Below are positions 1 through 64,000 of a stretch of DNA of 64,000 nt, one piece after another. The notes under the pieces were generated by a model. The model had not been told where the DNA came from. It ran no database searches and worked only from the letters and a program-made list of their open reading frames with translations. The DNA lies in NCBI GenBank assembly GCA_001600455.1, contig BCKC01000007.1, positions 108,161-172,160 of the forward strand, read 5' to 3'. The DNA is from Endocalyx cinctus (lineage: Eukaryota; Ascomycota; Sordariomycetes; Amphisphaeriales; Apiosporaceae). The position numbers were made by a program, and so were the translations under genes. Position 1 is the stretch's first letter, and every line of letters begins with the position of its first letter.

Positions 1-1397
1 GAGAACCGTGGCTTCCTGGTAGGCTTAAAAGGAGTCTTGTACGTGTTTCCCATTATTTAATGTTTCGCGTGTAAGTAACTGATCATCGACCTAGGAATAC
101 GCTGGGATTCTTCGCTGCGGGCTGGATCGGATATGCTGGAAGCTTTGCCCAAGGTGATTTACAATGGAGAATCCCCCTAGCCACCCAGGGGCCTCCAGCT
201 CTTCTTCTCGCCATCCTCACGTTTTTCCTTCCGTACTCACCTCGCTGGTGTAAGTGTTACTCCCATATACTTTTTTCTGTTCTCCATTTCCATAATGATA
301 CGATATCATGTGATCATATACCAAACTTTATGGGTAATGGATAGTATGCTGACTTAGTGGGGGTATGGTGCCGTAGTGATACGAAAAGAACGATACGACG
401 AGGCCAAGAAGGTCATGTACTACTTACACGAACACCGTGGAGGGGAATTCATCGAGGCAGAATATGGAGAAATGTACGCCCAGGTTCAACTAGAAGCATC
501 TCGAACAAAGAACTCCCCCAACAAGTATGCGACCCTCTTCACTAGAAGGTACATTCGCCGCACGCTTCTCGGCTGCCTCATAGGTTAGTACTCTCTGTCT
601 CCGTTATCGTTCACTTGATGCTCGATTTTATACCCTATCATGAAATATTGTCTCATAAGAATGAAATTTTGCTAACACTGGCTATAGTGAACATGACAAA
701 GCTATCGGGGTCAAACGTCATCCAAAACTACCAGAGTCTCTCGTATGCGGCTTTGGGTTACAAAGGGCAAACCGTTCTGCTCATTTCTGCCTTGTACGGC
801 TTCATGGCAGTCATCGCCCAAATAATAAGTATTTTCACTATTGTCGACCACTGGCCACGTAGGAAGACCATTATCTGGGGTTACATAGGTCTCGCAACAA
901 GTCTCATCATCAGCACCGGTCTTTCTGCTGCCTTTCCTGACGGCCATAACCAGAACGGCTCTCGAGCAGGAGTGGCTTTCATCTTTATCTTTGCATTCAC
1001 TTATTCTTTCTTCTTCAACTCGATCGTCTGGGTCGTGGTATCGGAGATCTTCCCGCTCGAGTTGCGTGGCGCGGGCGTAGGTTTTTCTGTCTTCTCACAA
1101 GGGATCACGGCTATCTGGCTTTCTTTCGCAGCCTCTATCGCCTTCGATGCTATCACTTGGAAGTTTTACTTCGTCTTCATTGGTTGCAACATCTTCGCAG
1201 GCGTATGCTTCTACATTTGGCTCCCCGAGACCAACCAGCTTAGTTTGGAGGAGATCGCGGCCAAATTCGGAGATCCCATCGCAGAACCCACAGCTAAGAT
1301 GCTAGAAGAGAAGGGGGAGAAGGGAGATATAGTCGAGGTGGTCCATGATGATGAGAAGTCTCGTGGCTCATCCCCGTCCCACATAGAGCGAGTATAA
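1..1397 (+). CDS. MFS sugar porter (hexose-type transporter), 5' end outside window
   Basis: Plasma-membrane sugar transporter of the major facilitator superfamily. The visible part is about 369 residues, the C-terminal two thirds of a protein that is usually 500-550 aa. Exons read from GT-AG signals: <1-38, 95-249, 377-583, 688-1397. Introns 39-94, 250-376 and 584-687 all keep the frame, with branch-like CTGAT, CTGAC and CTAAC. The spliced frame shows the family marks: YSPRWLI after TM6, DHWPRRK (a D-R-x-GRR-like loop), VSEIFPLELRG, and PETNQLSLEEI after TM12. The first exon is truncated by the window, so the start and TM1-4 are not visible. It stands 1.2 kb upstream of a second transporter in the same direction and at the edge of a sugar-acid cluster. 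The substrate cannot be told from sequence. Confidence 0.9.
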
Positions 1398-2615
1398 GGC
1401 GATTTGGCCGGCACGGACCAAGAGAATGAAAGCCCAGAGGATATGAGTTTTCATTCAGCAAGAGATATAACTACGTCATTGTACTATATGTCCCACTTAC
1501 GGGGTTTCATGAAATAATTTTTCGGACACGAAAACGGAAATGGAATCGAAGTCCATGATGAGCATGGGGGTCATGTGAAGGCTTATGGAACAATAGTCCT
1601 TCATGTCTACTCACCGCCGAGAACTAGAGAGAACTTATCTATTGGGTTTAGGATACAATCAACGAACGCAGATTTACGCTTCTATTTTGAGGACCAAAAA
1701 AAAAGACCCTTCCATATCATATGAATACCGTTAGTTTTCTGGCTATTTTAGCAACCAACAACGTACGTGGGGGAGTGCTCAGCTCGAGTCACTACTTTTT
1801 TCTCTGTTTCTTTGGGAATGCTAGGTTGCCCTCGGTGATGTGATGTTATGATTCATGCCAGACAGACGATAGTGTACCAAGTGAACAGGGAATCGGAGCT
1901 TCTAACTGCAAGCTAAACTCATCCTGGCCCCTATGGGTAAGTCCTAGCGACGCGACGAATTGACCCACCAGCATCCACAACGAACGGAGATTGAGGACCG
2001 GTAAAAAGTTCAACCAGCAAGAAAGAATGTTGGAAAAGTCTATATTAACAAAAACCAGGGTCTAATCCACACTACTCGTCATATTCTCGGAATTTAGCAA
2101 ATGATAATCAAAAAGACGAGTACGCTATATAGTATGTGAAGACTACGCTATGTGAGCTATTCAAGCCCCTGAGAAGCTGCTAATTCCCCACCTAATGCTA
2201 ACCACGTTCTCGCCAATTATCTCATCTCCCTCGTATCAGTAGGTGGGGGTCAGAAACACGCGATGTGTATACCCCAACCACTCCTCATTATTAGATCATG
2301 GGGCTTACGGTTCCCCATGGGTTTTATCGAGTCTTGGAGCGGAGAAACGCTAGGTTACGTGATTAATTTCGTAGTGAGAAAATAAGCGGAGGAAAACAAT
2401 CCATAGCGTAATACTCAAGTATTATCTTGGTGAAAAAGGTTGAAATTTCTAGTTGAAGGAGAATAGAATAAATAGGCTCTTCATTCAGCAAGTAGGTTCT
2501 CGTTCTTTTTTTTTTTCTTTTTTTAACCGTTGCTACTGAACCATCTTTTTATTCTCTTTTCCTTGGGCAGCTTAGTGGTTCGGCGTCACACTACATTATT
2601 TTCAAGAAAGTCACC
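1398..2615. promoter_or_regulatory. Intergenic between two transporters, one CGTGGGG site
   Basis: No gene recognised. It contains the sugar porter 3' UTR and the promoter of the ACS permease. One TACGTGGGGG element lies at 1764-1773, with a T/A-rich stretch and a poly-T run at about 2505-2524 just before the permease ATG. The GTGGGG core matches the published CreA consensus SYGGRG; binding is inferred. Confidence 0.45.
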
Positions 2616-4294
2616 ATGGCGGACGTTGAACGTAACACAGGAACACTAAAAGATCCTGAAAAGATGGACAATCTTTCCGAACAGGTCGAGAACGTCAAGG
2701 TGGACAACGTGGAACATGTTGGCGCACTCTCGATGCCAGCAAGTCTTGCAGCACTCAACGAAGCTGAATATAATAGCCTGGGTCGCAAGGCAACCTTGAA
2801 GATGGACATGATCATTATGCCAATCATAACTATCATGTATATCTTGAACTATCTCGATCGCCAGAATATTGCTTCCGCCAAATTAGCCAATCTTGATCAG
2901 GATCTAGGCCTTAGCACGGTTCAATACCAAACCGCCGTCAGGTAAGGGACTTCGTAAGCCGAATAACTGAGGAAAGGAAGAAATTCGACTGACTTCTATT
3001 GTCGCAGTATCCTTTTCGTCGGCTACATCACTGCCCAAGTCCCGAGTAACATGATTGTCGGAAAAATAACCAAGCCCGGAGTCTACATCTGTGGCGGTAT
3101 GGCCGCTTGGGGCGTCATTTCAGCCCTTATGTCCGTCGTCCACAGCTTTGCTGGCTTGTTGTCCGCGCGGATCTTCCTAGGTGTGGTCGAGGCTATATTT
3201 TTCCCCGGTGCTATATACTTCCTTAGCTTGTTTTATAACCGAAAGCAAATGGCTTTACGCACTGCCATCTTATATTCCGGATCTCAGCTCGGTAATGCGT
3301 TCGGCGGTTTATTCGCCATCGGCGTCCTGCAACTCGACGGACGCTATGGACTAGATGGATGGCGATGGGTATGTCACTCACTATACTCCTTTAACCCCCT
3401 CCTATCCACCCATGTTATCATATTGTACTGGTACCGGTATCCGCTAACATAATTTTCTCGTAGCTGTTCCTTGTCGAAGGTGTTCTCACCACCGGTCTCG
3501 CCATCACCTTTGCCTTCATTCTGCCCAATTCCAACAAGAAAATCATAGGATTGTCTGAGATCGAATGCGAATATGTACAGTGGAATTTCATCAAGGATCA
3601 GGGTCAACAGGACAATTCCAACGAGATCAGTGCCCTCAAGGGCCTCACAATGGCTGTCCAGGACCCCAAGACGTGGTTACTTATGGGTATTCTATATGCA
3701 ACGTACATTGTAGGTGCGGTTGTCAACTTCTTCCCATCCGTTGTCGGCGGACTCGGCTACGATCGTAATACCACCTACCTCCTTACCGCTCCTCCATTCA
3801 TCCTATGCGTAGTATGCATGCTGGTTAACGGATGGCACTCGGACAAGAAGCAAGAGCGCTTTCTCCATATTGTCGTCCCCTTGCTGATTACTCTCGCTGC
3901 CAACGTCATCGCCGTCTCTTCTCTCAATATCGCGGCTCGATATATTGCCATGCTTCTACTACCTGGATCCTTCTACGCATCCGCCGTAGTTACCCTATCC
4001 TGGATCACTGGCAGCTTGTCTCAGCCCGCAGCCAAGAGGGCTTCTGCAATCGCTTTTATCAATGCTATTTGCAATACACCTAATATCTGGGGAAGCTACA
4101 TATATATCGGGGCTCCTCGATATATACTCGCGTTTATTATCAACATTGGCGCTACTGGGCTGGCTATTGGGTTTGCCCTTCTCACGGTTATGTATTTGAA
4201 GCGCCAGAATGCCAAGATCGCACGTGGGCAGCCAACCGGAAAGAACGGCCCTACCCCTTCGCAGGTCGCTGCAGGATTCAAGTATACCCTTTAG
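2616..4294 (+). CDS. MFS transporter, ACS (anion:cation symporter) family, allantoate/nicotinate-permease-like
   Basis: Predicted 505-aa plasma-membrane carrier for an organic anion. Exons 2616-2941, 3008-3368 and 3464-4294; introns 2942-3007 (66 bp) and 3369-3463 (95 bp, CTAAC branch). About 70 hydrophilic residues precede TM1. The ACS hallmark is clear: MYILNYLDRQNIASAKL at the end of TM1, then ITAQVPSNM in TM2, and RIFLGVVEAIFFPG and YNRKQMALR in the N half. The family includes fungal Dal5, Tna1 and similar permeases, and bacterial hexonate carriers such as DgoT. The start ATG has a purine context (ACCATGG). Because a DgoD-like dehydratase lies 13 kb away in the same cluster, a sugar-acid substrate is a reasonable inference. 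Nicotinate, allantoate or tartrate are alternatives. Confidence 0.92.
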
Positions 4295-4636
4295 ACGGAA
4301 TTTGGAGGATAAAACTTGGCCCCGAATTATGATGTAGATGAACTATGTTTAGTTTATATATCTGAATGACAACTTATTTTGAAGTTATGAAGCTACCTAT
4401 CGCCGCAACGTGAGATAATACATTATCAATGAAGATACCATCTCTCAAAGTCTCTTTAGATGTCACTCTCCTCTTTCTCAAATCCATATTCACGGTTAGA
4501 ATAAATGATCATCGCATGAAAAGATTTATACATGAAAGCCTAGCTACTAAATCTCTGAAATATGAAAGTATTCCACTTATCCCTTGTTTTTATCCGACGA
4601 GTCATATTTGAAAGAAATACCCGGTTCAACTAGTAT

Positions 4637-5542
4637 TTAGTTCTGAGCTGAGGGTGAACGTGATCCTTCTCTTCGGCCCCATTCTCTAGCAGCCTTAGCC
4701 ACTTGCAAGGCCGCCTCTTCGATCCTCTTGGCTTTAGTTAACGCGTTCTGCTCATTTCTCTGTTCAAGACTGTTCACGGGCTTCATCTGTTCTATTAACT
4801 TCAGGACGATCATGTAGTCCTCCTTCTTTGGCCTAGTACTAGCCTCGGGTCCTCCACTACTTCCAGGTTTTCGGGTAACATTATCATTATGCTCAGGAGT
4901 TGTGCGATTAGAGGATGGGGTGTGACGAAGTCTAGCTCTGTGGTTTATTTGACACTGCCCACGCACGCCATCATATAAACAGTTGCTGCAAGTGTTTCCA
5001 TCTCCGACGTACGGCACCCCCACGCACTCTGGTGAGACGCCGTTACCTTCTCTGCAATGATTGCATTGTCCCTCGGTACCCAACGATTCTCCTCTCTCGT
5101 ACATCATGATAGCTTCAACCACTCGGAGCTTTCGTAGGTTGGGTTTTTCTCTCGAACTTCGCCGTCTCCAAGCTCTGCGAATGGGCAAATGTCCTAGCTG
5201 TCTGATGACCTCGGTCTTCGGAATGCCTGGTGGCGGGAGACACATGGTGTCATAGACATAATTCCACACTTCTGGTACCTTTTTGGATTCTTCAAAGTCT
5301 TTTCTGAGTAGTTCGGCAGCTTCCCAATATCTCCCTCTCATATCGTAACCTTCCGGGCTCTCATGCGGTGCCCTAGGAGGTCTCGGAGGGCATCTTGGCG
5401 CGCGCGACCGATCACTCGTCTTAGCGCTATCACACCCATCAATTCTAGAATCACCGATATCAGGTGCATGCCTCTCTGGGAAAGACTCTTCTTGTTCGAT
5501 GCGCCGAAACGTCATGTAGGCTAAATATATGTCGTGCTCCAT
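4637..5542 (-). CDS. Cysteine-rich DUF3716-type protein
   Basis: Single-exon frame of 301 residues. I chose the ATG at 5542 rather than the TTG one codon upstream. The middle carries a cysteine cluster of the DUF3716 kind: GQCNHCREG, then PECVGVPY, then TCSNCLYDG and GQCQI, spaced like a small zinc-binding module common in filamentous ascomycetes. The N-terminal part is Pro/Arg-rich and the C-terminal part is a charged helix (KRIEEAALQVAKAAREW). Function is unknown; such modules are often assumed to bind nucleic acid or protein. It lies inside the sugar-acid cluster, so a regulatory role is conceivable but unsupported. It is not a Zn2Cys6 domain. Confidence 0.75.
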   Translation of the reverse strand: MEHDIYLAYMTFRRIEQEESFPERHAPDIGDSRIDGCDSAKTSDRSRAPRCPPRPPRAPHESPEGYDMRGRYWEAAELLRKDFEESKKVPEVWNYVYDTMCLPPPGIPKTEVIRQLGHLPIRRAWRRRSSREKPNLRKLRVVEAIMMYERGESLGTEGQCNHCREGNGVSPECVGVPYVGDGNTCSNCLYDGVRGQCQINHRARLRHTPSSNRTTPEHNDNVTRKPGSSGGPEASTRPKKEDYMIVLKLIEQMKPVNSLEQRNEQNALTKAKRIEEAALQVAKAAREWGRREGSRSPSAQN

Positions 5543-8097
5543 CAAAATATGACCTATGCAAGCTTGCCGGGGATGGCAGCTTTTCTCAAGGAGAACAAGG
5601 TGTGATAGGTCTAGATAGAACCATAAGATGTATTAGGGAAACGAAAACGAAAATATTTTCACCGAATTGAATGGGAAAAAGAAAAGAAAACATGTAACCC
5701 GCATTATCGTCAGAAATCGTGAATTTGCAAGCCATTATAACGAATCTAAATCCATTTCCCCCTCTCTTGGGCTCTCGTTTTCGATCTCTATTCCTATCCC
5801 CATACGAATCCCCATCTCTTCGTGGGGCTTTGGAGAAGAAAAAAAGATAGGAAGGATAAATTTAGTGATATTTTACGTACAGGAAACTAACAATGTGCAT
5901 CCAATTCTGACAGTGAATAAGTAGTGCTTGTTACTTACATGGATGCCACTTTCAAAAATGATCTGGTTGAGAGGATGAGGAAATTCAAATGTTATTTCTA
6001 GTAATTATCTTCTCTCGCACATTTCAGGTTGTGGTTACATATCATCCACGAGATGTCTTGTATGTTTTGAGGGAGGTTCAAATGAATGAATGAATAAATA
6101 ACATAAGAGGGCTGCTACCGGATAATCCAGGGCGCCAAGCTACAGTGCCAGAACCTTTCAAAGATATGATGAATCCACAATCGAACCCTTGTTCTAATCA
6201 GTAGATTACAGTAGATTACCAAAAGCAGAAGCTTGATCCGTGTAAATTTGTGCCCTTTTCTTTGGGTGAATGGCTACAGACCGCTTCAACAGCACCAATG
6301 AACTTCGCCCCGTGGGGGAATAGCCAAGACTCACAAGGATCCAGACTTGCAGGTTGTACGAGAAAGCCGCAAATGCACATCATTTTACTCTCAGGTTATT
6401 CTGACACTACAACGATTAGTACGGCTGCGTGTCGTATCTTGATATGTACGAACTCATGCACGTACAGATGTCTGTATGTAAGTTTTCGTGTATCCCACCC
6501 TGTGCTTGAATAGATAACTTAAGTAGATGAGGCGGGCGTCGCCTTTGAGAGATGAACCGTACTTTTTTTTTTCTGTCCCCACAGCGGAGAGGAATCTAGG
6601 ATCTGGGGGTCTTTCGCGGGGAATACTAGGTTACCAAACACCGGAACCTTTTTGCGTTATTCGGGTCACCAGATAATACGTTTAAGTAGGGTTATCTCTT
6701 GAAACAGCTTATTGATTTTATATATAGGTTGGTGTATTTCCTACGATAATGACAGGGGGTAGAAATCAATCTCGAATATGAAGAGAGAGAAAAATAGTCG
6801 TTTCTCGCCATCTAGATGATGTACAAATCACATCATTGACAGAGTTGTGAAGGTACTACTACTATATCATTACGCCTACTGACTCTAGATGATGCTAGGT
6901 AATTATCAGGATGGACTTAACTATACGTAGTCTTACGAATTTATCGATTTAGGTATCAATAAGCATGACTGAGTTTCACAATCATGTCATTCGAAGCTTT
7001 GCAGGCTTACAATTCTCTAGATGACCCAGGTCATCCTGGCTTATATCAAGCGCCTCTTTGTCTCCCCCTCCTCTCTCAAGATTAATTTGTGTTCACGAAA
7101 TATCTGCGTGATCGGATAAATAAATGCGACGTCGGACAGTGATACTAGCCAAACTTTTCGGTTTTGGCTTTTAACAAGTGGAGCAGTATGCTACGAGAAT
7201 GATTGTCCGAATACAGAGTACGTACTTAGATGTTAATCAAGTCTAGATTGGTTAAATTTTAGTATTCCATGAAAAGGTTGAGGCGGAAAAGAGGAAAAAA
7301 AAAAGAGGATACATTTTATGTAGGTTTAGTTTAGCAGATACAACCATACAACCCACCATGCTACGTGGGGGTGAACTGTCTAGGGCATCCCCTCTTACCG
7401 TCTTATATCTAACGTAACTACAACAGGATAGCGTAGTCATGATGACCCTCAATAACATGATGCCTACACATGTACTGTACACATATCCGTGGACCTACAC
7501 TTAAATAGCTTGATAATATTCTACGTGGGGGAACTTGTGCGGGGAGATTTTTGTAGAAGGTCCTTCTGTTGCCTTTCCCTTGTTCAATCTCGCCTGTCAT
7601 CCTCTTCCTAAAGTTCAGTTCGGAACTTCTGTGGATACTCAACCTCCAATCATCTATGTATACAATATTGGCGGGCGTCTAAGTTTAGATGACTGACTGA
7701 CTAGTCATGTAAACGAATACATAGGTAACCTGGCAGTAACTTCCATACACAGAGTAAAACAGAAAGATAACAAACCTGATAAACGGGGAGGGGTTTTCGG
7801 CTCTACATTCTTTTTTATATACCTTACATTGGATCCCTTCTTATCCATTGACTTCTCACGCGCCTCGCGGTTCGTTCCATATAACTCCACCAAGTTCTCC
7901 ATCCCACTTTACATACCTAGCATATACCCTCCAACCCCTAAGAAAAAATCTTATTTATTTATTTCAGGGCCACTTCTACTTTTGTGGGAAACACATACAT
8001 CAATAAACCTCTTATCAAGAATTCATTCTTTCTCTTCCCTTATCAATAACTTCAAATTCTCTTCATACTCGAAACCCAAAACCAGTTCATATCAATC
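5543..8097. promoter_or_regulatory. 2.5-kb intergenic with four CGTGGGG elements
   Basis: Divergent region between the DUF3716 gene (minus) and the aldolase (plus). No gene recognised; short open frames here lack domain features. CGTGGGG occurs at 5821-5827, 6311-6317, 7364-7370 and 7524-7530, the last two both as CTACGTGGGGG about 160 bp apart and 570-730 bp upstream of the aldolase ATG. The 5' leader just before 8098 is C/T- and A-rich, as in fungal leaders. Confidence 0.5.
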
Positions 8098-9057
8098 ATG
8101 GGTAGTCTTGTAAGCAACGGAAGCTCTGGGGCTTCTGCCTCATCTAGCCTCGCACCCGGATTCTACGTTCCTACCGTCGCTTTCTTCACCCCCCAGGACA
8201 CGGTCGATGAGAAGACGACGACGGAGCACGCCATTCGTCTGGCCAAGGCCGGCGTCGCCGGTATCGTCACTCACGGCTCGAACGGTGAGGCCGTGCACCT
8301 CGACCACGAAGAGCGCATTCTCATCACGCAGTTGACGAGAAAGGCGCTCGACGGCGCCGGGTTCCCGTCCATGCCTCTCATCGTCGGGTGCGGGGCCCAA
8401 AGCACGCGCGAGACGATCCAGCTCTGCAAGGAAGCCGCCTCGGCCGGCGGCACGCACACGTTGATCCTACCGCCCGCCTATTACGGAGGACTCCTCTCCA
8501 AAGATCTCATCATCGCTCACTTCCGGGCCGTCGCCGACGCCTCCCCCATACCCGTCCTCATCTACAACTTCCCGGCGGCCTGCGGCGGGCTCGACCTCAG
8601 CTCCGACGTGATCATCACCCTCTCCCAGCACCCCAACATCCGCGGCGTCAAGCTCACCTGCGGTAACACGGGCAAGCTCGCGCGCGTGGCCGCCGCGACC
8701 GCCGGCACGAGCTTCCGGACCTTCGGCGGTAGCGCCGACTTCACCGTACAGACTCTCGCGGTCGGCGGTCACGGCATCATCGGCGGGCTCGGTAACATCT
8801 CCCCCAAGGCCTGCGTCGAGGTCATGAAGCTGTGGGAGGCCGGCAAATCCGAGAAGGCCCAGAGCCTCCAGGCTATCGTGGCGAGGGGTGACTGGACCGC
8901 CATCCAGGGTGGCTTCATCTCCGTCAAGGTTGGTTTACAAAAGTATTACGGCTACGGCGGAGTTCCCAGACTGCCCTGCAGCTTACCTGCAGGACCCCAA
9001 TTAGCGGAGCAGGAGAAAGGATTTGCTGAGTTGATGGAAGCGGAGAAGGCATTGTAG
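8098..9057 (+). CDS. DHDPS-family 2-keto-3-deoxy-sugar-acid aldolase (GaaC/HOGA-like)
   Basis: Single-exon, 319-aa class I aldolase of the dihydrodipicolinate synthase / N-acetylneuraminate lyase family. Key positions are visible: HGSNGE at 59-64 (the pyruvate-binding GTTGE-like loop), the catalytic Tyr156 in LIYNFP, and the Schiff-base Lys185 in RGVKLTCG. The C-terminus LQKYYGYGGVPR resembles eukaryotic HOGA/GaaC proteins. The family cleaves 2-keto-3-deoxy acids to pyruvate and an aldehyde. Next to a DgoD-like dehydratase and a triose kinase, the likely products are pyruvate and glyceraldehyde. Hydroxy-oxoglutarate or L-galactonate-derived substrates are alternatives. Third codon positions are strongly G/C in the body of the gene. 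It converges on the kinase gene with only 299 bp between stop codons. Confidence 0.92.
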   Translation: MGSLVSNGSSGASASSSLAPGFYVPTVAFFTPQDTVDEKTTTEHAIRLAKAGVAGIVTHGSNGEAVHLDHEERILITQLTRKALDGAGFPSMPLIVGCGAQSTRETIQLCKEAASAGGTHTLILPPAYYGGLLSKDLIIAHFRAVADASPIPVLIYNFPAACGGLDLSSDVIITLSQHPNIRGVKLTCGNTGKLARVAAATAGTSFRTFGGSADFTVQTLAVGGHGIIGGLGNISPKACVEVMKLWEAGKSEKAQSLQAIVARGDWTAIQGGFISVKVGLQKYYGYGGVPRLPCSLPAGPQLAEQEKGFAELMEAEKAL

Positions 9058-9356
9058 TGAACGAAGACCAAGAAAACGAGCCACATTTTTTTTTTACCAT
9101 ATTTTATCAAAGCATGATTTGTTATGTATATAATTACCTAATAGACACTCAGTGTCTAAATCAATCATAGAAAATGATCTTGACCCTAAGGAACGTAAAG
9201 TGTGTTTAATTGACTAAGTTATTATAAGTGTCTATTTCTGATAGGATTATTTAAAAATATTTATAAGTTCCTCGGCTTCTATGATAGACCAGTAAGATTT
9301 AATTTACTATCGCTGAGATTTTATTGCAGGTATCTATGAAAAAAAAAAATAACTTT

Positions 9357-11340
9357 TTACTGTCCTGCAAGTCCCTGCAGGAATTTCAACAATCCGTACG
9401 CACCTGGATCAGGGCAGTTCTTCCATTCCTCACCTCCCACGTAAACCGAACGACCTAAGCTCGCCTCCATACCTTTCGTGCTTTCGCATCCTTTCTGGGC
9501 TGCCTCGACAGCTTTAGTTAGACTTCCAGAAGACTTAAACTCTTCAATAAAAGGTTGCAAGGTATCTACGACGGTACGGTCACCGGGCTTGGCGGGTGTG
9601 TATCTTCCCAACGTCTTCAACGCACCAACCAAGGCGGTTCCCCAAACGGCCGTGGTGGCCGGGGAGGATTGCTTCGAGTCTTGTTCGCGAAGCGCGTGGG
9701 CGATCGCGTTTATGAAGATGGCGTATAAGGCTCCAGATGTGCCGTCCATACTCTTCTCTACGACATGCGCGATGCTGGTGACCAGCTGAACCGCGTCGTT
9801 TGAAGAGGACGCCAGGATGTGAGATAGAACAGCTTCGGCTCCAGTCTTGAGACATAATCCACAGTCGCCATCTCCGACAAGAGTGTCATATTTGGTCACT
9901 TCGGGCTCGGCATCAATCATGTTCTTCAGTGCTTTGCTGAGCACTTGTTGAACTTGGGCAGGATCGACTAGAATGGGAATTAGTAAGAGCTAACTGACAA
10001 GCGGAGGAAAAGAAATTGCCCAATCTGTTGACTTACCTTGGAGATTGCTTCGCACCTCTTGCTCGCCTAATTGAGCGCTATCCGTGGTGATAGCGCCCTT
10101 AGTCTGCCTAGCCCAGTTTTGGGCTGGCGCAGCCGGTAGCCATCCACTTGCGGCGGCCGGCGCATCCAAAAGTTCGACAAATCTGTTATCAGCCACTTTC
10201 AATAAAGTAGCACTGAATCCGATTCCATTCAAACTGGACATGTAAGTGCCGCAGAGTACCCGAACCGGCGCGATGCCGTATGCCTCGGATAGCTGATTGA
10301 TCAGCTCCATAGTAACGGCGCCTAGCTCTAAATTACTAAGGGCACCAAGGTTGTTCACCATTAGTATAACCGGCTCGCCACTCTTGATGCTGATGAATCC
10401 TCTGTCGCTGTCCGTAGTATCGAGAAGTTGCTTCAACAGACTCTGTATCAGACCAGGGAGGTTCGTCTTAACGCGACCAAATCCTTCTTCATTATGGATA
10501 CCCATGCCAATCTCGATCTCGTCGTTGCCATCCAGTTCGTCTGTTGAGACAGCTCGACCAGGTACATGAACGTGCGCCAACGACGCGCCGACAGTGGCAA
10601 CATTCTCGGAAGCGAGAGACGCGAGCTTGGTGACTTCTTCAAGAGAAGCGCTGCAATCCAGTCGTTAGTTCCCAAATTAACCCCCACGTTAAACATTATT
10701 GTAAAAAAAAAAAAAAACGCTTACCCCTTAGCAGCCAGAGCACCCGCAAGCTTTTGCACCAATACCGTTCCCGCCAGACCTCTGCGTCCGATCCTACCAC
10801 TCCTGGACCTGCCCACACCGACGTCGTCACCAACGACTAGCAATTCTGCCTTCAATCCCTGAGCTCTTGCCTTCTCAAGCGCCATACCGAAATGGAGCTT
10901 ATCACCCGTATAGTTCATAATAATGACCAATATGCCCCTCTGCGGCTGGGCAGCGCCGAGACGCATGATACAATTGTAGACCTGGTCGGCGCTAGGAGAG
11001 GCGAAAATGGAACCGGCGACGGCGGCGGAGAGGAAGCCCTCGCCTACGAAACCGGCGAAAGACGGTTCGTGGCCAGAGCCTCCTCCAGATATGACGGCAA
11101 CGTTAGAGGCGGATAAAGCATCTTGGAAGAATACGGTCTTGTTGGATAAATCGAAGGTGACGAGGGGGTTGGTCACGGTCAGGGAGCTCAGGGCGGCATG
11201 GACCAGAGCCAAAGGGTCGTCGCTAAGATGTTTTGCTATATAGAAGTTACCGTGAGCACTTGATACAGCGAGGATAAGATCGTGTTACATGATAGAACGG
11301 GAGGGAGAGACAGTATAATGATGGAGGGCTTACAAGACAT
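9357..11340 (-). CDS. Dihydroxyacetone/glyceraldehyde kinase (DhaK-DhaL fusion)
   Basis: ATP-dependent triose kinase, 580 aa, typical of eukaryotic DAK. Exons in transcript order: 11340-11334, 11235-10725, 10650-10037, 9967-9357; introns of 98, 74 and 69 bp. The first exon is only 7 nt (ATGTCTT). Splicing it to the acceptor at 11236 gives MSSKHLSDDP, the canonical DAK N-terminus. The DhaK part shows GGGSGHEPS and the substrate-binding His225 in GMGIHNEEG. The DhaL part shows VGDGDCG (Mg-ATP aspartates) and SMDGTSGALY. It phosphorylates dihydroxyacetone and often D-glyceraldehyde, so it would close the route from the aldolase to glycolysis. It shares a 2-kb divergent promoter with the KduD-like SDR. 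A CGTGGGG element lies inside its second intron. Confidence 0.94.
10682..10688 (-). promoter_or_regulatory. CGTGGGG element inside kinase intron
   Basis: CCCCACG on the plus strand, within intron 2 (10724-10651) of the DAK gene. Same heptamer as in the cluster's promoters. Confidence 0.35.
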
Positions 11341-13331
11341 TGTACTAGACAAGATTAGATTGTAGGAGTATGATTTCTTCTTTTCGTATACCAGATACCA
11401 ATTTGATGATTGGAAGTTCTCAAATCGATACGAAGATCCAATATCATAACAAATCACTTGGGTAAACTTTATGCGTAACGTACGGCGAGATTAGAGGTAT
11501 CAATATCCTATTCAACTTCTTCTTTCCATCTAACTTGTATTTACTATTTCATGTTTAAGCCAATCGATTTACGATATATCTAATACCAGTACAAGTAATT
11601 AAGGTCCCTAACAGACCTACAGTAGCTTGATAAATTGCACTAATTCCATCTATATCCCCTCATCGACGTCAATACCGTGGGGTTTAAGCTCCGTTTTTTT
11701 TTTTCACCTTGGCCTCTTTAATTCTTGTGACCCTTCAAATTTGAAACCCCCCAACTTCATTTCCCTCAGCAGACCCCGAAGACCCCCACGGTTCGTATTC
11801 TCAAATAAATTTACATTACATGTCGAAACACTAGGACTCCAAGTCTAGTGTAGTAGAGATTTACGCGTCCTGACGATGGAACTTCTACGTAGTCAACTCA
11901 TGGAACCAACCCCGCTAAACACGCCAAGTAGTGACACTATTTCCCCTCACTATTTAACTTAGTGTAAGCACACTATAGTACAGGTACTAAGGATGCCTCT
12001 GTAGAGATATAATAAGCCCTAACTACAGCCCTTAGTGTACAAATATACTGTACAAGTATGCAACGTAGGGGTAAAGAGCGTCTTCTCTCGTAAACAGTTT
12101 GACCCCCCACGAAAGGAAGCCTGGAACATGTAGCTATCCTATTTAGGAAATAACAGGGATAAAAGGACCAATTACCGACAGTAGAGATATGTTTCGGATG
12201 TACCTAGACATTTATTCATTATTATTTGAGTGATGGTCGAGGGAAGGGGTGGAAATAGCTGGCGTTACTACTTTTAAACCAGTCAGCTTCATCTTAAACC
12301 CCCCACGATACTATGAAGATCCAAGAAGATCTGGTTGAGTTTTCTAAATATGCTTCTATTGCAGGGCTAAGCGTCGTACAATACACCAGTACCTGGCATG
12401 GCCCTTGGCAAACAATATACAGCACTGCATAACCTCGCATCGCATAGCATGGCATAACATAGCATGGCATAGCATAGCATATGCATCTATGTTTCTAAAT
12501 GGTCTAGCAGTCTCATCGCGTGACTTTCTTATATTGTCGGCAGGGTCGGCAAGCTCGGATAACAGAGGCGAAAAAAAGGATCAAGCCAGCGACAGCGGCT
12601 TTCGTTTGGTTATTTCGGAGCTCGCTTATACCCCTGTCCACGGAAAGCCCCTCTTACGTACCTATTACTAGGTACTTACTTAGATACTTACATAGTACGT
12701 AGGCACCGCAATCAGTACACTGCACCTGTAATACCCTGCTGTTGTAGGGTATATATATGCCTCTGTAGGTGTACTGCAGGTGTTTTGAGTGGTGACCCCC
12801 ATCTACCCCCATCTTTCTTTACACTGTTATTTGTGTATACACAGCTCGCACGATTCGCTCATCCACCGTTTCCGCCCGGAGCGAAATTTACGGGGAGCAA
12901 AGCTACATTTAGTGGGTTCTATGAAGAGGAGATGATGGTAGACCGTAGCCCCAAAGCGAATCAACTGACGATACCTAGAACAGCGCTATTCGGAAGCACG
13001 AGCATCATCAATATACACTACCTACAATTGGTACCAAGCCAAATACTCTCTTCTCTTCATGTACTGTAGTACGTAGTAATTATCTATGAAAATAAGATAA
13101 ACACGTCGTAAATAGCACTTTTTCTTGACTGGGTAGTTTATATATGTCTAACCTTGAACATATCCCCCCTTAACCTGACTCCGCACACCAAGTAACTCCA
13201 ATTCGGAGACTCAGACTAAATCATAAAGGGTACCGATAAAAAATAATTTAGTTTTCTCCTCATTCCTTCAATCAATCAATCAACCTTTGAATATCAATTT
13301 ACTACAATTTCAATATACATACGCCTCGACA
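11341..13331. promoter_or_regulatory. Divergent promoter of kinase and SDR with four CGTGGGG elements
   Basis: A 2-kb region between divergently transcribed DAK and SDR. No gene supported. CGTGGGG occurs at 11676-11682 (plus) and as CCCCACG at 11784-11790, 12105-12111 and 12301-12307. An AGCAT/GGCAT short tandem array lies at 12433-12486. The sequence just before the SDR start has ATCAATCAATCA and CAA-rich leader sequence typical of fungal 5' UTRs. Confidence 0.55.
12433..12486. repeat. AGCAT/GGCAT pentanucleotide-type array
   Basis: Imperfect tandem copies of RGCAT and RACAT, ending in ATGCAT. The short open frame across it reads as a low-complexity shadow, not a gene. Confidence 0.6.
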
Positions 13332-14198
13332 ATGGCCTCGTCTTATCTTGAAAAGTTATTCTCCTTAAAGGGTTCCTTGGCTGTGATTACCGGAGGAACC
13401 CGGGGTATCGGACAGGCCATGGCATTGTCCCTGGCCGGAGCCGGTTCGGACATTATTTTAATCCAGCGAAACGAGTCAAACCTCGAAACCAAGAAGAAGA
13501 TCGAGGCTCTGGGTCGTAAGGTATACATCTACACGGCAGACCTAGCTTCGCAGGAAGCCGTAGAGGGCCTGGCGAAGACCATTCTAGGCGACGGACACGA
13601 CGTAGATATCCTCGTCACATGCGCAGGTATCCAGAGAAGACACCCCGCACACGAATTTCCGATGAGCGATTGGGACGAGGTAAGGAGTGAACTTCCAACT
13701 CGGAAACAACCACGCGGTTGCTCATTTATGTTGACGCGGTAAATGGTATTATAGGTTGTCCAAGTAAATCTCAGAACGGTCTGGACATTATGCAGAGACT
13801 TTGGTGCATACATGTTAAAGCGAACACCCGACGCGACCGGCCGACGAGGCGCCGTCATCAACGTTGCCTCGCTCGTCTCCTTCCAAGGCGGTCTGAACGT
13901 GCCTGCCTACGCGGCGGCCAAGGGAGGTATCGCGCAATTAACCAAATCGCTATCAAACCAGTGGTCGGCCAGCGGTATCAACGTCAACGCCATCGCGCCC
14001 GGCTACATCAGCACAGACATGAACGAGGCTCTGATCAACGACGAAAAGCGAGCTGCCAGCATCCTCGAACGCATTCCCATGGGCCGATGGGGAACACCGG
14101 AGGACTTCGAGGGTGCCACCGTGTTCCTCGCCGGTGCCGGATGCAGATACGTGAGTGGGGAGATATTGACGGTGGATGGTGGATGGATGGGAAGGTAG
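13332..14198 (+). CDS. KduD-like short-chain dehydrogenase/reductase
   Basis: NAD(P)-dependent oxidoreductase of 263 aa. Exons 13332-13679 and 13755-14198, with a 75-bp intron. The start at 13332 (GACAATGGCC) is preferred to the upstream ATG at 13287, which adds a non-homologous leader-like stretch. Rossmann motif TGGTRGIG at 20-27; catalytic Ser155 (VASLVS) and Y168-x3-K172 (AYAAAKGG). The tail [13 protein letters not shown]...DGGW closely follows KduD / 2-deoxy-gluconate 3-dehydrogenase proteins, which oxidise or reduce keto groups of deoxy-hexonates. The usual NNAG motif reads TCAG here ([11 protein letters not shown]). It fits a role in interconverting keto-hexonates in this cluster. The exact substrate is inferred. 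Confidence 0.92.
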
Positions 14199-15340
14199 TT
14201 TTTCTTTCCCCGGGCCAGTTACAATTAGTATCCGTACATATGCCACGTTATTGCACTCGATTGTATCGGAAGAAGCAGTATACTGTATTACAAAACAATG
14301 TAGTGTTACACCAACTCTTTCCATCCCGCATAGTTCTTGCATTTTTGTTGAAACTAGAACTTTTCTCTTCGAAACTCGTCGTCTCTCACAGCTTCCAACC
14401 ATGCCTACATGCCAGCATGCTTCTAAGATCAACCCATTTTTTCTCCAATCCTCTTAATTCAATTCTCCGCAGAATCGGCGGTAATTGCCCGAATGGTCCA
14501 AGTTACAGAATTGAGATCCATTATCCACATTGCCAACCTGCATCACCAGTTGGCAAAGCGTGCGTGCGTACACTAAACGCGCACCCTCTGACTCCCCCCA
14601 ACTACCCCCCAAATGAACTCGCTTCCGTGGGGGTATTCTCGTCTTTACGTGGGAAGTGAGAAAGTAGGAACAATTCAAATGTTTTTCCGTTTCCGCTTTT
14701 ATTATTACATTATACGTATTGTATATATTGTCTTTCCGAACCCGACTCGTGTCAGACAATACAAGAAAACAAGTAGTGTAGGAATGGAGTGAACCGTGGG
14801 GCACGCGGATGTGAGACGTGGAGAAATGTGATCATCAGACTCCATATATTCCCCCTCATTTAGCAAGTTTTCGGCGAAAGAAGCCTTAATAAAAAATGAG
14901 GGGTGAAAAAACCAGGAGCTAAGAAGCAGTCGGCGCGAATTAGAGTCGCGTAAGTTCACCATAATGAAAAAATCCATGGGACTTCGTCACCGTGGGGTAT
15001 GCTTTCTTAACCGTGACACGAGTTGAGCTGAATTCAATTGAATCTAATTGGGAAAAAAAAAATAAAATCATATGAAGTGGTCAATGTTCTATCCATCTAT
15101 CCTATTCATCGTAAATACCTAGCTAGCTATCTAAGTTAGAAATCTCTTCGTGTAGAGCTTCACCTCCTTCCATTATTCAATTAATCTCATATCTCATATC
15201 TCATATCTCAGTGGCATCATATTACTAGTTCGTTTATATAATAATTCGGTGTTTGGGTTTCTATCAAACTTAAGGGGTAAGAAAAGGAAAGAGAAAAAGA
15301 AAACAGCATATAATTTCTTCGAAATAAGAACAACAACACC
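14199..15340. promoter_or_regulatory. SDR-polyol dehydrogenase intergenic with three CGTGGGG elements
   Basis: No gene supported. CGTGGGG at 14626-14632, 14796-14802 and 14991-14997, all on the plus strand and all as YCCGTGGGG or ACCGTGGGG, within 720 bp of the dehydrogenase ATG at 15341. Confidence 0.5.
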
Positions 15341-16582
15341 ATGTCTGAAATAAGTATACAAGCTTCGGTGCTTCACGGCATCCGAGATCTGCGTACCGTA
15401 CGTGCATCGTCATTCATCCATATCGATCCCGCTCTATCGTGAAAAATGGTTCATATGTCGTCAAACCCAAGCAAACCTTTTTAACATTCATTCTTTATTT
15501 ATCAGGAAACTCGAACGTTACCGGCGCCCAACCCCGACGAGCTTCAGATTTCGGTTCGCAGCACGGGTATCTGCGGTTCGGACCAGCACTACTACAACCA
15601 CTACCGCAACGGGGATATCCTCGTGCGGGAACCTATGGCCCTCGGGCACGAGTCCTCCGGCGTCGTCGAGGTCGTCGGATCCAACTTCGCCGACGCCTTC
15701 AAGGCGGGCGACCGCGTCGCCCTCGAGGTCGGGCTCCCGTGCGAGAAGTGCGCCCTCTGCCAGGCCGGCCGCTACAACATATGCAAGGAGATGCAGTTCC
15801 GCAGCTCGGCCAAGGCGTTCCCGCACTTCCAAGGCACCCTGCAGGGCCGCATCAACCACCCGGCCAAGTGGTGCCACAAGCTCCCCGACGCCGTGACGCT
15901 CGACGAAGGCGCGCTCCTCGAACCCCTGAGCGTCGCGATCCACGCCGTGCGCCGCTCGCGCATCCAGCCCGGGATGAGCGCCCTCGTCCTCGGCGCCGGC
16001 GCCGTCGGCCTGCTCGTCGCCGCGATGCTGAGGGTCGAGAAGGCCGGCCGGATCGCCATCGCCGACATCGAGGGCCGGCGCGTCGACTTCGCGACCGCGA
16101 ACGGGTTCGCCGACGCCGGGATCGCGGTCCCGCGCACGCGGCCCAAGTCGGCCGAGATCGCGGATAAGCTCGCGCACGCGCAGGAGACGGCCAAAGCGCT
16201 GACCGAGGGGGCCGCGACGCCCGCTTTCGACGTCGTGTACGAGTGCACGGGCGTCGAGTCGTGCGTGCAGTCCTCCATCTACGCGACCGCGCCCGGGGGT
16301 AAGGTGATGCTCATAGGTATGGGCACGCCGATCCAGACTTTACCCGTGTCGGCGGCGGCGCTGCGGGAGGTGGACTTGGTGGGCGTGTTCCGCTACGCGA
16401 ACACGTACGGTTACGGCCTAGAGCTGCTGGCTGACCGGGCGAAGAGCGGGCTGCCGGATATATCCAAGTTGGCCACTCATCACTTCAAGGGATTTGATCA
16501 AGTCGTTGATGCTTTCACCATGGCGTCGAAACCGGCTGACGATGACGGAAAACTGGTACTGAAGGTTGTTATAGAGACTTGA
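15341..16582 (+). CDS. Zinc-dependent polyol dehydrogenase (sorbitol/xylitol/L-arabinitol DH family)
   Basis: Medium-chain dehydrogenase, 377 aa. Exons 15341-15397 and 15506-16582 with a 108-bp intron; the join gives LRTETRTLPAP in a single frame. Catalytic zinc ligands: Cys42 (TGICGSDQH) and His67-Glu68 (LGHESSG). The structural zinc cysteines are all present at 98, 101, 104 and 112 (LPCEKCALCQAGRYNIC). The NAD fold has GAGAVGLL followed by an Asp (IADIEGRR), which favours NAD over NADP. The family oxidises polyols such as sorbitol, xylitol, L-arabinitol or galactitol to ketoses. In this cluster it could feed hexoses or hexonates into the pathway. Most of exon 2 is markedly G/C-rich at third positions. 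It is convergent with the dehydratase, 398 bp between stops. Confidence 0.92.
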
Positions 16583-16980
16583 TTACTTAGAACAGCGAGG
16601 TTGGGATGACATTGATTTATTAAATGAAGAATAAAATTTTAAATTTAAAGACTCCAATTCGCATTTCTCTTTGGTCGGTATAATGAAAAAAACATACTGT
16701 AGTATCGAGAAGCTTAAAAAGTTTTATGTGTACTTGACCAACATTAAAAGTTAAGTAAGAAAAAATGATGCATGTTTAGGGAAAGGTTCATACAAATATC
16801 TCTTGATTCAGGTCTTCTAAGATAACTTCGATGTAACGAACAACACTCACTTTTGTAGGATGCATTGTGATTCTTGTTAACCGTATAACCAACTTTACTA
16901 TGCCTAGAACAAGTATAAAGGATTTTATCTAGAAAGAGACAAGAAATATTCATATTCATTACAAAATTTTCCAACCACCC
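16583..16980. other. Convergent 3' intergenic, no gene
   Basis: A/T-rich stretch between the stop codons of the polyol dehydrogenase and the dehydratase. It presumably holds both 3' UTRs. I see no coding or structural feature in it. Confidence 0.6.
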
Positions 16981-18399
16981 TTACCACTCACGAATACCTC
17001 CGTCGGGACCGTGGAACTCCTTGCATTGCCAAGGTTTTGTGTCGGCCGAGATCTTCCTGACCAATTCCTCATCAATCTCGATGCCAAGACCGTATCCCGT
17101 AGGCGCTTGGATGTATCCGCCCTTGCCGATATCGAATACGGCCGGGTTCTTCATGTAGGTGAGAAGGTCGATATCGTCTCCGGCCTCGGTATTGTAGTGC
17201 ATGCCTAAGCTCATCTCCAGGATGGCGAAATTGGGCGTCGTCAAGCCGACGTGCACGCTCGCGGCGAAGGCGACGGGACCTAGGGGACAATGCGGCGCGA
17301 TGGCCACGTCGTATGCCTCGGCCATCTGGGCGATGCGCTTGGTCTCCGATATGCCACCTGCGTGGGCAATATCCGGCTGCAGGATATCGACACTCGCGTC
17401 CTCGAGGAAGCGTTTGATATCCCAGCGGGTGTAGAGGCGCTCGCCAAAGGCAATGGGGACCGTGGTGAGACCAGATAGCTGTTTGATAGCCTCGGGGTGC
17501 TCGCACAATAGAGGTTCTTCGATGAAAAGAGGTCTGTAGGGTTCTAAGGCGGTAGCCAGTTGCTTGGCCATGGCCTTGTGGAGACGGCCATGAAAGTCGA
17601 GACCGGCATCTAGGCCAAGCGACTTAACAATTTTGAGACGTTCGACGGTAGCATCGAGAACGGAGGGAGAGTCGACCCAATTTGTATCTTCAGTCGCGTT
17701 CATCTTAACGCATTTCAAACCCTGAGCAAGACGAGCCTTGCTGTAAATATCCGGTAATGGTCAGCTTTCGTTCTCACTTCTGGAAAGTTATACCAATTCA
17801 TATAAGATGGTAGGTAGGGAAAATGGGAAACAGAACGTACGCAGCATTCTCCACATCCGCCGGTCTATCACCACCGATCCAGCAGTATACCTGCACGGAA
17901 TTTCTTACTCTGCCGCCCAGAAGCTCATACACCGGTACCTTCAAGTTTTTACCTGAGCAGCGATTTCATTAGTATTATAAAGTAGCTCCCGAGCGTGATG
18001 GGACGAACCCTTAAGATCCCATAGTGCGATATCAACTCCCGAGAGAGCACTCATGAAAACGGGGCCACCGCGATAGAATCCGTGTCTCCAGAATGTTTGC
18101 CAAATGTTCTCTATCTCACTGATGATTTAAGTTAGCGCGTGACGCGAGTAAGTAAACTCAAGTGCAGTGGAATGTTAAAGCTTTTTTGGGGGAAAAAAAG
18201 GAATCATGAGTGAGGGATCATACTTTGCTTCTCGTCCGATCAATCTAGGGATCATCTCTTGCAAGCATCCCTCTACGGCAAGATCGTGACCCTCGAGTGT
18301 AGCTTCTCCCCAGCCATATTCACCATTCTCGTCGGTCACCTTGACCATTAACCAGCGGGGTTTTACCCTAAAGTACTCGACGTTCTTGATCTTAGGCAT
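16981..18399 (-). CDS. Enolase-superfamily sugar-acid dehydratase, DgoD (D-galactonate dehydratase) type
   Basis: Predicted 385-aa Mg-dependent dehydratase. Exons in transcript order: 18399-18224, 18118-18009, 17952-17841, 17740-16981; introns of 105, 56 and 100 bp. The length and sequence follow bacterial DgoD (about 382 aa) from end to end: [59 protein letters not shown] and a terminal REW. Metal ligands fall at Asp181, Glu207 and Glu233. The acid/base residues His183, Asp256 and His283 are all kept, each two positions before the DgoD numbering. It would convert D-galactonate to 2-keto-3-deoxy-D-galactonate. A related hexonate substrate is possible. Three ordinary fungal introns argue against recent bacterial contamination. 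Confidence 0.93.
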
Positions 18400-21300
18400 A
18401 GTGGCGTTTGGGTGAAAATGGGAGAGAGATCTGAGAGAGAGAAACAAAAGAAGAAAGATCGTAGCTAGATGGCAATTGGTAGAGGGAAATTCGGACAGGA
18501 TTTCAGACTCTATGGAAAGCAGCAAGAGAAGACAATATCCGGTCTGGGGAGAAACAAAAAGAATTAATAATAAAAAAATAAATCAAGGACATGAGTAGAG
18601 CTATAGCTCTAGATGGAGCTCTAGCTATTTGGAGCGCAGGTCGTCTAACGAAATCGGTCATCGGGTAGGTCATTTTCGTAGCTCCCCGTGCCCTTTTTTT
18701 CGATTTCGCAACCCAAATCCCATATTCTTCTTTGGGTTTTCATCAGGTAACAAGAACCACTTCAAAAGACTAAAGAATCCGTCGTGGTTCCGGCACGATT
18801 CCCCCAGGCCAATGTCACTCCACAGTGGATATTTTCCCCCAATTTCTCCACCACCAAAATCAAAGCCCATCATTCTCCTATTGATTTTGAAATTGGGGGC
18901 TCGTGGGGGTCACGGTGGGGGTATGATGGGGGCTACAATAGGGGATGCAGTGGGGGTTCTTGGGGGTCGAATACGAAACATCTGACCCCAACAGCTCAAA
19001 TCCGCGAGTCAAGAATGAGGGGGATGGCGGGCGTGCGGGGAGGTTGTGAATACAACGATTACATTAGTGTAAGTAACTGAATTTACATACGTCGGCAGGT
19101 CGGCAAGTGAATTAATCAGGTTTAGCCTATCAAACTCTGATAATTACCATATCCTAGCAACGAGTCGAAACTCTCTAAACCCTTCGGCTGAAATATTTGT
19201 TTGTGAGACCAGTGTATCGTGGGATTTCGTTATTTTTTCCCACCTGCACTAGCATATCTCCATTTTTTATATGCCGACCCGCGTCGGAAATGATGCGGAT
19301 ATGCTTCGGGCTACTGCTTTCGCTGCTAGCATGCAACGTCTTCACAATTGGCCGTATCATGAAGCGACATATTGTTGTACAAGGGATCTCTCTACCTTAA
19401 ATATATTCTGGCGGTACAGGTGACAGTATTTTACAAGCAAATTGGGCGATACTAATAGCCGTCGGTATTTTACCTGGTAAGCTCGAAGGTGGAGTCGTAG
19501 GTGGATTGAACATGTCTATGATCCGACGATATGTAAATGATAGCATCGACATGGTCGAGTGAGGTACTAAAGGTTAACATAGAAATCTATAATGTTTCTA
19601 TACTTTTTCAAGAAATTGAAGGGTTTGAGCAACATCGGCGGCGCCAGTCTTGTTGCCCGCGCGATCTCTTCGTTCGCCGATCTTGTGGATCGTCAGTCTA
19701 ATAATTGTACGCACTACTACATGTTGATCAGGGGCGTATAAGTGCATATATGTCGACAGGATGGTAAATCCTGCCTAGATATATACTTATCGAAATGACG
19801 AGAGCAGTACGTAGAAGAAGCACCAAGTCTCCTTCCAAAACAGCTCGGCCTTTCTCAACTCCAGAAATGAGAAAATGGGGCATAACATATCGGATGGTCC
19901 ATTCTTAATAGGTTGATGAATTTGGTAACGCGAATATGGAGGAGCCCAGGACCTTCAAAGTTTCCAAGTCATTTTCCTCCCTGTGCCTTTTTATCTTCGC
20001 ATATAGTCTTTAAAGTTTAGCCTTATCTTATCAAGCCAGGAAATAGGAGTAATCAGATCAAATATCCATCATCGAACAAAGGAGGTTACCGAACTTGATA
20101 CTGATGTCAATCCCTGACGATTTTTGGCTGGAAAAGAATTTTGCCGTTTTGCAACCCTTTTCTGTATAAGGTCTTGCGTGACTTAAGCTTGGTTTCATAT
20201 CGAGACTGATTCTCCGAAGGTATCATGATTCAGAGGGGCTCGACGTGCAACCATATGCAATAAACTTATTTTGAGATTTGAATTAGTGACATCGAGGATC
20301 ATAGCTATTCTATATTTAACGCATAAGATCACCTGTAGACAAGTCGAGAACGGATAGGGCTAAGCCTTCGATCGAGTATGGGGAAATTCGGATCTGTAAG
20401 ATTGTAGATAGATAGACGACCACTTGGCACAGCTTCTAGGTGGAACCGAGAGGATACAAAATCTCCGAGTGGGAACTTTATAATTCGCGATACCCTATAT
20501 ATAAATGCTTCCATTTAATATGGGTTCGGTATATATTGTATCTGAAGTGTAAGTGCCTCAATTTATTAGAAATAAGAATAGAAATAAAAGGAGGGAGGAA
20601 GAAAGAAGGATAGAGAAACATCCATCACTCTCGCTTCAGGATCAAATATGCGTAAGTGACAAGAGCGAAAGGAAGGGAGACAAGACGTTTGAAAGTGTAG
20701 GCCATCTCCTCGATGACATAAATCGAATTGGGTCATAAAGTCAAGGAAATAAACAATATTCTTACCACGTCTTGAACTGGCGCAGTAGTATCCATGGATC
20801 TTGAGTATCCATAAGCTAAAGCTACCTTAGGGCTAAGGTAGCACTGGCAGGTTAGGTAGGCGGGTATAGGCAGGCAGGCAGGCAGGTAGGGCTAAGACAG
20901 ATTCAAAAAGCGGGGGTTAGCTTACCTAGCTTACCTATCTGCCTATCTCCCTACGTATGTATGCTGGTATGTACACTAAAAGAGAAGCAGGGGGAGGTTT
21001 GATCGACACTAAAAACTGATGACGTCCACTAGTCTGCCGATATAAACAGCCTGCCTTGATTTTTATCCCCTTTTTACCTTAGAACACGTCAGTTCCAGTC
21101 CCGAGACGTATGAAAATTTACCATATGATCTCATTCAATTCGTCTCACCAAAAGTATCAACCAATCTCCCGTACCGCAGAATTTATCGTCATCCAATAGG
21201 CGTGAAAAACGTGCCATTCATCTTCCGTAATATTAAAATTGTAGAATAAATCCCGGTCGATGATATGCGGTAGAGACGTAAGTGAATGTTAGATTGAACT

Positions 21301-21532
21301 GCGTATTACCCGATCTATGAAATAGAAATTATGAAGCGAATTGAGTGACACATTATCATGCAATAATCAAACAACTACGTCTATCCAGAGGCAAAACCGC
21401 ACAATAAATATGCCCTATACTGCCCGACAATCCACCTGAGATTTCATTTACTCCATCTTCCAACCCTAATATACTAAACATATCGCATTGTGGCGTCTCG
21501 AAGAACCGTCAGGTCTAAAGGAAACAAACCTA

Positions 21533-21569
<37 letters not shown>

Positions 21570-21593
21570 CTTATCTTTCAAAATAGCATCAAC
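18400..21593. other. 3.2-kb intergenic with a G-rich tract; no gene supported
   Basis: The dehydratase promoter lies at the left end. At 18902-18968 the plus strand carries at least six runs of four or five G, beginning with a CGTGGGGG element. A GGCAG/GGTAG-type microsatellite spans about 20848-20890, and a poly-T/poly-A hairpin-like stretch (about 21532-21568) precedes the next gene. Open frames at 18.6-19.1 kb, 19.2-19.4 kb and 20.3-20.7 kb show no domain, conserved motif or plausible intron structure. Confidence 0.5.
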
Positions 21594-22176
21594 ATGATCG
21601 TAACCGACCTCTTTAGTATGATATTCCGCCTGGCGGAACTCGCCTTTGCCGCCATCGTCGCCGGACTCAACGGGGAATATCTCCATCTCTTAGACGAGGC
21701 GCATGTCTCCAGCTGGGATTCCGGCCGCTTCATCTACACCGAGGTGGTAGCCGGCATCGCCATCTTCCTCTCCCTCATCTGGCTGTTCCCCTTCTCGAGT
21801 AGCTTCATCCACTGGCCAGTCGATGTTCTCATCTCCGTCACTTGGTTCGTCGCGTTTGGCCTGCTAGTAAACGTAAGTTGTGTTTATAATTACATCTATA
21901 AAGAAACATCATCGTCAATCAATCGTTTGTCCATGTATATATAAACACTAACCATAATCGTTACAGTTGATTGGAGATAGCTGCGGCGGCGTCTTCAACT
22001 GGAACACCATCTCTTTTGGTCGCGATAACCAATGTGGAAAGATACAGGCCGTCATCGCCTTCTCCTTCCTGTCCGCTATTTGCTGGCTTGTTTCGGCGAT
22101 CATTGGACTCATTTGGGTCCGCGAACGCGAGTCTCGCGTCTACCGCCGCCGAACTTGGTACCGCTCCCGCGTCTAG
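21594..22176 (+). CDS. Small four-helix membrane protein, MARVEL-like
   Basis: Predicted integral membrane protein of 162 aa. Exons 21594-21872 and 21967-22176; the intron of 94 bp has GTAAGT donor and TTACAG acceptor. Four hydrophobic segments are visible: about 5-22 (FRLAELAFAAIVAGL), 47-65 (VAGIAIFLSLIWLFPF), 75-93 (DVLISVTWFVAFGLLV) and 118-138 (AVIAFSFLSAICWLVSAIIGLIWV). A loop with two cysteines (DSCGGVFNW and NQCGK) lies between helices 3 and 4, and the tail is Arg-rich (YRRRTWYRSR). This layout, together with the RLAELAFAAIVAGL opening, fits fungal MARVEL-domain proteins of the plasma membrane. No specific function is known. It has no evident tie to the neighbouring cluster. Confidence 0.85.
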
Positions 22177-24305
22177 ACGTCCTACAGATCAAACTCTCTA
22201 CGTAATCCCTGACGACAAACCACGTCTCTTTTGAGACAGCTGGACGCAAATAATGCGCAGTTTCTCTGGTCGGCTTATTGACGTGCCAGTGATACGGTGT
22301 GCGACGTAATTAATTTGTTTTCCGTCATTGGCACTAATTTATTATTTATAATGATCACGACATGAAATGGGTTCAATGCTTTCGATATCCTCTTCTCTTC
22401 TCTTCTGATACCATGGCTATCTCGGATAGGCTATTTTGACTACGGCTGGTCAGACTATTGAAAATTACCATTATCTATACCCATTCTGCTTTTTGTACAA
22501 TAAAATATCTAAACCCCAAAATAATATATCGTACTATCACATTATGAATATGCATATCGTTGCAATCTATCGTTATGTGGCTAGATAGCTGAACCGTTCT
22601 CGCATTGGGAAATTCTATCTGGCCTACTGAATATGACGTAGCCACCTGAGAATGAGAAAGAACCTATACAAGGTTGTCAAACTGTTACCTATCTACCTAG
22701 TGCCGTCCACCCACAGGTACCACCGGGCGCTCACGTGTCTACCGATGGGCTCTACTCTGTATTTGCGGTAGTCTGAAACTTACTTACATATGATTGCTTT
22801 TCCAATTCCAATAATAAATATTAAACTATACTATACTATATATGTAGTATACATATTGCAAACAAAACAAAAAAAAAGCCTAGATGCATCGGTATTCAAG
22901 GATGATCTTGATTCGGAGTTGTGTGGCGAATTGACAGGTGAAACTTAAGTAGGTCCGGGGAAGTTTAGCATCTCGATGACGGGCCTAACTAAGTAAGTAG
23001 GTACGCGCACCTCTTTTTCTCAATTCTTTCCTAAATATCATCATAACTCACTTAAGTATGCGTGTTTATTGTTTCGTATTTACTTAGAAGACGGAGCCGT
23101 TAGCCGTAAACTTGACCACGACAAGAAATCCGGGCAGTCTATGACAGCATCAGTGGAGTAAATAATCTAATAATGGCGTAAATACGCGCCACAGAGTAAG
23201 TAACGTGCCCTGTGTGCCGTACCTAGCCACATGTAATACGCATGCTGTGGCTTCTAAAGGGGCAAAATGAACCAATTACGGCAGGATGAAGGCGGATTTC
23301 TCTTTCATTCATGCAAGGTAGATCAGAAATACAAACGTAGCTGCTACGATCGCCAAGATTTCTCGATCTCCAGATACTAGGTTCAGAGGCTAAGGCTACT
23401 GATAGTCTGGGACTACATCATTGCTCAATTAGGCAATGACATTTCGGCCATTTAGACAGGTTTAAGGTACCGTTTAAACTTTCCTCGGAGCTAAAGAGGC
23501 ATTTCTGTCACCTACTACCCCGACTACTGCAACTTGAGAAGGGGGTAATGCTCAACACGTCTCAGCGTAGCATATTTTACTACTATACTTTACCGTGCTG
23601 TGCTGTACTGTACTTTTTCCGGGAGGCGGGTACTTACACTTGATGATCCAACGAGAAACAGAAGCCGAGATGCTGGATATCATCTCATATTTTGCTGCCG
23701 GAGTATATCGTCCGCTTTGATGCTAGCGGTATGACAGGTTTGCCAAACCAAAATCGAATTCTGCGTCAGAACTTTACGTAAGGCAGACAGACTACCTAGG
23801 TAATACTAACATAATGACGATGGACGAAGCAAGATCCTTGGAAATGTGGAGGAACCTTGTTGAGTAAGGCTCCTCCCGTTGGTCCCCAGCATCTGGTTTC
23901 TCTTACCCACCAATCAGTGACTGCATGATGAGCTATCAGAAGTGCGGTATATGCCATGTAAAATTAGAACTTTGAGGTTAAATGTTAAGCTCCCAGTATC
24001 AATATCACTCACTAACGAGATATGGAGGTACGGCCATATGATAGATCGGAGTCACCTCATAAGTTGTGATGTCATCTACAGGAAAGAACGTGAAGTCGGT
24101 TCTTTACTTGTTGGATAACGAGAGTACTTAAAACCCGTTCTCTTCCTTTCTGGCATATCTCTTCCCTCTTCCATCAACCAACACTTCAATATCCATATTT
24201 ACACTCTCCACACCCATACATCCCATCTACCACTTTACCTAGATAAATTTTATCATATACACATTCTTACACAGCAACCCCCGGCGCCAACACAACATAG
24301 TCATC
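22177..24305. other. 2.1-kb intergenic, no gene seen
   Basis: Nothing with coding character. It contains A/T-rich sequence, many TAGGTA/ACTTAC short motifs, and a CA/CT-rich leader immediately before the repeat protein gene (about 24120-24305). Confidence 0.5.
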
Positions 24306-26392
24306 ATGTCTGGAGTTATCAACAAAGTCAAAGATGCCATTACCGGCAAACATCACAACACCGATGACAGTGCTCCCGAGGGCACTCATGGCCCCCACGG
24401 ACGCGCTGGCAACGCTATGGACCCTCGAATCGACTCTGACATGGATCACCGTTCTGCCCCCGGTAGCACTAGTACTGGTGAATACACCAACTCAGACAAC
24501 TACACCACAGGCAGCACGGCCGGCCACAGTACGACCACTCACGCCACAAGCGGAACTACCACTTCTGGGCCTCACTCTTCCAACCTAACCAACAAGTTGG
24601 TGAGTGCATCTTGTTTTCGCTAGTCTCTGTCTACATATCTTAGCTCATTGTATTCTATTTTCAGGACCCTCGCGTTGACTCGGATCGCTCTGGCCGTCAG
24701 ATGGGTAACATCACAGGCGATGTTGGCGGAAGCGGACGTGAGGGCGCGTCAGGCCCCCACAGCTCTCGTACGGCAAATGCTGTCGATCCGCGTAAGTTAT
24801 TAAACGCTTCTTCCTTGTTCTATACTTAATCTCGCGCTCTGACATCTCATTCTTTAAACAGGCGTAGATAGCGACCGAGACGGAAGCCGAACCATGGGTA
24901 ACACGTACGGTAGCTCCGGCACGCACGAAACTTATGGTACAGCTGCTCCCCACGGAATGACCGGCTCTCATGGAACTACCGGAACGGCTGCCACTCACGG
25001 TGTAGGTGCTCCCCACGGAATGGCTGGTACTCATGGTACGCATGATAAGCATGACAACCATGCCACTACTGGTATGACTGGCATGACTGGTACTCAAGGA
25101 ATGACTGGTACTCACGGAATGACTGGTACTCACGGAATGGCTGGTACTCACGGCACACATGATAAGCATGGCAGCCATGCCACTGCCGGTATGGCTGGCA
25201 TGGCTGCTACCCACGGCACCACCCCAGGTATGGCGCCGGGCAACATTGGAACGAATGGCCAATCCAACGTCTCCGGTATGCATGACACGACCGGTTCTCA
25301 CGCCGCCTCTGGTATGCATGGCATGTCTGGCTCCCACGGCGCCTCTGGCACGCATACCGCGACTGGTAACCACGGCACTGCTGGTATGCATGGCATGTCT
25401 GGTACCCACGGCNNNNNNNNNNNNNNNNNNNNNNNNNNNNNNNNNNNNNNNNNNNNNNNNNNNNNNNNNNNNNNNNNNNNNNNNNNNNNNNNNNNNNNNN
25501 NNNNNNNNNNNNNNNNNNNNNNNNNNNNNNNNNNNNNNNNNNNNNNNNNNNNNNNNNNNNNNNNNNNNNNNNNNNNNNNNNNNNNNNNNNNNNNNNNNNN
25601 NNNNNNNNNNNNNNNNNNNNNNNNNNNNNNNNNNNNNNNNNNNNNNNNNNNNNNNNNNNNNNNNNNNNNNNNNNNNNNNNNNNNNNNNNNNNNNNNNNNN
25701 NNNNNNNNNNNNNNNNNNNNNNNNNNNNNNNNNNNNNNNNNNNNNNNNNNNNNNNNNNNNNNNNNNNNNNNNNNNNNNNNNNNNNNNNNNNNNNNNNNNN
25801 NNNNNNNNNNNNNNNNNNNNNNNNNNNNNNNNNNNNNNNNNNNNNNNNNNNNCAGGTATGCATGGCATGACTGGCTCCCACGGCGCCTCTGGCACACATA
25901 CCGCGACTGGTAACCACGGCACTGCTGGTATGCATGGCATGTCTGGTGCCCACGGCGCCTCTGGCACCTCAGGTATGCATGACATGACTGGCACCCATGG
26001 TGGATCTGGACCCGCTCCCAACACCGCTGGTCCTCACAAGTCTGACATGGCGAACAAGTTTGATCCTCGTGTAGACTCGGACCTCGACGGTAGCAAGACT
26101 TTCGGCGGCAACAAGACATACAGCAACAGCACTAACACCTACAGCGCGTAAGTCGGATAACGATTCCTTACTGATCCCAGACCCCTTTGCTCTTCCAACC
26201 CCAATTGATTGATAATCACCTACTAATCCCTTTCGATTCGTCAACAGTGACCCTACCGACGCGGCTCAAGTTCCACCTTCGGTTCTTCAACAGCATGTTG
26301 GTGAACCCATGGTCGAGCATGGCGATCAAGATCACGGCCGAGCGCGCAGACACAGCAAGCCCAGTCTGCAGGACACGCATCGCGGACTCTGA
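24306..26392 (+). CDS. His/Gly/Thr-rich tandem-repeat hydrophilic protein with DPRVDSD motifs (interrupted by gap)
   Basis: Exons 24306-24599, 24665-24791, 24862-26147 (containing the gap 25413-25852) and 26248-26392. The last intron (26148-26247, GTAAGT...CAACAG) opens a further 48 codons, ending in DTHRGL. If it is not spliced, the frame stops at 26151. The protein is highly hydrophilic and has no signal peptide. Four copies of a DP(R/F)xDSD-type motif (DPRIDSDMD, DPRVDSDRS, DPRVDSDRD, DPRVDSDLD) bracket a repeat core of GMHGMSGSHG-like units with a period of about 24 residues. Composition resembles hydrophilins or stress-protective disordered proteins and could bind metal through its histidines; both are inferences. 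The frame before and after the gap agrees only if the true gap length is 1 modulo 3, so 440 is not the real size. Confidence 0.75.
25312..25962 (+). repeat. Coding minisatellite, about 72-bp unit, collapsed by assembly gap
   Basis: The roughly 100 bases just before the gap and the roughly 100 just after it are near-identical (GGTATGCATGGCATG... CCCACGGC), which explains the failed assembly. The unit encodes about 24 residues. Confidence 0.75.
25413..25852. other. Assembly gap (440 N)
   Basis: Run of N inside the repeat gene. Single N bases also occur at 34431, 63704 and 63710, each beside homopolymers. Confidence 0.99.
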
Positions 26393-26755
26393 ATAATTAG
26401 GTCGTTCGTATGAATAACGATAGCTTGGAATTTCATAATGAGGAGGTGTTAAAGGATTGTATTATTAATAGCAGCACTGCATGAGAGATGAATATTTCTT
26501 TCTACTCGTAATAAAGTTAAATTGTATTGTAATAGTTTCCATTCTCTCAATGTTTGAAATTTTGTTATTTGCCTTAAAAAGCCGCGCAACCTTCATGATT
26601 CGCATAAATGTCGATTGTGAATGGTAACTTACAACTACTGTCCACAACTATCGAAGAGGACAAATTATCTTGTGCAAATATATCGACGTCTTGCATTCTT
26701 TATTGACCTTATTGTCGTCACCGTTAAACAACATAGAAAGAAGAAATTCCACGCT
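26393..26755. other. 3' intergenic, no gene
   Basis: A/T-rich convergent interval between the repeat protein and the methyltransferase. Nothing recognisable apart from presumed 3' UTRs. Confidence 0.5.
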
Positions 26756-27649
26756 CTATTTCGTAAAGACGCCCAAAATATGCGGCACAGTATGATACCA
26801 AGGCTCCGCCGGGGGCTGCGCCACGTCGACACTCCGCCAAGGGCCCGCGTCCCTCAGCGACCGTTCAGTCGTCCTACAGAGCAAGCATCCGCCAATGAGC
26901 TTGGGCCAGAAAAGATTGATAAACCGCTGGTACAGCACCATATACCAGCTGTACTCGACGCGTACGTGCTCATACACGTACCACCGACCGCCAGGCTTCA
27001 AGTATCCGTACAGAGCCCTGATATTCTCGTCCGGGTGCGGGATGCTGCACAGCGTCAGCACCGTAACGATGCAATCCACGCTTTCCGGCCGCAGCCTCGA
27101 CCCCAGGTCCTCGATCCCCGCCGGCACGATCTCGTACACGTCCTCGAGCCCGGCCTTCCTGACCGCCTCCCTCAAAGCCGGGTGCTGCGAAACGCTCGGC
27201 TCCACGCCGTAAACGCGCGTAACCGGGGTGCCGAGGGCGTTCTCCCCCTTTTCCGTATGCGGCGGGAAGACGTCGACCCAGTAACCGGAACCGGCGCCCA
27301 CCTCTAAGACCACGCCGCCCAGACCGGGACCGTTCGCCTCCTCGGTCACGCGTCCCTCCTTGGTCCTGCCCTCCAGCAGGGGGACGACGTTCTCGCCGGC
27401 CCCGAGCCGTACGTCGGCGCCCGCGACGGCCCAGAAGTGCCCGAACCAGACTTCCTGGAAGCGGGCGCGCGCCGAGGCGGAGATGGGTAGGGCGAGAAGG
27501 GTGCGGCCTAGACGGCCTTGGCGGAAGAGCGTGGATACGGTGCGGGGGAGGAAGGAAACCGATAGGGACAGGAAGAGCCAGGGGTCGAGAAGACCCCAGA
27601 AGGCTTCCTTGATGCGGGTCAAGAGTGGAGGGGGGGAGGCGGTGGACAT
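26756..27649 (-). CDS. SAM-dependent methyltransferase, METTL7-like, membrane-anchored
   Basis: Single-exon protein of 297 aa. An N-terminal hydrophobic stretch (about 16-36, FWGLLDPWLFLSLSVSFLP) suggests membrane association. The class I methyltransferase fold follows: motif I VLEVGAGSGYWVDVF at about 122-136, acidic motif II near VYGVEPS, motif III region VDCIVTVLTLCSIPHP, and KPGGRWYVYEHV. This order is typical of METTL7/TMT1-type small-molecule or thiol methyltransferases and of fungal relatives. The substrate is unknown. No secondary-metabolite backbone gene is present in the window. G/C-rich third positions are evident through 27.0-27.5 kb. Confidence 0.88.
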   Translation of the reverse strand: MSTASPPPLLTRIKEAFWGLLDPWLFLSLSVSFLPRTVSTLFRQGRLGRTLLALPISASARARFQEVWFGHFWAVAGADVRLGAGENVVPLLEGRTKEGRVTEEANGPGLGGVVLEVGAGSGYWVDVFPPHTEKGENALGTPVTRVYGVEPSVSQHPALREAVRKAGLEDVYEIVPAGIEDLGSRLRPESVDCIVTVLTLCSIPHPDENIRALYGYLKPGGRWYVYEHVRVEYSWYMVLYQRFINLFWPKLIGGCLLCRTTERSLRDAGPWRSVDVAQPPAEPWYHTVPHILGVFTK

Positions 27650-28477
27650 TCTTTTTGCTTTACTTCCCTCTTCCTTTCCTTTTGATTAATAGTTGATAGT
27701 CGGATGCTGGGTAGGTTTAATGGGAGGGGGAGAAATGGAGAACTGGAGAAATTGCAGTTGAGTATTATCTTTTCTTTGCTAACGATTAAACAAGCTGAAA
27801 AGGTGAGTTTTGAACCCGGCTGAGACGTATATAGTCGCTTTTCTCTTTGGGGTGCATATGTTGAGGGGACCTGAGAGAACCTTTGGAGTTAGGCTCGGCG
27901 ATAGTGGAGAAGGAATTTGGAGAGGGCCAACAACCTCTTTTTTATACCCACACAAAAATCAGAGGACCAGCGACCTCTTTTTTATAACCGCACCAAAACC
28001 ACAGCGTCAACAACCTTTTTTTTTTTTATACTCGCACAATAACCAGTGCCACTGCTACGTATTCGTGTACAAAATAAGGCGATAATGATGTCGGTGATGT
28101 TTATTGTTACATAAAACACTCGAGGATCTATAATCGTGGTACGGCGTACGGAGTACTCCGTACTAGAATACTTCATAAAATCGATGGACCCACCCACATA
28201 TTGGTAAGGCTCTGATTAGTAGCCCATCCCCCTCCCCCCTTTTGCCCGTGCCGACATCCTAACTTCTGGCTCTCGTTTTCTATACGTGGTGTAAACTTCT
28301 TGGGGGAATGTCACATATACAGATATCTCTGACAATCCTGTTCAGGTTTCCATAGCATTAGAAATATGGTCCATTTACTTTTGTGTTAGGCGGTCCAAGC
28401 CTCCCCTTTTGATCTATTAAATACTGCATCATGGTACTCTATATCTGTCATTGTCATCTAGCAAAAAATAAATTTAA
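27650..28477. other. Intergenic with 18-bp perfect palindrome
   Basis: Holds the methyltransferase promoter and the DnaJ 3' UTR. A degenerate tandem repeat of about 50 bp (motif GACCTCTTTTTTATA) lies at about 27925-28035. The perfect palindrome GTACGGAGTACTCCGTAC lies at 28146-28163. No gene seen. Confidence 0.6.
28146..28163. repeat. Perfect 18-bp palindrome GTACGGAGTACTCCGTAC
   Basis: Self-complementary; contains CGG-N6-CCG, the geometry bound by some Zn2Cys6 regulators. Half-motifs recur at 38823, 49255, 55416, 55435 and 58303. Confidence 0.7.
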
Positions 28478-29866
28478 TCATAACTCATCTTTCTTTTCAT
28501 CCGAGCTTGATATGGGTGAATCTGGCCTCCCGCTATCCTTATGCAGATCTACGCCATTCTTACCCCTCCATTTCTGCCATACCGACCAGAATTCTTTCTC
28601 CATCCCCGATTCCATCTGATCTGGTAGTACAACGACGTATTCGACGTAGAGCTTTCCGTACTCGAACTCGTGATAAACAGAGTCCCCGTTGTCACTCCAA
28701 ATAGGCATACCCTCTCCTTCGACAGTATCCACGTGGCCAGGCTGAACGACGTCTCCTCGCTTACGACCTAATCTGACGACGTGGCCGTCGAGATGCGTAA
28801 CGTTACGAGTCCAATCACCCATCCAAGCTTCCCGCAGGGATAAGACTTCTCGCCAGAATAGGTCGTTCCCTTTTCTTCGGAAAAAGGTGCCATCGACATG
28901 ATCGGGATTTTCAACGTCGAGACCGGGCTCTCTCTCGGTCAAGATGACGATAAGATCACCGGCGATGTAGTCCGGGCTTGCATCAGCCTCGTTCTCGTAT
29001 ACGAGCCTGGCATCTCGCGCGATACCACGCTCGACCTTGAGCTGCACCGTGGTCGGCTTGCGGACAACCCTATTACCCTGACAGACTGGACACTTGTGCG
29101 GTATGGTCTTGCCTCGGCCGCCGCACTTGTCGCACTGAGTTTGAACCTGTTGAAACATGCCAGGAGCCAATTGATGCTTGATGATCCGTACACCGTGTCC
29201 ACCACAATGCTGGCAGGTATCGACGATGCCATCTTCCGATCCGGTGCCGTCGCACTCTTCACAGATTTGTTGCTTTTCCCATTGAAACTCGGTATCTCGG
29301 CCCTCGTAGAAATCTCGAAGCGAAATGGCAACCTTGATTTCTATATTATGTCCGCGGGGCTGACCACCTCGATAGTGACCACCACCGCCGAAGAAACGAC
29401 TGAAAAGATCGAAGGGATCGTGATGGTTCCCTCCACCACCTTGTTTGTGCTGTTGCAAGCCCTCATGTCCGTATTTGTCGTATATCTGTCTCGTCTGAGA
29501 GTCGATCAATGCCTCGTATGCTTCGGACACCTGAACAAACTTGGCCTGCGCCGTATCATCACCTCTGTATAAAAGTTAGTCCATAGGTAGTAAGAAACCA
29601 GTCGTCAACAGTCAACTCGAGATAAGGTGAACATACGGGTTCTTGTCAGGGTGGAATTTCTTGCTCAGCTGTCGATAGGCTGATTTGATCTGCTTGTCGT
29701 TTGCATTGCGATCTATTCCTAGAATCTACCAAAGTCGTAGTTAGTTTTGAATGTCGCATTGCTTATATCTCAAGAGCCTTGGTATTACCTTATAAAAGTC
29801 CTCCTGGCAAAGTATTATCTGTGCAAAGATACAAAAAAGTAAAAAGACTACGGCGCGAAATAACAT
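28478..29866 (-). CDS. ER-luminal DnaJ co-chaperone (Scj1/ERdj3 type) ending in KDEL
   Basis: Predicted 417-aa Hsp40 of the endoplasmic reticulum, partner of BiP/Kar2 in folding and ERAD. Exons in transcript order: 29866-29789, 29725-29637, 29564-28478; introns of 63 and 72 bp. Residues 1-20 form a signal peptide ([20 protein letters not shown]). The J domain begins QEDFYKILGID and carries HPD at 51-53. A Gly-rich linker ([10 protein letters not shown]) follows, then the four CxxCxGxG zinc repeats ([32 protein letters not shown]), the substrate-binding C-terminal domain, an NVT glycosylation sequon, and a terminal KDEL. Together these leave little doubt about location. It is divergent from Prp2 with 912 bp between ATGs. 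Confidence 0.96.
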
Positions 29867-30778
29867 GTTGGCAAAAAGCCGCAGCTAGCAGCTAGCGGTT
29901 TGCGACTGGTATTTAGCTAATAATACACTTATCGAGGCCAGAAAAAAGATGAGATGGCAGATAGGAAAATGTAAGATCTTCAAATTCGGATCAAGGAATA
30001 ATAAAAGGGCATTGGAATTGGCCAACGTGTCGGTTTCATAGGACCGAAGTGACACAATACTAAGTTAGCAAAGGTGTGGTATTATGTCGTGGGTGAAGGA
30101 GATAAGGCTGCTGGCTGTATCCTCACGATATTTATTAAGCTTTAGTCGAAAATACCAGCGTGTCGTCAACCTGTAAACGTGTCAAAGCTGTTAGCCACTT
30201 CAGTGGATAATACCAATTACGGCATACTAAATGGGTAATATGTACCCTGTCAGGCCTGTTATTTTTTTATTATTAGTGCTGGTTGCTACTGTACCTAATT
30301 AAAGAGCTGGTTTTTAGTCGTTAATTCAATATTTCGGCTACATACCTAATCTTGGTACGTACTTATATATATCTACTCAAGGTATATAATACATAAAGTG
30401 GTTACATGACATTGCTATCAATGTTTTAAGAGTAGTATTTATCAGTGCTAAATTTCTATGCCTACCTTCTAATGATCTCATATTTCAGCACCTATGCAAC
30501 TACTTAAGTAGATAATGAGAATGTATTAGTTGACATTACTATGGTTCATAATAATAGTTATCAGGACGATATTATTCAAATATCCATATACTACTCGGTA
30601 GAAATCACTAAATCCCCCACATCGATAAGTCTCGATAAGATTTTTCTTATCCGATAAGGCTAATTAATTCCGGATAGCTGCTAAGGTTATTCTAGCAGTC
30701 ATAGAAAGCTTAGGCCTCTACCTGAATAGGCTAGCAACCATCATCAAATATAGTATACCAACCAGATACAAGTCAAAA
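29867..30778. promoter_or_regulatory. Divergent promoter DnaJ/Prp2
   Basis: 912 bp between two divergent start codons. No gene. A/T-rich with several TAGGTA/TACCTA motifs. No ER-stress element could be identified with confidence. Confidence 0.4.
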
Positions 30779-33700
30779 ATGAGCGGCAAACGATATGCCT
30801 TCGTCCCGATGGACGATGACGAAGTAGGACCCCAAAAAGTCGAAAAGAAGTCGAAACATAGGTCCCATCGAGAAAAACGCAGTCCTAGACCCCATCGTGA
30901 GGATCGACGCGACCGACGCGATGGAAGAGATGGACGAGATGGACAAGGACAGAAGCATACATCAAAAGCGCGTAGAAGAGGTGGTCAAGGCGACTATGAA
31001 GATAGATGGGGCGACGAAGAACCCGAATCAGAGCCCGAACCGGAACCGGAACCGGAGCCCTCAGATTTTCGAGAATCAGCTCGTAAGCGGGTGAAACTTA
31101 GTAACGATGAGGAGCGCGAAGAGAGAAGCGAAAAGAAGCGCGAAGAGAAGCGAAATGACCAATCTGGTGATGATTCGGACACCGCGCGCGATATTGCCGA
31201 AAGAGATGCGTTCGCAAAACGGTTAAGAGAGCGGGAAAAGGGAAATTCTAAAGACCTCGACAGCAAATCGGAGAAGAAACGTCAACGATTAGTTGACGAC
31301 ATCGCCTCCAATCGAGTAGCCATGCCGGATCTGCGCGAGCGGTCAAGACAAGATTATTTGAAGAAGCGAGGGACGGAGAAACTTGTTTTACTTCGTAAAC
31401 AGGTTGCCAGGGAGACCGAAGAACTGAACAGTGGCGTCAAATTAACTAAGGACGAAAAGGAGGAGTTCGCAAAGAACAGGGAGCTCCTTCGACTCGCAGA
31501 AGAGCGAGAACGTATCGACGACCATAGAGACGGCTACTATATGCCCGAAGATTACATTACCGAAAAGGGAAAAATTGATAAGAAGCGCAAAGAAGAAGCC
31601 CTCTACAAGCGATATGTTGATAGAGACGAATACGGGCAAGAGAAGTTCGTCACGGAGCATGATGAATGGGAACGAGAACAAGCACAGAAGGCCAAAGCCC
31701 AAATAAATAGGGCCGAAAGAGAATTTGATGGAGAATATATGCCGGTGTTCGATCCGGAACAGTATATAAAATTCAATCTCGGTACAACTATGGCTGGCGA
31801 GGGCAAACAATTGTCTAAGGAGGAGAGGTTTTTGGAAGCGCAAATTGAAGCTGCCGAAAAGAAGGCTCTTTCTATTCAGGAGACCCGAAAAAGTCTTCCC
31901 ATCTACAAATATCGAGATGAGTTCATCGCCGCATTGGAACAATACCAAATTCTCGTCATTGTCGGTGAAACTGGAAGCGGTAAAACCACCCAACTTCCTC
32001 AATATCTGCACGAAGCAGGCTATACAAAAGATGGGCGCAAGGTTGGCTGTACACAGCCTCGACGAGTTGCAGCCATGAGTGTAGCGGCTCGTGTTGCGGA
32101 AGAAATGGGCGTCAAAGTCGGTAACGAAGTCGGTTATTCCATTCGTTTCGAGGATTCTACTAGTGACAAAACAATCTTGAAATACATGACAGATGGTATG
32201 TTACTCCGAGAGTTTATGACCGAACCTGATCTTGCTGGCTATTCGGCCCTGATGATCGACGAGGCCCACGAACGTACCGTCCACACGGATATTCTGTTGG
32301 CCTTGGTCAAGGATCTAGCAAGAGAAAGGCCAGATTTGAAGCTCCTCATTTCTTCTGCCACCATGAACGCCGAAAAGTTCGCCAAATATTTTGATGATGC
32401 ACCGATTTTCAATATTCCTGGACGAAGGTATCCTGTTGATATCTACTATACGCCAGCGCCAGAGGCAAATTATTTAACTGCCGCCATTACCACCGTGTTC
32501 CAGATCCATACAACGCAAGGGCAAGGGGATATCCTTGTATTCTTGACAGGTCAAGATGAAATCGAAGCCGCTGAACAGCAACTAACGGACACGGCGAGAA
32601 AGTTGGGTAATCGTGTCAAGGAACTGATTGTGTGTCCTATCTACGCCAACCTTCCCTCAGATCTTCAATCCAAGATCTTTGAACCGACTCCGGCGGGGGC
32701 TCGGAAAGTCGTGCTAGCCACGAATATCGCAGAAACCAGTCTGACCATCGACGGTATCACATACGTCATCGACCCGGGGTACGTAAAGGAGAATGTTTAT
32801 AATCCAGCAACAGGAATGTCAAATCTAGTTGTCGTACCTTGCTCGAGAGCTTCGGCGAACCAGCGAAGCGGACGTGCCGGACGTGTCGGTCCCGGGAAAT
32901 GTTTCAGACTTTTCACTCGGTTTGCGTTCATGAACGAGATGGACGAGCAGACGACGCCGGAGATTCAACGGACAAACCTCAATAGTATCATCCTCCTGCT
33001 CAAGTCTCTTGGTATCAATGATCTAATAAACTTTGATTTCATGGACCCGCCCCCGACGGAAACCCTCATCGGCGCGCTAAACCAACTCTTCGCGTTGCAA
33101 GCTCTCAATCATAACGGCGTGCTCACGAAAGTTGGGCGTCAGATGGCCGAGTTCCCAACAGAACCAATGCTCGCTAAAGCGGTGTTAGCAGCAGATAAGT
33201 TCAAATGCGTGGACGAGGTGCTCGCGATAGTGTCCATGCTCAGCGAAGCCTCGGCCCTCTTCTTCCGCCCCAAGGACAAGAAGATTCACGCCGACAGCGC
33301 GCGCAACCGGTTCACGGTCAAGGAAGGCGGCGACCACCTTACGCTGCTCAACATATGGAACCAGTGGGTGGAGAGCGACTTCTCGCCGGTCTGGGCGCGC
33401 GAGAACTTCCTGCAGCAGCGGTCGCTCACGCGAGCCCGCGACGTCCGGGACCAGCTCGCCAAGCTCTGCGAGCGCGTCGAGGTCGCCCCTTCGTCCTGCG
33501 GCTCCGCCAACGTCGAGCCCATCCTCAAGGCCCTGACGGCCGGCTTCTTCCCCAACGCCGCGCGGCTGGAGCGTTCGGGAAACAGCTACCGCACCCTGAA
33601 GAACAACACGACCGTTTACCTGCACCCGTCGTCCGTGCTCGCCAAGTCGCACCCGCCGGATAAGACGGTGGTGTATTACGAGCTGGTCCTGACCACTAAA

Positions 33701-33823
33701 GAATACATGCGCAGTTGCATGCCCATCAACCCGGCTTGGCTTAACGAGGTGGCGCCTCATTTCCACAAGAAGAAGGAGATTGCGGATTTGGAAGAGAAGA
33801 GGATGCCTAAGGCGAGAGGGTAG
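30779..33823 (+). CDS. PRP2: Pre-mRNA-splicing DEAH-box ATP-dependent RNA helicase Prp2
   Basis: Single-exon, 1014-aa spliceosomal helicase of the Prp2/DHX16/Cdc28 type, which remodels the activated spliceosome before the first transesterification. The first 380 residues are charged and Arg/Glu-rich. The core shows motif I GETGSGKTTQ (Lys402), Ia TQPRRVAAMSVAARVA, motif II DEAH at 494-497, motif III SAT at 526-528, FLTGQDEIE, motif V ATNIAETSLTIDGI and motif VI QRSGRAGRVGPG. The HA2/OB-fold region follows. The N-terminal half (RMPD-like MPDLRERSRQDYLKKR, and YMPEDYITEKGKIDKKRK) matches Prp2 rather than Prp16, Prp22 or Prp43. Codon usage shifts abruptly to G/C-ending codons after about 33190. 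Confidence 0.96.
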   Translation: MSGKRYAFVPMDDDEVGPQKVEKKSKHRSHREKRSPRPHREDRRDRRDGRDGRDGQGQKHTSKARRRGGQGDYEDRWGDEEPESEPEPEPEPEPSDFRESARKRVKLSNDEEREERSEKKREEKRNDQSGDDSDTARDIAERDAFAKRLREREKGNSKDLDSKSEKKRQRLVDDIASNRVAMPDLRERSRQDYLKKRGTEKLVLLRKQVARETEELNSGVKLTKDEKEEFAKNRELLRLAEERERIDDHRDGYYMPEDYITEKGKIDKKRKEEALYKRYVDRDEYGQEKFVTEHDEWEREQAQKAKAQINRAEREFDGEYMPVFDPEQYIKFNLGTTMAGEGKQLSKEERFLEAQIEAAEKKALSIQETRKSLPIYKYRDEFIAALEQYQILVIVGETGSGKTTQLPQYLHEAGYTKDGRKVGCTQPRRVAAMSVAARVAEEMGVKVGNEVGYSIRFEDSTSDKTILKYMTDGMLLREFMTEPDLAGYSALMIDEAHERTVHTDILLALVKDLARERPDLKLLISSATMNAEKFAKYFDDAPIFNIPGRRYPVDIYYTPAPEANYLTAAITTVFQIHTTQGQGDILVFLTGQDEIEAAEQQLTDTARKLGNRVKELIVCPIYANLPSDLQSKIFEPTPAGARKVVLATNIAETSLTIDGITYVIDPGYVKENVYNPATGMSNLVVVPCSRASANQRSGRAGRVGPGKCFRLFTRFAFMNEMDEQTTPEIQRTNLNSIILLLKSLGINDLINFDFMDPPPTETLIGALNQLFALQALNHNGVLTKVGRQMAEFPTEPMLAKAVLAADKFKCVDEVLAIVSMLSEASALFFRPKDKKIHADSARNRFTVKEGGDHLTLLNIWNQWVESDFSPVWARENFLQQRSLTRARDVRDQLAKLCERVEVAPSSCGSANVEPILKALTAGFFPNAARLERSGNSYRTLKNNTTVYLHPSSVLAKSHPPDKTVVYYELVLTTKEYMRSCMPINPAWLNEVAPHFHKKKEIADLEEKRMPKARG

Positions 33824-35054
33824 GGACTGGAATACCTGTACATGTACATATATATAGATAATCTTGGTTAATTATGAATTTATTTGAAGTATACCGTAGA
33901 GTGTATATGCTTAGTTATGTCTGCCCAGATACTATGAGTAATTAGCTATTATAAATTTTAAATAGAATGATCATGCGTTACGCGCTCTCCCTTCCCAAGG
34001 GTATTAGTTATTTTCTCTCTCAGGCATCCAGTAGTAAGTAATATGTATTGTTATATCATACCTTAAGCATGGTAGTAGAATCATCTCGTATTAATAGAAC
34101 GTAATCATACCTCAGTAATGGTAATATAATGAACCATGAATATGAGGATTTACCCCTTTACTCATTGCCTGCAGTAGTCGCACACTTTCATAATATGCTT
34201 TTTTTTTTTTTTTTTTTTTGGTTTCAAACTCTTAAGAATGTTTTACCTAAAAACTACCTTTTCTTTCCTATATAATATATATATTCTTGTCTGTTTGTCT
34301 TTCTTTACGTACTTCATGATCTCGTTAGAAAAAAAAAGAAAAATTGTCTCGAAGGAAGTGAGGAATCTCGTCGGAGAGGGAAGGAATTGTGAGAAGGAAA
34401 TAGAATGGTCACGGTTTTTTTTTTTTTTTTNTTAAGGCCGTCTGTTTGAAAGTATAGTAAAATGGCGGAGGAGTCAAAAAGAGGGTGAACTAAAGAGAAG
34501 AAGAGAGTAAAAAGGAATCGAAACAACAACAAAAGTAAAAGAAAATCATTTTAAGACGTTAACACATAGCAAACACACTACTCAAAACTGCAAATATCTT
34601 GTCATATCTACCGCATCTCTCTTTCCACAACCATCCATTATCAACTCTCTCATTCACAACTATAAATCAAGTCAAAACAAGACCAAAAAAACACGATGAT
34701 GGGTTATGAAACATAAAATCAGTCATTCATAAAGTCGTCACATATATAAAATAAAAACCATCCGTCATAAAAATCAGAAAAAGAGAAATAAATGGGTAGT
34801 AAAGGGGAAAAAATGAAAAGAGAAAACGACGAAAAACAGTGGAAGAAAAATCACAGAGATATCGACGCCGAGATATTACCACATCACCGATCAACCGCCT
34901 GGTTCCATAACCTTATCTCTAACCCAACCAACCCCATCGTGAATATTCAATAGAGACAAATGAAAAAGTGAGAGAGAGAGAGGAGAGAGAGAAATCCAGG
35001 GACGAAAGTTGGATGAATTAGGAAAAGTGATAAAGTCAACAGCCCCCTCTTTAT
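33824..35054. other. Convergent intergenic, homopolymer-rich, no gene
   Basis: 3' regions of Prp2 and the DUF3824 gene. Poly-T runs at about 34199-34219 and 34415-34430 (ending in an N), and a GA-rich stretch at 34970-34992. Short open frames are low complexity. Confidence 0.55.
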
Positions 35055-38000
35055 TTACGCCCTCCCCGCTTTGGCAGGATCCAAACCACTCTTGAGGGCC
35101 TGGCCCAAGACGCCCATAATCCCCTGTCTCCCCTCTAGCAAGCCTCCTACCGTCTGCGCTAGACCCGAAATCACCTCTGGATCAATGTCGCCGAGGTTCA
35201 TCCAGCTACCCCTCACGTTCCAGTCGCCGGGATTCTGAGCACGGTATTCAAAATCGCCGCGGCTGGGAGCCGAGCGTCTCAAGCTTCTTGCCCCGTCGTC
35301 GTCGAGTGGCTGGCCCCGAGAATCAAACCGGTCCGGCAAGACTTCGACGTCTTCGTTTGAGCCTCTCCTACGACGGCGGCGGTCGTGAGAATGTCGGTTC
35401 GACGATGGGTCGGAATTAGATCGTTTACGAGGATTTTTTGGCCTTCGAGAGGCTCCGGATTTCTTTTCGCGGTCGGAAGACGAGTCGTCGTCGGTTGCGG
35501 CTGCCGATCTCTCGCTCGCTTCTTCATGGTGCCGTCGAAGTGTCTGAGAAGATTGAGGCGACAATGGTCCGAACTTTACTTTGGATGACGTAGGTTTTGG
35601 TATAGATATGCTGCTAGCAGATGAACTTGTGGATAGACGTCGGCTCCGACTTGAGCTCCTTATGCCCTCTATTAGAACTTGGAGGTTAGTACCTAAACTT
35701 GAAAAGAACGTGCGGGAAATATAGCAATAGCAAATTCGACGAGCTCAATAAGACGCACCCTGACTATTAGCTGCGCCCCGAGACACATCTGGGTGAGGAT
35801 GAAGGCTGTCACCGGAGTGTAAATCATGACTCACGTTTTCTGGACCCGGTGGGTGACCTGAGCCGTGCGGCGGTCCCTGAGGTCCAGGATGCCCTGGCGC
35901 CGGGGGCATGTCTACATAGTCTTGTGGGTTATACGGCTGCAGTGGCGTGTACGGATTGCCGAAATTTGGTGTTGACTGGTTTGAATGTTGTGTAAAGCCA
36001 GCTGGACCAGCCGCGGCGGGTGGCGGCCCAGGAGGAGGTGGTGGATAATAGGCACCTCCCGACGCGTGTGGCGGGGATGGGGGGGCTTCGACATCATAAT
36101 CATAGTAAGGGTCACCTCCCGCCTCTTCTTCGTAACCTACACCGGGTAATTAGCTCTGCCAAGGAAATTGCGAGAAACAGGGGTATATAATCGTACGTCT
36201 TCGTTCACGATCACGAGATCTCCTGGCGCGGTGACGGTCCCTTCTTTCCCTGGATGCATCTCGTGATTCGTCCGCGCTCCTGTCTCTCTCTCTATCCCTA
36301 TTCTTATCCCTTGATTTCTCGTCTCGGGTTTTGCTCTTCTGTCGATCCGAATACTTCTTTATCCCGATAGCCGCCGCGGCGGTACCAAGTCCCGCAGCCG
36401 CAACCTCTCGCAACCTACTCTTGCTCCGCTTCTTCTTGATATCTTCGTTAGACGCGGAATTCGATCGACGGCGGTGGCGTTCGCGGTGTCTTCGCTCTTC
36501 CCTTGCCGAATCGTAGCCGTCGAGAGGTTCGCTGCCGTACTCAACGCCGGGAACCACGGGAACTACGGGAACCAGGCCTAATTCTCTATCAGCCGTCGTG
36601 TCTCGTGAATGTAAGTTTCGACTGTGTGACCTCGATCTTGACCGGCTTCTTGAATAGCTCCGATCGCTGTGATGATGATACTCGTCATCTAGTTCCCGAT
36701 CCTTCTTATCTCGGTGACGTTCCCAAAGCTTCGTGGCAGCAGCGCCGCCTAATCCGGCGGCAGCAATTTCGGCGCCTTGGCAGGAGAGTTAGACAACGCA
36801 TTTCCAAATTTTATTCAGGGCTCTTTTTTTTCTGCGGATACATACCTGTTCGAATACGAGATTTGGAACGTGACTTGCCGCGGGACTTTGATCTATAATG
36901 CTGAACCAGTCCAGCAATAGCACTACACATCTCCAGTATTAGCTCTCCATTTCTACGATAAGCCAGTAGCATCGGCATATAGTATAACAAAAGTCGGCAA
37001 AAACGGTGATTTCATCCCAGCTTATACCCATCTCTAGAATACGTACCCAGTAGCCAAGCCAGCTTTAGCCACATTTGACTTGCTGTGGCTCCTGCTTCTG
37101 CTATGGCGGGAGTGGCTTCGGGAACTGTAATATTCGTCGTCGGAATATCGATGCCGAGCACGACCACGGCTGGCCTCCTCTCTCTCTATCTTGTTGCTCT
37201 GCATGTATTTAAGACCGCCGGCAACGGCAAGAGCGGCAGCACCCTATTTTCCGTGTCAGAAATCTCACGAGTTTCATCATCAAAATTTCAAGAACTTACA
37301 ATCGCTAACCCGGTAGCAAGCCGACTACGGGATTTACTTCGGTGACGATGTCGGTGGTCGTAATATTCATCTTCATCCTCATATCGATCTTCGTATGCGC
37401 TCTTAGCCCGACGCACAACCTCCGTTCCTAGGGCGCCCAACGCGGCACCGGCCAGGACTTTTCTTCCTCTGTGATCTTTGTATTCGCCCTCTCTGCCTCG
37501 AGAGCCGGCCATAAGAGCGGTGATACCGGCGCCGGCGAGGGCACCCTCCGCTATATGACGTTTTCTATGATGATCTTCGCTCGAACTGCGGTCTCGACGA
37601 ATAATGGTTCGCTTGACGTAGTAGTCCTCGTCGTAGCCGTCGCTCTCGTAATGACGGTCATCTTGTCTACGGTGATAGTATTCCTCCTCGCGCGGTCGTT
37701 CATCTCTCAGGACAATGTACGCAGGCTCCTGCCGGGGCATGATAATTGGTGCAGGAGCGGGTGCTTCTTGCACAATGACTTTCTGCTCCGGCATTTTCTG
37801 TCTAATGACAATTGGAGCAGGTGGGGGATCCGGCGCAGAGAAATATTCCACCTCTCTACGATATCGCTCGACATCTTCGTGAGGACTGGAATCTTCAACG
37901 ACGCGACGCTCGATTTTGAGATCACGCTCTTTGTAATGGCGGTGGTCGGGGCTGCGCTCTTCTCGATGGACTTCGACAGCCTTCTCTTTGACCTGCACCT

Positions 38001-38544
38001 CACCGTCGGGCTCTCGTCGCACGACGCGTTTATCGATGCGGACGTCGGCGTCATCCCAGGAATATTTGGATTGGCGATCCCAGTAATTCTCGCGGGGGGA
38101 TTGAGGTGACTTGACTTCCCTGGACTCTTCGACTACTCTAGTCCTATTAACGTAGTCGCGGTCGCCTCTGTCAACGTCGCGTTCACGCTCATACTCAACA
38201 GTTCTAATGCGCTCGTCGCTACGATGGAAATCCGAGTTTCGGGGAGGTTCGAAGGCCGATCTAGGACGATCGGGGTAAGAGGTCCGATCTAAGCGATATT
38301 CGACTTCAGACGCATCGCCGTGTTGGCGACCGGCGTGCGAATGCGAATACCTGGATCTTCGATCGTCGTCTTCCTCGTAGCGATCAATTCTCTCCCGTTC
38401 AACGACTCTGCTGGTAGTCGGATGTAATCCACCACCAACCTTATACCTTCTTACTGTGGTTTTGGATTGATATTGATCGTCATCGGGTGACGGACTTTGT
38501 TCTCTGGTGTATCGCACATCCCTTTCTCGGTAGATTTGGGACAT
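35055..38544 (-). CDS. DUF3824 family Arg/Ser/Tyr-rich repeat protein
   Basis: Six-exon gene, 1029 aa. Exons in transcript order: 38544-37300, 37243-37047, 36922-36846, 36775-36197, 36136-35759, 35668-35055. All junctions use GT-AG and keep one frame. Residues 1-330 are charged and disordered (Arg, Glu, Asp, Tyr). Then come at least six Gly/Ala-rich hydrophobic segments, each followed by an RS/KS-rich linker: AEGALAGAGITALMAG, VLAGAALGALGTEVV, GLAIGAAALAVAGGLKY, GLATGAIAGLVQHY, GAEIAAAGLGGAAATKL and AAAGLGTAAAAIGIKKY. A Pro/Gly/Tyr-rich region and a basic tail follow. This is the layout of fungal DUF3824 proteins, whose function is not established. The segments could form short membrane-inserting hairpins. 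That is inference. Confidence 0.88.
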
Positions 38545-41487
38545 TTTGCAGGTCGAGTAAATTTAGTCGACGGCGACGGGTGACGTCACCAAATATTTTA
38601 TTATATATATCTTATCAACTAAGAAAGAGAAAATAGGAAATGGGGAAACAACACAAAACAATACTATACGATAGTTATGTTTATAAAAAGCATAAAAAAA
38701 AGAGGGAAGAAGAAGAGAGGAAATGGGGATTACGAATGGAGAAGAAGAGTCGAAGGTGATAGAAGTGTTGGAACTAGCGAAAAGTGAGAAGCTGAGTGTT
38801 GGGCTTGTTAATGTACTAGGTATACTCCGTACATGATAGTAACCTAGCAATAGGCAGGCTGCATACTGACTGACCTAGGACTTTTTTTACGAGGTAACAG
38901 TTAATAATGTGCACATAATTTAAAAAAAGAAGAAGGGAGGGGCCGAAGAAGGGGGGGGGGGGGAGAAGGGCTTGAAGAAAAAAGAAAAAAACGAGTCTCG
39001 AAGAATGCGTCACGCAGACCTTTTTTTTCCTTGCGGGTCTATCATTTTTCAGGTCATAGAAATTCTACCATACACTTAGGTATACTACAAGGTCAAGGTA
39101 CCGGGTAAGTCTCATGGTTGATTATAAGATGTGTAGCGGTACTTGTTATGAGGGGTAATTGATCATATGTATTAAGGTACAGTTAAGTTTCAATTATATG
39201 TATCATTTCTATAATTCCATACCTTAAATTTATTTATTTCTCCAATCCATGAATGTATCATCGTATGTATTTTTTTCTTAATCCCAAATCCAAATCCATC
39301 TTGATGGATAATACCTACAAAACAATCAATAATCTTGGAAAAGCCATCAAGCGCCTAACATCGTCGAGAACCAACTGCGCCATGATGTAACAACTGTGAG
39401 TCAATCCACTTTATTTACTTAATAGAAGATGTATAAGTACATGGATTAGATGAACCTTCATCTTGTCATCTCAGGGCTACCTAGCGGTAAAACTAAATAG
39501 TATACATATAATTACATGATCACAGCCTCAAACCAGCGTCTACTAGATGCTTAGGCTCGAGGAAATAAAAGGGAGTTTCTCTTATTATTATTATATATGT
39601 ACATATATACAAATACAGTATACTCGGTAGAGGATAGGCTGATTTTTTAGTATCACATCATCAATATCACCAGGCAGAATTGGGTGAGACCCTTCTCTCA
39701 TTTCTGATTGTCTTGTGACCACCTTTTTGCTCGCTTGACTTCTCCATCATGCTGGCATTTGATTTTTTGTATATCTTTTATATTTTATATATATATATAT
39801 GTATTTCTTTTTTTTTTGCATGGTAATTTCAAACATACCATTAGGAAATTACGCTGCTTGAAATTCAACATGGTATGTCGCATTGCGTCAGGCTTTTCCT
39901 TGATTATCGAACATCTTCTACAGCGCTGTTCCTTGCTTGATGGGCAGAAACGTAGAATATGCCATCATCGTTCTTAAATACGGAGCTACCATTAAAGAAA
40001 AAAAAAACATGATCTTGAATATGCCGAAAGAACCGGGTTCGTCAAGCGCTCTAACCTTACTTATTTCTATTGTGGAGTCTCTCGTCTTACCATGTCCATC
40101 TAATAAGCAGCTAAGGCTACAATTAAAAGGACCGGGGGTTTCCCTTGGCCTCTTTAGGCTTCAAGTATTGGAACTGTTTCTTCAACATACTACGCACATA
40201 CATTATCTATCGCATGCCCTCATAATGCAGATTGCATAATGCATCTCGATACTTGTTTATGTTTATTTACCAAGCCTAAAGTGTGAATCTCTACGTTTCC
40301 GCATCCACAAATGACATTGAATTCAAACGTTTTCATAGCGATCAATTCCCATACCCTAGTACGTGTTATACGTCAATATGCCTCGCCACTTTTTGGTACG
40401 ACACTGCATCCATGAATAAGACTTACATATACGCCGAGTACACTACGTTCAGCTAAGCCTCACCGTAAAAGGACAGAAGGCTGGAAGCGGACAAGAATGA
40501 TTATCCAATCCGGAGAGATCCATATCCATGAATGTACTGTATGCTGATATGTTAAAGTTAAAGCCTAAAGGCTTATTATGTATAATCATCGTGGTCCTAG
40601 GTCGGTAAAGATGTGACGAACATCGTCAACTACTATCTACCGCCTATCCGAGTGGCACCTACTACATACTACTACATACGTAAATGAGTAGATAATTAAA
40701 CACATTTATTTAGTACGTTAGGTACTTAACTTATGTAGTAAATACTCCTTAATACAGAAACCTCATCCAACATCATAACGATATTCTCCTGGAAATGGGT
40801 GTATTTGTCCCTTCAACTGCATTGATATTGATTCTGATTTATGAAAAAAAAAAAAAAAAAAAAAAAAAAAGGAAGAGGAAGGAGAAGACTTTCGTTATCA
40901 CAGTATATATGTGATGGTCTACAGGTATAATATGAGTGGAATCCAGTAGAAGCAGCAACGTTTTGGATATAGATATTTTACATGATGATGTCTAAATACA
41001 ATTTCACTTAATAGTATAGAAGTAGGCATCTTCTCTATGAGGTAGATAATAGGAGGAAGTTGCAAGACCGTCATTTTCCAGGTATACAAAAATAGAAAGC
41101 GGTACCTGAAAAAAGCTCTCCTCGTCATATTCTTCTACTCATCAAAAACTAAACCCTCCTTGTTCATCATTCAAATATTTCATCGTTATTCTATATTCCT
41201 CTCTTATCATCTATTTTCTATCTTTCCATGTAGCAAATTTCCGTCATTCCTAAACCTCCTTCAAAGTAGCAGACATATACTATACCAATTATACCTATCA
41301 TTATCTCTCCTCTTTCTTGTTTTTAACTCCATATATGAGTTAAATCAATTTAAGGACATATAGGTGTCCCTAATCAACGTCAAGCCCGCAAATTTCAGAA
41401 AGGAGCCTCATGTCAGAAAGAGTCAATAGGATAGTCGCTCTTCTACAGCCTCGTGAATGAAGATAAACTTCCTGATTACTACCGCTC
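38545..41487. other. 2.9-kb intergenic; leader with small uORF before the MFS gene
   Basis: No supported gene in 38.5-41.4 kb. A 13-G run lies at 38951-38963 and an A-run near 40843-40870, with T/A microsatellites around 39590 and 39780. TACTCCGTA lies at 38823-38831. A C/T-rich leader-like sequence lies at 41130-41340. A 16-codon upstream open frame (ATG 41410, TGA 41458-41460) ends 27 nt before the MFS start. Confidence 0.5.
41410..41460 (+). other. Upstream ORF (16 codons) before the MFS gene
   Basis: ATG at 41410 in a CTCATGT context, stop TGA at 41458-41460, main ATG at 41488. Whether it is in the mature leader depends on the unmapped transcription start. Confidence 0.35.
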
Positions 41488-44400
41488 ATGAATATAGAGA
41501 TCATGGAGACGCAGCTCCCCTCCCGACTTCGTGTCACTAACTCCAATCCTTCCCTTAGATCTATTGGAAACCGCCCAGGATCGATCCGCTCTGCGGGATC
41601 TCAGACCGGATCATACCGACATGCTCTGCTGAAATCAGATTCTCCTAGTCGCCAGTCTGTCGATACAGAGTTACCGGTGCCACCCGTACTCACCGGGCCA
41701 AATGTCGAGCCTCTAGATAGCGAGGTAATATCTCACCAAATGTCGAAAAAATCACCGGTTCCTGCATTAAATTCTCCTTATTCTAAGCCTGGCATGGTCA
41801 CAAAGCCACAGGACCTCCCTGAAATACAAGACTCTCGACCATACAAGCCCGTATGTATTGATCCGAGCATGCATCCTCCTGGTACTCATGCGAGAATACA
41901 TCACCCTGGTTTAGTCTCGGGGGCCGATTTCTGTGACGCTGGGCTACCCGTCGAGCGTGACTCTCCTATCAGATCTCCTGAGAGTACCTCTTCGTCGTCT
42001 GGCCGTATGTTAACTGGGCGAACTTTTCGATTGCTGAGCAGTGGAGAGATATGTGAAGAACTTATTGATGTCTCTCAGCATGCCTCTAAAAATCGCAGTT
42101 CTATCGTCAAAGTCCGGCCCGCCCTCAATTTGATCACAAGCAATCATGATCATGGTGGGCATCATGGTATATCCAAGGTTCGTCCTGCTGATTTGGACAA
42201 GGTAATCATTCACCAGCGTGAGCCTTCGGTTCTCGAGCTTGCAGGTGTTGACGTCCCGTATTCCGTGGAGCGGCACTTTGCTCATGACCGCAATCGACTT
42301 TCCAAAGTACGTTCCTTCATTAACGACCTGTCGCGTCGAGACCCCGAGAAAGATCTCTCATCCCCCGCCATACGTGAGGGCCATGCTGAGGCTGAGAAAC
42401 CTCAACCTGATCATGAGGATTTAAACCCAACCCATACAACTGAGGATAATCCGATTTCCGCGGTCGCGGTAAAAGAGCCGGAACAGAGACCTGGTAGTCC
42501 ACCTCATCCGTTACCTGCCACGTCGTATTGGGGCTTCCTCCCGATATTCAGGCACAAGCAAGATGAACAGGTCGGTGGGATAGAAATCACAGAAGATTGC
42601 CACGCCGCGGCAAGTCATCAATCACCCAGAAGCTCTCTTTCTGGTCCTGTCCCGTCGCCGATACCCGGTGCGTGTTCTTCCACACTTGGGAATGCAGAAG
42701 TATCCCCTACCAATCAAGAGAACATACCTCACCAAAGCGACTCCAAACCCGACCATGAAGACGAATCTCGAATCAATCTATCCCAGGAATTGCCTGTAGG
42801 ACACCCTTTGGAATCAAGAGACAATATGGGAAAGGCCCCAGATCGTGTGATTGATCCATCACGCACGGCTTCCTGGCTTCGTCAGCTTCTTGGATATCCA
42901 GCCGAGCCTCAAAATCCGACTTTGACGAACTTGCCAGAGAAAACCCATGCTCGATCTCAAGTCTATGTTAATTTTCCTGACCGCACCAAAAGTCCACGGC
43001 CATCAAGGGTGCCAACATTCTCGGAGAATAATGAGATGGACGTTGAGGCAATGCACTCTACGATGCATAACCTCGAACAGCTACTTAACGAGGCATTGCG
43101 CCTTGCAAATCAAGCAGCCGACCAGGAAAACTGTCGGAACCTCGACGATGGTAGTTTACGTCCTCCTTCACGAATTTCCGAAGGCTCGGTTGAGTCATTT
43201 TATCCAACTAGTGACCACGAGAGTGATTATTACCCTTCTCAACAGGAAGCAAAGACATCAATTTATCCCTACCCAATCTTAGGGCCCGCAAAGACCGCCC
43301 ATCGCAAAAGAATTGCCAAGAAGCCAACTTTTGTGAGAGATGTCTCCGAAGACAGTGACAGACGACCTACCGACTTTGCCGATTACTCTTACAATGTCAA
43401 TTTGAAAGGAATCACCAAATCTCAGCAAGACAGGGGTGTCCCCAACAGTGAGGAAGTTCAGGAACATATCCGCAAGTTCAATCATCCCCCGATTGGACCA
43501 CGAAAAAGCTCGAAGAATCTTCGAAAGACTGCAGAAGGTCAAACCAATGCCTCGTCGTCAGGTCGAGCGAGGGGAACGATGGAAGTACGTCGTAGAGGAA
43601 AGGACGTACGCAGCTTGGACGGCGGTACATCCGACGATGATATCGACTTCTCAACACAATACAAGGCCGATAACAAGCACAGAGCTGGTCTATCACACAG
43701 CCATGGAAAATCAGCACATGGCAGCAAGCGAGTCCAGGCGCTACGCGACGTAAGCCTCCGAGGAATGTCACACATCAGTTTAGCCGAAGGTCAGAAATTC
43801 AATTTGGCTAGATCTGTCAAACGCCAACCTACTATCGCTCGAGACTGGTCCACTGCTCGGAAATGGTTTGTCGCTTCGGTGGCGTGTATCAGCACGGCTT
43901 TGATAGGAGTATTGGTGGGAATCTACGCCGGACTAGTTCCTTCGATACAATACTACCTTGCTGATTTCAGTCATTACGCTATTCTGGGTAATGTTGTCTT
44001 TTACCTCGGCATGGCGCTTTCCACATTTCTTTGTTGGCCTTTGCCTCTCTTGCACGGCCGCAAGCCTTACATTGTGGGCAGTCTATGCATCGCAATGCCT
44101 CTTCTCTTCCCCCAAGCAATCTCCATCAGTGTTCTACGATCCCCTTTAACTAGCACATGGAGATAGGCTCTCCTGTTCCCCAGGGGCTTGATGGGTTTCG
44201 CGTTAGGCTTCGCCAACATGAACTTCCACTCAACATTGACAGATTTATTTGGGGCATCTTTGATGAACACTCACCCTCACCAAGAACTGGTCGACTCATA
44301 CGATATGAGAAGACACGGTGGCGGGCTTGGCGCGTGGCTAGGGATATGGACTTGGTGCTACATCGGTTCCATCTCTGTCGGCTTTCTTGTCGGGGCTGTG

Positions 44401-46475
44401 ATCATCGACAGTCTGCAACCGTCTTGGGGATTCTATATCAGCATCATATGCATTGCAGTGGTACTTCTACTCAACGTTGTTTGCCCAGAGGTTCGCCGTT
44501 CGGGATGGAGACGGTCTGTCGCGGAAGTCAGAACTGGGGAAACGGTATCCCATCGGGTAGCTCGTGGAGAAATCAAGATGCATCGAGTTCAAGATGGCCC
44601 AAAATGGTGGGGACAAGAGTTGTATCACGGAATGGCGTTATCTATGGAGATGCTACATCAGCCGGGTTTCTTGGTCATGGCTGTCTACTGTGCTTGGGTC
44701 TACGCCGAGGTTGTACTGATTATCGTGGTAAGAGTTGCCATTGTTCAAACATTGTATTGGAAACTGCTAATAAATTCTAGCTTTTGGGATCATTGACCTC
44801 GAAGTACTACCGGTTTCGACCTACCTACGTTGGCGCTTGCGTGTCATCCGTAGCCATCGGTGCACTTGCGGCCATTCCATTTCAAAAGGCAAACATTTTC
44901 TCGAGGGCCAGAAACATGGGCCCACAAACCAACTTGATGACCCTCAATGAAAAGCGAATGTCTTGGTCGTCCCATTTACTACGTCGTGCTATATTTATCA
45001 TATGCTTACCCATCGCTGGAATACTATACGCCGTCGTTTCAATGGGCTCCGTCGTCCACGTCGTTTTCCCGTGTTTGTTCGCTGGGGCAATGGGGTTTTT
45101 ATCTTGCCTTGCAATTTCGGAATGTAACGGACTCATGATGGAAACTTGGGATTGCTCCGATCTGCAGCCAGGTATGACGGGTCACCCAGGCTCCCACGGA
45201 GACCAGAAGAAACGCACCAACTATTCGTCGTTCCCTCGAGTCACGGCGGGGTGGAACACAATCCATACCATTGGTTTTATCTTTGCGGCTGGATCCACCG
45301 GTATAGGTGGCCTGGCCACTCGTCGTCTTGGACAGAGAGCCGCGACGGGTGTGACGGCAGGTATTCTCTTGCTGCTGTCTGTCTTGCTTCTCGGAGTTCT
45401 GCTACGGTGGAAAGACGCGCAGATTATTCCAGACTGCAAGTGCTCGGAGATGGATAAATGGCGAACTGAGCGTCGAAGCAGCGCTCACCAGTTCGCCTCC
45501 GCAGTCGCGGAAGCTAAGGCTTCTGGTAGAAAAGATATGCCCAACCCGCACGAACACGAGGTTGGCTAGCGGCCAGTCGTTATCGGCAACCCATCCGAGA
45601 AGGTTCGCCACATGAGTATTCTCGAGATGGGTTCCATGACTCGGTGGACGGAGATTCGCAAGAAGAACCGATTAATTGACGATTACGCTTGCTTGGATCA
45701 CCAAGTGGTGAGATTAACCCGGGACGAGATTGAACGCCGAGGAAATGAATTCCTCGACGAAATTCATCATTCGACCGAGAAACTGGGAGACGTCGTCCAT
45801 AAACTCAGCAAGCAGAGCCTGGGAAGCAAGCATGGTAGTGACAATATGAATCCAGATGGAAAAGGGGATGTATCTAGCGCCAAAATAGCAAAAGCCAAAG
45901 GATCTGGAGCTCATCGTCATCATCCAACGCAGTCTGGTGTTCATTCTGACGGCGAACGTGCCAGAGGTCAAACGGCGAGGGAAGAGCCCGACGAAACGAT
46001 GTCATCAATGGATGGTGGATCGGATGACGATTATGGCCATATCCGCCAACCTGTCGACCGCCACCACGAATCTCACGCAATTTTCGGGAACTCGTCGCGA
46101 TACGCTGAAGGTGACGAGACGAATGCAGGACCATACAACGCTATTAACAAGGGGAAAATGCCATACTCTGAGCATGATTCGCACAGAGCTCACGGCCACG
46201 CAAGTAAGGTCCGACAAGCCGATACGTACTACGAGCAAATGCGAAGGGAACACGCGGATCACGGACATCAGAACAAAGTTAGGGCGGCCGATACAGAGCT
46301 AGAGGAGCTGGAGCGAGCTCACGCCGAGCATGGCCACCAGAATAAAGTGAGACCGTTCCTGACAAACCAGGAGATTCTACAGAGAGATCACGCAGAACAT
46401 GGGCACCAAGCCAAAGTCAAGCCAGCTGACTTGGACTTTGTTGACGTCAATCTGGATGATGGAGATGCAAAATGA
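41488..46475 (+). CDS. MFS transporter with long disordered tails and two in-frame TAG codons (candidate RNA-edited gene)
   Basis: Exons 41488-44727 and 44781-46475; the 53-bp intron has GTAAGA donor and TCTAG acceptor. Read through both TAGs the product is 1644 aa. Residues 1-790 are disordered. The MFS domain starts near 792 (KWFVASVACISTALIGVLVG), with HGRKPY in the TM2-3 loop. The first TAG is codon 893, within the segment STWR-TAG-ALLFPRGLMGFALGF, so an unedited product would end after about three helices. The second is codon 1343, in HEVG-TAG-RPVVIGNPSEKV, after the last helix. The frame is intact on both sides of each. HG-x-KVR repeats occur both before the first stop (about residues 218-275) and after the second (about 1546-1630). 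TGG is the likely ancestral codon at each place. Explanations: A-to-I editing of UAG to UGG, readthrough, recent pseudogenisation, or sequence error. DHA1/polyamine-transporter-like; substrate unknown. Confidence 0.85.
44159..44173 (+). promoter_or_regulatory. Hairpin presenting in-frame TAG no. 1
   Basis: GGAGA (44159-44163) pairs perfectly with TCTCC (44169-44173). The 5-nt loop TAGGC starts with the stop codon at 44164-44166. Confidence 0.6.
45562..45576 (+). promoter_or_regulatory. Hairpin presenting in-frame TAG no. 2
   Basis: TTGGC (45562-45566) pairs with GCCAG (45572-45576), four Watson-Crick pairs and a terminal U-G. The loop TAGCG starts with the stop codon at 45567-45569. Confidence 0.6.
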
Positions 46476-47782
46476 AATCCTAAAATTGTCTTTTTTTTTG
46501 TTTTCTTTTTCTTCATAGGTAGTAAGATTGCTGACGGAAGGATGCGGCTGTAGACAGAGGAGGCTGACATCATACAAGAAACCGGAGGAAAATGTAAATT
46601 ATCATGACCAACACCTTCAATAGACATATAACAGAATCAAGATCAAATATTCGCACAATCATAGTCTACCCTCGGTTGATTTCGGCAATATGATAAACAG
46701 CTACCTTGTAGATATATTATATAGTAAATCCACCTAACTATGACTTTATTTATTCAATTCAGCGAGGCATTCAGGTGTTTTCAGGTAGATCAAAATGAAA
46801 ATCATATAGATCAATACAACGAACGCACTGTGATACTTAACCGAATCTGGTTTCAGGTGAGAAGGTGTACGATGGCGGTGGGCGTATAATAGTACACACT
46901 AACGAGTGACGTCTATCTACTGTACACCAGGTTTAAAGAAGAGGTCAATGACCCCCCCAAACTACACGTGACTAAACGAATTCAATTCCCTAGGTATAGG
47001 TAAATTAAAGGGATAAGTGTATAACCCCCTTGCCCTGTAATATACATACGAACGACGATTCGGATCTATTTCCGTCGGAAGATGAAAAAGCCGCGGGAAG
47101 GAAAGAAGAAATAGTTCTAGGTGTATGCAGTATACTAGTGGTGTACATACACAGTAGGTAGGGTACGAGAAGAAGAAGAAGAAGAAGAAGAAGCAAGCCC
47201 AGCCCTGCCCTGCATAGATTTGGAAATCAATGGAAGGAATTGAAACCATACCCAAGATCCTTACCACTTATCGTACGCACATCGAGATACCCGTCTCGTC
47301 GGGAACTACACTAATACAAAAGAATCAAAGGGGTGGCAAGGAAGGAAGGGGGAAATAGTTGTTAAAGCAAAAAAAAAAAAAAAAACATTGGTACAAGTAA
47401 GAGATCAACGGAATCTTAACGATGTCCCGAAAGTGACAAGGGGGAAAGGGAGGACGGGGGTTCGAATCCCAGGAAATCTCAACAATTCAATATATCATCA
47501 TTCATTCATTCACTCTGCCTTTTTCCTAGTTATTATACCATGTTAATATCATATAAGACCCTCGAAACTATATATATATCCATATATATAAAATCACGCC
47601 ACTTTTTTCTTTGTTTGGTTTTGTTTCTGGGTGGGGTGGAACACCCATCTCCGGTAAGCCCCCCCCTGAACCTGGTTTATAAAAACCTCCCTGAACGATT
47701 GGAATACAATAGTACATAGTAGAGAGAAAAATAATATGATACCAGCTGGGGGATTAGTGGGCCGATCTCTTGATTGACTCGT

Positions 47783-47823
<41 letters not shown>

Positions 47824-50800
47824 GGACGCAACTCTTTCATACTACGCTACAATACAACTATCCTAGTTCTTACCTGGCCGTTTTTTTTTTTTTTTTTTAT
47901 GATGAATAGGATAGGGAACGAACCAGATTTATGAATGGTGATGTACGCGTAAAAAGGTGTTACAGATTTTTGAAGGCCAAGAATATGGGTTTTTACTTAC
48001 CTTTTTTTACTTACGCTGCGTGGATGTCATGGGGCGGTAGAAGAAAAAATGACTTTTTTTTTGATGTGTTGTAAGCCCACCTTTCGTCTGGTCCCTACGT
48101 GTACTCTATCTATTTTTTTTAAAAAAAGAAGCGGTGATGTACTGTAGTATGGTATGTACAAATCTCCATTTATGTACTTAAAGAAAAAAGCGTCGGTCCC
48201 GATGCTTCTCGACTTCTCGACGATGACGATGGGTGTATCTTCTTTCTTTCTTCACTTCTCGTAAGAGGCACAGCAGAGCACAGCGTAGCAGCGAGTGTGT
48301 ACAGTTTCAGTTGTTACTTAACAATATATACATAACACATACTATGTACTTACAACTACAAACCCCGGGAAAGGGGTGGGGGGAGGATTTTCTCGCTCGG
48401 CACGAAAAAAAAAAAAAAAAAAAAAAAACGTGGGAAGCCGAGATGGCCGAGATGGCAGAAGAGAGAGAGGGAGAGGGAGAGAAAAGACAAGACTTTTTTT
48501 TTTTCCTTTGAAAAAATATGAGCCTCCTGACGTCATGTACACATACCCCATCACTAACACCAAGAGATCTAGGATTTTCCTAGATAGGTAAATAATAACG
48601 TACCTTTTTTCTTTTCTTTTTTTAAGAGGGGGGGGGGGGGGGGGGTGGGAGGAGGGGGGCCAAAGTGGAAAATAGAGAATGGGAAAAAAAAAGGGTGAGT
48701 CAGAAAAGAAAGATATTGTCAGCCATGCTCGGTAAGTTCGGTCAAAGGGCGAAAGTATACTATTACGCTATGATTACTTTATGCGCGATGACTGCAGCGT
48801 GTCGGTAAATTTATACAACGTTCTATCTATATATGGAGAAATACAGAGAGAAAGAGAGAGAGAGAGAACGCCCGAGATTTACCGTTGATAAAATAAATAC
48901 CTTGTAGCCTCTCCCAAATACCCGTTATTGGGTAGAGAGAAAGGCTGAACTAAGGAGAATCCGAGTGTTATCCGGGATCAGCTCGGCAAGGGGCATGTGA
49001 TTGACCGTATAGTACAGTACACTACTTATATTGTATACCGGTTGTATACACGTACGTGGTATATGTAGTTTGTAGGTAAGCAAGCAAGCAGAGTCCTTTA
49101 AACGTTGTCGAAAGGGGGTTTAAGGTGTACACAGTAGTATGTGTACGCATAAGGTGGGGTGGGTGTGGATCCTGGCGAGTGTTTGAACGAACAACGAAGA
49201 TGATGAAACTGAAAATCGATCTTGAAATTGTATCCATGAACATGTCCACGGGTGTACGGAGTATGTATAGGTACAACCTTTTCATGGATTGTAGTTTGTC
49301 ACCATGCGTACACTAGTTGTGCACGACTACTGTGTAAAGGATGGTCAATAATGAAGTACGCCTTATTATGATGGATTCAAATTATAGACATATTGCGATA
49401 TACAGTACGCTAGAAGGAGATCGAACCAAGGGTCTTTGTTCTCGCACTTTTCCGTCGGTGAGTGTTAGATCGCAATCCGGTGGGACGAGGTTGGTTGGGT
49501 ATACCAATACGTTGATGAGTTTCAAGTGATAATAAAACGGCGGGGTTAAAAGTTATCTTGATATTATTAATCTTAGCCAGTGGGTTTCTTTTCTTTTCCT
49601 TTTGGTCATTTTGTAAGTAGTTTGGTATGGATATGTTTGGTTCGGAATAAGTGCCGCGGTGGACCTGAAAAAAAGATGATAGAAAACGGGGCTCAACAGA
49701 CAGGTAAACAGGCTTCAATTCAATAATTTATTTTATTGATTTTTATTGATTTTCTTTTAATATTACGCGGTGGATTAAAACATTCAAGCTGTTTTCCATA
49801 TGACGAAGAAAGCGCTTTGTTTTTTTTTTTCTCCATCGACGGTTAGCCGCATTTTCGTTAACCTCGACAAAAAAAAACCCGGCGCCGCCTTTTGTCCTTT
49901 GTCCTCCCCCTTGCTTCGGTTGATTGAGTAATTTGAAAAAAAGAGATATTACACCACATAATTGATTGTTATTCATGCATTGTGAAAGAAATGATAATTA
50001 AAAAAAAAAAAAAAAAAAAAAAGGACATGTCATAAAATATTCTAGAATAATACATTGTCAGGTTGTTTCGTTTTGTTTTATGCGCTAGTCTAGGGATCGT
50101 ATAGATAGATCATGCATCTCGGTGTAGACCTTGCGGGGGCCTTTTTTTTTTAATACACTTTGACGGCGACGGGAAGGTCCGCAACGGGGTTGAATGGATA
50201 ACTACGGTACGCTACGTGGTATATACTACACGGTCCTAACTGTGTGTATACGTATATACGTACACTATGGAGACCGGAAGAAAACCCGTTGAGTAATTCT
50301 CCCTTGTCAGTGGTCAGAAGAAGAAAAACATCATTTCGTCAAAATAGAAAAAGAAGGGGGGCTTGGCTTGAATGTTTGACGTTTATAGTATACTGTTAAT
50401 AAAAAACCGTTTTGTTCTCATAACCAATCAATTCAGGAAACAAATAAAAAGAAATGAAGCAAAACATATATGTATACTAAAAAAACAACAACAAGGCAAA
50501 CGGGTACACGATGCGATGCGGCAGTGAGAGAGATATATACTATATACTATAGAAAACCCAAGCTGGGGGGGGGCTATACTCGGAAATGTCTGATCGCGCA
50601 TGCATGAGATCGGGATCTTACATGGCATAGCCTCGATTTGCAGTTCGTAAGATGGGAATTAATTGATTGATTGATTGATTTTGATGTGATGTGATGAAAT
50701 GGATGGAGAGATGACTACTGCAAGTATATTATACTACGTACAACTTAACAAACATACTTAGCTGCCAAGTAGGTATACATACGTGTATACATGTAGTATA

Positions 50801-53000
50801 TGCCTAACTCTACCGCATGCTACGTACAAGTATACTTTACCAACCGGGATCTTTTTTATTATGATCATTTTGTTTCGTTTGCCTCATTCTCTCTCTTTTT
50901 TTTTTATCCCTCTCGTTCATGATTCATTAGGGACAACGGATCCCGGAAAATTCAAGTCAGGTAGGTAAATGGTATAATATAGGTAGCACCGAATAGGTGG
51001 CTTTTTGCTGCCAAATTCCAAAATCCTTCCAACCGCACGCAATAAGCCCGTAGACACCCCCGACGGAAAGGGAAAACAAAAAAACATATCGATGAAGGGG
51101 GATTCTTTACCTCTTGCAGTTAAGTGTATTGTGATGCCGTGCGATGCGATGCAATGTGCTTGCTATTATATGTGTAAAGTGTGCGTATATCTGTGCATAG
51201 TTTCTCTCTCACCCTCTCCGTGTCTCCGCCTCTCTCATATATTATAACCCCCCCTTGAACAATTAGACGTATCGGCGACTACCGCGTAACTTGAACACTC
51301 GTTCGTAGGAGTGACTCGTCACCTGCATCCACCAGACGCCGAGCTGAGCCGTAGGATGGATGGAGCCCGACCCGATCACGGTCACGGCTTAACAGGGGGG
51401 AAACATAAAAATAATAAAAAACAACCACTCAGGATACTCCTTAAAGCTTTATTTGCCCACCTAAAAAAAAAAAAAAAATAAGTACCACGGAAAATTATTC
51501 GCAGTTTCTCTTCTTTTTCTTTTAACACTCATCTCCCACTCTTCTAGAATAATTCTGCAAGAGGGGAAGGAAATGACAGGTACCGAATAGAATGCGGAGA
51601 TTCATGAACTGCGTAAACTGCGTACATACAGGTATACTATTACATCAATTTTCAAGCAGGGATAGAAAACGAAAGTGAAAATGAGGAAGATTTGATAAAC
51701 CTCATATTGTATGCATTTTTCTCGTATCTACATTTCTTCACATTTCGGTTTTTTTTTTCTCCTACATTGATATACCACCTGTAACTCGCTTACCGATCCA
51801 AAAAAGGGAGAAGAGAGGAAAGGATTCGTAAATGAAATAAATCATCTCACAAAAGTTAGATCCTGCAATGCATCTCACGAGCAAGCAAGCAAGTAATCAA
51901 TTAAGCAGAAAGGGTCCTTTCGACCTCGTACCTGTTCAAGGATCATGGCTCGAGGCATTTTCCGACCTCGTCGGACTTTTTGTCTTGAGGTCTCGTGGCA
52001 CTGCTCTTTTTTTTTTTTTTTTTTTTTTTTGGTTCTGGTTGTCCTAGCTGACGAAAATAGTTGCATGGTACAACGAGGATACATAAAGTAAATTCATCTA
52101 CCTGCGTGGCGTAGGCACACCCCTTTCACCGTTATCCAATGGGGGGTAGAAACCTCCTACAGCATGCAGTACTTATTCTCTTTTTTTTTCCTCCCTTTTT
52201 CCCTCTCCCTCTCTCGTACCCAAGAACCTGTGATAAGTGGGAACATATCGATCGTCGGAATCAAGCCACAGGGTTGCACTCGGTTCCCATAGGAGGTGAC
52301 ATCAAGGATTCCCATCGCATCTTGGAGGGCGGAAAAGTGTGGGAGCAGCAAAGAAAAAAAAGAAACAAATGGAAGTGGAGGGTACTTACTACGTAGATAG
52401 CTATATCGCCGAACTTATTTTTATTTTATTTCTCTTTGCTATTTAGAGTACCTACCACGTAAGAAGGAAGAGTATCAGCATTCGTCATTACCTGCTTGAC
52501 GACGGTAACAAAGCCATGTTAGATATCTGATTCAGATCTAAGCCTCGTCGTTTTTCTTTTTTTGGTCGTTGCCGATCCTATGAGGACAACAAGAAGAAAA
52601 AGAATTATAAATACCATTTCTATTTTATAGAATTTATATATGCAGATATATATTTTTTTTCAATTCATGGATGTCGCCGAATCTTTTTGCGGTGCTGACG
52701 CTTTAGCGAGAGCTATCCAATAAACCCGAGCCACGAGGTAAGATCCCGAACTTGGGCTGGGCTGACAAACAGGGGTGTTTTTTTTTTCTTTTCTTAAGTT
52801 ACTGTTGAAATGTGAGAGGAGGGAAACACACACACGCGCATAACCCGCCGCGCGCAAGCCTAACGGTTACGCCTTCGCCTCCCGGGGTTGCGAGAAAAGA
52901 AGCGAGAAAAGGGGGGGTTAAGGCAAGAAGAAAAAGAAAAGAAAAACGGGCAAAATTATGGACGATTACTTAAAAGGTTACAGTGCATTTTCATTCCACA
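46476..53000. other. Gene-free, homopolymer-rich region, part 1
   Basis: No coding gene supported. Contents: (AGA)n at about 47168-47193; A or T runs of 15 or more near 47371, 47786, 47881, 48405, 50000, 51463 and 52010; an 18-G run at 48628-48645; (GA)n at about 48846-48870. Open frames of 60-102 codons run through these tracts and show no domains. Confidence 0.5.
47168..47193. repeat. (AGA)n trinucleotide microsatellite
   Basis: About eight uninterrupted copies of AGA. Confidence 0.8.
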
Positions 53001-56000
53001 CAGCAAGTTTAACCCCTCCCTTTCAACAATGCCATAGGGCAGGCTGCATTTTGCAGAAATCCTTCTTTTTTTTTTTTTTTCCCCTCCTCCCTCCCCAGTA
53101 ATAAAAAAAAAAAAAAGATGTGTTTTAGTATATCGACGATAATTACCGCAGCAGCAGTCTGGCGTGAATAGACTATCTTACATACATAATGTACGCGGGC
53201 ATCCCGTCGTGCTTCGCTCTGCACGGTAGGTGATTGGGCTGAGAAGGAGGGGTCCAAGGGGAAAAATGAAGTGGATCGCCGGCTGGTCGCCGCGGAGCAC
53301 ACGCAAGATAAAAAAAAAAAGATTATATATTAATATTTTTGCTGCAAAGTGAATTGTATGATATGGTGTGCAAAAAAAATGTAACCCGTGAAGTTTAACA
53401 TACGCTCGCCTTGCTTCCAATAGATGCCGGGGTCGTCGTTTCTTCTTTTTCTTTCATCGATCTTCCTTCTCGGGGCGAGGAGGAAAGAACACGAGGATTG
53501 GGAACCGTGAAAAAAAAAAAAAAAAAAAAAAAAAACACACCTTTTCCTCCCCAGCTTATTCCAGGAATTTGCCGATGGCCATGCCATTTCTAACTCATAC
53601 CATACGCGCATTTCGCTCCTACACTACGTATTGTGCGCACGTACGTATGTACCTACCTGTATGCAGCACCATGTCCATTGCGAGTCCTACGTAGACGGAC
53701 TTTCCGCTGCAATAAAGCTGCATGATGATGAGTGAGAGTCGTCAGCTTAGTTGAGAAGAAAGAGGAGTAAAGAGAAGAATCCTGAAAAAAGGATCGATGA
53801 TAGTTGCAAAGATGCAGCTTGTGTGTGGCATCGTATACGGGTCGCATTTTTTTTTTTTTTTTTGGTTGTTACTTTTTGTAAGACATATCAATACTTACCC
53901 ATTCACCACCGTTCTGACTAAGTGCGAACTATCGTTCATGTCGATTACTTTCTTTCTCGTGGTAACGTGAGAAGAGTGATGATCTGACTTTCCCAATTCG
54001 GGGCAGGAGGGCGGAAAAGATGGTGTGCTTGTTACTCTGTTCGGAAGAACTGCTCGCTCGATTCTGATGCGGTGCAATGACACGCTCGCACTTTAGTAGA
54101 ATGCGCAACAGGATGGAATGAGAAGAAGGGGGTGAAGGGGTAAAATACATCACTACTTCGACCAACGAGAACCGGCTTACGAGAAGGGAGGAGAGGAAAT
54201 AGAAAAAAAAGAAGGGGGGGTATATAACACCCCACGTTTTTATTCACTACTTTAGATCTTGACTCTCTTCCTTACAGATCAGACGATCACACGTAAAATT
54301 CGGAAATGTTCAGAGCCAAGAGGGGGTAGGACTTTAAAAATCCATTGGCTGGAAGTAAGGGTCTGATTTTTTTTGTTGTAGCATATCATTTTAGGTCATG
54401 CAATATTCATCCTCTGTTAAGGAAGACGAGAGGAGGAGAGGAAAAGAAAAATTTTGGCGGTCTCTTATTAGGCGACCGAGATCTGACCAGATAAATTAAT
54501 TACTGCATGCGCACAGTTATCGATGCGTGCGGAGAGAACCGTGTTGATCCTCAAAGCTGCATAGATGATCAAAGAGGCGAAGCAAGGTGGCAGCGAAGCG
54601 TTGGAGCTATATGCAAAGTCCTAAATAAAAAATGCAAGGAAGAAAATCAACCATAGGTTCGTATCGTTTCTTTCCTACCACACACCCCCCCTTTTTCTTT
54701 TTGTGTTGCTTTTCTACGATACCCCCAATGCTCGGGTAACCCTACCGTTAATCAGATGGTCGTGGTACGGTCGCCGACGTAATGAGATTGCATATCGCGA
54801 ACTCGTCAGCGTATTGCGAGCGTATCAGATTCGGCCTACATAGTCCCTCGTCGAGCACGAGGTCGAATCACGTAATACTCTAAAAACTGGGGTGGTTGTT
54901 ATTTTGTCAAACATGTTTTATAGATATCACAGAATATTTTCTTGGATTCCCACCTATCAGCTTTCGTTATTTTAATAGTTACATATAAAAGGGAAGGAGA
55001 GAGAAAAAAAAAATAAGGGGAAGAAAGAAACGTTGGTACGATCAAGTAAGAACTCGAGGGTTGTAACATGTTCACACGAAAAAAGCACAGGGGGGGGGGG
55101 GGGGGGGGGATCGGTTTTTATTCGATCTCAGTCGAATCGAGATGACATCTCTGAGAAGAACGCGATTCAGGGAGAACACGGTAAGATCTTATTTACCGAA
55201 TATTCACAGGACTTTTCTTTTCTGAAAGTAGATCATGCCGTTCCCTTGGGTCAAAGCTGACCACCCTCCTGCCCCCTTTAGCGTGGGCTTTCGTCGTTTA
55301 CTGCTTACCACTCGATCTCGTAATATCGACGAAGGATTTTCTTTTATTGAATCCATGGGGATGAATGTCACCAAAGTAAAAAGTAAGAAAAAAAAGAAGA
55401 AGAAGACCGAGAATGTACGGAGTTTTTCACTGTGTACTCCGTAAAGAAAAAGTTATACAACGCCATGAGGCAAGGGGTGCGAATTTGGACCGGCCGTGGA
55501 GTATCATGTCAGTCAGACTGACGTCGCGCCGTGCCGTCTATAAGAGCTAATGTACATATATACTGCTAATATACTATGTAGGGATGGGGGGAAAAAAAGA
55601 ATATACGGGTGACAGGGGAACGAAAAGACAAAATGAACGTTTTGGTCTTTTTGCGAGCAGGGGATTAGAGAGAAACACAAGGAAAGCACACCGGCATTAC
55701 AACATCCGCGTGGTTATTAAAAAAAAAAAAAAAAAGAAGGCGAAGCAAACATAAAATAAAAAAAAGTTTAGTATTTTTTTTTTCTTTCTTTCTTTTCCTG
55801 CTATCAAAAACTCTCCAACGTTGTGCGCCGTTGCTGCAAGTTTGACAGCTGACCCTTTCCCGGGTTGTGAGATATCGTAAACGTGGTATTCTCCAGTTTC
55901 TATATTGCGTACATGCTCATTGGCTCCGGGAGCCCGAAATTTGGATAGTGCATATCGAAATTCGTGACGTGTCTTGTGCTGGTCTTCCCTTGTTCTTCTC

Positions 56001-59000
56001 CTTCTCTCCCTCCCTGCGTGATCCCTCCCTCTCGAGATCTTTTTGTAACAATTTCCTTTGCAAGGGGTTGATGTAGTAAAAATCCAATGCAACTCCCTCT
56101 TACCCCCCCGGTCCAACGACAACGGGAAGAAACGCTGTGACTCAGCATCTTGGCTCATCTGTCGATCTTTTGACTCGTTTCGAAATCCTATTGTTTTTCG
56201 TAGTAGCGAGCTGCGAATGTGATAGTCACTCTACCCTACTCTGTACACTGCTCTGTTTTATCAGCCTGCCCGCCTGCATACAATTCTACGAATACTAGTT
56301 TACGGGCGTGATAGATATAATACGATAACGTATGCACGATACATTTAGTACTATGTATGTATACTACACATTAGGTAGATATATGTAGAGTGATTCCAAC
56401 CTAGTGCAGTTGGTAAACAGGCTGACAATCCATTACTATCGTATCGTACATAAAACTCGAACCAGATTGATCGGAATTGGATTTAGTGTAGCAACATCGG
56501 ATTTGGCTTGTTCTCGAGGACCAAGCCGGACCGGGCCATTTCTCGATCAGGCGTATCGCTCCTAAACCAATCAATACCACCGAGCCCCATCGAACGACGA
56601 TCTTTGCGTTTTCCAGAATCGACGCTAGGAGGGTCACATTCCTGAATCGGATGGATACCGGCAGTCTGGAGCACTTTTTTTTTTTTTTTTTTCTTTTCGG
56701 CTTCTTTTAATGTATATATGTATATACATAGTATATGTATATGTATATATTTATACCACTACGTAGTGTACACACACGTCCTTCTAGTAAGAAAGATGAG
56801 CACCCACCGACGCGACACGCCCCCTTTTAGTACACCCCGGCTTATTAATATGAAACCGAGCAAGGTAAAAAAAATATCTATATGTACATAGTATACTAGT
56901 AATTTTAAAGCAGTGCTGCATATAGTAACAGTAGTATATACCATAGCGCAACAAAAGCACAGTACATCGGCCTATTTATCTTGTATGTTTTATCTGTGCT
57001 TTGCTTGCTCGCTCTATCCATACCGGCAAACAGCCGGCGGACCGGCCGGCGGGATAAGTCGTCACTTTTTCTTTTTTTTCTTTTCTGTACTACAACAATC
57101 AAAAAAAAAAACAAAGAAAAAAACACACGCACGCACGCACACAACAGGAAAAAAAAAACAAATCCCGAAGCTGACACCAGATCACATTAACAGATCCCGA
57201 GATAGGTTAGAATGTAGGTACATTTCAGCCAGCCATAATTCAGTATTACCTTTTGGGTGGTTGGTAGGTTATTATAAGATGTCTGTCAGACTTGTCAGAA
57301 GAAAGATCTTTTCAGACCTGAGTTTGTGTAGTTTAATGTACCGTGATACGCCGTAGTAAGTGTACGTAGTTTTAGCACACTTTTCCGGCGAACTTAAAGA
57401 TAATAATGGACAGATATAGATCAACGTTGCCCCATCCGTCGGAAATAGTGGACTGTCTTTCTGATACCGTTTAGGTACTTGTAAACACTCGTCGAATCGG
57501 GTGCTAGCCATGACCCTTTACCGACTAGTTTCTAGAAAGGTAGAGGAATTTATTAAAATTGTTGCCGAAAAGGTAAAAGAACAAAGATATTTTCCTTCGA
57601 AAAAAATGTGGATGTTAATCTCAAATCGGTTTGATATGAGATCCCCTTTACTTAGTACGTTGGGTACATATATGTATACTTGTACATACCCAGGTATACG
57701 TTATGTAGTATATATCTATATAGTACCCTTGCATGCCATTTTGATCCCTAAGACGTATATTTTCCCCAGTATACCGCATATATGGAGTAGTATGGTAGTA
57801 TACCTACTTATTTACGATGCGTAATAATACATTCACTATAATATTCGAGTCTTTACGAGGAATAGCCGATATAGTGCACATAGTAGTATATTAGTGCATA
57901 GTATACACAAGGCGAAAAGAAAAAAGGTACGGGTGGTCTCGATGATTGTGGGACATGATCAGCCTAGTGTAACGGCGCTTCCCCGTAAATAGTAGAAATG
58001 AAATAAAAACTGGCTACTAATTTACTTAAGGGTACGCATTTACTATAATTGGTGATGCTACTTAGAAAACTTTTTTATCGGCCGACGGGCCAATTCGAAG
58101 GATTGTCGTCGGTGCTAGGTCCGGTATAATTTTTTCTCTCTCTCTTTCTCTCTTTATCATCCTTTAGTATATATCCTTTTATAGGTTAGGATGAACCTGG
58201 AACAAAACACGAGTAAAGACAACATCGTGGGGTAAAAAAGAAATGAGCATTTCCGGAGATGATATTGAATTGGTTACACGCATCTCTCCATACTAGTCTC
58301 AGTACGGAGTACTTTCTATTAAAATGTGAGAAGTGAGGCGAAGGAGGCCCGATCTACTACGATCGTGATTTGGCTGGAACGTGAAAAAAGGGTTATATCG
58401 CATCGCACGCCTGACACACGCACGCCTTGCAAAAGTTGTCACAGCTGGGTTGAGTTAGCTAGGATAACAGTCGCTTAACGGACACAGCATTATTGTGATT
58501 TGTTAAGTTAGGGGGGGCAGAAGAGAGAAAAGCTACACTAGAAGGGGGCGGACGCAGAAGCGGGATTGTTTTATAGCATGCAGTTACAGTAGTGTACTGC
58601 AAGTATACAAGATACAATATAAATTTAGCAATCGAAATCGAGATACTTAAATCAATCATATCTTAGCGGGCGAAGGCGCTTCGGACCAACATCCTAACAG
58701 AGAAATCGTATCACATCACCACATTTTTTATTTTTTATTTTCTTAGAAGATCAAGATTCCTTGAGGGTGTGTGTAGTGTTTTGTGGGTGAGGGGGGGAGG
58801 GTGGATTGTCCTGGCGTTATAAATCAGAACCTGGTTTGGATTTACATCGATCTCCGAAATCTTGATTACCAGCAAGATCTTGCCGCCGTCGGATTTTTTT
58901 TTTTAAAAAGATATATCTATACAACTTGATTTGTCGCATGTTTTACCGTCCAATTCCTCAAATTCCTCAATCATTATCGTTATCTTTCTCATCGTTATCT

Positions 59001-60253
59001 TTATCGCCGTTATCACCACCATATGTAAGGCCTGGCAAGATTGAAGAGGAGTAAAACGTAAATAGGTAATTAAAAAAAAAAAGGAGACAGAATTGTATTA
59101 GAAGGGTTTACTAAGTTTAATGGAAGTTGCAGCAAATATACAATTTCATTGCTTTTAAATGATCCAAAATTAAACTATGCTCACGTCAAAGATTGATTGG
59201 ATAATAAAGCGCGTCCGTGGTATGTATTTCTCCTTGTTACGACACGGGTTGACAAGCGAACTACGGAGAATTAAAAAAATAAAATAATAATGTTGTGTAA
59301 GAGATGATAAGGCGACTTGCCGTCGTTGTATTACAGGATTCCCTCCCCCCTCCCTTCTTCGTCATCTATTTTACTTATGTACACGCTAGTAGACATGGAG
59401 AGGTTGCTCGTCAGTTCATCTTACCTCGCCGTCGTTCCACCCTTTATCCCCACCATAGCTTTTTTAGAGAAAGGAGGGGAGGAAGGGGGAAGTTACAAGG
59501 AAGGTAGCTCAAAGGTATTCAATTTGTACATTGCTACAGATCACGATGTGAAGAGGCGAGAGTAGACTAAGAGAGATAGAGAGAGACAGAGAGATTCTTT
59601 AATATATTAAACTTCACCGTTGAACGGCAAGGTCAGGGTCCACGGGGAATAATTGCGTACCTACTTAAAAGTACCCAGTAAACAAGGAATATCCCAGTTA
59701 CAGCGACACTAGCACCGCGTGGCTTTTTCGACACAGTCTCTTCCCTCGGCAGACCGCTCAAAAAGAAAAGAACAAAAAGAAAATCGATCGTGTTTTAAAT
59801 ACAAATCGAGTTAGTATTTCGTATAGTAAAATGCGTGACTTACGTAAACTCCCTTAAAGTTGATATGCTTGGTTCAAGCAATTGACGGTCAAAGAGTTTT
59901 TTTTTTTCCCTCTCTCTCTCTCGGCGGTCCATCCCTTACAGAAATTTCGATAATAAACTTGTCAATCCGATATATTGTTTGGATTCGGAGGCGTTTCGCA
60001 AATCGACCTGGGACGTACCGCATATGATTTCAGGGGATCCAGTTCGGGTGAGAGTTTATCTCACACTCTCGGCCCCGGCGAAAACCTCCCATGGAACGAA
60101 CCACTTTCGCTAAATGTACGGTTCCATCATTGTTTCGCTTCTCCCTCGATAAAGCAATGTAGTGTAGTAGATCACCCCACGCGTATTATACATATATATT
60201 ATCTTACTACGTATCTACGAGATAAGTAGATCCTCTAGCACCGCTGCATATTT

Positions 60254-60290
60254 GTATACATACTATGTATACATACTATGTATACATATA
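60254..60290. repeat. 13-bp tandem repeat GTATACATACTAT
   Basis: Two full copies and most of a third, in a TA/CA-rich stretch. Confidence 0.7.
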
Positions 60291-62856
60291 CATATATACA
60301 CAATATAATTGAACACCTGACGAAAATTATGGAGTATGCGTCGCTTGTATAGTGTAGTGTGCATGCGAGACTTTACCTTAGTGGTTACTGTGTATACAGC
60401 TAAAGCTTTCGTAATCGATCTTATCAAATAATGAACGAGCACCTCTCTCCTTCATTATTGTCACCCTGCAGATCTAAGGGATCTGCCTAGTTTATCTTGT
60501 CTGCCAATGTGTGCTACCAGTGATCGATTGATTAATTGATTTTGTTTGAACATCATCATATATATATCCTTATATTACGTAGTATTGCACCCTGACCCAC
60601 TACCCAAAGAATCAAAGCTCTCGTCTCGTCCGAATCTAGTGTCAACGCAAGTAAGTTAGATATGGGAACGTCCAGGGGATGCATTTCTGCCCAAGAGCGG
60701 AGCAAGATTGTGGTCTGGAAATACCCGTACAACGCAAAGGAGACAAAAAAAAAAAAAAAAAGAGTTCTCCATTTCCGTATGGGTACGCCGATGCATTAGT
60801 ATCAAATTTCATAACATTATATCAATGTCCTCTGTTTTTTTATTCTCTTTTAGTCGCGAACAAATATACGGTGAGATAGCAGCGGTGAGTACGGAGAAAT
60901 ACAACGCACACAGATGAGGTGGGATTCACTGTCATGCATGTTTTAGTTGTACATTCTATCATCGCAATAGCCTGAAGGTCGTGTTGCAACGTGGTTCATA
61001 AAAACCTCAAACTTTGAGGAAATAGTGTATGACCAGCAAGCTTGTGGACCCCGTCACTCCTGTACAGATTGTCAGCCTGATATGGCAGGCTAAATAATGG
61101 AGGGATTCTTCTACTATATGAAGTAATTCGTGGGTTTACCAAGTGGATATGAATGCACGTGGCGATTTTTTTTTTCCTGGTCGGTAAAGGATCACGCAGT
61201 GGACAGAACATTCTTCTCGCTGACTGGAGATGTCATTTACTTATGGCTGGCAGTAGTGATTACCATGTGTATCTAGAAGCGTTAGCTAGCCATCCTTCTC
61301 GGTTCACAGGGAATTACTCTATTCGTAGGCTTTTGCTGATGTGAGAGGTCTATTATCGTCCACATTAGATAATGTGACCGACCGCAAAAAGGGACGGTGA
61401 CGTAGCGGTGGTTCCCTTCATCTGCAAGATCTACTAACTACTTGGAAATCGATCACTCGGACCTGGGGGTGGTACGGTAGGTGGACAGGTGACAGGTTAC
61501 GGTAAACGTGGTCCAGATGTAGCGCGCATGTAAGAGCGGAATACTTCCAACACGAAGATGGCCCAATAGATCGTTTCAAAAACCAGATTTTCTCATTTTT
61601 TGATATCCCACGTAACCCGCGCTAGCTGTAGAAATGGGTCTTCACGATGCGGCAGATACACTTTTTCTCTTTTTCGCTTTCTCTTCTCTTTTTAACCTAG
61701 CGTAATGTAGTGTAATGACCCCTAGGGGAAAAAAATTAAGACCCCAAGATTCGATGACCCTGTTTAATAAAAGCATCTCAGGACTCTATAAGTATATACT
61801 AGTATATATCACCCCACACCAGCCAACCGAGTATCATAAATGTGATATCTGTTTTGTTTTATTCTTCTCTTCGTTTCTTATTCAGGATGTCAAGGCGGCG
61901 AAAAAATAAAAAATAAAAATGTTATTTATTATTTTTTTTTGTCACATCCGGGTTATACAATGGAAAACACGGAAGCGACAGGCCCAACCGGTTACGGCTC
62001 CTCAAATTTGAGGAAATCGTGCAGCAAGCCTCCTCGCAGGACAGGATCGGAACGAGAACATATAACGCTACTATATGTATACCATATGTATCTTTTTTTT
62101 CTTTTCTCTCTCCTCCTCCCTCTTTTTTTTCCCCTTTAATATGATAATTGATAGAAAAAAGGCTGCCGGTTTCCCGGAAACTTACTTACCCACCGAAAAA
62201 AAAAAAAAAAAAAAAGGACGTCTCCATTATTTGAATATCTGCCGTGTAAAAAAAAGGTGGATGGATATCGTCGTGTGTATATCTGTATGCATAGGGCCGC
62301 CCGGCATGAATTGAAGGATTGATTGATGCCTAGTTGTCTTCGTAACGCAGTTACCCTCCACTTGTCTCTCTCCCCTTTCCTCGTAATCAAGAAAGGGACG
62401 GCGACGAGAGGCATAATGACCAAGATATACATATATACACCTATATATTCATGTATAGATGCCTGAAAGAGGATATCTTAGTTAATAATGTGAGTAAGAC
62501 CCTTTCACTACAAGTATCTACCTACGTATCACCCCTCCGTCTCGGGCCAGTAACAAAGAAAAGGAGCTATATAAAATTCACGAATCAGATCCCTCGTACA
62601 ATCAAAATAAACTTTTCGATCCAACGCAATGCGATCTGGAAATCTTTTTTCCCCGCTAGATCTTATCTTAATTCGTCCTATCAGGTAATAGCTTCCGTTA
62701 TATCTGTCTCTCCCTAATCCCTCGTAAAAGGACCCTTTTTTTTTAAAAAAAAAAAAAAAAACTCATTTCGTCGGATGGTAGTATGATAAAAAGGGGGGGT
62801 ATATAGATAAAAAAAAAGAGATAATATGTCTTTTCCTCTCTTTCTTTCTCTCCATA

Positions 62857-62900
62857 TTTTTATTTATTTATTTATTTATTTATTATTATTATTTATCCCC
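62857..62900. repeat. (TTTA)n / (TTA)n microsatellite
   Basis: Consecutive TTTA units passing into TTA units. Confidence 0.75.
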
Positions 62901-64000
62901 TCTAGTTCTATATTCTATCTAACATACCTTAGTTTCGTGATCATTGTACATACATACGTACATATCCATTGTATGTATACGTGGGGTGATTTAAGGCGCT
63001 CCCCCTTTTTTTTTTTCTCTCTGGAGACCCTTGAATCCGACGGCAAGCTGCATATACGCATCGGGTCCCGTATGTGCCGTAGGTAAAGTAAAGTATAGGT
63101 ACGTAATAGTAAAATAATAATCATAATCATAATAAGTTGGGGTGTTTAAATAAAGAGAAGGGGGGGGAAGCGCGAAAAAAACTTTTATAAACTTCACGCT
63201 GTTATTTATTTATTTTTTCATCTACCTGAACTAAAAACCGATAATCGAGATTTCGTTATTTTAAGTCTAACGACGATGCTACATAACATGTCTGTATGTG
63301 TGGAGGGGGACGAATTCAGCGTTTAAAGAATATACTCTGTAATAAGTTTTATGATAAAAAAAGGGTAGGAAGAAGAGAGTAAAGTAAAGTGACATTCGCA
63401 TAGTGACTACATACTACATTACACTCTTTTACACCCTGCCTACGTGATATATGTATGTGCATATATAATATTCTATATAAGACCGGTAGGCGCGGGAGAG
63501 CGAACCCAGAAACCGATACTACCACACGAACGGTTCTAGTAGAAGAGAAAAGAAAAATTAAAAAAAAAAAAATTAAAAAAAAAAATTAAAAAATTAAACT
63601 TCGCAGATCGGATTTCTTGAGCTGCACATGCAGGTGAATCTGAATTTGTACTCCCAAACCCCCCAAACTTTTTTTTTTTTTTTTTTTTTAATCCCCCCTC
63701 TCCNCCTCTNTTTTTTTTTTTTTTTAGAAAAACAAACTTCCTTCACTTAATATATGCATTATATATAAATATATAGATATATGCATATATACATACCCCA
63801 CCCCCTTTATACTTTTTCGAGGTTCTCCCTTATGTAGTATAGTATAGGGTCACTTGGTTAGTAGCATACTTATGTATAGGAGAGAGAGGGGGGGGGGGGG
63901 GGGGGGGAAAGAAAAAAGGGGGGGATCCAGGGGGGAGTCTGCGTAAGGATGGGTGTATACGCATAACGCGTGACCACCACACACATATTATACGCGCGCG

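What the first reader, a model, noticed from the sequence alone, without database searches (positions are those of the whole stretch)
41488..46475. One intact 1644-codon reading frame broken only by two in-frame TAG codons
Across about 4.9 kb of coding sequence the frame is open except for TAG at 44164-44166 and 45567-45569. Both would be TGG (Trp) after a single A-to-G change, and no frameshift accompanies them. A decaying gene would be expected to carry mixed stops and indels. In Fusarium graminearum and Neurospora crassa, sexual-stage A-to-I mRNA editing is known to turn premature UAG into UGG, for example in the PUK1 kinase gene. This gene has the same look. If so, the full transporter would be made only in fruiting tissue, with truncated forms otherwise.
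Basis: partly seen in the sequence, partly recalled or inferred. Interest (0 to 1): 0.9.

Follow-up and report, generated by a model that had tools for sequence, protein, structure and literature searches.

The report
AMD1-like fungal gene with two stops
A fungal membrane-transporter gene carries two stop signals inside an otherwise intact reading frame, and it most likely belongs to a known class of genes whose messages are corrected by RNA editing in fruiting bodies; a known gene for spore shooting (AMD1) is the probable relative.

Summary
Confirmed: from 41488 to 46475 one frame of 1644 codons with one 53-base intron is broken only by TAG at codons 893 and 1343. Alone this is weak: any TAG is one step from TGG, and two random nonsense changes here would both be TAG about 15% of the time. 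Support comes from elsewhere. The gene has the plan of AMD1 of Fusarium graminearum, a published case of sexual-stage UAG editing (PMC5496914). The same genome holds a PUK1-like kinase with TAG then TGG, the arrangement edited in Neurospora crassa (PMC4817773), plus a second TAG; both align to Trp in solved kinases. A decayed kinase copy there has mixed stops. Hairpin evidence is mixed. No RNA, reads or orthologue could be reached, so orthology, editing and the residue at both codons are inferred. The F. graminearum stop is at codon 211; here none precedes codon 893. Most likely a new member of a known kind.

The parts
41488..44163 (+). First open piece: 892 codons, polar Ser/Pro/His-rich N-terminus, then three predicted membrane helices (codons 794-812, 831-849, 862-880)
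   Evidence: no Pfam family in this piece alone
44164..44166 (+). In-frame TAG number 1, codon 893, after predicted helix 3
   Evidence: loop of a local 5-bp stem, A second of five loop bases
44167..44727 (+). Second open piece, 187 codons, rest of the first MFS half
   Evidence: PF07690 E=0.00096 alone, E=6e-5 over codons 800-1000 with X at the stop; both under the curated cut-off of 33.4 bits; no match in solved structures
44728..44780 (+). Intron, 53 bases, GTAAGA...TTCTAG
   Evidence: sequence signals and frame; no transcript evidence
44781..45566 (+). Third open piece, 262 codons, last predicted membrane helices
   Evidence: one place in the genome
45567..45569 (+). In-frame TAG number 2, codon 1343, in the tail after the last predicted helix (ends at 1288)
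   Evidence: can be the loop of a local 7-bp stem with five loop bases or an 8-bp stem with three, but is not in a hairpin loop when 30 bases either side are folded
45570..46472 (+). Fourth open piece, 301 codons, charged tail with four histidine-rich repeats
   Evidence: best codon score of six frames
46473..46475 (+). Terminal stop TGA

Best explanation
This is most likely the AMD1 orthologue of a Sordariomycete-like fungus: an MFS-type membrane protein with a long polar N-terminus and tail. Its two in-frame UAG codons are most likely turned into sense codons by A-to-I editing of the mRNA in fruiting bodies, so that the full protein is made in the maturing ascus. Shown here: the frame, the two TAGs, the 11-helix layout, one place in the genome for the pieces searched, and a PUK1-like kinase in the same genome with TAGs at two positions held by Trp in relatives. 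Inferred: orthology to AMD1, editing at these two sites, its stage, and a role in ascus wall integrity and ascospore discharge.
For: Frame intact over 4.9 kb but for two TAGs. 11 hydropathy peaks and a weak MFS_1 match at codons 800-1000, against 11 helices and MFS at 618-840 in the 1386-aa F. graminearum Amd1 (PMC5496914 Results part 1). One place only for pieces 1 and 3. Kinase in L035: TAG at codons 490 and 630 counted from my chosen ATG. With X at both stops, both X stand opposite Trp in CBK1 (4lqp) and STK38 (6bxi) (the first site lies in strong stretches, the second in weak ones, E 0.0017 and 8.5). Chance that two random nonsense changes there both make TAG from a Trp codon: 0.0035, or about 0.001 to 0.008 for other transition ratios. 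TAG then TGG is the published, edited arrangement in N. crassa NCU03242 (PMC4817773). Of 139 kinase matches 23 have stops inside; of the 19 fetched, 17 have an intron or exon-edge reading by splice signals, one is this kinase, and one (L034) is a decayed copy with mixed stops and broken frames. Both window TAGs can be the loop of a local stem with A second of five loop bases; such scores are reached by 16 and by 5 of 5722 TAGs, the two sites included (loop type chosen after seeing it).
Against: No RNA reads, genome reads or orthologue were reachable, so the residue at codons 893 and 1343 is unproved. The MFS match is under Pfam's cut-off. With 30 bases either side, as in PMC4817773, TAG1 is in a hairpin loop in the best fold (P 0.47) but TAG2 is not (P 0.04), and neither kinase TAG is (P 0.00 and 0.32). 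With 40 bases either side TAG1 is mostly paired (P unpaired 0.29). With other loop sizes allowed the local stems are less striking (2.9% and 0.7% of TAGs). The F. graminearum AMD1 stop is at codon 211, where there is none here. Domains of other genes published as edited (SPO22, DNA methylase, RhoGAP) showed no lone TAG here; the Ras family was inconclusive.
Confidence: 0.75

Rival explanations
1. Young pseudogene: the gene has just begun to decay, for example because this lineage no longer uses its sexual cycle, and two nonsense changes have arisen.
For: Two random nonsense changes here would both be TAG about 15% of the time; no orthologue or selection test was possible.
Against: No frameshift and no TAA or TGA in 4.9 kb; the PUK1-like kinase of the same genome has TAGs at two positions held by Trp in relatives, one of them edited in N. 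crassa; a decayed kinase copy here looks quite different.
Confidence: 0.13
2. The stops are removed by splicing: alternative introns skip the two TAGs.
For: An in-frame 93-base stretch 44074-44166 with a weak donor GTGGGC, a branch-like TTAAC and TAG as acceptor covers TAG1.
Against: It would delete predicted helix 3. No in-frame intron with at least 4 of 6 donor matches and a donor within 160 bases upstream covers TAG2. PMC4817773 describes such introns, drawn to avoid the stops, as annotation errors, and PMC5496914 says so for AMD1.
Confidence: 0.04
3. Assembly or sequencing error at one or both codons.
For: Reads could not be checked.
Against: Two TAGs here and two in the kinase, one at the codon known from N. 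crassa, would all have to be wrong in the same way.
Confidence: 0.03
4. Stop codon readthrough on the ribosome, or shorter proteins made on purpose.
For: A product ending at TAG2 would hold all 11 predicted helices.
Against: The bases after the stops (GCT and CGG) do not look like the known strong readthrough context (recalled, no call).
Confidence: 0.05

Closest known systems
AMD1 (FGRRES_10094) of Fusarium graminearum, PMC5496914
   Same: MFS-type protein with long N-terminus, 11 helices and long tail; UAG inside the frame
   Different: 1386 aa with one edited stop at codon 211 there; 1644 codons with two TAGs at codons 893 and 1343 here, and none earlier.
PUK1 of F. graminearum and NCU03242 (stk-21) of Neurospora crassa, PMC4817773
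   Same: The genome of the window holds a PUK1-like kinase with TAG TGG as in N. crassa
   Different: That kinase has a further TAG at codon 630, opposite Trp of CBK1 and STK38, which the sections I read do not mention; it is a control, not the window gene.
The 69 PUK1-like stop-carrying genes of F. graminearum (PMC4817773)
   Same: In-frame UAG in a frame that is otherwise intact
   Different: Edited there by RNA-seq evidence; here inferred from DNA alone. AMD1 is one of them.

Membership tests
AMD1 orthologue | MFS domain | tested here: inconclusive
   PF07690 E=6e-5, 22.6 bits, under the cut-off 33.4, codons 800-1000
AMD1 orthologue | 11 transmembrane helices between long ends | tested here: met
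   11 hydropathy peaks at codons 794-1288 (simple Kyte-Doolittle scan with a cut-off of my choice) against 11 in the paper
AMD1 orthologue | Sequence orthology to FGRRES_10094 | not testable with these tools
   protein database off; no relative of piece 3 in viral or prokaryote contigs
AMD1 orthologue | Single gene (my own criterion) | tested here: met
   one place only for each of the two pieces searched
AMD1 orthologue | UAG at the F. graminearum position (codon 211) | tested here: not met
   no stop in the first 892 codons. Not a requirement of orthology: PUK1 stops also differ among species
AMD1 orthologue | Expressed late in fruiting bodies, protein in the ascus membrane | not testable with these tools
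   no RNA or protein data
Gene with stop corrected by sexual-stage A-to-I editing | In-frame UAG in an otherwise intact frame | tested here: met
Gene with stop corrected by sexual-stage A-to-I editing | A changed to G in fruiting-body RNA and not in hyphae | not testable with these tools
   no reads
Gene with stop corrected by sexual-stage A-to-I editing | Edited A preferably in a stable hairpin loop (62.4% of sites in F. graminearum) | tested here: inconclusive
   30-base flanks: TAG1 yes (P 0.47), TAG2 no (P 0.04); 15-base and 25-base flanks: both yes; 40-base flanks: neither in the best fold
Gene with stop corrected by sexual-stage A-to-I editing | Same kind of stop elsewhere in this genome: PUK1-like gene with UAG at the known codon | tested here: met
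   L035 kinase, TAG TGG at the CD-x-WSLG site (PMC4817773)

The most novel reading that the evidence does not exclude
The same spore-discharge gene has gained edited stop codons more than once in different fungal lineages and at different codons, so that the stops are themselves selected as a stage lock. In this species two locks sit in one gene: one cuts the transporter after three helices, the other removes only the histidine-rich tail, so that partial editing would yield a full transporter without its tail.
Probability: 0.3. Interest if true: 0.55.

Novelty: new member of a known kind. Interest (0 to 1): 0.37.

Why it matters
If the two sites are edited, AMD1 would be a gene in which the stop codons differ between lineages while the need for editing stays. 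That makes the open question of why fungi keep such stops (chance that became fixed, or a useful lock) testable by comparing species. It also warns that automatic gene prediction may cut or mis-splice such genes.

Tried and rejected
Intron across the stops: rejected for TAG2, unlikely for TAG1. Hairpins as proof: rejected (see report). Codon usage as proof: a first training set took the longest frame of each locus, which I judged spoiled by antisense frames, and was replaced; the result is modest.

Junctions of two open stretches of at least 120 codons in the 227,965 bases held: 14, of which 7 TAG, 5 TGA, 2 TAA. The TAGs are the two window TAGs, the two kinase TAGs, the window's own intron at 44778, one at 9992 with an intron-like cover, and L024, an intron end. 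The TGA and TAA cases were not checked for coding, so this shows no clean excess of TAG.

More edited-stop genes: SPO22 (1 match) and DNA methylase (3 matches) have no stop inside; of 13 RhoGAP matches 12 have none and one weak overlapping row has mixed stops and was not looked into. These see only the domain. Ras family: 12 of 61 matches have stops; I looked at two: a double TAG that reads as part of an intron (L047) and a TAG at an exon edge (L049); the other ten were not looked at. Kinases: 4 of the 23 matches with stops were not fetched, and the 17 intron or edge readings were judged from splice signals, for L023's edge TAG without looking further upstream and for L021 and L029 with weak donors.

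Species: myosin I matches chain 6ui4 (recalled as F. graminearum) without gaps over 659 residues but with many differences; Prp2 matches 6rm8 (recalled as Chaetomium thermophilum); a trypsin matches 1fn8 (recalled as Fusarium oxysporum). I take it for an ascomycete near the Sordariomycetes, probably not Fusarium; genus unknown.

Full report
The window is C7:108161-172160 of a 44.76 Mb genome in 15 contigs. From ATG 41488 it runs 892 codons to TAG 44164-44166, on through 187 codons, a 53-base intron (44728-44780) and 262 codons to TAG 45567-45569, and through 301 codons to TGA 46473-46475: 1644 codons in all, the two TAGs counted.

The stretches after each TAG behave like one gene. They are free of stops in this frame at odds of about 1.7e-4, 1.7e-5 and 5e-7. 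Codon usage supports this frame for the last two pieces, is level with an antisense frame for the 187-codon piece, and gives no support in the first 892 codons. A histidine-rich repeat found four times after the second TAG is also found before the first, including KVRPADLD against KVKPADLD (6 of 300 shuffles score as high, so the support is moderate).

The protein has a polar N-terminus of about 790 codons, 11 predicted membrane helices between codons 794 and 1288 and a charged tail. The only convincing family lead is MFS_1, weak and under the curated cut-off. Pieces 1 and 3 each occur once in the genome. This plan is that of Amd1 of F. graminearum: 1386 aa, MFS at 618-840, 11 helices, orthologues limited to ascocarp-forming ascomycetes and well conserved in Sordariomycetes (PMC5496914). 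AMD1 has one UAG at nucleotides 631-633, changed to UGG in 97.6% of transcripts in 8-day perithecia; the deletion mutant loses ascus wall integrity and spore discharge, and the protein is in the ascus membrane. I could not compare sequences, so orthology is inferred from layout (my estimate 0.75).

As a test inside the same genome I looked for PUK1, the best-known edited-stop gene. Of 139 protein-kinase matches, 23 have stops inside; I fetched 19 of them. Seventeen have an intron or exon-edge reading (signals only, no transcripts). One, L034, is a decayed copy with TGA, TAG and TAA and broken frames. One, L035, is an NDR-type kinase whose frame runs 489 codons from my chosen ATG to a TAG, 139 codons to a second TAG and 245 codons further. 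With X at both stops, the best solved relatives, CBK1 and STK38, have Trp at both places; the first site lies in a strong alignment, the second in short weak ones. The first TAG is followed by TGG; N. crassa NCU03242 has this same UAG-UGG pair, edited in perithecia (PMC4817773). Random nonsense would make two TAGs both from Trp codons in that kinase with probability about 0.0035. So this genome very probably uses stop-correcting editing, and its assembly keeps the A.

Structure around the sites is mixed. In F. graminearum 85.74% of edited A have U before them and 62.4% lie in hairpin loops, judged with 30 bases either side. TAG has the U by its nature. TAG1 can be the loop of a 5-bp stem and TAG2 of a 7-bp stem, both with the A second of five loop bases; TAG2 can also form an 8-bp stem with three loop bases. 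Such scores are reached by 16 and by 5 of 5722 TAGs in 227,965 bases, the two sites included, but I chose that loop type after seeing it; with other loop sizes allowed the figures are 2.9% and 0.7%. With 30-base flanks TAG1 is in a hairpin loop (P 0.47) and TAG2 is not (P 0.04), and neither kinase site is (P 0.00 and 0.32); of 1500 sampled TAGs 417 were in a hairpin loop in the best fold.

Mechanism. Most likely the mRNA is made in the maturing ascus, both UAG are deaminated by the editing activity of fruiting bodies, and the full transporter serves ascus wall integrity. Enzyme and stage are taken from the literature on relatives and not tested here. DUF726 genes occur at three places; I recall that an activator of this editing belongs to that family, but no call supports this. 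Unedited messages would give a protein with three helices, and messages edited only at TAG1 a protein with all 11 helices but without the last 301 codons. In F. [quoted passage not shown]

What is new is small but real: compared with the single stop at codon 211 in F. graminearum, this gene has none before codon 893 and two later ones. If orthology and editing hold, edited stops in this gene differ by lineage, as the PUK1 stops do among N. crassa, F. verticillioides and F. graminearum. I could not check whether later papers already report this (paper searches failed).

Noticed in passing
L035 (C9:1393500-1399500), minus strand, TAGs at C9:1396085-1396087 and 1395665-1395667: PUK1-like kinase with two in-frame TAGs at positions held by Trp in CBK1 and STK38; the second is not mentioned in the sections of PMC4817773 that I read.
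   Followed up: yes
L034 (C1:5301500-5307500), minus strand, near C1:5304207-5304527: Decayed kinase copy with mixed stops and broken frames; a useful contrast for what real decay looks like in this genome.
   Followed up: partly
L004, L005/L007, L006/L008 (C5:1948522, C3:3369208-3370273, C4:3080802-3081882): DUF726 genes at three places; recalled as the family of an activator of fungal A-to-I editing, not tested.
   Followed up: no
window 45570-46472: Tail with four histidine-rich repeats of about 23 residues (HAEHGHQNKVRPADLD-like), also present at codons 196-243; no Pfam family.
   Followed up: partly
window 615-1394 and 3551-4291, +: Two further MFS pieces (Sugar_tr and MFS_1) near the start of the window.
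   Followed up: no
window 28481-29530, - and 30779-33820, +: A DnaJ-type chaperone and a Prp2-type splicing helicase upstream of the gene.
   Followed up: no
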